This document shows, piece after piece, positions 1-36,000 of a stretch of DNA of 36,000 bases. The notes under the pieces were generated by a model. The model was given only the letters and a program-made list of their open reading frames with translations, did not search any database and was not told the origin of the DNA. Source of the stretch: Desulfovibrio sp. DV (lineage in GTDB: Bacteria > Desulfobacterota > Desulfovibrionia > Desulfovibrionales > Desulfovibrionaceae); contig NZ_MLBG01000035.1 of the NCBI RefSeq assembly GCF_001936595.1, positions 1-36,000 of the forward strand, read 5' to 3'. Both the position numbers and the translations under genes were made by a program. How positions within the stretch are numbered: position 1 is the stretch's first letter; each line of letters starts with the position of its first letter.

Positions 1-6
1 ACATAA
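1..6 (+). other. 3' end of an upstream CDS (stop codon only)
   Basis: The window opens with ACA TAA, followed at once by AAAGGAG and an ATG at 18. This spacing is what one expects when the upstream gene of the same operon ends just before nnr. Only the last codon and stop are inside the window, so the product cannot be identified. In many bacteria acpS or pdxJ precedes nnr, but nothing here shows that. Confidence 0.3.
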
Positions 7-17
7 AGGAGATCGTC

Positions 18-513
18 ATGCTCCTGGATCATCGCTTATTTTGACCCCTTGCCGACGCCGACTGAAATTGCCGGGTGGGATGCGGCCTGTGTGGCCGAGT
101 GCGGCATGTCGTTTCTGGCGCTCATGGAGAACGCCAGCCGCGAGGCCATGCACGCCCTGCTTGGCGAGGTGGGCGAGGTGGCCGGCAAACGGGTGCTGCT
201 CCTGGCCGGTCCGGGCAACAATGGCGGCGATGCCGTGGCTTTGGCCCGGCATCTGGACAACCGTGGGGCGCGGGTCACGGTGGCCCTGGCCCGGCCAAGG
301 GGGAAGTACCGGGGCGCGGCAGGCTATAACGTCCGGCTGGCGGCGACGCTGGGCTTGGAGATGGTGCCGCTGGCGAGAGTGGACTTGTCCGGGGTTGATG
401 CGCCGGACATCCTTGTCGACGGTCTGCTGGGGACCGGATTTCACGGCCCGCTGCGGCCGGAGCTGGCTGACGTGGTTGCAGCGGTCAACGGGCTGGCCAA
501 GCGGTTCGTATAA
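18..513 (+). pseudogene. nnr: N-terminal part of NAD(P)H-hydrate epimerase (NnrE), interrupted
   Basis: NnrE epimerises damaged NAD(P)HX so that the partner dehydratase domain can repair it. From about position 46 the frame reads LPTPTEIAGWDAAC, then LMENASREAMHALL and LLAGPGNNGGDAVALARHL, the classic N-terminal YjeF motifs, then DILVDGLLGTGFHGPL. The only well-placed ribosome site (AAAGGAG, 5-11) serves ATG 18, but that frame ends at TGA 42-44 after eight codons, and one fewer T in the TTTT run at 39-42 would join it to the NnrE frame. Without that, a TTG at 49 is the only nearby start. The frame then stops at TAA 511-513, before the conserved LDIPSGLDG motif, so the epimerase domain is cut. 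The rest continues in the same frame in the next entry. This could be real decay or sequence error at T runs. Confidence 0.75.
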
Positions 514-516
514 TTT

Positions 517-1566
517 TTGCCCTTGGACATCCCCTCGGGCCTGGACGGGGTGCACGGCCGGCCTTGGCCGGTGGCGGTGACGGCCCGGGCCACGGTGACC
601 TTTGAGGCGGCCAAGACCGGGCTGGTCACCGGGGAGGCCGCGCCGTATGTCGGGCGGCTGCTGGTGCGCGAGATCGGCATCCCGAGAGCCGTGCGGGAGC
701 GCCATGCCTGCCGGGCCGGGCGCATCACGCCGCGCATCCTTGGTGCTCTGGGTCCGGTTTCACCGACGCTGCACAAGGGCAGCGCCGGCCGGGTGGTGGT
801 GGTCGGCGGCAGCCGGGGCCTGACCGGCGCGCCGCTTCTGGCCGGCCTGGGTGCGCTGCGGGCCGGATCGGGGCTGGTGAGCGTGGCTTGTCCCGGAGCG
901 GTGGAAGTTTCGCTCAAGGCCGGGTTTCCCGACGTCATGACCATGCCCATCGGGTCCGGCAACCATTTTTGCGCCGCAGATGCGCCAGCCGTGCGCGACT
1001 TTGCAGCCGGGGCCGGGGCGGTGGCCCTGGGACCGGGCCTTGGCCGCCACGACGATACAGCCGGATTTCTGGACGCCGTGCTCCCCCTGCCCTGTCCGGT
1101 CATCCTCGACGCCGACGCCTTGTATTTCCTGGCCATCTCGCCGGAGCTGACCGGCAGGATCGGCCCGGATGCCATCATGACGCCCCATCCGGGCGAGGCG
1201 GCCCGGCTGCTGGGGACGGACATTGCCGGGATCGAGGCCGACCGGCCGGCCGCGGCCCGGGAGTTGGCTGCGCGCTTTGGCTGTGTGGCCGTGCTCAAGG
1301 GGCCGGCCACGGTGGTGGCCACACCCGACGGTCTGGTGGCCGTCAGTCCGGTCATCGCCCCCAATCTGGCCGTCGGCGGCTCGGGCGACGTGCTGTCCGG
1401 ACTGGCCGGGAGCCTCGCGGCGAGAGGCCTTTCCCCCTTGCTCGCCGCCAGCCTTGCAGTGTATTGGCATGGACGCGCTGGCGAATTGCTCGCTGCCGCC
1501 TATCCCGCGCGGGGCAATCTGGCCTCGGAAATCGCAAATATACTGCCCCAGGCCCTCACGGAGTAA
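517..1566 (+). CDS. nnr: ADP/ATP-dependent NAD(P)H-hydrate dehydratase (NnrD) with the C-terminal remnant of NnrE
   Basis: This is the continuation of the bifunctional nnr gene after the in-frame TAA at 511-513. It opens with LPLDIPSGLDG, the end of the NnrE domain, which shows the two pieces were one gene. The NnrD (carbohydrate kinase-like) domain fills roughly residues 75-349, with VVVGGSRGLTGAPLLAG, the VALGPGLG turn, VILDADAL, TPHPGEAARLLG, VLKGPATVVA and the catalytic AVGGSGDVLSGL. It converts S-NAD(P)HX to NAD(P)H in the cytoplasm. The TTG at 517 has no ribosome site, so translation would need readthrough, reinitiation or an internal start. NnrD looks intact. The next gene begins 3 bp after its stop. 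Confidence 0.85.
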   Translation: MPLDIPSGLDGVHGRPWPVAVTARATVTFEAAKTGLVTGEAAPYVGRLLVREIGIPRAVRERHACRAGRITPRILGALGPVSPTLHKGSAGRVVVVGGSRGLTGAPLLAGLGALRAGSGLVSVACPGAVEVSLKAGFPDVMTMPIGSGNHFCAADAPAVRDFAAGAGAVALGPGLGRHDDTAGFLDAVLPLPCPVILDADALYFLAISPELTGRIGPDAIMTPHPGEAARLLGTDIAGIEADRPAAARELAARFGCVAVLKGPATVVATPDGLVAVSPVIAPNLAVGGSGDVLSGLAGSLAARGLSPLLAASLAVYWHGRAGELLAAAYPARGNLASEIANILPQALTE

Positions 1567-1569
1567 CGG

Positions 1570-2022
1570 ATGCTCACAGCCAAAGACGTGATGACCGCAG
1601 ATGTCGTCACCATCGCCGAAGACACCGAAATCAGCGCCGCCGCCCAGCTCCTTTTTGACAAGGGCTACAACGGCGTGCCGGTGGTCAATGCCGCCGGGGC
1701 CATCACCGGCATCCTGTGCCAGTCCGATCTGGTGGCCCAGCAGAAAAAGCTCTCCCTGCCCTCGGTCTTCTCGCTCCTCGACGGGTTTATTCCGCTTGGT
1801 TCCATGAAGGACCTGGACCGGGAAGTGGAAAAGATGTCGGCCCTGACCGCTTTTCATGCCATGACCGCCTCCCCGGTCACGGTGACCTCGGCCACCCCCA
1901 TCGACGAAGTGGCCACGCTCATGACCGACAAGGGCTACCACACCATTCCGGTGGTGGACGGCGGCGTCATCGTCGGCGTCATCGGGATGCGCGACATCCT
2001 GGGCACGCTGTTAAAGAAATAG
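1570..2022 (+). CDS. Tandem CBS-domain protein
   Basis: A 150-residue cytoplasmic protein made almost entirely of two CBS motifs: residues about 1-58 (KDVMTADVVTIAEDTEIS, GVPVVNAAGAITGILCQSDL) and about 95-148 (AMTASPVTVTSATPIDEVA, GYHTIPVVDGGVIVGVIGMRDIL). CBS pairs bind adenine nucleotides such as AMP, ATP or SAM and act as energy or nucleotide sensors. No catalytic domain is attached, so its target is unknown. It starts 3 bp after nnr and ends 8 bp before tsaE, so it is surely co-transcribed. Placement beside an NAD(P)HX repair gene fits a nucleotide-sensing role, but this is only context. Confidence 0.9.
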   Translation: MLTAKDVMTADVVTIAEDTEISAAAQLLFDKGYNGVPVVNAAGAITGILCQSDLVAQQKKLSLPSVFSLLDGFIPLGSMKDLDREVEKMSALTAFHAMTASPVTVTSATPIDEVATLMTDKGYHTIPVVDGGVIVGVIGMRDILGTLLKK

Positions 2023-2030
2023 CCCGGGTC

Positions 2031-2540
2031 ATGGTTTCCAGCCCATCGCTGTCCCTGCGGCTGCCCGACGAGGCGGCCACCCTGGCCCTTGGCCGGGCCT
2101 TGGCCGTAATCCTGGCCGATGCGGCCATGCAGGCCTCCCTGCTCTTGCGCGGCGACCTCGGATCGGGCAAAACCACCCTGGTCCGGGGACTGGCTGGTGC
2201 GCTGCCCGGCGGGGACGACGCCGAAGTGGCCAGTCCGAGTTTCAACATCGTCAATGTCTACCCGACCCGGCCGGAAATGTTCCACGTCGATCTCTACCGG
2301 ATTCCCGGCGGCGATCCTTCGGTTGAGGAACACCTGGAGGCGGCGGCGGAAAACGACGCCATCGTGGTCGTGGAATGGGCCGAGTATCTGCCCCGGGACC
2401 TGCAGCCGCCCCATCGTCTGGAGTGCGACTGGCTGCCGGCGACGACCGGCCGGTTGTGCCGGATGACCGCCTTCGGCGAGCGGGGCTGTGCCGCCCTGGC
2501 TGCCCTGGCTGCGGCCTGCCCGGGTCTTGTGGACGGCTGA
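2031..2540 (+). CDS. tsaE: tRNA threonylcarbamoyladenosine biosynthesis ATPase TsaE
   Basis: TsaE is the ATPase that works with TsaB and TsaD to make the t6A37 modification of ANN-decoding tRNAs. The 169-residue product has the family hallmarks: Walker A GDLGSGKTT at residues 41-49, SPSFNIVNVY, the HVDLYR strand and VVEWAE (Walker B region). Length is normal for the family. ATG 2031 lies 8 bp after the CBS gene and starts just before the conserved domain; the open frame extends further upstream only inside the CBS gene. A terminator-like hairpin lies directly after its stop, before lysC. Confidence 0.93.
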   Translation: MVSSPSLSLRLPDEAATLALGRALAVILADAAMQASLLLRGDLGSGKTTLVRGLAGALPGGDDAEVASPSFNIVNVYPTRPEMFHVDLYRIPGGDPSVEEHLEAAAENDAIVVVEWAEYLPRDLQPPHRLECDWLPATTGRLCRMTAFGERGCAALAALAAACPGLVDG

Positions 2541-2544
2541 TCAT

Positions 2545-2576
2545 CCGGGGGGATGCCTGTCCCCCGGCATTTTTTT
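2545..2576 (+). terminator. Terminator-like hairpin between tsaE and lysC
   Basis: The stem CCGGGGG (2545-2551) pairs with CCCCCGG (2561-2567) around a 9-nt loop, followed by CA and seven Ts (2570-2576). This is the form of an intrinsic terminator. It is followed without a gap by the lysC ribosome site GGAGG (2577-2581), so it would act as an attenuator or partial terminator for lysC rather than as a simple operon end. Confidence 0.65.
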
Positions 2577-2586
2577 GGAGGCGACC

Positions 2587-3819
2587 ATGCGGATTATGGT
2601 GCAGAAATACGGCGGTACGTCGGTCAAGGGCCTGGAGCGGATGCGCCTGGTCCTGTCCCGGGCGCAAAAGGCCCACGCTGCCGGGTACAAGCTGGTGGTG
2701 GCCCTTTCGGCCATGTCCGGCGAAACCAACCGGCTGCTTGATCTGGCCCGGGAGTTTTCCCCCAGTCCCGATCCGGCCGAACTCGACGTGCTGGTGACCA
2801 CCGGCGAACAGGTTTCAGTGGCCCTTTTCGCCATGCTGTGCAAGGACGCGGGGCTGCGCGCCCGGTCCCTGCTCGGCTTCCAGATTCCCATCACCACCAA
2901 TTCCAATTTCACCCGGGCGCGCATCATGGAAATCGACACCCCGCGCCTTCTGGGGCTGCTTGAGGACTACGACGTCCTGGTGGTGGCCGGTTTCCAGGGT
3001 GTTGATTGCCTCGGCCGGCCGACCACCCTTGGCCGGGGCGGCTCCGACACCACCGGCGTGGCCCTGGCTGCGGCCCTGGATGCCGAGGTCTGCGAGATCT
3101 ACACCGATGTCAACGGCGTCTACACCACCGACCCCAATCTGTGCAGCACGGCCCGCAAACTCGACCGCATTTCCTATGACGAGATGCTGGAGTTTTCCAG
3201 CATGGGGGCCAAGGTCCTGCAGATTCGTTCGGTGGAATTAGCCAAGAAATTCAACGTACCGGTTCGTGTCCGCTCGACGTTCACCGACGATCCCGGCACC
3301 CTGGTCACTTCGGAGGATACGGAAATGGAAGACGTGCTGGTTTCGGGCATCGCCTACGACAAGGACCAGTGCCGCATCACGGTCAGAAACGTCATCGACC
3401 GCCCGGGCGTGGCCGCCGCCATCTTCTCCCCCATTGCCGAGGCCGGCATCCTGGTGGACATGATTATCCAGAATACCGGCCGCGAAGGCCGCACCGACAT
3501 GACCTTTACCATCTCCCGGAGCAACCTGGACAAGACCATGGATATCCTGGGAAGGCTGAAGCCGGAAATCGGCGCAGCGGAAATCCAGCACGATACCAAT
3601 GTCTGCAAGGTCTCGGTCATCGGTGTGGGAATGCGCAGCCACTCCGGCGTCGCCTCCATGATGTTCACCATCCTCAAGAAGGAAAACATCAACATCCTGA
3701 TGATCGCCACCTCCGAGATTAAGATTACCTGCCTGATCGAGGAAAAGTACCTCGAACTAGCCGTTCGGACCCTGCACGACGCCTTCGGGCTGTCCCAGGC
3801 TCCGATCAAGGCCTGCTAG
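2587..3819 (+). CDS. lysC: Aspartate kinase
   Basis: Phosphorylates L-aspartate with ATP, the first step to lysine, threonine, methionine and diaminopimelate. The 410-residue protein starts with the kinase motif VQKYGGTSVKG, has TTGEQVSVALFA, LGRGGSDTTGVALAAAL and DVNGVYTTDP in the catalytic domain (about 1-250), then two ACT domains (about 265-410; VSGIAYDKDQCRITVRNV and VSVIGVGMRSHSGVASMMF) that usually bind the feedback inhibitors lysine or threonine. It is a monofunctional enzyme without a homoserine dehydrogenase domain. ATG 2587 is chosen because GGAGG lies 5 bp upstream and the next residues are the conserved N-terminus; an in-frame extension upstream runs through tsaE and is not real. 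Confidence 0.95.
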   Translation: MRIMVQKYGGTSVKGLERMRLVLSRAQKAHAAGYKLVVALSAMSGETNRLLDLAREFSPSPDPAELDVLVTTGEQVSVALFAMLCKDAGLRARSLLGFQIPITTNSNFTRARIMEIDTPRLLGLLEDYDVLVVAGFQGVDCLGRPTTLGRGGSDTTGVALAAALDAEVCEIYTDVNGVYTTDPNLCSTARKLDRISYDEMLEFSSMGAKVLQIRSVELAKKFNVPVRVRSTFTDDPGTLVTSEDTEMEDVLVSGIAYDKDQCRITVRNVIDRPGVAAAIFSPIAEAGILVDMIIQNTGREGRTDMTFTISRSNLDKTMDILGRLKPEIGAAEIQHDTNVCKVSVIGVGMRSHSGVASMMFTILKKENINILMIATSEIKITCLIEEKYLELAVRTLHDAFGLSQAPIKAC

Positions 3820-3831
3820 GGCGGGTTCTGG

Positions 3832-3939
3832 CGCGAAACACCGCCTGTTTCGCGTCCTGGGCCGGCCGGGAACACCGCTGTGTCCCCGGCCGGCCGATAC
3901 TGCACACGACCGGGGCGCGTCAGGCGACCGCGCCCCGGT
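3832..3939 (+). promoter_or_regulatory. Three tandem hairpins in the lysC-cimA gap
   Basis: Three perfect inverted repeats follow one another in the 138-bp gap. The first has a 9-bp stem (CGCGAAACA 3832-3840 with 3846-3854). The second has an 11-bp stem (GGCCGGCCGGG 3860-3870 with 3885-3895) plus an inner 4-bp stem closed by a CGCT loop. The third has an 11-bp stem (ACCGGGGCGCG 3909-3919 with 3929-3939). None has a T tract. The last ends 18 bp before the cimA ATG, where no clear ribosome site is seen. They may be transcript-stabilising, attenuating or protein-binding structures. Confidence 0.55.
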
Positions 3940-3957
3940 ACCCACAAGCGATACACT

Positions 3958-5583
3958 ATGCGACGCGTTTTTATCTACGACACGACTCTTCGCGACGGCA
4001 CCCAGGCCGAGGACATAAGCCTCACCACCGAGGACAAGCTGCGCATCGCGCTCAAACTCGATGAGCTGGGCGTGGCCTACATCGAGGGCGGCTGGCCCGG
4101 GTCCAATCCGACCGACAAGCGGTTTTTCCAGGAAATTCAGAACTACAGCCTCAAAAACGCTGCCATCGCCGCCTTTGGCAGCACCCACAACCACCGGGCA
4201 ACCGCTGCCACCGACCCCAACCTCAAAGCCCTGGTCGAGGCGGCCGTGCCGGTCATCACCATCTTCGGCAAGTCCTGGGACATCCACGTCACCGACGCCC
4301 TGGGCACCACCCTGCCGCGAAACCTCGAGCTGGTGGGCGACTCCCTGGCCTTCCTGCGCCCCCACGTCAAAGAGCTGTTTTTTGACGCCGAGCACTTTTT
4401 CGACGGCTACAAGGCCAATCCCGACTACGCCCTGGCCGTCTTGCGCCGGGCCCACGAGGCCGGCACAGACGTCCTGGTCCTTTGCGACACCAATGGCGGC
4501 ACCCTGCCGGGTGAATTTCGCCAGATCGTCACGGCCGTGGTCGAAGCGCTGCCCGGAGTGCCCTTCGGCATCCACGCCCACAATGATTCCGGGGTGGCCG
4601 TGGCCAACTCCCTTGAGGGCGTGGCCCTCGGGGCCGTGCAGGTCCAGGGAACCATAAACGGTTATGGCGAACGCTGCGGCAACGCCAATCTGTGCTCCAT
4701 CATCCCCTCGCTGACGGTCAAGCTCGGCATCGACTGCCTGCCCGAGGGCAAGCTGGCGCTGTTGACCCCGACCGCCCATTTCGTCTCCGAAATGGTCAAC
4801 CAGGCCCCGCCGTCCAACCAGCCCTATGTCGGCGACGGTGCCTTTGCCCACAAGGGCGGGGTGCATGTCTCGGCCGTGGTCAAAAATCCCCGCACCTATG
4901 AGCACGTCACCCCCGAGACCGTCGGCAACGTGCGCCGGGTGCTCCTGTCCGACCTCTCAGGCCAGAGCAACATCCTCTTCAAGGCCCGGGAATTCGGCTT
5001 CGACCTGGACAAAAACGACCCCTTCGTCCTGGAACTGTTGACCACCATCAAGGAACGCGAGTCCGAAGGGTATGAGTATTCCGCGGCCGAAGCCTCCTAC
5101 GAACTGCTTTTAAACCGCGTCCTCGGCCGGGCGCGCAGCTACTTCACCGTGGTGCGCTACCGGGTGCTCGACGACAATGTCTACGACCGGGCGGCACCGC
5201 TGACCGAAGCCACGGTCATGATCAAGGTGGGGGGCCGGGTCAAACACACCGCCGCCACCGGCCTTGGCCCGGTAAACGCCCTGGACAAAGCCATCCGCAA
5301 AGCGCTTCGCGGCTTTTATCCGAAACTGGCCGAGATGCGCCTTTTGGACTTCAAGGTCCGGGTCCTGTCAGGCCTTAAGCGCGACGACTGCGAACCGGGC
5401 GGCTGCGGCACAGCCTCCCATGTGCGCGTTCTGGTTGAGTGCGGCGATGCGGCCCGGCGCTGGGTCACCGTCGGCGTGTCCCACAACGTCATCGAAGCCA
5501 GCTTCCAGGCCATGGAAGACGCCATCAACTACAAGCTCTTTAGCGACGACAAGGCCAAGCTCACCAAGGCCCTGAAGGGTTAG
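3958..5583 (+). CDS. cimA: (R)-citramalate synthase
   Basis: Condenses pyruvate and acetyl-CoA to citramalate, the entry to isoleucine by the threonine-independent route. The 541-residue protein belongs to the LeuA/CimA/homocitrate synthase family: IYDTTLRDGTQAED near the start (metal-binding D8, catalytic R12), GGWPGSNPTD, the IHAHNDSGVAVANS metal-binding motif (H206, H208), NGYGERCGNANL, then HKGGVHVSAV. The C-terminal 130 residues form the LeuA-type regulatory domain. The EDISLTTEDKLRIALKLDELGV and GGWPGSNPTD signatures favour the CimA subgroup over 2-isopropylmalate synthase. ATG 3958 gives the conserved N-terminus; a longer open frame begins at 3880 but lies in the hairpin region. No good ribosome site precedes it, which is odd for this otherwise regular run. 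Confidence 0.9.
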   Translation: MRRVFIYDTTLRDGTQAEDISLTTEDKLRIALKLDELGVAYIEGGWPGSNPTDKRFFQEIQNYSLKNAAIAAFGSTHNHRATAATDPNLKALVEAAVPVITIFGKSWDIHVTDALGTTLPRNLELVGDSLAFLRPHVKELFFDAEHFFDGYKANPDYALAVLRRAHEAGTDVLVLCDTNGGTLPGEFRQIVTAVVEALPGVPFGIHAHNDSGVAVANSLEGVALGAVQVQGTINGYGERCGNANLCSIIPSLTVKLGIDCLPEGKLALLTPTAHFVSEMVNQAPPSNQPYVGDGAFAHKGGVHVSAVVKNPRTYEHVTPETVGNVRRVLLSDLSGQSNILFKAREFGFDLDKNDPFVLELLTTIKERESEGYEYSAAEASYELLLNRVLGRARSYFTVVRYRVLDDNVYDRAAPLTEATVMIKVGGRVKHTAATGLGPVNALDKAIRKALRGFYPKLAEMRLLDFKVRVLSGLKRDDCEPGGCGTASHVRVLVECGDAARRWVTVGVSHNVIEASFQAMEDAINYKLFSDDKAKLTKALKG

Positions 5584-5599
5584 GCGCTGGGGTAGAAGA

Positions 5600-5652
5600 G
5601 CGAGAAGAAAAAGAGCGCCTCCGGCGGCCGGGGGGAGAGCAGCCCCCCGGCC
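5600..5652 (-). repeat. Dispersed intergenic repeat, copy 1
   Basis: The stretch contains CTCCGGCGGCCGGGGGGA (5619-5636), found exactly again at 10451-10468. Here GGCCGGGGGG (5626-5635) pairs with CCCCCCGGCC (5643-5652) around a 7-nt loop. Read on the minus strand it is hairpin, then CCGCCGGAGGC, then a T-rich tail, the same order as in the copy at 19199-19245 on the plus strand. It looks like a repeated terminator-type element. Confidence 0.6.
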
Positions 5653-5695
5653 CTCTCACCGGGAGAACTGCATAAACGAGAGGCAACAACGCCGC

Positions 5696-6766
5696 ATGGG
5701 TCTGGTCCGATTTCTCCTGGCCGTCGCCGTGGTCATAAACCACACCGGGCCGCTCTATGGTCTGGTGATGACCGACGCCTATATGGCCATCAAGGTCTTC
5801 TTCATCATTTCCGGCTTTTACATGGCCCTGATCCTGACCGAGAAGTACAACGGCCCGGGACAGACGCGGCTTTTTTTCTCCAACCGCTTCCTGCGCCTTT
5901 TTCCACTCTATTGGGCGGTGCTTTTCCTGTCCCTGGGCATCTCCCTGGTCTTCAAGTTCGGCCTGCATACCGCCCTGCTCCTTGGGCCGTGGCAGACCTG
6001 GCTTGACAAACTCGCGCCCGGCACGGCCGCCCTGCTCGCCGCTGCCAACCTGACGATCTTCGGCCAGGACCTGCTGTTTTTCAGCCATATTACCGATGCC
6101 GGCAGTCTGGCGTTCAGTACCGACGCCCTGTACCGGGCAACGCCCGCCTGGTTTTTCCTGCTCATCCCCCAGGCCTGGACCGTGTCCCTGGAGCTGGTGT
6201 TTTACGCCCTGGCCCCTTGGCTGGCGCGCCGCAGCACCGGGCTGCTCCTGGCCCTGGCCGGAGCGAGCTTTGCCTTGCGGGCGCTTATCTATCTGGCCGA
6301 TCTGCCCTTTGATCCCTGGAAACAGCGGTTTTTCCCGGTGGAATGCGGCTTTTTCCTGCTCGGCATCCTGGCCTACCGGCTCTATGCCGCCCTCAAACCC
6401 GTGGACATTCCCCGGGCCACGCTATGGAAGGTCGCCGGCCTCTATCTGGCAGCCATCGTGGGCTACCAGTTCCTGCCGGGCTTCATGGGCAAGGAACTCT
6501 ATCTCTACGCCGCAACCGTGCTGTCGATTCCCTTCCTGTTCCGGCTGACCAAGAAGATGGCCTTTGACCGGGCCATCGGCGAACTGTCCTATCCCATTTA
6601 CATCACCCACTGGACGGTCATCATGGTGGTCGAATACGCCTGCGGCCGCACTCATCTGCCGGTTATCGCCCTACTTGGGACCGTGGCCGTCAGTGTGGCC
6701 CTCAACCGCCTGGTGGCCGATCCCATCGAGGGCTTTCGCCAGCGCCGGGTTTTGCGCAGCCGTTGA
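5696..6766 (+). CDS. Acyltransferase family 3 membrane protein (OafA/YrhL-like)
   Basis: A 356-residue integral membrane protein of the acyltransferase-3 family, which moves acyl groups (often acetyl) onto surface sugars or lipids. The sequence begins MGLVRFLLAVAVVINHTGPL with the typical catalytic-region His at about residue 16, then a run of hydrophobic segments (FFIISGFYMALIL, LYWAVLFLSLGISLVF, LLALAGASFALRALIYL, GFFLLGILAYRLYAAL and others, about 9-10 in all). The R-x-x-R-[IL]-x-P-like motif reads SNRFLRLFPLYW. The C-terminus ends ADPIEGFRQRR, common in this family. The gene stands alone between the repeat and uspA, so its substrate cannot be told from context. No strong ribosome site is seen beyond GAGAGG (5680-5685). 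Confidence 0.85.
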   Translation: MGLVRFLLAVAVVINHTGPLYGLVMTDAYMAIKVFFIISGFYMALILTEKYNGPGQTRLFFSNRFLRLFPLYWAVLFLSLGISLVFKFGLHTALLLGPWQTWLDKLAPGTAALLAAANLTIFGQDLLFFSHITDAGSLAFSTDALYRATPAWFFLLIPQAWTVSLELVFYALAPWLARRSTGLLLALAGASFALRALIYLADLPFDPWKQRFFPVECGFFLLGILAYRLYAALKPVDIPRATLWKVAGLYLAAIVGYQFLPGFMGKELYLYAATVLSIPFLFRLTKKMAFDRAIGELSYPIYITHWTVIMVVEYACGRTHLPVIALLGTVAVSVALNRLVADPIEGFRQRRVLRSR

Positions 6767-6788
6767 CACGGTACCGCGAAAAGCATCT

Positions 6789-6816
6789 TTTGCTTTGTAT
6801 CCTGCCGTGCTAGGAT
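6789..6816 (+). promoter_or_regulatory. Possible promoter of uspA
   Basis: TTTGCT (6789-6794), 16 bp, then TAGGAT (6811-6816) preceded by TGC, which makes an extended -10 element. The match is moderate. It lies about 40 bp upstream of the uspA start and ribosome site. Confidence 0.3.
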
Positions 6817-6854
6817 TGCCCGGCCCGTAACCCGAAACACGAGAGGAGCAAGCC

Positions 6855-7307
6855 ATGGTTGCCATCAAGACCATTTTGTGTGCCTTGGATTTTTCGGAAG
6901 TCAGCCCCAAGGTGGCCGAATACGCCAAGACCCTGGCTGCGGCCCTTGGCTCGAAAGTCGTGGCCCTGTACGTGGCCCCGTCCCTGACCCAATATGTCGA
7001 GTTCCATGTCCAGGCCAGCTACATTGATGATTTCGTCTCCGGCATCGTCAGCGGCGCGTCGGACACCATGGATTCCTTTGTGAAGGAATACTTCAAGGGC
7101 GTCCCGGTCGAAGGCCGGGTCGTGTCCGGCTACGCCGCTGAGGAGATCGTCCGGGCCGCCGAGGAAGTCAGCGCGGATATGATTGTGCTGGGTACCCACG
7201 GCCGCAAGGGCATCGACAAGATTTTGTTCGGTTCCGTGGCCGAAAAGGTCATCAAGACGGCCACCGTTCCGGTGTTGTCCATGCGTCCCGAGATCAAGGC
7301 CGACTAG
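6855..7307 (+). CDS. Universal stress protein (UspA family)
   Basis: A 150-residue single Usp domain. It starts MVAIKTILCALDFSEVSPKVAEYA, the usual first strand with the nucleotide-contacting Asp, and ends with IVLGTHGRKGIDKILFGSVAEKVIKTATVPVLSMRP, which carries the G-x2-G-x9-G-S ATP-binding signature. It is therefore probably an ATP-binding type. Such proteins help cells survive energy stress or redox change, but partners differ. A clear ribosome site (GAGAGGAGC, about 6840-6849) fixes the start. A 9-bp hairpin (7324-7350) follows the gene. Confidence 0.93.
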   Translation: MVAIKTILCALDFSEVSPKVAEYAKTLAAALGSKVVALYVAPSLTQYVEFHVQASYIDDFVSGIVSGASDTMDSFVKEYFKGVPVEGRVVSGYAAEEIVRAAEEVSADMIVLGTHGRKGIDKILFGSVAEKVIKTATVPVLSMRPEIKAD

Positions 7308-7323
7308 ACTCTGCCTGCCCGCC

Positions 7324-7350
7324 GCCGGTCCGCCGCCAGGACGGACCGGC
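7324..7350 (+). terminator. Hairpin after uspA
   Basis: GCCGGTCCG (7324-7332) pairs with CGGACCGGC (7342-7350) around a 9-nt loop, 16 bp after the uspA stop. Only a loose T-rich stretch follows, so it is a weak intrinsic terminator at best. It is the main structure in the first half of the 328-bp gap 7308-7635. Confidence 0.45.
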
Positions 7351-7486
7351 ACGGCCATTTCGCTGTTTTCCGTCCCTTCCCCACCTTGCCTTTTTCGTAA
7401 CAACGCATCGCCAGCCGTCCGGACGGCTTGCTTTGGGACAGTTTCGGCCAGCCCCATCTTGCCCGCGACCGCCAGCCTTGCCGTTT

Positions 7487-7528
7487 ATGAATTCAACACA
7501 CTGAATTCATTGCAACAAACTGAAGTCA
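7487..7528. promoter_or_regulatory. Repeated TGAATTCA palindromes upstream of the 82-residue gene
   Basis: The 8-bp palindrome TGAATTCA occurs at 7488-7495 and 7502-7509 (centres 14 bp apart, within a perfect ATGAATTCA/TGAATTCAT inverted repeat), with a one-mismatch copy TGAAGTCA at 7521-7528. The stretch is AT-rich compared with its surroundings. A consensus -35 TTGACA follows at 7555-7560, though no convincing -10 stands 16-18 bp further on. The arrangement suits an operator for a dimeric regulator, or two stacked dimers. Confidence 0.4.
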
Positions 7529-7635
7529 CACAATGCTGTGCGCCTGCCCTATTTTTGACATTGATTTTTGACCCAGAAGGGTTAAGGGATAACCGAACAG
7601 AAATATGTCGAAATTTGTCAAAAGGAGCTACATCC

Positions 7636-7884
7636 ATGCAGAAGCAAACCCTTGAAAAAGTCTTCGAATACGCCTCTTCGCCGGTCCACGGAACCCTTTC
7701 CCGCAAACTGCGCAAAGGCGTGAAGATCCAGATCAATGACGGCAAGATCTACGAAAGCGCCACCCTGTTCCTGGGCGACGAGTTCGTGCGCATCACCGTC
7801 AAACAGGGTGAAGAAACGCTTAACACCTACTATTCGTGGGATAAAATCTGCTGCGTGACCACCATCGGCAAGGTCGACGAGTAG
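7636..7884 (+). CDS. Small conserved-looking protein of unknown function
   Basis: An 82-residue protein with no signal peptide or membrane segment. I do not recognise the family with certainty. AAAGGAG (7621-7627) sits 8 bp before ATG 7636 and a strong terminator follows the gene, so this is a real single-gene unit. After a helical start (KQTLEKVFEYAS) the sequence alternates like a small beta barrel: GVKIQINDGKIYESATLFLG, DEFVRITVKQG, then YYSWDKICCVTTIGK. This order loosely recalls Sm/Hfq-like proteins (D-x-F-V strand, then an aromatic motif before the last strand). That is a pattern impression only. The long AT-rich leader suggests its own regulated promoter. Confidence 0.75.
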   Translation: MQKQTLEKVFEYASSPVHGTLSRKLRKGVKIQINDGKIYESATLFLGDEFVRITVKQGEETLNTYYSWDKICCVTTIGKVDE

Positions 7885-7980
7885 CCCGAAACCGCAACGC
7901 CGGGGGTCGCACCGTCCGCCCGGTCGGCCCCGGCTGCTATTTGGCCCGCGCCGGCCCCCCCCTCTCCCGACGCGGACCAT

Positions 7981-8018
7981 GCGCCGCTCCGTCTCTCCAC
8001 GGGGCGGCGTTCTTTTTT
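7981..8018 (+). terminator. Intrinsic terminator
   Basis: CGCCGCTCCGT (7982-7992) pairs with ACGGGGCGGCG (7999-8009), 11 bp with one G-U pair and a 6-nt loop, followed by TTCTTTTTT (8010-8018). It ends the 82-residue gene and separates it from the metal-box unit that follows. Confidence 0.85.
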
Positions 8019-8067
8019 ACATTTTTGAATGAATACCCCCTGTGCCTTGTATTCCTTGCCAGAAAAT

Positions 8068-8088
8068 TGAAAATGATTATCTCTTTCA
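8068..8088. promoter_or_regulatory. Fur-family (Fur or Zur) operator-like site
   Basis: GAAAATGATTATCTCTTTC (8069-8087) matches 14 of 19 positions of the classic Fur consensus GATAATGATAATCATTATC, with flanking T and A extending the inverted repeat. It lies 27 bp upstream of the 69-residue gene's start. A possible promoter is TTGAAT (8025-8030), 17 bp, TGTATT (8048-8053), which would put the box just downstream of the start site. Whether iron (Fur) or zinc (Zur) is sensed cannot be told from the site; the downstream COG0523 GTPase makes zinc plausible. Confidence 0.55.
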
Positions 8089-8114
8089 TTGCGAGAGACA
8101 CAAAAGGAGGCGTC

Positions 8115-8324
8115 ATGAACACCTTCCTGCATGACGAGTACAAGGGCTATCGGATCGACCTGACCCCGCGTGGCGATTACTGCGCGTCGTTTGCCGCCGA
8201 CATCAGCGACCGTTCGGGACGGCTCGTGTCCCACCTGGGCGTTGCCGGCAACACCGAAGACCGCGCCGTGGCCCGCAGCCGTGAGTTGGTCGATTTCGAA
8301 CTGGCCTATGGCAATACCCACTGA
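8115..8324 (+). CDS. Small protein of unknown function downstream of a metal-regulator box
   Basis: A 69-residue soluble protein, MNTFLHDEYKGYRIDLTP onward, with an excellent ribosome site (AAAAGGAGG, 8102-8110) 4 bp before ATG 8115. The sequence suggests a short alpha/beta fold (YKGYRIDLTPRGDYCASFAADI, then a helix AVARSRELVDFELAYG). It has one Cys and several His but no evident metal motif. I do not recognise the family. It begins 27 bp after the Fur-family box and is followed 111 bp later by the COG0523 GTPase, so a role in metal homeostasis is a reasonable guess from position only. Confidence 0.75.
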   Translation: MNTFLHDEYKGYRIDLTPRGDYCASFAADISDRSGRLVSHLGVAGNTEDRAVARSRELVDFELAYGNTH

Positions 8325-8399
8325 GACGGCCCCGGCCCGGCCGGGAGTTCGTCATCCCCCGACCCCTTCCTGACTGGCCCTTTGCCCGGTTTGGTGATA

Positions 8400-8435
8400 C
8401 CCCCCGGTCCGTAGTTCAACCCCGGGGGGATTTTT
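8400..8435 (+). promoter_or_regulatory. Hairpin covering the ribosome site of the COG0523 GTPase
   Basis: CCCCCCGG (8400-8407) pairs with CCGGGGGG (8422-8429) around a 14-nt loop. The right arm holds the only purine-rich ribosome site, and ATTTTT (8430-8435) runs straight into ATG 8436. It has the form of a terminator but could equally gate translation by hiding the ribosome site. Confidence 0.5.
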
Positions 8436-9413
8436 ATGGCTTCTATTCCCGTTACCGTGCTCACCGGCTTTCTCGGGGCCGGCAAGACCACGCTCCTAAA
8501 CCGCCTGCTCACCGAAAACCACGGCCGGCGATTTGCCGTCATCGTCAACGAATTCGGTGAAATCGGCATCGACAACGAGCTGGTCGTCTCCTCCGACGAG
8601 GAGATCTACCTCATGAACAACGGCTGCATCTGCTGCTCCGTTCGCGGCGACCTCATCCGCGTCCTGTCCGGTCTGGCCAAGCGCCGCGGGGCCTACGACG
8701 CCGTGCTGCTCGAAACCACCGGCCTGGCCGACCCCGCCTCCATCGTCCAGACCTTTGCCATGGACGAGGACACCCGCGAGGCCTTTCGACTCGACTCCGT
8801 GACCACGGTGGTCGACGCCCTGCACTTCACCCGCCACGCGGCTGAAAACAGGCAGGTTCTGGAGCAGGTGGTCTACGCCGATCTGGTCATCCTCAATAAG
8901 ACCGACCTCGTGGCCCCGGAGGTGGTGGAAGACATCCGCCGCGCCGTGGGACGCCTAAACGACACGGCGCAAGTCATCGCCGCTGTCCGTTGCGACCTGC
9001 CCATTGCCACCCTGCTTGATCGCAACGCCTTTGACCTTGGCAAGCTCCTGTTTGGCAATCCTGCCCGGGCCGAAGCCGCCCCGGGCAACCACATTCAGGA
9101 ACACGGCATCGAGTCGGTCAGCCTGACCCTGGACACCCCCCTGGACGCCGAACGCCTGGGCGAGTTCCTCAGCCGGCTCCTGCAGACAAAAGGCCAGGAC
9201 ATCTATCGGTCCAAGGGCATCATGGCTGTGGCCGGAGCCAGGCAGCGGTTTATTTTCCATGGGGTGCACATGTTTCTGGAAACCGCCTGGGGCACGCCCT
9301 GGGCTGATGGCGAAGCGCGCCAGAGCCGGGCCGTGTTCATCGGCCGCGACCTCGACCGCGAAGCACTCAAACACGGGCTTGCCGGCTGTGCGGCCCCGGA
9401 GGGAACAGCATGA
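8436..9413 (+). CDS. COG0523 (CobW/P47K family) metal-chaperone GTPase
   Basis: A 325-residue G3E-family GTPase. Walker A is GFLGAGKTT (residues 11-19), followed by [16 protein letters not shown], the metal-binding CxCC motif in [13 protein letters not shown] (C64, C66, C67), ETTGLADP, and the base-specificity motif NKTDLV. The C-terminal CobW_C domain (about 225-315) includes [19 protein letters not shown] and the FHGVHMFLE region. COG0523 proteins with CxCC deliver or safeguard metals, often zinc, and are commonly Zur-controlled. It overlaps the WD40-type gene by 4 bp (ATGA), so the two are translationally coupled. The exact metal is not shown by the sequence. Confidence 0.92.
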
Positions 9414-10429
9414 CGTTTACGCCTGACGCCGAACTCCAAGGGCTGCTTACGGCCGATTTCGGATCCTATGTGGCCGGCTGCGCCTTTTTAAGCGACGGCG
9501 AGACCGTTGCCTACGCCCTGGGCGACGGCCGCATCGCCCTGCTCGACACCGAAACCGGAGAAACCGATTTCGCTGCCGCCCACACCGGCGCGGCCCTGTG
9601 TCTGGCCGCTTCGCCCCATGGTTTTATAAGCGGCGGCGACGACGGCCGGGTGATGCTCACCACCCCGGAGACCGGAGCGCGGGAGCTGGCCGCCTTTCCG
9701 GGCCAGTGGGTCGAGCATGTGGCAGCCTGCGCCACCGGCCGGGTCCTCGCCGCCGCGGTCGGCAAGCAGGTCGTTCTTTTTACCGGTGACGACCTGACGC
9801 CCAGCCAGCTCCCCGAACTGCCAAGCACCATCGCCGGCCTGGCCGCCAGTCCCGACGGCCGGGCCCTGGCCGCCAGCCACTACGACGGCGTGACCGTCTA
9901 TGCCCCGGTGCGTCCCGGTGCGACCGGCAACCGCTTGGACGGTCCCGGCTCCAACCTGACGGTGGTGTTCTCCCCGGACGGCGACCGGATGGCCCTGGCC
10001 ACCCAGGACAAGAGCGTTCGGGTCTACGATCTGGCCCAATCAGCCGGGTATCTGCTGGAAGGCTATCCGGCCAAGGTCCGCTGCCTGTCCTTTGCCAGCG
10101 ACGGAAACACGTTGTGGACCGGCGGCGAACAGGCCTTTGTGGGCTGGCCGGTCGGGGCTGATGTCGATCCGGCTGCCCGGGAAGCCTTGGTCTTCGGCGC
10201 CTTTGAGCACGGGATGCTCGGGGCCGTGGCCGCCCATCCGGCCATGCCGCTGGTGGCCGGCGGCTTTGACGGCGGCGTGGTGTTTCTGGGCAGCGTCGAC
10301 CGCCGGGGCGCGGCCCCGCTTTTTGCCCTGGAAAGCCACCGGGTCACCTGCCTGAGCTGGTCCCCCGACGGCCGGCGGCTGGCCGGAGGCAGCGATGGCG
10401 GCCCGGCCTTCTTCATGCGTCTGGCGTAG
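9410..10429 (+). CDS. WD40-type beta-propeller protein coupled to the COG0523 GTPase
   Basis: A 339-residue cytoplasmic protein with no signal peptide. It consists of repeating blades of about 40 residues, for example [87 protein letters not shown] and [18 protein letters not shown], so it is a WD40-like propeller and likely a protein-binding scaffold. ATG 9410 overlaps the stop of the GTPase. Similar pairing of COG0523 GTPases with WD40 proteins occurs in other proteobacteria as far as I recall, which suggests the propeller binds the GTPase or its client. No enzymatic motif is seen. Confidence 0.88.
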
Positions 10430-10439
10430 TTGGAAAATG

Positions 10440-10487
10440 GAAAAAAATGTCTCCGGCGGCCGGGGGGATGGCGCCGGGTGTTCCCGG
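10440..10487 (-). repeat. Dispersed intergenic repeat, copy 2, between convergent genes
   Basis: CTCCGGCGGCCGGGGGGA (10451-10468) is identical to 5619-5636. On the minus strand it is followed by a run of seven Ts (complement of 10441-10447), so it may end the ABC exporter transcript. A small hairpin CCGGG/CCCGG (10474-10487) lies beside it. It fills the gap between the convergent WD40-type gene and ABC permease. Confidence 0.6.
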
Positions 10488-10496
10488 TTCTTTCAA

Positions 10497-11642
10497 TTAA
10501 TCGAGCGTCTGGCGATAGCGTTTGACCCCAACACCGAGGGAAACCAGGAGAAAAAGACAGATCGGCAGCAGATGGGGCACGATGTCGGCAAAGGTGTTGC
10601 CTTTGAGCACTATGCCGCGCACCACCCGTAAAAAATGCGTCAGTGGCAGCACCGAGCCGATCCACTGCGCCCACTCGGGCATCCCCTGAAAGGGAAACAT
10701 GAATCCTGACAGCAGGATCGACGGCAAAAAGAAGAAAAACGACATCTGCACGGCCTGCAACTGGTTCTGGGCAATGGTGGAAAAGGTGATGCCAACACCC
10801 AGATTGGCCGCGATAAACGGAAATGACACCAGGAAAAGCAACGGCAGGCTGCCGACGACCGGCACCTGAAAGATCACTTTGGCCGCAATGATGATAAGCC
10901 CCATCTGAATGTAGCCCACCACGATATAGGGCAGCATCTTCCCGAGCAGCACTTCCACCGGCCTCACCGGCGTGATGAGCAGGTTTTCCATGGTGCCGCG
11001 CTCGCGCTCCCGGGTGATGGCCAGCGAAGTGATGATGACCAGGGTCATGGTCAGGACCACGCCCATAAGGCCGGGCACGATGTTGTACTGGGTCACGGCC
11101 TCGGGATTGTAGCGGGCGTGCAGACGCAGGGTCACCGGGCCGTCGGTTGCCCGCAACGGCAGCAAGGGACCGGTCAGATCCCGGTTGAAGGCATCGGTTG
11201 CGGCTTGCCGGATGGCGGCCACGGCGTTGGACGTGGCCGATGGGTCGGTGGCGTCGGCTTCAAGCAGCACCACCGGGCGCTCGCCGCGCACCAGATCGCG
11301 GCCGAAATTCTGGGGAATGGTCAGGACGAACTGGATGCGCCCCAGGCGCAACAGTTCGTCGGCCTCGGCTTCCGTGCTTATTTCCTTGGTGAACTTGAAA
11401 TAGGCGCTGTTTTTCATGGCCGTGGCCATGTCCCGGGAAAAGGCTGTGCGGTCGTTGTCGAGGATGGCGGTGGGCAGGTTTTTGGGGTCGGAGTTGATGG
11501 CAAAGCCAAAGAGGATAAGCTGGAGCAACGGGATGCCGACCATCATGGCAAAGGTCACCCGGTCCCGACGCATCTGGGTGAATTCCTTGGAGACCATGGC
11601 CGCAAACCGGACCGGGGACAGACCAAAGACGCGCACCATCAC
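10497..11642 (-). CDS. ABC-2 type exporter permease (YbhS/YbhR-like)
   Basis: A 381-residue inner-membrane permease of the ABC-2 exporter class. The N-terminus has one membrane segment (VTFAMMVGIPLLQLILFGFAI), then a long periplasmic part (about 50-175), then five hydrophobic segments after TQYNIVPGLMGVVLTMTLVI. It carries the family signature ITRERERGTMENLLITPVRPVEVLLGKMLPYI and LPLTHFLRVVRGIVLKG near the end. It works with the ATPase and adaptor encoded upstream. ATG at 11642 overlaps the ATPase stop by 4 bp. Only one permease gene is present, whereas E. coli ybhFSR has two, so it probably forms a homodimer. Confidence 0.9.
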   Translation of the reverse strand: MMVRVFGLSPVRFAAMVSKEFTQMRRDRVTFAMMVGIPLLQLILFGFAINSDPKNLPTAILDNDRTAFSRDMATAMKNSAYFKFTKEISTEAEADELLRLGRIQFVLTIPQNFGRDLVRGERPVVLLEADATDPSATSNAVAAIRQAATDAFNRDLTGPLLPLRATDGPVTLRLHARYNPEAVTQYNIVPGLMGVVLTMTLVIITSLAITRERERGTMENLLITPVRPVEVLLGKMLPYIVVGYIQMGLIIIAAKVIFQVPVVGSLPLLFLVSFPFIAANLGVGITFSTIAQNQLQAVQMSFFFFLPSILLSGFMFPFQGMPEWAQWIGSVLPLTHFLRVVRGIVLKGNTFADIVPHLLPICLFLLVSLGVGVKRYRQTLD

Positions 11643-12556
11643 ACCACCGCCTTGCGCATGAGGCTGATGAAAACCTCTTCGAGATTGGAGGGGATCTGCC
11701 GCAGCGTCAGGGGTGCTGCGCCGTAGGGGGCGAGGCTTCGGGCCAGGGCGTCGGCATCGCGGCCGCTCACGTGCAGGGTGACGCCAAAGGCCACCACCTG
11801 CTCGACCCCGGGCAAGGCGCGAATCGCGTCGATGATGCCGTAGAGCTGCGGCCCGGCGATTTCATAGGTGACAAGACGCTCGGCCGCCACGATCTCCTGG
11901 ACCGTGCCCGTGGCCAGGAGATGGCCGTAAGCGATATACGCCAACCGGTGGCAACGCTCGGCCTCGTCCATATAGTGCGTGGAAATAAGGGCTGTTATGC
12001 CTTCGCCGGCCAATTTGTGGACCTCGTCCCAGAAATCGCGCCGGGCCATGGGATCAACCCCGGCTGTCGGTTCGTCGAGAAGCAGGAGCCTTGGCTCGTG
12101 GATCATGCAGGCGGCAAGGGCCAGACGCTGCTTCCAGCCGCCGGACAGGGTGCCGGCCAACTGGTCGCGAAAGCGCCCGAGGTTCATGCGCCCGATGGTG
12201 CGGTCAATGGCGGCTGCGCGGTTGGGGACAGCATACATGCGGGCAATGAAATCGAGGTTTTCCCGCACGGTCATGTCTTCGTAGAGGGAAAATTTCTGGG
12301 ACATGTAGCCGACATGGGGCTTTATAAGTTCAGCCTGGGTGCGCACGTCAAAGCCCAGGCACTGGCCGTGCCCGTCGTCCGGGCGAAGAAGCCCGCACAG
12401 CATCCGGATAAACGTGGTCTTGCCCGAACCGTTGGGACCGAGAAAACCGTAGATTTCCCCCTTGGCCACCCGCATGTCCAGATGGTCCACCACGGTTTTG
12501 TGGCCAAAAACCTTGGTCAGGCCGACGACGTCGATGACCGGGGCCTCGGGCGTCAT
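11639..12556 (-). CDS. ABC transporter ATP-binding protein (drug/efflux type)
   Basis: A 305-residue ATPase of the DrrA/YbhF type. Walker A is GPNGSGKTT (about residues 39-47), the Q-loop region reads VGYMSQKFSLYEDMTVREN, the signature is LSGGWKQRLALAACM, Walker B is LLLLDEPTAGVDP, and the H-loop ISTHYMDEAERC. The last 80 residues are the usual extra C-terminal domain of this subfamily. It is a single nucleotide-binding domain, unlike the duplicated E. coli YbhF. It overlaps both neighbours by 4 bp (ATGA). Residues match the consensus well, so it should be active. Confidence 0.93.
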   Translation of the reverse strand: MTPEAPVIDVVGLTKVFGHKTVVDHLDMRVAKGEIYGFLGPNGSGKTTFIRMLCGLLRPDDGHGQCLGFDVRTQAELIKPHVGYMSQKFSLYEDMTVRENLDFIARMYAVPNRAAAIDRTIGRMNLGRFRDQLAGTLSGGWKQRLALAACMIHEPRLLLLDEPTAGVDPMARRDFWDEVHKLAGEGITALISTHYMDEAERCHRLAYIAYGHLLATGTVQEIVAAERLVTYEIAGPQLYGIIDAIRALPGVEQVVAFGVTLHVSGRDADALARSLAPYGAAPLTLRQIPSNLEEVFISLMRKAVV

Positions 12557-13536
12557 TTCCCGCCTCCGCTGCCGCCGATCTCCAGAGACACGTCAATGGG
12601 CTGGCCGGGATGCATCCGGGCGGCATCGGCCGGCGCAAAGGCGGCCTCCACCATGATGACGAGCTTTTCCCGGAAATCCTGGCTGTAGATGACCGGCGGG
12701 GTGTACTCCACCTTGGGCGCGATATAGGTGATCGTGGCCGCCACCGGGCCGGGTCCGCCATCGAATGAAACGTGGATGGCGCTGCCCACGGCCAATGCCC
12801 CGGCCACGGCCTCGGGCACGAAAAACCGGGCCTTGACGTTGCGCTCGGGGAGGAGGACCACCACCGGACTCCCGGCTGCCACCCACTCGCCCTGGTAGTG
12901 CACCACATCGTAGACCAGCCCGGCCACCCCGGCCGCCTGACTCATCTGGTCGAGATTCCACTGCGCCTGCCCGACAACCGCCCGGGCCGCGTCCACGGCG
13001 TCGGCTGCCGCCTTGATCTGGTCTATGCGGCTCGGCAGCCGTCCGGTGGCCAGCTTGGCCTCCAGCTCTTTGACCTGATGCTTGTCCCGGACGTTGGTGG
13101 TGCGGGATGTATCAAGCTCTTCCTTGGCAATGGTGGCCGAGGCGTAGAGCTTGACTCGGCGCTCGTATTCCAGGCGCGAGAGATCGTGGGCGGCCTCGGC
13201 CCGGCGCAGATCCGCCAGGATCTGGTCGATCTCGTCAGGACGCAGTCCTTTCTTGCGGTCATCAAGGGTGGCCTCGGCCTGCCGGAGATCCGCCTCGGCC
13301 AGGGCCAGCCCCTTCGCCTCATAGCCATGTTCCAAGACGTAGAGCGGCTGCCCGACCGTGACGCGCTCCCCGCGCGAAACGAGCAGTTGATCCAGGCGTC
13401 CGGCCAATTTGCCGGCCACATAGACAAACTCGCCCTCAACATAGCCCTGGTAGGTCGTTGGCGCCGGCTTGGTGCAGCCCGGGACAACACCGGCCAGCAG
13501 CAACACGACCGGGAGCAACAAGGAAAGCTGTCTCAT
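12553..13536 (-). CDS. HlyD-family periplasmic adaptor, probable lipoprotein (YbhG-like)
   Basis: A 327-residue membrane fusion protein linking the ABC exporter to an outer-membrane channel. It starts MRQLSLLLPVVLLLAGVVPGC, a signal sequence with a probable lipobox at Cys21. Next comes a biotinyl-lipoyl-like half (GYVEGEFVYVAGKLAGRLDQLLVSRGERVTVGQPLYVLE), a coiled-coil hairpin (about 75-180), the second lipoyl half (GLVYDVVHYQGEWVAAGSPVVVLLPE), and a beta-barrel region ending in HPGQPIDVSLEIGG. Overlaps of 4 bp on both sides tie it to tetR and the ATPase. No outer-membrane TolC-like gene is in the window. Confidence 0.9.
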   Translation of the reverse strand: MRQLSLLLPVVLLLAGVVPGCTKPAPTTYQGYVEGEFVYVAGKLAGRLDQLLVSRGERVTVGQPLYVLEHGYEAKGLALAEADLRQAEATLDDRKKGLRPDEIDQILADLRRAEAAHDLSRLEYERRVKLYASATIAKEELDTSRTTNVRDKHQVKELEAKLATGRLPSRIDQIKAAADAVDAARAVVGQAQWNLDQMSQAAGVAGLVYDVVHYQGEWVAAGSPVVVLLPERNVKARFFVPEAVAGALAVGSAIHVSFDGGPGPVAATITYIAPKVEYTPPVIYSQDFREKLVIMVEAAFAPADAARMHPGQPIDVSLEIGGSGGGK

Positions 13537-14183
13537 GCGCCGCCTCCGGGCAAAACGTCACCACTGTCGGCCGCAGACAAACCACGTCCCACGACCTGGG
13601 CCAGAAAAGCCGCCATGTCGGTCAAAGGCATATCCAAACGCATTCCCATGCCCCGGCCCGCCTCGGCAAAACGCAGCCGCAGCGGTTCGGACAGGGAGTA
13701 GACGATAAGCGAGCCGACCAGGGTGAGATGGACAAACACCGGTTCGGTCGGGACAAGCAGCCCCGCCGCCTGCCCCCGGGCCAGAATGCCCCGGGTCACG
13801 GCAAAAATGCGTTGAAATTCGGCCAGCGCCGTCGCCGGCAGCGTAGCTGCGCCCGAGGCCATCTCCATGGCCATGATCCGGGGCAGCATGGGCAGACGGG
13901 AGAAGAGATCGGCCAGGGCGGCAGTCAGGGCGGCCAGCGCTTGGACCGGTGACGCCTCGGGAGCGGCAGCCTGTTCCAGGGTGCCGGCCACTTGGCCGAA
14001 AAGACGCAGTATCACGGCCTCGTAGAGCTTTTCCTTGGTGCCGACATGGTAATACAGCCCCGCCTTGTTGACCCCGGCCCGGCGGGCGATGGCCTCGACT
14101 TTGGCCCCGGCATAGCCTTCCCGGCCGAATGCTTCGGTTGCGGCATCGAGAATGCGGGTCAGAACATCTGGAGCTTCGGCCAT
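13533..14183 (-). CDS. TetR-family regulator (CecR-like) of the ABC exporter
   Basis: A 216-residue regulator. The N-terminal TetR helix-turn-helix is clear: LTRILDAATEAFGREGYAGAKVEAIARRAGVNKAGLYYHVGTKEKLYEAVI (about 8-57). The rest is an all-helical ligand-binding and dimer domain. It is the first gene of the exporter operon, and E. coli has the same order with cecR (ybiH) before ybhG. GGAG lies 6 bp before the ATG at 14183. A near-palindrome at 14194-14228 lies 10 bp upstream, so autoregulation of the whole four-gene operon is likely. The inducer is unknown. Confidence 0.92.
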   Translation of the reverse strand: MAEAPDVLTRILDAATEAFGREGYAGAKVEAIARRAGVNKAGLYYHVGTKEKLYEAVILRLFGQVAGTLEQAAAPEASPVQALAALTAALADLFSRLPMLPRIMAMEMASGAATLPATALAEFQRIFAVTRGILARGQAAGLLVPTEPVFVHLTLVGSLIVYSLSEPLRLRFAEAGRGMGMRLDMPLTDMAAFLAQVVGRGLSAADSGDVLPGGGA

Positions 14184-14193
14184 CGGATTCTCC

Positions 14194-14228
14194 GGTTTGA
14201 CTGTTTGGTTTAAACAAACGGTTAAACC
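14194..14228. promoter_or_regulatory. Near-palindromic operator for the TetR/CecR-like regulator
   Basis: This 35-bp stretch reads nearly the same on both strands: outer arms GGTTT/AAACC, then AC/GT, then GTTTG/CAAAC-type inner arms around a TTTAAA centre. Only four symmetric position pairs mismatch. It is AT-rich in a GC-rich region and lies 10 bp before the tetR start and about 115 bp before mlaE, so it could touch both divergent promoters. Confidence 0.7.
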
Positions 14229-14343
14229 GTAATGTTGAAGTCGTCAACCCCAGACCCGCCCGCCCCGCTTCCCATTTGCCTTAAAGAAGTGTAACCCGAA
14301 ACCCGGCCGGCCCGTGAAAGACCAATTGCCGAGCCTGGATGCG

Positions 14344-15153
14344 ATGACACATACTGCCCTTTCCCTGCTGTGCTCCCCGTTTGCCGCTCTCGGCCGCGCC
14401 GTTTTGTCCTTTGTGGCCGAGCTTGGCGGTCTGGCCATTTTCCTCGTCCAGGGTCTGTGGCGCATCCTGGTCCCGGCTCCGTCGTGGACCAAGATCGTGC
14501 AGCAGGTCTACTTCATCGGGGTCAAATCCATTTTCGTCATTGCGCTGATCGGACTTTTTACCGGCATGGTACTCGGCCTCCAAGGCTATTACACCCTGGT
14601 CAAATTCGGCAGCGAGGGCCTGCTTGGCGCGGCCGTGGCCCTGTCCATCATCCGCGAACTCGGTCCGGTGCTGACCGCCATCATGATCACCGGCCGGGCC
14701 GGCTCATCCATGGCCGCCGAACTTGGCATCATGCGCATTTCCGAGCAGATCGACGCCCTGACCACCATGGACATCAATCCGATGCGGTTCCTGGTGGCCC
14801 CGCGTCTGGCGGCGGCGCTGATCTGCTTTCCCCTGCTGACCGCCATTTTCGACGTAGTCGGCATCATGGGCGGCTATATCAGCGGCTGTGTGCTGCTTGG
14901 CATCAATCCCGGCGTGTATTTCGACCGCATCGACGCCACGGTGGAACTGACCGACGTGACCGGCGGGTTTGCCAAGTCCCTGGTCTTTGCCCTGCTCGTG
15001 GCCGCCATCTGCTGCTACGAAGGCTATTTCACCCACACCCGTCCGGGCGGGTTCGGGGCCAAAGGCGTCAGCCTGGCCACCACCTCAGCCGTGGTCTTGT
15101 CCTGTGTGGTCATTTTGGTCTCGGATTATATCCTGACCTCGTTTTTGTTGTAA
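14344..15153 (+). CDS. mlaE: MlaE-family phospholipid ABC transporter permease
   Basis: An inner-membrane permease of the MlaFEDB-type system that moves phospholipids between inner and outer membranes. The 269-residue product shows the family core: FIVALIGLFTGMVLGLQGYYTL, LSIIRELGPVLTAIMITGRAGSSMAAELG (the EQ-loop-like region), MRISEQIDALTTMDINPMRFLVAPR, and four to five further membrane segments. ATG 14344 gives a length close to E. coli MlaE; a GTG at 14314 would add ten residues and neither has a clear ribosome site. The stop overlaps an ATG (TAATG at 15151-15155), where the ATPase gene mlaF is often found, but here only a short frame follows. Confidence 0.9.
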   Translation: MTHTALSLLCSPFAALGRAVLSFVAELGGLAIFLVQGLWRILVPAPSWTKIVQQVYFIGVKSIFVIALIGLFTGMVLGLQGYYTLVKFGSEGLLGAAVALSIIRELGPVLTAIMITGRAGSSMAAELGIMRISEQIDALTTMDINPMRFLVAPRLAAALICFPLLTAIFDVVGIMGGYISGCVLLGINPGVYFDRIDATVELTDVTGGFAKSLVFALLVAAICCYEGYFTHTRPGGFGAKGVSLATTSAVVLSCVVILVSDYILTSFLL

Positions 15154-15210
15154 TGGAGAAGGCGGCCGCGTGTTGCATGTTGCGCGGGTTCGCCGTAAAA
15201 GGCTTGTCGT

Positions 15211-15660
15211 ATGAAAAAGTACACGATGGAAACGTCGGTTGGCATCTTTGTCCTGGCAGGCCTTTTGTGTGTTGCCTACCTGACGGTCAAACTCGGCAAA
15301 CTCGAGGTCATCGGCGGGGACGGCTACCAGGTCACGGCCAAGTTCCGGGATGTGACGGGCCTTAAAAGCGGCGCGTATGTGGAGATGGCCGGCGTGCGCA
15401 TCGGCCGGGTGTCGGGCATCGGGCTTGATCCCAAGGATCACAGCGCCCTGGTGGCCCTGACCCTGGACAAGGACGTGCACCTGACCGACGACGCCATTGC
15501 CTCCATCAAGACCAGCGGCCTTATCGGCGACAAGTTCGTCAAGATTTCCCCGGGCGGCTCCGATGATCCGCTCAAGCCCGGCGGCATGATCGTTGAAACA
15601 GAATCCTCCGTGGATCTGGGCGATCTCATTGGCAAATATGTTTTTGGCGGGGTGAAATAG
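15211..15660 (+). CDS. mlaD: MlaD-like MCE-domain lipid-binding protein
   Basis: A 149-residue protein with one N-terminal membrane anchor (SVGIFVLAGLLCVAYLTVKLG, about 9-29) and one MCE domain (about 40-120; YQVTAKFRDVTGLKSGAYVEMAGVRIGRVSGIGL, IKTSGLIGDKFVKISPGG). In E. coli six copies form a ring with a lipid channel on top of MlaFE. The length is normal for the short MlaD class. AAAAGG (15197-15202) is the likely ribosome site for ATG 15211. It follows mlaE by 57 bp and precedes mlaC by 46 bp, so all three form one operon. Confidence 0.92.
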   Translation: MKKYTMETSVGIFVLAGLLCVAYLTVKLGKLEVIGGDGYQVTAKFRDVTGLKSGAYVEMAGVRIGRVSGIGLDPKDHSALVALTLDKDVHLTDDAIASIKTSGLIGDKFVKISPGGSDDPLKPGGMIVETESSVDLGDLIGKYVFGGVK

Positions 15661-15706
15661 CCGGACTGTCGGCCCCCGGACCCTTACCTTTGCGGTGGAA
15701 TCACGT

Positions 15707-16297
15707 ATGCAGCGTTTCGCAACCCGCCTTGTGCTGAGTTTTCTTATTGTGTTCGCAACGGCTGCCAGCGCCCTGGCTGGACCGGCCACTGATACCCTGA
15801 GTACGTCGGTGGACCGTATTATCACCCTGTTGTCCGATCCGGCCTACAAGGTGTCCGACACCCGGCCCGCCATGCGGGCCAAACTCATTGCCGTCATCGG
15901 TGAAATCTTCGACATGAAGGAACTCTCCCGCCGGGCCCTTGGCCCGGAGTGGAACAAGTTCACACCGGAGCAGCAGGAGCGGTTCGTTACGGCCTTCGGC
16001 CGCCTGCTGGAAAACACCTACCTTGACAAAATTGAGAGCTACACCGATGAAAAGGTGCAGTATCTCAAAGAACAGGATCTTGGCAGCGACAAGGCCGAAG
16101 TGGCCACCAAGGTCGTTGGCAAGGGCAAGGAGATCCCCATCTCCTACCGCCTGATGGACCGCAGCGGCTGGAAGGTGTACGATGTGGTTATCGAAGGGGT
16201 GAGCCTTGTACAGAACTACCGCAGCCAGTTCGGCCAGATCCTTATGAACGAAAGCCCGGACGCCCTGATCACCAAGATCTCGGGGAAAAACACCTGA
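15707..16297 (+). CDS. mlaC: MlaC/Ttg2D-family periplasmic phospholipid shuttle
   Basis: MlaC carries phospholipid across the periplasm between the MlaD ring and the outer-membrane lipoprotein MlaA. The 196-residue product has a signal peptide (MQRFATRLVLSFLIVFATAASALA), then the MlaC fold: TLSTSVDRIITLLSDPAY, FDMKELSRRALGPEWNKFTPEQQERFVTAFGRLLENTYLDKIESY, ISYRLMDRSGWKVYDVVIEGVSLVQNYRSQFGQIL. All conserved blocks are present. ATG 15707 gives a proper signal peptide; a GTG at 15695 would add four residues. Confidence 0.92.
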   Translation: MQRFATRLVLSFLIVFATAASALAGPATDTLSTSVDRIITLLSDPAYKVSDTRPAMRAKLIAVIGEIFDMKELSRRALGPEWNKFTPEQQERFVTAFGRLLENTYLDKIESYTDEKVQYLKEQDLGSDKAEVATKVVGKGKEIPISYRLMDRSGWKVYDVVIEGVSLVQNYRSQFGQILMNESPDALITKISGKNT

Positions 16298-16337
16298 GAT
16301 TCGGGAGCCGGTGCGTGCCGGTGCCCTGCTGTTTGTT

Positions 16338-16366
16338 TTGACACCGGCCCCAAGGCGATACATAAG
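16338..16366 (+). promoter_or_regulatory. Probable sigma-70 promoter of mlaA
   Basis: A consensus -35 TTGACA (16338-16343), a 17-bp spacer and CATAAG (16361-16366, 4 of 6). It lies in the mlaC-mlaA gap and would give a leader of roughly 60 nt, so mlaA may be expressed apart from mlaEDC. Confidence 0.55.
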
Positions 16367-16431
16367 ATGTTTGAGAGATGCTTTATTGAGTTTGCTTCCA
16401 CTTGCAACGCAATAACCCGCGTGGAGTTGCC

Positions 16432-17256
16432 ATGACCGCCGCCCTGCCTCAAAAATGCATTTTGATCCTGCTTATGCTGTCGGTGCTTGCCATGACCGGG
16501 TGCCATGCTCGCAACCAGGCCAGCAAGGATTTTGGCACGGTGGCCGAACCGACTGCGGCTGCGACGCCCCAGGCCGCAGCGACTCCAGGCATTGACGACG
16601 CCCCGGCCGAAGCCTCCTACGCGCCAACCCCGGACCCGCTGTACCGCTGGAACAAATTCTGGTTTGGTTTCAACGATCTTTTCTATGGCGGCCTCATGCG
16701 TCCCTTTGCCAAGGGCTACGCCTTTGTGGTGCCAAAGCCGGTGCGCTCGGGCCTGACCAACGCCTATCAGAACTTCATCTTCCCGATTCGCTTCTTAAAC
16801 GCCCTGCTGCAGCTGGATTTCAAGAAGGCTTCCAAGGAATTCGGGCGCTTCATGATCAACAGCACCCTTGGCATCGGCGGCCTTATAGACGTAGCCAAGG
16901 CTGATCCCAATCTGGCCCCGGGCAACGAAGACTTCGGCCAGACCCTGGGCTATTGGGGTGCAGGCGACGGCTTCTACATCGTGTGGCCCCTGCTTGGCCC
17001 CTCCACCCTGCGCGATACCGTGGGCATGGCCGGCGATGCCGCAGCCAATCCGCTCACCTGGATATTCGGCCCCTGGTCCTTCGGCGGCGAGGACAATCCC
17101 TGGTACTGGTCCTACATCATCAAGGGCGGCGATGTGTTCAACAACATGCCAAACACCCTTGAATCCTATGACAGCATCGTCAAGCCGGCGGTCGATCCCT
17201 ACACCGCCGTCAAGGACGCCTACATCCAATACCGACGAAACGCCGTCTCCCAGTAA
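16432..17256 (+). CDS. mlaA: MlaA (VacJ) family outer-membrane lipoprotein
   Basis: MlaA removes phospholipids from the outer leaflet of the outer membrane and passes them to MlaC. The 274-residue product has a lipoprotein signal with lipobox LAMTGC, a short Ala/Pro-rich linker, then the VacJ domain: DPLYRWNKFWFGFNDLFYGGLMRPFAKGY, FIFPIRFLNALLQLDFKKASKEFGRFMINSTLGIGGLIDVA, EDFGQTLGYWGAGDGFYIVWPLLGPSTLRDTVG. GGAG (16423-16426) lies 5 bp before ATG 16432; an open frame from TTG 16402 is longer but lacks a ribosome site. It closes the mla group and is followed by a strong terminator. Confidence 0.93.
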   Translation: MTAALPQKCILILLMLSVLAMTGCHARNQASKDFGTVAEPTAAATPQAAATPGIDDAPAEASYAPTPDPLYRWNKFWFGFNDLFYGGLMRPFAKGYAFVVPKPVRSGLTNAYQNFIFPIRFLNALLQLDFKKASKEFGRFMINSTLGIGGLIDVAKADPNLAPGNEDFGQTLGYWGAGDGFYIVWPLLGPSTLRDTVGMAGDAAANPLTWIFGPWSFGGEDNPWYWSYIIKGGDVFNNMPNTLESYDSIVKPAVDPYTAVKDAYIQYRRNAVSQ

Positions 17257-17270
17257 CGGCAAGCCAGGCA

Positions 17271-17303
17271 AACGCCGCCGCGCCCCTGCGCGGCGGCGTT
17301 TTT
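17271..17303 (+). terminator. Intrinsic terminator of the mla genes
   Basis: ACGCCGCCGCG (17272-17282) pairs perfectly with CGCGGCGGCGT (17289-17299) around a 6-nt loop, followed by a TTTTT tract (17299-17303). It lies 15 bp after mlaA and only 9 bp before the AraC-family gene's ATG. Confidence 0.9.
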
Positions 17304-17312
17304 CATGGACCC

Positions 17313-18167
17313 ATGGACACTCCCCCGGCCAAGACCCCGGCCGATACGGCCACTGCCAGCGAACTGCCCATCTGCGGCGGCGTCCTGGCCCTCAGCGCCC
17401 GCTATCGCACCCAGCGCTTTTCCCGACACGCCCACGAGGAATACGCCCTTGGCCGCATTGATTCCGGCGCCCTGGGCTTTCGCTACCGAGGCTGTCAGGT
17501 GGTCGCCGCACCGGGAAGCCTCAGTCTGGCCCAGCCCGGCGTGCCCCATGACGGCGGTCCGGCCGTGCCCGAGGGCTGGCGCTACCGCATGTTCTATCTG
17601 CCGCCCCAGGCCCTGTCCCTGGTGCTGCCGCCGGGCGCGCCACCGCCGCATTTCCGCCCGGGCATGGTGGAAGACCCTCCCCTGTCCGCCCTTTTTTCCC
17701 GCACCCACCATCTGCTCCTGGCCCCCTATCCGGCCACCCTGGCCAAACAGACCCAGCTGCTCATCCTGCTTGCCGCCTGGATCGCCCGGCACGGCGACGA
17801 CCACCCTATTGCCCCGCAAAGCCGCCAGGAACCAAGGGCCGTGCGCCTGACTCTGGAGATTCTGGCCGCGCGCTATGCCGAGGATATCCGCCTGGAAGAG
17901 CTGGCCGCCGCCGCCGGACTCTCGCCCTGGCATCTGGCCCGGGCCGTGACCCGCCAGACCGGACTGCCGCCCCATGCCCATCTGCTGGAATGTCGCTGCC
18001 GGGCTGCCCGCGACCGGCTGGCCGGGCCGCAACCCCTGGCCGATATTGCAGCCGAGGTCGGCTTTGCCGACCAGAGCCACATGACCCGGGCCTTTCGGGC
18101 CCGGTTTGGCCTGCCTCCTGGAGCATGGCGCAAGATTATTCAAGAAAGCGGCGTGCACACCCGGTAG
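17313..18167 (+). CDS. AraC-family transcriptional regulator
   Basis: A 284-residue regulator with an N-terminal cupin-type ligand domain (about 20-110; RHAHEEYALGRIDSGALGFRYRG, APGSLSLAQPGVPHDG) and the C-terminal double helix-turn-helix (about 180-280; LEELAAAAGLSPWHLARAVTRQTGLPPHAHLLECR and LADIAAEVGFADQSHMTRAFRARFGLPPGAWR). It is the type often found next to EamA or LysE exporters, and an EamA exporter follows 34 bp later. ATG 17313 has no ribosome site and lies just after the mla terminator, so either the message is leaderless or its promoter lies within mlaA. Confidence 0.92.
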   Translation: MDTPPAKTPADTATASELPICGGVLALSARYRTQRFSRHAHEEYALGRIDSGALGFRYRGCQVVAAPGSLSLAQPGVPHDGGPAVPEGWRYRMFYLPPQALSLVLPPGAPPPHFRPGMVEDPPLSALFSRTHHLLLAPYPATLAKQTQLLILLAAWIARHGDDHPIAPQSRQEPRAVRLTLEILAARYAEDIRLEELAAAAGLSPWHLARAVTRQTGLPPHAHLLECRCRAARDRLAGPQPLADIAAEVGFADQSHMTRAFRARFGLPPGAWRKIIQESGVHTR

Positions 18168-18169
18168 CT

Positions 18170-18192
18170 TCCGTCATCACCCATGACGGAGG
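18170..18192 (+). promoter_or_regulatory. Hairpin overlapping the ribosome site of the EamA exporter
   Basis: TCCGTCAT (18170-18177) pairs with ATGACGGA (18183-18190) around a 5-nt loop. The right arm overlaps the GGAGG (18188-18192) used by ATG 18202, so it could dampen translation between the two genes. Confidence 0.4.
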
Positions 18193-18201
18193 TCGTTTCC
18201 C

Positions 18202-19131
18202 ATGTCGTCTCGCCTAAAGGCCGTCTCGGCCCTGCTCGCTGCCATGGTGCTGGTTGGCTCGTCGGTTGCCGTCGGGCGCACCATGACCGCTGCCCTGCCG
18301 CTCTATTTCGCCTCCCTGGCCCGGTTTGCCCTGGCCAGCCTCGTGCTGGTGCCCCTGGTCGTCCTGGTCGAGGGCCGCTTTCCCCGGGTATCGCGGCGAA
18401 CCGGCGGAGCCCTTTTTGCCCAGGCCGTGTGCGGTTCATTCCTTTTTACGGCCTGCCTGCTTTCCGGTCTGGCCCTGACCGGGGCTGCCCAGGCCGGCGT
18501 CATCGCGGCAGCCACACCGGCCGCCGTGGCCATCCTGGGCCGGCTCCTGTTCCGGGAACGGCTGGGCAAAGCCGCCCTGGCCGGGATTGCCTGCACCACC
18601 TGCGGCATCGCCATCCTGGGAACCGAGCCCGGAGTCGCTGCCGTTGGCCCGTCGCCCGTTCTCGGGAACCTGCTTGTCCTTTGCGCCGTGGGTTTTGAGG
18701 CCGTCTTTTTGCTGCTTCGCCGCACGGTGCGCGAACCGCTGTCCCCCCTGGCGGCGGCCACGTGGGTATCGCTGCTCGGCTGTCTGCTGTTTCTTGGGCC
18801 GGGGCTGTGGCAGGGATGGCAGCTCAGTCCGCATGACATCACCCTCAAAAGCGCTGGCGAGGTCGTCTACTACGCCCTTGGCGTGACGGCGGCGGCCTAT
18901 ATGCTGTGGTTTTACGGCGTGGTGCGGGTGGATGCGGCCACAGCCGGCGTGGCTACCGGCATGATGCCGGTGGCGGCGTTGGCTTTTGCGGCGTTGTGGT
19001 GCGGGGAGACGGTCGGTTGGCGGGAAATGGCCGGCTGCGCCGGGGTGCTGGCCGGCATCCTGTGCCTGTCGCTGGGGGGCAAGGCCAAAACCAGCGCGGC
19101 CACGGAGCAATCCCGTGGCCGCGCGCTATGA
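18202..19131 (+). CDS. EamA/DMT-superfamily exporter
   Basis: A 309-residue inner-membrane protein with about ten hydrophobic segments in two EamA repeats (about 5-140 and 150-290). Typical motifs are LVGSSVAVGRTMTAALPLYFASLARFALASLVLVPLV and, at the end of the first half, AATPAAVAILGRLLFRERLG; the second repeat ends MMPVAALAFAALWCGETVGWREMAGCAGVLAGI. Members export amino acids or metabolites, and the substrate is not shown here. GGAGG lies 9 bp upstream. The AraC gene just before it is its likely regulator. A 12-bp hairpin (19094-19124) lies within its last codons. Confidence 0.92.
   Translation: MSSRLKAVSALLAAMVLVGSSVAVGRTMTAALPLYFASLARFALASLVLVPLVVLVEGRFPRVSRRTGGALFAQAVCGSFLFTACLLSGLALTGAAQAGVIAAATPAAVAILGRLLFRERLGKAALAGIACTTCGIAILGTEPGVAAVGPSPVLGNLLVLCAVGFEAVFLLLRRTVREPLSPLAAATWVSLLGCLLFLGPGLWQGWQLSPHDITLKSAGEVVYYALGVTAAAYMLWFYGVVRVDAATAGVATGMMPVAALAFAALWCGETVGWREMAGCAGVLAGILCLSLGGKAKTSAATEQSRGRAL
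19094..19124 (+). terminator. Hairpin within the 3' end of the EamA gene
   Basis: GCGCGGCCACGG (19094-19105) pairs with CCGTGGCCGCGC (19113-19124) around a 7-nt loop, ending 5 bp before the stop codon. No T tract follows. It may protect or end the transcript. Confidence 0.4.
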
Positions 19132-19189
19132 TCATGACGCCTACGCTCATCGATGTGGGACCATGCCTGATCAAATCAAACTTCCCCCA

Positions 19190-19245
19190 GGTGGGATTCC
19201 AAAGGGCTCAGCCCTTTGGCCGCCGGAGGCACTCTTCCTCTTCTC
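19190..19245 (+). repeat. Dispersed intergenic repeat, copy 3
   Basis: CCAAAGGGCT (19199-19208) pairs with AGCCCTTTGG (19210-19219), followed by CCGCCGGAGGC and a C/T-rich tail with CTCTTCCTCTTCTC. The core GGCCGCCGGAG (19218-19228) is the reverse complement of the core in copies 1 and 2, and the order hairpin, core, pyrimidine tail is the same. It separates the convergent EamA and SPOR genes. Confidence 0.55.
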
Positions 19246-19260
19246 TCTACACGCCCCCGG

Positions 19261-20199
19261 CTAGGAGCCTGACGCCTTGGGCGGCGGGGGCACGTACCCG
19301 TCGGGCAGGGGCGGGGCCGGTTCCACGATGGGCGGGGCGATGTTGCCCGACTGTTTGGGTGAGGTGGCTTTGGCTGCGCCGGCCGGGGCCACCTTGGCGG
19401 CAGCGCCGCCAAAGGCCTTGGCCGGGGCCACCCGGTCCACAGGCCGTTCCTCGGTCAGGCGCGGCTCGGTCACGCCGGCAGCGAACAACTCGCCTTCAAG
19501 TTCGGCCCGGTTGCCTTCCTTGACGGCATAGACCTTGTAGAAGGTCTTGTTGTTGAGCTTGCCCTGGTCCATCCGGGTGGAAAATCCCCGGCCCTCCAAG
19601 GTGGTCATGAGTTCGCCAGCTTTTTCACTGTGGGCAAAGGAGCCGACCATGAAGGTAAACGTGGCCCGATCCGATGGTGCGCCGGCCGGTTCAGGCGTCG
19701 GCGCGGCGGCCGCTCCCGGCTGGGCCGCCTGAGGCGTTGCCATGGCTGCGCCCTGGCCGGCCCCGGGCATGGGCGCCGTCCCGGATGCCGGGGCCGCCGG
19801 GGCTCCCGTCTCCGGGTTTTGCCCGTCTGGGGCACCGGGTTTGAAGGGCTTGGGCGCGAACCTGGCATCGGTTACCGGCGGGACCGGTTCCACCACGGGC
19901 GGCGCAATGGTCCGCGAGCCCCCGCCCTGGGGCGAGGCCACGGGAGGTGGCGGCGGCGTGTACGGGGCCGACGCGACAGGCGGGGCCGGCATCGGCTCCG
20001 GGGCGTAGGGCGCAGGCGGGGCCTGTCTGGGCGCAACCGGCGGGGCCGGGGGGGGCGCAGACTGGCGCGACCAACCCGTGTCGCTTGGCGATTCAGGGGC
20101 CGGATGGCCCAGAATCTCCTTTTCAAAATCCTTGTTGGCAGCACAGCCGGACAAGCATACGGCCAGTACGGCCGAAACGGCAATAAAACGACGCTTCAA
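19261..20199 (-). CDS. SPOR-domain lipoprotein, proline-rich
   Basis: A 312-residue envelope protein. It has a lipoprotein signal (VSAVLAVCLSGC, Cys19), then about 150 residues rich in Pro and Ala (likely extended across the periplasm), then a SPOR domain (about 180-250; ATFTFMVGSFAHSEKAGELMTTLEGRGFSTRMD and FYKVYAVKEGNRAELEGELFAAG). SPOR domains bind peptidoglycan stripped of stem peptides, often at division sites. The start codon is TTG at 20199, supported by GGAGGAGG 5 bp upstream. The phrase IAPP-V/I-VEP-PP occurs twice, flanking the SPOR part. It is the last gene of a minus-strand envelope run. Confidence 0.88.
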   Translation of the reverse strand: MKRRFIAVSAVLAVCLSGCAANKDFEKEILGHPAPESPSDTGWSRQSAPPPAPPVAPRQAPPAPYAPEPMPAPPVASAPYTPPPPPVASPQGGGSRTIAPPVVEPVPPVTDARFAPKPFKPGAPDGQNPETGAPAAPASGTAPMPGAGQGAAMATPQAAQPGAAAAPTPEPAGAPSDRATFTFMVGSFAHSEKAGELMTTLEGRGFSTRMDQGKLNNKTFYKVYAVKEGNRAELEGELFAAGVTEPRLTEERPVDRVAPAKAFGGAAAKVAPAGAAKATSPKQSGNIAPPIVEPAPPLPDGYVPPPPKASGS

Positions 20200-20237
20200 G
20201 AACGCCTCCTCCCTGTCGCAAGTGGCGTGGGTCCGGC

Positions 20238-20642
20238 TCAGCCGAGGCCCACGAGCCGGCTCAAGGTTTCCTTGGCGGCGTGAAAATGCACCATGGCAGC
20301 GGCCAGTGCGTCCGGCGCGTTGTTGCGGGCGGCCTTCTCCACGGCGGCAGCAGCCCGGCTGAGGGCCAGCGCGCCAATGGAGGCAGCGGAACTTTTGATG
20401 GTGTGGGCCTGCAGGATCACACTGGCCAGATCGCCAGCCTCGTAGGCCTCGTCAAGGAGCGTGCGCCGTTTGGCCACTTCATGCCAGATACAATCGAAAA
20501 TCCGCCTGAAACCGTCCGGATCAATACCCATATGCAACCGTGCACCTTCCGGATCGAAGGTCGCCGGCCACCCGGTCCCGGTTACCCGATGCTCCTCGTC
20601 GGCGTCAGCCGCCGCCCCCCCGCATGGGAACAACCCTTTCAT
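20238..20642 (-). CDS. Stand-alone histidine phosphotransfer (Hpt) protein
   Basis: A 134-residue protein whose second half is an Hpt four-helix domain: FRRIFDCIWHEVAKRRTLLDEAYEAGDLASVILQAHTIKSSAASIGALALSRAAAAVEKAA. The phosphorylatable His is H80 in AHTIKSSAA. Such proteins relay phosphate between a hybrid kinase's receiver and another receiver. The ATG at 20642 is chosen for GGAGG 4 bp upstream; a longer open frame overlaps the L,D-transpeptidase gene. The first 35 residues show no fold I recognise. A hybrid kinase is encoded at 29533-33687 and could be its partner, but that is speculation. Confidence 0.85.
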   Translation of the reverse strand: MKGLFPCGGAAADADEEHRVTGTGWPATFDPEGARLHMGIDPDGFRRIFDCIWHEVAKRRTLLDEAYEAGDLASVILQAHTIKSSAASIGALALSRAAAAVEKAARNNAPDALAAAMVHFHAAKETLSRLVGLG

Positions 20643-20653
20643 GGAACCTCCAT

Positions 20654-20675
20654 GGGAAACACCCCCGCGTTTCCC
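20654..20675. other. Small inverted repeat between the L,D-transpeptidase and Hpt genes
   Basis: GGGAAAC (20654-20660) pairs with GTTTCCC (20669-20675) around an 8-nt loop in the 64-bp gap. No T tract follows in either direction, so its role is unclear. Confidence 0.35.
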
Positions 20676-20706
20676 CGGGCCTGCCACTCGTGCCCTGTCG
20701 ATGCAA

Positions 20707-21684
20707 TCAGTCCAGAAAGACCACTTCCGTACCGACGTCAATCATTTTGGCCATGTCCTTGCCTTCGTCGTTGCGCATCCGGATGCAGCCGCTGGTGACG
20801 GGCCGGCCGATGGAATTGGGATTATTGTTGCCGTGAATACGGAATCCGTAGCCATGGGACAGGATGATCTTAAACGGTCCCATGGGGTTGTCCTTGACGC
20901 CCGGTCCCACATATTCCGGCAGCGGTTTGCCCTTTTTAAGCGCCCGCTCCTTCATGGCCGGGGTCGGCCGCCAGGATGGCTCGAAATTGATCCCCGTCAC
21001 CACGCCCCAGCCCTGGGGTGCTTCCATGTCCCGCCCCGGCACGGCCACGACATACAGACGCACCAGCTGCCGCGAGCCATCAGGGAGATTCTCGTAGAGA
21101 TAGAGCTTGCGCTGCGACATGTGGACTTCGATGGCATAGCGGTTTTTGCGGGCATTGTACGCCGCTGCGTCTTCCGGGGCCACGGACGTGCCGGCCCCGC
21201 CTGTCGGGGCCAGGGTGGCCAGGAAACGGTCCAGTCCGCCGCCGTCGGCAACCGGCACATAGGCCGACAGGGCCGGGGGCGGTGCGAGTTTGCCCGGGGC
21301 TTCCCGGGGGGCGGCAGCAGGCAACGCGGGGGGTTTGGCGGCAACAGCCTTGGCCGGAGCGCTTCCCGGCCGCACCACGCCGGGATCAATGCGCGCGGCA
21401 TAGGCCGGCATGGGCGCGATGTCGTCAAAACCGGTCAGAAAACCGCCGTGGACATAGCCGGACACCCCGTCAGCCAGGGTCACGGCCACATACTCTCCCT
21501 GGCGTCCGGTCACGGTCACGGCCTCGCCGGCCCGAAGGGCCCGGATCATGGGCGCTGCGCCATCCGGCTCCCGCCGCAGCATAAGCCCCTGCAGGCGCAC
21601 CGCTTCCGTCCGCTGAGCCGCCGCGTTGCCGGACGCGGCAAAAAGCACTCCCAGCACCAGTACCGATAAAACCCATCCCCGCAT
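20707..21684 (-). CDS. L,D-transpeptidase (YkuD domain) with N-terminal SH3-like domain
   Basis: A 325-residue periplasmic enzyme that forms 3-3 peptidoglycan cross-links or attaches proteins to the wall. It has a signal peptide (MRGWVLSVLVLGVLFAASGNAAA), a bacterial SH3-like region (about 25-85; LQGLMLRREPDGAAPMIRALRAGEAVTVTGRQGEYVAV), a Pro/Ala linker, and a YkuD domain (about 190-325) with IHGNNNPNSIGRP and the catalytic SGCIRM. The ATG at 21684 is preferred because GGAGGG precedes it at good spacing and the signal peptide follows directly; upstream in-frame starts add a non-conserved stretch. All catalytic residues appear present. Confidence 0.9.
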   Translation of the reverse strand: MRGWVLSVLVLGVLFAASGNAAAQRTEAVRLQGLMLRREPDGAAPMIRALRAGEAVTVTGRQGEYVAVTLADGVSGYVHGGFLTGFDDIAPMPAYAARIDPGVVRPGSAPAKAVAAKPPALPAAAPREAPGKLAPPPALSAYVPVADGGGLDRFLATLAPTGGAGTSVAPEDAAAYNARKNRYAIEVHMSQRKLYLYENLPDGSRQLVRLYVVAVPGRDMEAPQGWGVVTGINFEPSWRPTPAMKERALKKGKPLPEYVGPGVKDNPMGPFKIILSHGYGFRIHGNNNPNSIGRPVTSGCIRMRNDEGKDMAKMIDVGTEVVFLD

Positions 21685-21786
21685 TGCTCCCATCCCTCCG
21701 AGGCACCTTGCCAACCTTTTCCGATCAGGCTTTGCCATACCAAAGTGCGTCCCGATACGCCAACCCCCACGTTGGGCAGGCCGCAC

Positions 21787-22692
21787 TCAGGCTGTCTTGT
21801 AACGCACCAGCGGCCGCCGGCGCCCGGTTTGCCGGGCATAGGCCACATCCGGCCAGCCCAAGGCGACCACGGCATACACCGATTCCCCGCGCGGCACACC
21901 CGCCGCTGTCTTGACCCGCCGGTCATGGCGCATGGCCTCCACGGCGTAGCCGATCAAACAGCTTCCCAGCCCCAGGCAGTGGGCGGCAAGCAGCATGTTT
22001 CCGGCCGCCAGCAGGGCGTCTTCGGCCGGGCAGCTCGCCCCGGGCTGCGCACCGATGATCACGACGGCCGTGGCCCCGTGAAAGAGGCGGTCCGTGCGAT
22101 CACGTTCCCAATCAACCAGAGCGGCGGCCACCGAGGCATAATACTCGCGGTAATACTGCTCCAGTTCCGGGCGGCCGATCAGGCTGTAGACCCGGCGAAA
22201 AAGCGCATTGGCGGCAAGCTTGTTGAGCCGTGCGAAAAAACCGGCCACGGCCTGCCCAAGTTCCAGCACCGCCGCCCGCGACGTCAGCACCGTAAAGGTC
22301 CAGGCCTGGGAATTGGTGCCGGACGGTGCGGTCACCGCCGCCCGTACCAGATCCTCAAGGACCGGTCCGGGCACGGCCCGGTCCGTAAAGCGCCGGCAGG
22401 AACGCCGCGACCGGAGCAGATCGACAAGTTGCCCGGCCGGGAATGCTCCCGGGGCGATCACCTCGCCCGTCGGTTCGATCACGGCATAGGCCCCGGCCCA
22501 GGGATCGGCATCGGCCAGGGAAACCGCCCCGGCCGGGCACACGGCCTGGCAATGCCCGCAACCGATGCAGCGCGCGGCAACCACCCGGGCCAGCCCGTTT
22601 GACAGGGCCAAAACTCCTGACGGACACACTGAAACACACTCGCCGCAACCGACGCAGATGCTCGCGTCGATGCCAGGCACCCCCTCCCGCAT
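21787..22692 (-). CDS. Nitroreductase-family protein with N-terminal 2x[4Fe-4S] ferredoxin domain
   Basis: A 301-residue cytoplasmic oxidoreductase. The first 60 residues carry two CxxCxxCxxxC motifs (CVGCGECVSVC and CIGCGHCQAVC), so a bacterial ferredoxin domain should feed electrons to the FMN-binding nitroreductase domain (about 85-295; RSRRSCRRFTDRAVP, VTAPSGTNSQAWTFTVL, ALLAAGNMLLAAHCLGLGSCLIGY, VALGWPDV). Such fusions are typical of anaerobes, and the natural substrate is generally unknown. The start is supported by AAAGGGGAG upstream. It sits between two wall enzymes without obvious functional connection. Confidence 0.92.
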   Translation of the reverse strand: MREGVPGIDASICVGCGECVSVCPSGVLALSNGLARVVAARCIGCGHCQAVCPAGAVSLADADPWAGAYAVIEPTGEVIAPGAFPAGQLVDLLRSRRSCRRFTDRAVPGPVLEDLVRAAVTAPSGTNSQAWTFTVLTSRAAVLELGQAVAGFFARLNKLAANALFRRVYSLIGRPELEQYYREYYASVAAALVDWERDRTDRLFHGATAVVIIGAQPGASCPAEDALLAAGNMLLAAHCLGLGSCLIGYAVEAMRHDRRVKTAAGVPRGESVYAVVALGWPDVAYARQTGRRRPLVRYKTA

Positions 22693-22718
22693 ACCCCGTA
22701 CTCCCCTTTCCCGTCTCG

Positions 22719-23447
22719 CTACTTTTTACCGATGCTTCGGCCCGACGCCCCGGCCACCCCGCTGGCCCCCTCTCCGCCGGCCCGGCCCAGACGCCGCGCC
22801 GCAACGAACCAGCGCTCATAATCCGTGCCGGACAAACGGTCCACGCCAACGCCCCCGCGCCTGGGGCTTGAGTGAAGCATCCGGCCGCTGCCCAGATAGA
22901 TGCCGACATGGCTGATGCCCACCTCCCGATTGGTGGCGAAAAAAAGCAGATCCCCGGGAGCCAGCTCGGCGGCGGACACCGGCGCGCCAAGGCCGGCCTG
23001 CAACCGGCTTTGGCGGGGCAGATTGCAGCCGAAGCCGGCATAGACGGCCCGGGTCAGGCCGGAGCAGTCAATGCCGGCTGCCGTGTCGCCGCCCAGACGA
23101 TACGGAGCGCCCATATACGGCGCGGCCATGCGCATGATCCGCTCGCCGGCTTCGGACAGCGGTCCCAGGTCCACGGGCATGGCCCGGGCCAGGGGCGGGC
23201 CACCCAGGGCGTCTTGTTCCCGAAGGGCCCGCATAAGGGCCTCGTGTTCGGCCTTGCCCTCAAAAAGGGGCTTGTAGTGCTCGTTGATCTTGGTGGGGCT
23301 GGTGTGGAGCATCCCCAGACTGTCCTCATAGCCGTACACGGTCCGGGCTTGTCCCGGCCCGGCGGCCAGGACGGTCAGGGCACAGGCCATAAGCCCGGCA
23401 ACGGCGCACCGGCGCACCCGGCAGGCAAAAACGGGCCGGGCGCGCAT
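22719..23447 (-). CDS. NlpC/P60 family cell-wall hydrolase
   Basis: A 242-residue secreted endopeptidase that cuts peptidoglycan stem peptides. It has an N-terminal signal (AVAGLMACALTVLAAGPGQA), a short N-terminal DUF4124-like part (RTVYGYEDSLGMLHTSPTKI), then the NlpC/P60 domain (about 100-220) with catalytic C128 in GIDCSGLTRAVY, H180 in GISHVGIYLG and H192 in MLHSSPRRGG. The ATG at 23447 overlaps the histidine kinase stop by 4 bp (ATGA), which fixes the start; the longer open frame upstream lies inside the kinase gene. The tail after 225 is Gly/Ala-rich and unstructured. Confidence 0.9.
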   Translation of the reverse strand: MRARPVFACRVRRCAVAGLMACALTVLAAGPGQARTVYGYEDSLGMLHTSPTKINEHYKPLFEGKAEHEALMRALREQDALGGPPLARAMPVDLGPLSEAGERIMRMAAPYMGAPYRLGGDTAAGIDCSGLTRAVYAGFGCNLPRQSRLQAGLGAPVSAAELAPGDLLFFATNREVGISHVGIYLGSGRMLHSSPRRGGVGVDRLSGTDYERWFVAARRLGRAGGEGASGVAGASGRSIGKK

Positions 23448-24799
23448 CAGACCCCGCCGTAGACGATGCGCCGACCGTCGTCGATGCGCACGGTTTTGAC
23501 GCATTCGCGTCGAAAAGCGCACAGTTCCTGACCGCAACGGTCGTGGACGCCCCAGGCGAAACACGGGGAAAAGCCCTCGCGTTTCTGGATGGCCCGCACG
23601 GCGTCGATGGTGGTCAGGCCCGAGACGTCCAGGCCCAATTCGCGGGCCTTGGTCTTGAGTTCCCGCACATCGAGCCCCATGGGCCCGTAAAAGGCTTCGC
23701 GGCCAAGGCCGGCCTCAGGGGTGTCGAAAAGACGAACGGCCACTGTCGTGCCGCCGTCTTCGTTCCCGCGCAGATCGATCTCGCCGTTGTGTTCGAGCAC
23801 GGCCTTGCGGGCCAGACTGAGACCGATGCCCGCCCCCCGGGCCTTGGTGGTGAAAAAGGGGTCGAAAACAAAGGCCCGCAACTCGCTTCGCACGCCGGGT
23901 CCGTTGTCGGCAATGGTGAGCTGGCAGGCGTCGTCGCGCCGGGAGAGGCCAACGGCGAGGGTCACGGCTTCCCGTCCGGCAAACTCCACCGCATTGAGCA
24001 GTATTTCATCAAAGGCCTGTCCAAGCAGGGATTCGTCAGCCACGATTTCCACGTCTTCAAGGGACAGCCGGCAGTCCACCCGCTTGTGCAGCCCGGCCGC
24101 CGTTTCCGTTGCCCGAGCCACCGCTTCCTCGACCATCCGGCCAAGGTGCACGGCGGTAAAGCGCGGCTGGGCCAGGGAAGCCAGGCGCACCACAGCGCCG
24201 ACGAGATCTTCCAGCCGCCGGGCCTCCTGAAAAATAATATCCGGGTGATCCGTGGAAAGATGCCGTTCCTTGTGTTCGCGCAACAGCTTTAAGGCAAAGC
24301 CGCCGATGGCCGCTGCCGGATTGCGAATCTGGTGGGCCACGGACAGGGCAAGGTTGTTGAGGCTCTCGATCATGTCGTGCTGGAGACGGTTTTTCTCGCG
24401 AAGCGCGGCCGTCTCGCGTTCCCGGCTCCGGTACAGGGCCGTGACGTCGTCGAAAAGAAGGGTCACCCCGACCGGCCTGTCATCGATGCGCGGGCAGCAG
24501 GCGGTCATGGAAAACCGCCGCATCTCGCCGTCCGGGCGCTGGTAATCAGCCAGACAGTGGCGGAAAGGCCGATCCCGTTCCACGGCTTCGATCAAATTGC
24601 GATTAAACGATTCGTTGACCGGCCCGGCCTGCAGGAGCGTGCGCCAATCGCACCCGTCCAGGGCTTCCGGGGGAAGGCCGAGCAGTTGCACAGCCGACGG
24701 GCTGGCGGCAATGATGGTGCCTCGCGGGCCGATGACGAGCAGCCCTACGGGAATGGTCTTGATGACGTTTTGGACGAGTATCTGTCTGACGCTTGGCAT
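23447..24799 (-). CDS. PAS-domain sensor histidine kinase with a SAP-like, Cys-rich C-terminal module
   Basis: A 450-residue soluble kinase. It has a PAS domain (about 8-125; IPVGLLVIGPRGTIIAASPSAVQLLGLP), a short coiled linker, a phosphoacceptor helix with H156 in LSVAHQIRNPAAAIGGFA, and an ATPase domain with LNAVEFA, IADNGPGV, FFTTKARGAGIGLSLARKAV. No membrane segment is seen, so the signal is cytoplasmic. Residues about 375-450 form an extra module: LDVRELKTKARELGLDVSGL (SAP/Rho-N-like), RAIQKREGF, then Cys413, Cys422, Cys427 and Cys433. Such SAP-like plus four-Cys units are found as separate small proteins in Deltaproteobacteria, to my knowledge. No response regulator lies next to it. ATG 24799 is chosen where the conserved region begins; its ribosome site is weak. 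Confidence 0.88.
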   Translation of the reverse strand: MPSVRQILVQNVIKTIPVGLLVIGPRGTIIAASPSAVQLLGLPPEALDGCDWRTLLQAGPVNESFNRNLIEAVERDRPFRHCLADYQRPDGEMRRFSMTACCPRIDDRPVGVTLLFDDVTALYRSRERETAALREKNRLQHDMIESLNNLALSVAHQIRNPAAAIGGFALKLLREHKERHLSTDHPDIIFQEARRLEDLVGAVVRLASLAQPRFTAVHLGRMVEEAVARATETAAGLHKRVDCRLSLEDVEIVADESLLGQAFDEILLNAVEFAGREAVTLAVGLSRRDDACQLTIADNGPGVRSELRAFVFDPFFTTKARGAGIGLSLARKAVLEHNGEIDLRGNEDGGTTVAVRLFDTPEAGLGREAFYGPMGLDVRELKTKARELGLDVSGLTTIDAVRAIQKREGFSPCFAWGVHDRCGQELCAFRRECVKTVRIDDGRRIVYGGV

Positions 24800-24842
24800 G
24801 GCGCGGTCCCGGCCTGCACGGATATCGTCCCTTGTTAGGCCC

Positions 24843-24875
24843 GCATCGGCCCGAAGACAAGCCCCGGGCCGATGC
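24843..24875 (-). terminator. Hairpin between the DsbA-like gene and the histidine kinase
   Basis: GCATCGGCCCG (24843-24853) pairs with CGGGCCGATGC (24865-24875), an 11-bp perfect stem with an 11-nt loop. It lies just after the stop of the DsbA-like gene (minus strand) but lacks a T tract, so it is a possible transcript end or stabiliser. Confidence 0.45.
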
Positions 24876-24889
24876 ATAAGGTTTATTGG

Positions 24890-25669
24890 CTACGGGGTGT
24901 TGGCCGCTTTGCCGGCCTTGGCCGCAACCCCGACGAATTCCTCAAGAATTTCAATAGGGACGGCACCTCTGACCGGTGCTCCGTTCACCAGGAAAACCGG
25001 CGTTCCCTCGAACCCGAAATCCCGGGCTTCCTTGGTATCCGCCGCCACCCGGTCGGCCAGATCCTTGCGCTTCAGGTCCTCGGCCAGCTTTTTGGCATCA
25101 GCCCCGACTTCCTTGGCAATGGCGTCGAGGACTTCGTCGCCCTTTTCCGACACGTCTTTTTGCCGGGCAAAGACCCCGTCCATGAACGCCCAGGCCTTTT
25201 TGGGGTCCTGTAGGTTTATGGCTTCGAAATACAACGCGGCCCGGATGCTGTTTTTGCCGGTGGCAAAATGCTTAAAGACCAATCGGGTGTCTTCCGGGTG
25301 GTTCTCGATCAAGGTCTTGACCGTACCCGAAGCCTGTCCGCAAAAATGGCACAGGAAATCGGAATACTCCACAATGGTTACAGGGGCGTTTTGCGGTCCA
25401 AGCGAGGCCCGGCCGGCTTCCAGGACCGGGGTCAACGGTTTGGCCAGGGATTGGGCGAAACGAACCCGTTCAAGTTCCTTCTGGCGTGCCCGGGCAGTGG
25501 TTTCGATCACTTCCAGCACGGCCGGGCCCTGCTGCCGGATCGCCTCAAGCACTATTTCAGGATGGTCCCGCAACACCTTGCGAACCCGCTCAACATCATC
25601 TTCAGCCTTGGCCGGCTGCGCCATCGTGCAGACCAGCGCTGCCGCGACAAGCCAACTCCATTTGCCCAT
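24890..25669 (-). CDS. DsbA/Com1-like periplasmic thiol-disulfide oxidoreductase
   Basis: A 259-residue exported thioredoxin-fold protein. It has a signal peptide (MGKWSWLVAAALVCTMAQPAKA), a helical pre-region (about 25-75; VRKVLRDHPEIVLEAIRQQGPAVLEVIE), as in many Com1-type proteins, then the DsbA domain with VTIVEYSDFLCHFCGQ (active-site CHFC, C107 and C110) and the cis-Pro loop FEGTPVFLVNG. It probably oxidises or isomerises disulfides in secreted proteins. GGAGGAAGC directly before the ATG at 25669 decides the start; a much longer open frame upstream is not real. It is the first gene of the minus-strand run. Confidence 0.92.
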   Translation of the reverse strand: MGKWSWLVAAALVCTMAQPAKAEDDVERVRKVLRDHPEIVLEAIRQQGPAVLEVIETTARARQKELERVRFAQSLAKPLTPVLEAGRASLGPQNAPVTIVEYSDFLCHFCGQASGTVKTLIENHPEDTRLVFKHFATGKNSIRAALYFEAINLQDPKKAWAFMDGVFARQKDVSEKGDEVLDAIAKEVGADAKKLAEDLKRKDLADRVAADTKEARDFGFEGTPVFLVNGAPVRGAVPIEILEEFVGVAAKAGKAANTP

Positions 25670-25786
25670 GCTTCCTCCGATACCCGCCACAACGGCGTTT
25701 TGATATGGCCGCTTCATAAACCCTTTCCCCCGGGCTGTCATCAACCGGCCATCGACGAAACCGGCCATGGATGGTAGTCTTGCCCC

Positions 25787-25876
25787 ATGGAATACCTGCT
25801 GGTCATGGCCGCCCTGGTTATCGGACTGCTGGCCTTTTGTCTGACCGGATCGCGCCAAGGCCCGGGCGGCACCTGA
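25787..25876 (+). CDS. Possible 29-residue single-span membrane peptide
   Basis: An ATG at 25787 opens 29 codons, MEYLLVMAALVIGLLAFCLT then GSRQGPGGT, ending in TGA. Most of it is one clear hydrophobic span with a short polar tail. The ribosome site is weak (GGATGG about 12 bp upstream). The remaining parts of the gap 25670-25972 show nothing else. It may be a genuine small membrane protein ahead of the rhodanese gene, or a chance frame. Confidence 0.35.
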   Translation: MEYLLVMAALVIGLLAFCLTGSRQGPGGT

Positions 25877-25972
25877 CTGCCCGATGCCTGTCGCCGGAGG
25901 CGGCCGGAAACTGAAGCGTGCAAACCGGAGAAGCCCGAACAAATCTCCAAGCCTCCCCAGTAGGACCCGACC

Positions 25973-26515
25973 ATGCCGCGATGCCCGACTCTGCCCAGCC
26001 GATGCGGCCTTTCCGGCCTGCTGGTCCTGTTTTTTTGCCTGCTCGCCACCGCCTGCCAGCGGCCGCCTGCCGACGACGCCGCCCGCCTGATCCGGGTCAA
26101 TGAGCTGTATGCCGGCTACAAGCAGGATTTCCCGGATGCGCCGGAAATTTCCCCTGGTGCGGCGCTGTCCCTGCAGCACCAGGGCAAGGCCGTCTTTATC
26201 GACGCCCGCAGCGACGCGGAACGCGCCGTATCCACGCTGCCGGGAGCCCTCACCGTGGAACAGTTTACCAATGATCCCGGCCGTTTTGCCGGCAAGACCG
26301 TGGTGGCCTACTGCACCATCGGCTATCGCAGCGGGCTGCTTGCCCAGAAACTCAGCCGGCAAGGCATCCCCGTGGCCAATCTGGCCGCCGGACTGCTTGG
26401 CTGGCTCCATGCCGGGGGCACCCTGGTCGACGCCAAAGGCGCGCCAACCAAGCAGGTGCATGTCTACGGCCGTACCTGGGATCTGGCCCCCCTGGGCTAC
26501 TCTGCCGTGTGGTGA
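25973..26515 (+). CDS. Rhodanese-domain lipoprotein
   Basis: A 180-residue exported protein with a lipobox-like LLATAC (Cys28), then a rhodanese domain (about 55-150): AVFIDARSDAERAVSTLPGAL and the active-site loop AYCTIGYRSG with catalytic Cys114, so persulfide chemistry is possible. It continues with NLAAGLLGWLHAGGTLVDAKGAPTKQVHVYGRTWDLAPLGYSAVW, a C-terminal stretch that recurs in a distinct group of rhodaneses, as I recall. It converges on, and overlaps by 19 bp, the glycosyltransferase gene on the other strand. The lipobox has Ala instead of Leu at -3, so lipidation is likely but not sure. Confidence 0.88.
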   Translation: MPRCPTLPSRCGLSGLLVLFFCLLATACQRPPADDAARLIRVNELYAGYKQDFPDAPEISPGAALSLQHQGKAVFIDARSDAERAVSTLPGALTVEQFTNDPGRFAGKTVVAYCTIGYRSGLLAQKLSRQGIPVANLAAGLLGWLHAGGTLVDAKGAPTKQVHVYGRTWDLAPLGYSAVW

Positions 26516-28563
26516 GACGGCCGGCCATAGTAGCGCCTGTAATACCGCCGGCCGGTTGGATCGGCCAGCCCCAGACGCCGGGCGGCCAGATAGGCCAGAA
26601 AGAGCCGCACCACCCCGGCGGCCTTGCCGCCAAAACCCGGGCCGGCCCAGCGCCGCCCGGACACCACGATGCCGCCCCCAAGACTGATCGTCTCCCCGAT
26701 GCTGCGAAGCCGCAGGGAGAGCTCCACATCTTCCATGAGCGCCATATCCGGAAATCCGCCGGCGGCAGACAAAGCCTCGCGCCGAAAAAACTGTCCCTGG
26801 TCGCCAAAGCCGATGCCGGTAGCCAAAGCGCGCAGCGCATTGAGCCCGGTGAGCAGGGTCAGTCCCCGGCCCGAGGCGTCAAACCGCATCCCGACCACGC
26901 CGCCGGCCACCTCGGGCCAACTATTGAGCGCCCGGACGATGCGGGCCGGCACATCCGGGTCAAGGACGGCGTCGGCATGAAGCACCAGCACGGCATCAGT
27001 CCGGCAGTCGCGAAGGGCCGTCGCAATCTGCCCGCCCCGGCCGCCGCCCGACACAACCACCCGGGCGCCGTACAGGCTGGCCAGGGCCACGGTCCGGTCG
27101 CCTGAGCCGCCGTCGGCCACCACCACATCGGCAACCCCTGTCTGCCTCAGGGACCCGAGGCAGCGGCCAATGACGGCCTGTTCGTTTCGGGTCGGCACAA
27201 TAACCGAAAGCGTGCGTACAGGCCCGAAGGCGGTTCGCCGGGCAACAAAGGCCGGCCGGCGAAGCCTCCAGGCCAACAGCCACAGAAACGGCAGCCAGGC
27301 GGCGGCCAGGGCCGCCCCTTCCCCGCCAAGGCCGGACCCGCGCAACCAAGCCGGCGCGGTGACCAAACCCTGGGCGGCCAGCAGCCACAACACCGGCCAG
27401 CCGGGACGCAGCACCCAAAACGGCACGACAACCAGGAAATACCAGGGATAGACCGTCGGCAGACAGGCAAGCACCGTGAGCATGGCCCAAAGCCCGCCCC
27501 GAAGGGGGTCTGCCACAGCCAGCCAGCCCACAGCCAGGACAGCCGCGCCAACAGCCAGGGACACGGCCGGGGCCGCCCCGCCCAGGACCGGCTGGAAAAG
27601 GGCCGCCACCGGCCCGCCATGGGACACAAAACCGGCGAAAACGGCCAGGGAACGAAATACGCCCCAGCCAGCCTCGCGGTAGGGCCAGAAGCAGGCCAGG
27701 GGCAGGAGGCACCACAGCGACTTGGACAAGTTCCCTGGCCGCAGAAAAAACGCGATGAGCACCAGGGCCGGATATTTGACCATACCGGCTGCACCCAGCC
27801 AGAAAAAGCCCCAGCCGTCGCGGCGGCCGTCAAAAGCGGCCAGGGCCAAAACCACAGCCAGGGCCACCAGGGCATCGAGATGGCCCTCGCCCGCCCCCAT
27901 GGCCAGGGTCAGGGGACTTAACGCAAAAAAAGCCAGCCAGGCCGGCGGCAGGCGACGGGCGGCCAAAACCCGGGCCAGGACCAGGCAGGCGGCCAGATCG
28001 GCCAGCAGGGCCAGGGCCTTGAAAGCGGCCGGCGTGGGCGAGAGAGCGGCCGTAAACCGGCAGACCAGTTCGGCCAGAGGCGGGTAAGCCGCCGAAAGCT
28101 CGGGATGGTTGACCCGGGCAAGGCGCTTTTGGCCGGCCTCGGAGAGCAGGGACGGCACAGCCGCATCCCCAGGGGCGAGCCGGTAGGGGTTGGCGCCGGC
28201 GGATTGCATGTCACCTTCGACGATGTAGCGGTTGACGTCGGAATCGGCCGACCAGGCCCAGCCAAAAAGCAGTCTGACGAACACGGCCAGGGCCAGGATG
28301 CCCGCCGTGGTCCCCCGCCTGGTCCGGTCGGCCGGAAAACGCCGCACGCTCCAGGCCAGGGCGGCAAACGAGGCCAGAAAAAAAACGCAAAAAACCAGCC
28401 GGCCGGCCTCGTACCGACCGCACAGGGCCAGCCCTGCCAAGACGGCCGTAAGGACCGCGAACCGCCAGAAATCCATCACCGTGTTCGGTGCGATTGCACC
28501 TCGCAGACCAGGGTTGGATACAGATCGGGGGAAAGAGCCCGACCCGGGTGAGGCCTCGATCAC
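26497..28563 (-). CDS. Fused GT-C membrane glycosyltransferase and GT2 glycosyltransferase
   Basis: A 688-residue two-part enzyme. Residues about 30-445 are a polytopic GT-C-type transferase with many hydrophobic spans and a first-loop acidic motif in WSADSDVNRYIVEGDMQSAGANPYRLAP (D-x-D like), plus HPELSAAYPPLAELVC. Residues about 450-688 are a soluble GT2 domain: LSVIVPTRNEQAVIGRCLGSL, VVVADGGSGDRTVALA, GARVVVSGGGRGGQI, VLVLHADAVLDPD, GFGDQGQFFRREAL, GGFPDMALMEDVELSLRL. The GT2 part resembles TIGR04283, a family linked in databases to arsenosugar biosynthesis. The GTG at 28563 overlaps the DUF547 stop (GTGA), suggesting coupling; an ATG at 28476 is an alternative start. The stop overlaps the convergent rhodanese gene. 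Confidence 0.85.
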   Translation of the reverse strand: MIEASPGSGSFPRSVSNPGLRGAIAPNTVMDFWRFAVLTAVLAGLALCGRYEAGRLVFCVFFLASFAALAWSVRRFPADRTRRGTTAGILALAVFVRLLFGWAWSADSDVNRYIVEGDMQSAGANPYRLAPGDAAVPSLLSEAGQKRLARVNHPELSAAYPPLAELVCRFTAALSPTPAAFKALALLADLAACLVLARVLAARRLPPAWLAFFALSPLTLAMGAGEGHLDALVALAVVLALAAFDGRRDGWGFFWLGAAGMVKYPALVLIAFFLRPGNLSKSLWCLLPLACFWPYREAGWGVFRSLAVFAGFVSHGGPVAALFQPVLGGAAPAVSLAVGAAVLAVGWLAVADPLRGGLWAMLTVLACLPTVYPWYFLVVVPFWVLRPGWPVLWLLAAQGLVTAPAWLRGSGLGGEGAALAAAWLPFLWLLAWRLRRPAFVARRTAFGPVRTLSVIVPTRNEQAVIGRCLGSLRQTGVADVVVADGGSGDRTVALASLYGARVVVSGGGRGGQIATALRDCRTDAVLVLHADAVLDPDVPARIVRALNSWPEVAGGVVGMRFDASGRGLTLLTGLNALRALATGIGFGDQGQFFRREALSAAGGFPDMALMEDVELSLRLRSIGETISLGGGIVVSGRRWAGPGFGGKAAGVVRLFLAYLAARRLGLADPTGRRYYRRYYGRPSHHTAE

Positions 28564-29351
28564 GGCTGCACCGCCGCGTCCCCGGTTTCAGGAGTCCGGG
28601 TTGGCAGGGGCCGGTCGTTAAGGGACCAGTCATAGTCGGTAAAGACAAGACGCCGGTCGGTAACGGTATCCAGGCTCGCGGCCAGCTGCGGCCCGGCATA
28701 GCGGCGGAGAAAGGCAAAGACACCGTCGGTGCCGCCGAAATCCTCGCTGTACCAGTCAAAAATCCGGCTGACGTGGAGTCTGGCTTGCCGGACAAAAGTA
28801 TTGGCCGGATTATTTATAAACGCCGCAGTCTGTGCCTCAAGCTGCACATCGAGGTCCACGCCCCTGTACGGTTGTGCAGCCAGCGGCGGACAGCTGCGTG
28901 AAGCGCAATTCAGGGCAAAATGCACCCGGGGATCTGGAAAATTGCGGCGTAAAATACCGTGTTCAATGTCATCAAGACTGACGACACCGCCATGGAGGCG
29001 TACAAATTTTCGTTTCCAGGGAGAACGAATGAAGCTGTCGGCTTCTTTTATAGAACGGATACCAGGCCAATGTTCGAGGATGAGTTGTATCGTCCATATA
29101 TTATAAGCATTAATATAATATGCCTTCCTATCAGCCTCATGCAAACCGACCGGATCAATGGCAGCCATACTGTCCAAAGCAACCTGGACCTGTTTTTCCT
29201 GTTCTTTCAAGCCGGAATAGTCCACGACGCCGTTTCGGACATGGGCGGCCAACAGTGCGCCGTAGGCATCCTGATACGACGGCTGGCCGCAAGCCTCGCC
29301 GGAAAATACGGCAAGCAGCAGCAAAATCGACAATTCCAACCACTGGCGCAT
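28560..29351 (-). CDS. DUF547-domain exported protein
   Basis: A 263-residue protein with an N-terminal signal sequence (LELSILLLLAVFSGEACG) and a DUF547 domain covering most of the rest. Characteristic blocks are VDYSGLKEQEKQVQVALDSM, DRKAYYINAYNIWTIQLILEHWP, SLDDIEHGILRRNFPDPRVHFALNCASRSCPPL. The domain's biochemical role is unknown; the conserved Asn, His and Cys residues hint at an enzyme (it is distantly compared with papain-like folds in some work). The start ATG at 29351 has GGGAGGGA upstream. It is coupled to the GT fusion by a 4-bp overlap and is the first gene of that pair. Local GC is lower around 29080-29130. Confidence 0.88.
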   Translation of the reverse strand: MRQWLELSILLLLAVFSGEACGQPSYQDAYGALLAAHVRNGVVDYSGLKEQEKQVQVALDSMAAIDPVGLHEADRKAYYINAYNIWTIQLILEHWPGIRSIKEADSFIRSPWKRKFVRLHGGVVSLDDIEHGILRRNFPDPRVHFALNCASRSCPPLAAQPYRGVDLDVQLEAQTAAFINNPANTFVRQARLHVSRIFDWYSEDFGGTDGVFAFLRRYAGPQLAASLDTVTDRRLVFTDYDWSLNDRPLPTRTPETGDAAVQP

Positions 29352-29441
29352 ACATCCCTCCCCGGGCCGGGGGTGTGTGCCCGAACACGGGCCATCAAAG
29401 CCGCACTACCGAAACTTCAATGCGGGGCTGCAGAAAACCAA

Positions 29442-29470
29442 TTGAATTCCTTTCCAGATTATCACATACT
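29442..29470 (+). promoter_or_regulatory. Possible promoter of the hybrid sensor kinase
   Basis: TTGAAT (29442-29447), a 17-bp spacer and CATACT (29465-29470). Each hexamer matches 4 of 6. It lies in the AT-richer divergent region between the DUF547 gene and the kinase, about 60 bp before the kinase ATG. Confidence 0.35.
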
Positions 29471-29532
29471 CAGTCGAGAACAGTCGGTGTTTTTGAGCCG
29501 CTTGCCAACACAAAAAAATCGACCATCATGCT

Positions 29533-32500
29533 ATGATAAAGCCCAGGCATTCCTACACCGGCTGGCTCACAACGCATTTTCGCATCACTTTCTTGCGTGG
29601 ACTTCTCGTCGCCCTTTTCAGTCTTTCCCTGCCCTTTCCTTCATATTGTGAACCATCCCCGCGTTTCCAGCGCCTCTCCCTGGAGCAGGGCCTGTCGCAA
29701 TCCTATGTCGTGTGCATGGCCCAGGACAAGCAGGGATTTCTCTGGATTGGCACCTATGACGGCCTCAACCGGTATGACGGAACCCGGGTGACGGTCTATC
29801 GCAACCAGCCCGGCAACCCCGCCTCGCTGCCGGACAACAGCATCCGCACCCTCTACGTTGATCCCGAAACCGGGACACTGCTTGTCGGTACGAAAAACGG
29901 CGGCATGGCTGCCTACGACCGCGCTTCCGACACGTTTCACCCCTTCCCTGTGGCCAATCCCTATCCAGGCGGCGACGAGGACAAGGAAATCCGGGCCATT
30001 GCCCGCGATGCCAGCGGGCAGCTGTGGGTGGGGGGTGAAAGCGGCCTGGCTCGGTTGAACCCGATCGCCGACACCGCCACTGCCGTGGTTTTGTCCAATG
30101 CCAACGGCCAGCCGGACCGGAGCCGGATCATGGCCGTCCGCCCCCGGGCGCAAGGCGGCGTTTTCGCGGCCACCAGCCGCGGCGTCTATGCCGTTGCCGA
30201 CGCCCTGGCGCCAGCCATGCCCCTGCTCCCCGGCTCCCTGGGCAACCTGCCGGCCGATGTCCGCATAAACGGTCTGGACTGCGACGGCCCGAACACCTTG
30301 TGGGTGCTGACCGAAATCCACGGGGCCTATCGCTTCGACCTCGCGACCGGCCATGTGGACCATTACCTGCCCGGATACGCCACCTGGTTTGCCTTCCGTG
30401 ATTCCAGGGGCGAGCTGTCTATCGGCACCAACCGGGGGCTGGCCCGGATGCGCCCGGCCGCCGACCGTCCCGGAGGCTACGAGGCGGTCATGGCCGTCAA
30501 CAACCCGCTTGACCCGGAAAGCCTGCCCCAGGACGAGATCATGAGCGTGGTGGAGGACGCCGGGGGCTTGCTGTGGTTTGGCACCTATTCCGGCGGCGTG
30601 GGCAAGTACAATCCCGCCTACCAGGCTTTTGTGCCCTATCGCAGCGGCCCGGGGCAGCCCGGCGCCCTGTCCGGCAACGCCGTCAGCGCGGTCGCCCTGG
30701 AAACTGCCGACAGTCTGTGGGTCGGCACCCGCTATAGTGGCCTTAACCACGTCAACCGCCGCACCGGCCAGGTCACTGTCTTTCGTGCCGATCCATCCAA
30801 CCCCGACAGCCTCGCCGATGACGGCATCAACTGCCTCTATTTCGACCGCAAAGGCCGGCTGTGGATCGGAGCCACGGACAAGGGCCTGGACCGCTATGTT
30901 CCCGAAAGCGGCAAGTTTGTGCATTTCCGGCATGATCCCGACGATCCGGACAGCATCAGCCAAAACAAAATCTGGTGGATTGCCGAGGACGCGGACGGCG
31001 TGCTGTGGCTCGGCACCAGTTCCGGGGGGCTGGTGCGCTTTGACCCGGAAACGGGCAAGGCCAAAACCTATCGCCACAACCCCGACGATCCAGGCAGCTT
31101 AAGCCACAACCGCGTGCGCCACATCACCCCGGCCCCGGGCGGCATCCTGTGGATCGGCACCAACGCCGGGCTTAACCGTTTCGACGTCAAGACCCAGACC
31201 TTTACCCACTGGGAGCACATCCCCGGATCAGAGCAATCGCTGTCCAACAACCGCGTCACCCCCATCCTGCTCGATCCGTCGGGAGAGTTGTGGATCGGCA
31301 CGGACGCGGGACTCAACCATTTTGATCCGCTAACCGGCACGTTTACGCGCCTGACCATTGACGACGGCCTTGGCAACGACGGCATCCAGGGTATTTTGCG
31401 GGACAGCGACGGCAATCTCTGGTGCAGCACCTTTCGCGGACTTTTCCGCTATACGCCGGCCACCGGGGAAATCCGTAATTTCACCGACCGCGACGGCCTC
31501 ACCGGCCTGGAATTCTGGATGAACGCCTTTGCCCAGGGCCCGACCGGCGAAATGTTCTTTGGCGGCACAAACGGGCTGACCGCCTTTTTCCCGGACCGGA
31601 TCCGGCCCAATCCCCATGTCCCGCCCGTGGTCATCACCGGAATCTCGGTCCGCAACAAGCCCTACCACGGTGCCGGCAATCCGGCCGTGGCCAGCCGACT
31701 CGATCTGCTCCATAAAGACAACAACCTGGAATTCACCTTCGCCGCCCTGGACTTTGCCGATCCCTCGCGCAACCGCTTCACCCACAAGCTTGAAGGATTC
31801 GACGCCGATTTTTCGCCGCCTTCTTCCGGCAACACCGCCACCTACACCAATCTCGATCCCGGAATGTATCGGCTGCGGGTGCGGGCATCCAACAACGACG
31901 GCCTTTGGAACGACCCAGGAGTCAGTCTGGCCATCACAATTTCGCCGCCGTTTTGGGGCACATGGTGGTTCCGCTCCCTGATCGCCCTGGCCGCTGTGGC
32001 GCTGCTCAACCAGGGCCACCGCTGGCGCGTGGCCGCCATGGAACGCCGCCGCCGCGAGCTTGAGGAAACCATCCGCCGCCGCACCGCTGATCTGGAAAAC
32101 GAGATAGAGGAGCGCAAAGCCGCCGAAGAAGCCCTGCACCGCAGCCGCATGAGCTTTTCCGCCATTTTCCAGTTTTCGCCCCTGGCCGTCACTATCAGCG
32201 AGGAAGAATCCGCCCGGATGCTACGCGTCAACGAAGCATTCACCCAATTGACGGGCATCCCTGCCGAACAGACCCTGGGCCGCACCTCTCTGGAACTGGG
32301 GTTCTGGGAACGCTTCGAGGCCCGCGACGACCTCGTGCTCGAACTGCAGGTGGCCGAATCCATCATCAACCGGGAACTGGCCTTTCGCCATGCCGACGGC
32401 CGGCGCATCATCGGTCTGTGTTCGTGCGTGATCATCGACGCCTTTGACAAGCGTTGCCTGCTCATGCTCATCGCCGACATCACCGACCGCAAGGCCCTGG

Positions 32501-33687
32501 AAGTCGAACTCAGGGCCGCCCGGGAGCGGGCCGAACAGGGCAACCGGGCCAAGTCAGACTTCCTGGCCAACATGAGCCACGAAATCCGCACCCCCATGAA
32601 CGCCATCATGGGCATGGCCGAACTGCTGGCCGGGACATCGCTTACCCCCCGCCAAAAGCGCTATGTGGACATTTTCCAGCACTCGGGCCTGATCCTTATG
32701 CGCATTATCAACGACATTCTCGACCTGTCCAAGCTCGAGGCCGGGAAACTGACCCTGATGCCCGAACCATTCAACCTGCCCGAAGCCCTGTTTCAGACCT
32801 GCGCCGTCTTTACCCCCCAGGCCGAAGAGAAGGGCCTGCCTCTGTACTGCGAACTCGATCCGGCTCTGCCCCAGAGCTGCCTGGGCGACTCGATCCGGCT
32901 GACCCAGATTGTGGCCAACCTGCTGGCCAATGCCTGCAAGTTCACCCATGAGGGCGAGATCCGGCTGACGGCCTCCGCAGTTTCCCTGAATGAAGACACC
33001 TTCCTGTTGCGGGTCGTTTGCCGGGATACGGGCATCGGCATCGCCCCCCAGGACCTTGAACGGGTGTGCGAGAACTTTTTTCAGGCCGGTGTGGACCAGC
33101 GGCGCGGCACCGGTTTGGGGCTGGCCATTGCCAAGCGGCTGATCGAACTTATGCAGGGTGAACTGGCCATCCAAAGTGTGCTCGGACAGGGAACCGTGGC
33201 CACAGCCACAGTCCGGCTCGGTTATGCCACAGACAGCCTGACGCCTATGGCCGCCGTCCCGGCCCAGAACGCAGCCCAGTCAGGACTGGCAGACAACTTC
33301 GGCAAGCCATGGCGCGTGCTTATGGCCGACGATTCGATCGGCAACCGGCAGGTAGTCAGTCTTTTCCTGGAAAATGAGCCGGTTGTCCTGGAAGCAGTGG
33401 ACAACGGCCTGGACGCCCTGGAACGCCTCAAAAAAGGCGGCATCGACATCGCGATCATGGACCATGTCATGCCGGTCATGGACGGCCTGAGCGCCACCCG
33501 GGCCATCCGCGCCCATGAACGCAGCAACGGCACGTCCCCGGTCCCCATCATCGGCATCACGGCCCGGGCCTTTCCCGAGGACGAAGCCGCCTGCCTGGAT
33601 GCCGGCTGCTCGGCCTACTTAAGCAAACCCGTCCGCCGCGCCGCCCTGATCGCCACCATGAACCGGCTGCTTCGAAACCCGGGCTGA
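29533..33687 (+). CDS. Two-component-propeller hybrid histidine kinase
   Basis: A 1384-residue one-protein signalling chain. A signal or anchor region (about 15-40) leads to a periplasmic sensor made of two seven-bladed propellers of Reg_prop repeats (for example DKQGFLWIGTYDGLNRYDG, DRKGRLWIGATDKGLDRY, DPSGELWIGTDAGLNHFD; about 45-690), then a Y_Y_Y domain (about 735-805), a membrane span near 813-830, a coiled linker, a PAS domain (about 870-990), the HisKA helix with H1016 in ANMSHEIRTPMNAIMG, an ATPase domain (RDTGIGIAP, GTGLGLAI) and a receiver domain with phospho-acceptor D1310 in IMDHVMPVMDG. Unlike the well-known Bacteroides HTCS proteins it has no DNA-binding output, so a separate Hpt or regulator must act downstream. 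No ribosome site is evident before ATG 29533. Confidence 0.93.
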   Translation: MIKPRHSYTGWLTTHFRITFLRGLLVALFSLSLPFPSYCEPSPRFQRLSLEQGLSQSYVVCMAQDKQGFLWIGTYDGLNRYDGTRVTVYRNQPGNPASLPDNSIRTLYVDPETGTLLVGTKNGGMAAYDRASDTFHPFPVANPYPGGDEDKEIRAIARDASGQLWVGGESGLARLNPIADTATAVVLSNANGQPDRSRIMAVRPRAQGGVFAATSRGVYAVADALAPAMPLLPGSLGNLPADVRINGLDCDGPNTLWVLTEIHGAYRFDLATGHVDHYLPGYATWFAFRDSRGELSIGTNRGLARMRPAADRPGGYEAVMAVNNPLDPESLPQDEIMSVVEDAGGLLWFGTYSGGVGKYNPAYQAFVPYRSGPGQPGALSGNAVSAVALETADSLWVGTRYSGLNHVNRRTGQVTVFRADPSNPDSLADDGINCLYFDRKGRLWIGATDKGLDRYVPESGKFVHFRHDPDDPDSISQNKIWWIAEDADGVLWLGTSSGGLVRFDPETGKAKTYRHNPDDPGSLSHNRVRHITPAPGGILWIGTNAGLNRFDVKTQTFTHWEHIPGSEQSLSNNRVTPILLDPSGELWIGTDAGLNHFDPLTGTFTRLTIDDGLGNDGIQGILRDSDGNLWCSTFRGLFRYTPATGEIRNFTDRDGLTGLEFWMNAFAQGPTGEMFFGGTNGLTAFFPDRIRPNPHVPPVVITGISVRNKPYHGAGNPAVASRLDLLHKDNNLEFTFAALDFADPSRNRFTHKLEGFDADFSPPSSGNTATYTNLDPGMYRLRVRASNNDGLWNDPGVSLAITISPPFWGTWWFRSLIALAAVALLNQGHRWRVAAMERRRRELEETIRRRTADLENEIEERKAAEEALHRSRMSFSAIFQFSPLAVTISEEESARMLRVNEAFTQLTGIPAEQTLGRTSLELGFWERFEARDDLVLELQVAESIINRELAFRHADGRRIIGLCSCVIIDAFDKRCLLMLIADITDRKALEVELRAARERAEQGNRAKSDFLANMSHEIRTPMNAIMGMAELLAGTSLTPRQKRYVDIFQHSGLILMRIINDILDLSKLEAGKLTLMPEPFNLPEALFQTCAVFTPQAEEKGLPLYCELDPALPQSCLGDSIRLTQIVANLLANACKFTHEGEIRLTASAVSLNEDTFLLRVVCRDTGIGIAPQDLERVCENFFQAGVDQRRGTGLGLAIAKRLIELMQGELAIQSVLGQGTVATATVRLGYATDSLTPMAAVPAQNAAQSGLADNFGKPWRVLMADDSIGNRQVVSLFLENEPVVLEAVDNGLDALERLKKGGIDIAIMDHVMPVMDGLSATRAIRAHERSNGTSPVPIIGITARAFPEDEAACLDAGCSAYLSKPVRRAALIATMNRLLRNPG

Positions 33688-33731
33688 TCCACCCGTGCGC
33701 CAATCTCTTGGCCGCACCCGGCCACGCGGTG

Positions 33732-34133
33732 TCAGTCCAGTTCGCGGCAAAGCGCCTCGCCCAGGCCGCCGGGGCGCATGGCCCGCCAGCCCGGCGACGG
33801 AGCCACCGTGCGATCGAGGGTCTTGCCGCCGACCCCGACCCAGGCCGCCTGCTGCCGGGAAATGCGCCGTGCGGCGCAGTCAACGGCCACCCGCTCCACC
33901 GCATAGGCCACGCCTTCGGTAAAGCCCTGCTCGGCCGCGATTTCAACCCCTTCGGCTTCATCAAAGACCCGCTTGATCCGCACCCTGACCACCTCGCCGG
34001 CAGTACGCACCGAATGGCGGTCATAGTAGAGGGCCACGGACTGGTCGTCATGGGCGGCCAGAAACCGCCAATCCGTGGCCAGGGCCGGACTGGCCGAGCC
34101 CAGCAGCAGGAGCAGGGCAAGAAAAGCGCGCAT
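33732..34133 (-). CDS. Small periplasmic protein, surface-adhesin-E-like
   Basis: A 133-residue exported protein with a clean signal peptide (MRAFLALLLLLGSASPALA). The mature part, TDWRFLAAHDDQSVALYYDRHSVRTAGEVVRVRIKRVFDE, then VERVAVDCAARRISRQQAAWV and a C-terminal GLGEALCREL, follows the pattern of the adhesin-E family (short proteins with a D-x-x-S-[IV]-R strand and two Cys that may form a disulfide). Function in this family is unclear. GGAGG lies 6 bp before the ATG at 34133. It is convergent with the hybrid kinase and divergent from rnpB. Confidence 0.75.
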   Translation of the reverse strand: MRAFLALLLLLGSASPALATDWRFLAAHDDQSVALYYDRHSVRTAGEVVRVRIKRVFDEAEGVEIAAEQGFTEGVAYAVERVAVDCAARRISRQQAAWVGVGGKTLDRTVAPSPGWRAMRPGGLGEALCRELD

Positions 34134-34225
34134 CAGAAGCCTCCAGGATGTTGGGCAGGAGAAGGTATGGCCTTCCTACCATCGGCCCGGCCGGTCCTCA
34201 AGATGCCAATTATCGGGCAAGCCCT

Positions 34226-34254
34226 TTGACGGACCGCCAAAAGGGCCTTATGAA
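34226..34254 (+). promoter_or_regulatory. Promoter of rnpB
   Basis: TTGACG (34226-34231), a 17-bp spacer and TATGAA (34249-34254). The predicted start, 6-7 nt further, coincides with the first base of the P1 helix of RNase P RNA at 34261, which supports both calls. Confidence 0.75.
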
Positions 34255-34260
34255 GTCGCT

Positions 34261-34630
34261 GGGGAGTCGGACAGGCTATCGTCGCGGGCCGTATGGCCCG
34301 GGGAGGAAAGTCCGGGCTTCACAGGGCAGGACGCTGGATAACGTCCAGCGGGAGCGATCCCGGGAGAGCGCAACAGAAAACAAACCGCCCGCGCCCCTCA
34401 AGCGCAGGTAAGGGTGAAACGGTGGGGTAAGAGCCCACCAGTTGCCGTGGCGACACGGCAAGCTCGGCATGCCCCGTTCGAAGCAAGACCAAATAGGAGG
34501 GCGTTAAGGCTGGCCCGGCCGTGCCCTCGGGTAGGTTGCTTGAGGCCGCAGGCAACTGCGGTCCTAGAGGAATGATGGCCGCCCCGGAACTTCCGGGGAA
34601 CAAAACCCGGCTTATCGGCCGACTCCCCTT
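34261..34630 (+). ncRNA. rnpB: RNase P RNA (bacterial class A)
   Basis: The catalytic RNA of RNase P, which trims tRNA 5' ends. Diagnostic conserved segments are present in order: GAGGAAAGTCCGGGCTTC (34302-34319), the GGTAAGGGTGAAACGGTGGG region with TAAGAGCCCACC (about 34407-34441), AGAGGAATGATGGCCGCC (about 34566-34583), and ACAAAACCCGGCTTATCGG near the end. The terminal helix P1 is formed by GGGGAGTCGG (34261-34270) and CCGACTCCCC (34619-34628), which fixes both ends at about 370 nt. A T run (34629-34635) follows, so P1's right arm and the Ts also terminate transcription. Open frames crossing it are shadows. Confidence 0.96.
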
Positions 34631-34635
34631 TTTTT
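34619..34635 (+). terminator. 3' end and termination tract of rnpB
   Basis: The right arm of P1 (34619-34628) is followed directly by TTTTTTT (34629-34635). The ispDF ribosome site starts only 12 bp later, so ispDF may depend on readthrough of rnpB or on a promoter inside it. Confidence 0.5.
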
Positions 34636-34658
34636 CCACGTAAACCAAAGGATGCCCT

Positions 34659-35864
34659 GTGTCCCTGTGGACCGTGCTGCTCGCCGCCGGCTCCGGCACC
34701 CGTCTGGCCGAAGCCTCGGGCGGCGTCAAAAAGCAGTTTTTATCCTGTGCCGGTCGACCGTTGTACTGGCAATCCCTGGCCGTGTTCGCCAAATCCCCGA
34801 CCGTCGCCGGCTTGGTCGTCGTTTTTCCGCCGGACGACCTAGTACAGGCTGCCGCAGAACTGGCCGGACTCCTTGATCGCACCCACCCGGGCATCCCGGT
34901 CCTGACCGCTGCCGGCGGGACGCGCCGCCAGGATTCGGTGCGAAACGGCCTAGCCGCCCTGCCCCGTGAGGCCGATCAGGTGCTCATTCACGACGCGGCC
35001 CGGCCCTTTGTCGATGCCGGGCTGATTGGCCGCGTGGCCGACGCCCTGGCCGCCGGACACAAGGCCGTCATTCCGACCCTGCCCGTCACCGACACGGTCA
35101 AAGTCGTGGCCCAAGGGACCGTGGCAGCCACCTTGGCGCGCCACACCCTGGCCGCCGTGCAGACGCCACAAGGATTTGACAAAGCCCTGCTCCTGGCCGC
35201 CTTTGACCATGCCGGCGAGGACTTCACCGTCACCGACGACGCCAGTCTGGTCGAACACCTGGGCCAGCCCGTTTTCACTGTCCCCGGAGCGGCGCACAAT
35301 ATGAAGATCACCAATCCCGAAGACCTGCTCCGGCTGGAAGCCGCCTCGGCCCGCCCCCTGCCCGTCACCGGCTACGGCTATGACGTGCACCGCTACGCCG
35401 ACCCGGCCCGGCCCGGCAAACAGCCGGCCAGGCAAATGAAACTCGGCGGCTTTCCCATCCTCGGCGCGCCCGACGTCCTGGCCCATTCCGATGGCGACGT
35501 GCTGCTCCATGCCCTGGTCGACGCGGTGCTGGGCTGCGTTTGCGGCGGCGACATCGGACGGCTTTTTCCGGACAGCAATCCCGATTTCGACAACATGGCC
35601 TCGGGCGTGTTTTTAAGCGAAGCCCTGATCCTGGCCAAAAGCCGGGGGCTGGCCATCACCCACGTCGATCTGACCATCATTGCCCAGATCCCCAAGATAA
35701 GCCCCCACGCCGAAGCCATCCGGGTCAACGTGGCGGCCCTGCTTGGCCTGGACAAATCCCACGTCAACCTCAAGGCCACCACCGAAGAGGGCCTGGGATT
35801 CACCGGCGAGAAAAAAGGCATCAAGGCCGTGGCCCTGGTCACCGGCTGGCGGCTGGAGCAATAA
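34659..35864 (+). CDS. ispDF: Bifunctional IspD/IspF (MEP isoprenoid pathway)
   Basis: A 401-residue fusion of two enzymes of the MEP pathway. The IspD half (about 1-230) makes CDP-methylerythritol from MEP and CTP: VLLAAGSGTRLAEASGGVKKQFL, GGTRRQDSVRNGLAAL, IHDAARPFV, TDTVKVV, AAVQTPQGF, FTVTDDASLVE, and VPGAAHNMKITNPEDL. The IspF half (about 236-401) makes the cyclic diphosphate: TGYGYDVHRYA, GAPDVLAHSDGDVLLHALVDA, GDIGRLFPDSNP, VDLTIIAQIPKISPH, NLKATTEEGLGFTGEKKGI. Metal-binding His and Asp (DVH and the HSDGD region) are present. The start is GTG 34659, supported by AAAGGA 6 bp upstream. Such fusions are usual in alpha-, epsilon- and some deltaproteobacteria. Confidence 0.96.
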   Translation: MSLWTVLLAAGSGTRLAEASGGVKKQFLSCAGRPLYWQSLAVFAKSPTVAGLVVVFPPDDLVQAAAELAGLLDRTHPGIPVLTAAGGTRRQDSVRNGLAALPREADQVLIHDAARPFVDAGLIGRVADALAAGHKAVIPTLPVTDTVKVVAQGTVAATLARHTLAAVQTPQGFDKALLLAAFDHAGEDFTVTDDASLVEHLGQPVFTVPGAAHNMKITNPEDLLRLEAASARPLPVTGYGYDVHRYADPARPGKQPARQMKLGGFPILGAPDVLAHSDGDVLLHALVDAVLGCVCGGDIGRLFPDSNPDFDNMASGVFLSEALILAKSRGLAITHVDLTIIAQIPKISPHAEAIRVNVAALLGLDKSHVNLKATTEEGLGFTGEKKGIKAVALVTGWRLEQ

Positions 35865-35874
35865 TACGAAGAAT

Positions 35875-35945
35875 GCAGGGGCGCTGCCCCTGCACCCCGC
35901 CGGGGGGATAATCCCCCCGGACCCCTTGGCTGGTGGGCTTTTTTC
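35875..35945 (+). terminator. Double hairpin and T tract after ispDF (repeat-like)
   Basis: GCAGGGGC (35875-35882) pairs with GCCCCTGC (35886-35893), and CCGGGGGG (35900-35907) pairs with CCCCCCGG (35913-35920). ACCCCTTGGCTGGTGGGC and a T run (35939-35944) follow. The G/C-block structure resembles the other intergenic repeats in this window, and it probably ends the ispDF transcript. Confidence 0.6.
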
Positions 35946-35965
35946 ACCCCTGGCTCTCTTACCCC

Positions 35966-36000
35966 ACCCCCCTTTACAAGTTTTTGGGGAAAGAGGGGGT
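35966..36000. repeat. Imperfect inverted repeat at the window end
   Basis: ACCCCCCTTT (35966-35975) can pair imperfectly with AAGAGGGGGT (35991-36000) around ACAAGTTTTTGGGGA. It may be the start of a further intergenic repeat or terminator of a gene beyond the window. No gene is visible in 35946-36000. Confidence 0.35.

Follow-up and report, generated by a model that had tools for sequence, protein, structure and literature searches.

The 36,000-nucleotide stretch of DNA that we analyzed (the window) encodes a polytopic GT-C glycosyltransferase joined to a GT2 glycosyltransferase in a single chain, and this fusion probably belongs to one ancient family of membrane-bound, bifunctional glycosyltransferases that help to build a common envelope glycan or glycolipid. 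A link of the family to arsenic genes exists in some lineages. An initial sequence-only reading had proposed an arsenosugar or novel glycolipid cluster; the glycan or glycolipid part of that proposal fits the predicted structure of the fusion, but the arsenosugar part is not supported in this organism.

Table 1. Features of the fusion locus, with positions in the window
Feature	Position	Strand	Basis or remarks
DsbA-like thioredoxin-fold protein, divergent from rhodanese	24890..25747	-	Genus-conserved neighbor
Rhodanese-like (lipo)protein, probably exported	25973..26515	+	PF00581, 37.5 bits; active-site loop YCTIGYRSG
GT-C/GT2 fusion glycosyltransferase ORF	26497..28563	-	688 aa, single chain; GTG start at 28563 as listed
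GT2 (GT-A) half of fusion, residues 450-663	26575..27216	-	H529-A-D531 and LMED (E611, D612) motifs
Arg-rich linker of fusion, residues 434-450	27214..27264	-	Charge count
GT-C half of fusion, residues 36-433, polytopic	27265..28458	-	Structure model, structural matches, conservation
DUF547 protein, 263 aa, probably exported	28560..29351	-	PF04784, 91.7 bits (gathering cut-off, 27)

The GT-C half is N-terminal and the GT2 half follows it. Because the homology of most relatives begins near M36 (ATG at 28456-28458) and not at the listed GTG, the true start of the frame is uncertain. The joining itself, as the sequence-only reading had described it, recurs in the genus and in other phyla. An annotation artifact was ruled out, with matches in 13 of 13 other Solidesulfovibrio genomes: 11 carry one near full-length frame, one (G009) has two adjacent frames, and in one (G002) the gene is cut by a contig end.

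Domain searches also bore out the DUF547 and rhodanese genes proposed beside the fusion (Table 1). The DUF547 frame, the only copy found in the genome, lies just upstream of the fusion frame and overlaps it by 4 bp, and the rhodanese gene converges on the fusion from the opposite strand and overlaps its end by 19 bp. These three genes occur together in 12 other Solidesulfovibrio genomes. The DsbA-like gene is part of the same conserved block, being present at 12 of the 13 other genus loci; the contig of the 13th stops before it. Both partners had been taken to be exported or lipid anchored. Export is probable for each, but the DUF547 protein, read by eye, has a signal-like N terminus and no good lipobox. 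Its structure model (pLDDT, 90.1) had no match of note in the PDB (Foldseek best E, 1.6; VIA best Z, 4.5), and a profile search gave a best E of only 0.028; such poor matches do not make the fold new. The rhodanese scored 69.3 bits against NF045521 (rhodanese near glycosyltransferase), below the curated cut-off of 145.

The fusion was modeled with high confidence (pLDDT, 91.7; pTM, 0.92). No Pfam family matched residues 1 to 433 at an E of 1e-3, and no Pfam or NCBIfam model covered the GT-C half in our scans. On the structure model, this half is nevertheless predicted to have the GT-C superfamily fold: its structural matches by VIA include ALG3 (Z, 25.5), GPI mannosyltransferase I (Z, 21.9), PimE (Z, 20.0), and ALG6 (Z, 19.5), and the GPI enzyme was also recovered by profile search (E, 8.6e-4). 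D109 (28237-28239; 53 of 54 family members) and E116 (54/54) directly follow the third membrane helix, in the predicted first outer loop, where the superfamily conserves an acidic residue. Within the GT2 half, residues 453 to 566 match PF00535; H529, E611, and D612 are invariant among the 54 members, and D531 is present in 53. Structural matches of the GT2 half were WrtF and GpgS in one search and 6p61, TarS, WrtF, TarP, and SpsA by VIA. Counted together with the three residues to either side, the linker carries a net charge of +6 (family mean, +2.6 over 54 members), loop 75-81 of +4 (mean, +1.6), and loop 104-107 of -2 (mean, -1.7). The Arg-rich, net positive linker suggests that the GT2 half is cytosolic.

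We propose that the GT-C half, in the cytoplasmic membrane, would glycosylate an acceptor at the outer face from a polyprenyl-phosphate-sugar donor, as ALG3, GPI mannosyltransferase I, and PimE do, using acidic D109/E116 in the first outer loop. The GT2 half would remain in the cytosol, taking its sugar from a nucleotide sugar and passing it to a hydroxyl acceptor; D531 would lie at the metal-nucleotide site, and the E611-D612 pair is the candidate source of the catalytic base. Between them, the two halves would add sugars to the same envelope glycan or glycolipid from either side of the membrane, and the probably exported DUF547 and rhodanese proteins may work on this product, or shield it, outside. 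The backbone may be made, in many other lineages, by a cellulose-synthase-like GT2 encoded directly upstream.

The family extends well beyond the genus. A wider scan seeded with two GT2-half motifs, which proteins without those motifs escape, kept the best 80 of 297 relatives, and 71 of the 80 loci encode both domains in one chain; hosts include Desulfobacterales, Nitrosomonas, and Verrucomicrobiota/Lentisphaerota, among others. Of the 70 such loci outside Solidesulfovibrio, 46 have a cellulose-synthase-like GT2 within 8 kb. This partner lies directly upstream of the fusion in 39 of the 41 loci of its sequence cluster and is itself fused to the chain at three loci (L149, L150, and L154). Within the same distance, the cellulose-synthase-like GT2 is absent from 24 of the 70 loci, DUF547 from 60, and rhodanese from 59, although some contigs are short and the neighbor counts, which come from a codon-bias script, are lower bounds; at one locus (L048) DUF547 was absent from the gene calls and was recovered by tblastn. 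No partner is obligatory. We found no cellulose-synthase-like GT2 in the present genome at an E of 1e-15, and among 12 other genus genomes five gave distant partial matches only. We counted the missing partner against our main explanation.

Outside the genus, the neighborhood of DUF547, fusion, and rhodanese repeats at two loci (L103 and L118). One of the 11 rhodanese matches among the 70 loci (L157; 34 bits, 282 aa) is probably unrelated. In Desulfobacterales the rhodanese gene adjoins a housekeeping block (aroQ/rpe/rsmB-like by sequence), and at four loci (L104, L106, L112, and L115) the fusion adjoins parts of this block with rhodanese absent; the closeness of rhodanese and fusion there may therefore reflect synteny rather than function.

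The GT2 half had been likened to TIGR04283, the family named for arsenosugar biosynthesis. This is indeed its nearest named family, matched by all 54 fusion members at an E of 1e-10 or better, but residues 452 to 659 scored 151.6 bits in the profile scan, and the fusion 155.1 bits in a genome-wide search, against a cut-off of 182. In a quick tree made without bootstrap and leaving out six fragment or split loci, a single branch (SH-aLRT, 98) parted 75 fused GT2 domains from 35 unfused ones; when all 116 rows are included, the combined label for fused domains takes five changes. Given the score below the cut-off and the separate clade, the GT2 half is, at the sequence level, a relative of TIGR04283 and not a member, an outcome that the sequence-only reading had named as counting against its proposal. 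The split is probably not clean, since the best family match (E, 1.9e-61) makes it probable that at least one fusion member elsewhere exceeds the cut-off. Fused and unfused kinds coexist in this genome, where an over-cut-off TIGR04283 protein with a TIGR04282-like neighbor is located elsewhere (C69), and they lie close together at four other loci (L142, L070, L146, and L167).

That in this organism the fusion helps to make arsenosugars or arsenolipids, glycosylating a dimethylarsinoyl riboside, is very improbable despite the kinship of its GT2 half with TIGR04283. The radical SAM enzyme ArsS (TIGR04167), said to be missing from the window, was found neither over its cut-off anywhere in the genome (best score, 42.4 bits; cut-off, 300) nor at an E of 1e-30 in any of the 14 genus genomes, of which two are under 90% complete (G002, 69%; G007, 89%). 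Because ArsS was not found in these genomes, arsenosugars are unlikely to be made here by the known route. The best-scoring frame, a radical-SAM/methyltransferase ORF on contig C34, was set aside as a hidden ArsS-ArsM, as just positions 6 to 150 of the ArsS profile match. The search for ArsM fared otherwise: an ArsM-type methyltransferase exceeds its cut-off (NF008823, 344.9 bits versus 263; contig C8). ArsM is also a general detoxification enzyme. At the family level, the proposed link to arsenosugar genes is real, with TIGR04282, ArsS, and an ArsS/ArsM-like fusion near the glycosyltransferase fusion in some relatives. At 5 of 70 non-genus loci, which fall into four lineages (four tree label changes), ArsS lies within 8 kb of the fusion; a rough calculation that takes no account of relatedness predicts ~0.08 such loci, and a chance neighborhood was rejected. 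At L154, ArsS is fused to an ArsM-like domain in the same gene row as the fusion; ArsM-like genes were counted with a one-sequence profile. ArsS is nonetheless in no clear excess among fusion genomes (22 of 72, or 22 of 58 once Solidesulfovibrio is removed; G427 and G489 are one genome entered twice) relative to the phylum (119 of 395). Strong fusion matches (E < 1e-90) were seen in six of the 395 phylum genomes, three of which also encode ArsS.

Pairing a GT2 with a GT-C domain has an obvious logic if the enzyme is a self-sufficient two-step one, whose GT2 half makes a polyprenyl-phosphate sugar that is flipped and then used by its own GT-C half. The GT2 half resembles the profiles of DPMS (56.4 bits), ArnC (57.2 bits), and AglJ (58.8 bits), and the nearest GT-C folds use polyprenyl-phosphate-sugar donors, as judged from entry titles and established knowledge. 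We counted this possible donor-making role, too, against our main explanation. However, H-A-D (H529, 54/54) stands where DPMS has its metal motif, DxDxQ, and the invariant LMED motif is typical of hydroxyl-directed inverting GT2 enzymes. DPMS was absent among the 50 structural matches listed for the fusion model, which leaves room for a lipid-phosphate-sugar synthase role. We consider this two-step scheme fairly unlikely. Less probable again is that the enzyme glycosylates a small carotenoid, hopanoid, or quinone-like lipid instead of a glycan: CruG and TIGR03459 (alpha-1,6-mannosyltransferase A) are each matched by 1 of 54 members, but the commonest partner is a polysaccharide-synthase-like GT2, and no lipid-biosynthesis gene was recognized among the 28 recurrent neighbor clusters listed besides the fusion, only some of which were scanned against family libraries.

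If the fusion is instead a bifunctional envelope-glycan enzyme, as we favor, it and its cellulose-synthase-like partner could form a machine that several lineages recruited to decorate membrane lipids or surface polysaccharide with arsenic-containing ribose. ArsS and ArsM would make the arsinoyl nucleoside, TIGR04282 would activate it, and the fused enzymes would attach and extend it across the membrane, with Solidesulfovibrio keeping an arsenic-free form; this elaboration is speculative and a long shot. Our literature search returned nothing on TIGR04283, GT-C fusions, DUF547 with radical SAM, or arsenosugar with ArsS and glycosyltransferase; by title, DUF547 with glycosyltransferase gave plants only and DUF547 with bacteria gave none on point. 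No description of the glycoconjugate that this family would make was found in the literature searched. The NCBIfam name nearest to the GT2 half, "arsenosugar," does not fit Solidesulfovibrio, and viewing the fusions as one family corrects the naming. One old family with recurrent partners also supplies a defined pair of enzymes for a glycoconjugate in organisms such as sulfate reducers, nitrifiers, and Verrucomicrobiota, and it opens to testing what the unexplained glycosyltransferase, DUF547, and rhodanese genes do in some ArsS clusters.

Several known systems resemble parts of this one. Standalone TIGR04283 proteins share the GDQ and MEDVEL motifs with the GT2 half, and some of their neighbors (TIGR04282, DUF547, and ArsS) also lie beside the fusion in relatives, but the fusion's GT2 has a GT-C half attached. 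The usual upstream partner is similar to bacterial cellulose synthase (CelA/BcsA), yet the L156 protein scores 125 bits against TIGR03030, far under the cut-off of 699. ALG3, GPI mannosyltransferase I (PIG-M), and PimE share the GT-C fold and acidic first-outer-loop residues at just 10 to 20% identity in structural alignments, whereas the fusion additionally carries a GT2 domain; the alignments start near residue 74 to 82, so the fusion model has two extra N-terminal helices. WrtF, TarS, TarP, and SpsA share the GT-A fold of the GT2 half and are not known to be joined to a GT-C half. Mycobacterium tuberculosis Ppm1 offers a parallel in architecture, as its GT2 domain is likewise anchored to the membrane through fusion, but there the partner is an acyltransferase and the GT2 product is polyprenyl-phosphate-mannose.

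A single open reading frame in the window (contig C35 of a genome totaling 4.85 Mb) carries both a GT-C and a GT2 glycosyltransferase half, as the sequence-only reading had observed. Residues 452 to 659 score 151.6 bits against the arsenosugar GT2 family TIGR04283, below the curated cutoff of 182, and PF00535 also matches this C-terminal part; residues 1 to 433 gave zero Pfam matches at an E value of 1e-3. The first codon is GTG, in a 4-bp overlap with the DUF547 stop. The nearest relative aligns from residue 1, and homology in most members begins at about M36 or later, so the start is uncertain.

The fusion gene and its flanking genes in the window
Feature	Coordinates	Strand	Remark
GT-C/GT2 fusion	26497-28563	-	688 aa
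DUF547	28560-29351	-	flanks fusion
Rhodanese	25973-26515	+	flanks fusion
DsbA-like gene	24890-25747	-	flanks fusion

We searched 59 genomes chosen as relatives, 14 of them from the genus (Solidesulfovibrio, this genome included). All 14 had a match to the fusion, in 12 as one near-full-length frame; it is split into two adjacent frames in G009 and interrupted by a contig end in G002. One genome, G003, has two full copies with equal scores on the same contig (C3:263304-265280 and C3:404041-406017). The proposed neighborhood of DUF547, fusion, and rhodanese proved real: in stretches fetched for the 13 other genus genomes, tblastn found DUF547 (12/13), rhodanese (13/13), and the DsbA-like gene (12/13) near the fusion, the two missing neighbors (one DUF547, one DsbA-like) coinciding with contig ends, and the trio recurs outside the genus at two loci (L103 and L118). 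DUF547 is present once in this genome. Its predicted model is confident (pLDDT 90.1). All 14 aligned members share N84, H144, C149, C154, D204, and D241, residues that suggest a putative active site. Adjoining DUF547 is a large hybrid sensor kinase (29533-33687; 1384 aa), which is also found in L048, L050, L051, L052, and L059; L055 and L057 have only a short receiver-like segment, and the kinase is absent from the stretches fetched for L049, L053, L054, and L058.

Among the best 80 loci kept from 297 encoding relatives in a genome-collection scan, 71 have both domains in one chain, usually of 600 to 750 aa. Record titles assign the loci to Desulfobacterota, Nitrosomonas, Verrucomicrobiota/Lentisphaerota, Cloacimonadota, Acidobacteria, Planctomycetota, Zixibacteria, and Chitinivibrionales. 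A quick GT2-domain tree with 110 rows, which leaves out six fragment or split-gene loci (L076, L162, L164, L170, L176, and L177), has one branch separating 75 fused from 35 unfused domains (SH-aLRT 98, without bootstrap); with those loci restored (116 rows), the combined fused label requires five changes. Given this single branch, the fusion appears to be a single ancient family whose sister is TIGR04283; the GT2 half of the protein in the window falls outside TIGR04283 by score and by tree position. L142, L070, L167, and L146 have the two GT2 kinds a short distance apart, and this genome has, besides the fusion, a separate TIGR04283 protein over the cutoff (223.5 bits) on contig C69. Its gene adjoins a TIGR04282-like gene (149.8 bits to a TIGR04282-type profile built for this analysis), the pair lying at C69:11271-12706 in a genome without ArsS. 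GT-C and GT2 are separate nearby genes in L079 and L090; the apparent case in L076 could be one broken gene. In L080, L081, L086, and L089, GT2 is joined to a TIGR04282-type domain.

An AlphaFold model built with 54 aligned members (pLDDT 91.7, pTM 0.92) allowed both halves to be compared structurally. The N-terminal half aligned with yeast ALG3 (Z 25.5, 334 residues, 3.4 Å), Candida GPI mannosyltransferase I (Z 21.9), PimE (Z 20.0), and ALG6 (Z 19.5), enzymes whose donors are dolichyl- or polyprenyl-phosphate sugars. The C-terminal half matched Leptospira 6p61, TarS, WrtF, and others at Z of about 21. D109, R112, E116, and G117 come after the third helix of the model. Net charge is +6 in the last linker (434-450; family mean, +2.6) and +4 in loop 75-81 (family mean, +1.6), and the loop preceding D109 is acidic; by the positive-inside rule, we infer that the GT2 half would lie in the cytosol with the GT-C active site outside. 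Within the GT2 half, H529 (54/54) and D531 (53/54) form an HAD motif, and E611 and D612 (both 54/54) end an LMED motif. An ED motif is typical of inverting GT2 enzymes that act on hydroxyls, whereas DPMS enzymes have DxDxQ. From these motifs we favor sugar transfer directly onto a hydroxyl acceptor over lipid-phosphate sugar synthesis, although the half nonetheless has profile similarity to DPMS and ArnC.

The sequence-only reading offered arsenosugar synthesis as one possible role. A passage in PMC12159101 states that arsenic is adenosylated by a radical SAM enzyme in oxo-arsenosugar synthesis, citing there a paper that concerns ArsS. ArsS over the cutoff was found in none of the 14 genus genomes, this one included, so the known route is closed there and arsenosugar synthesis in this organism is unlikely; the ArsM sought alongside it did turn up in this genome, as an ArsM-type methyltransferase. 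With ArsS over the cutoff in 22 of 72 fusion genomes (one genome counted twice), versus 119 of 395 in the phylum, the fusion does not require ArsS. TIGR04282 and TIGR04283 names need not mean arsenosugars. This genome's contig C34 (L040, minus strand) has a 1015-aa open frame joining a radical-SAM protein, not ArsS over the cutoff, to an ArsM-like methyltransferase. ArsM-like matches (about 190 to 208 bits to NF008823; frames of 487 to 1015 aa) occur in 13 of 13 genus genomes searched, the radical-SAM part having been inspected solely in the C34 frame.

Outside the genus, 70 loci with both domains had, within 8 kb of the fusion, a cellulose-synthase-like GT2 (46), rhodanese (11, one doubtful), DUF547 (10), TIGR04282-type genes (10), an FAD/ferredoxin oxidoreductase (7), ArsS (5), and ArsM-like genes (4). 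Of the 41 loci in its cluster, 39 have the cellulose-synthase-like GT2 immediately upstream, and it joins the fusion chain itself in L149, L150, and L154 (1121 to 1159 aa). Two genes upstream of DUF547, L154 has a single protein that combines ArsS (TIGR04167, 402.9 bits, over the cutoff) with an ArsM-like domain (NF008823, 179 bits, below the cutoff of 263); the triple fusion and TIGR04282 come next. A protein that joins a YpdA-like flavoprotein to a NapH-like polyferredoxin lies near the fusion in more than one phylum (L165:4085-6325, L142:3500-5515, and L118:10977-13427), and in several loci it is close to DUF547 and TIGR04282 as well. The association of these gene families, on which the arsenosugar reading was based, holds in some relatives. 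The 40 ArsS stretches we fetched were variable, some with DUF547, oxidoreductase, TIGR04282, or GT2 and many with none. Physical linkage of ArsS and fusion, at five loci in four lineages against about 0.08 expected by rough estimate, exceeds chance.

The fusion is best read as a candidate bifunctional envelope glycosyltransferase. Its family is widespread, so far unlabeled, and clear in architecture, and it offers a testable bridge from an envelope-glycan module to some ArsS clusters.
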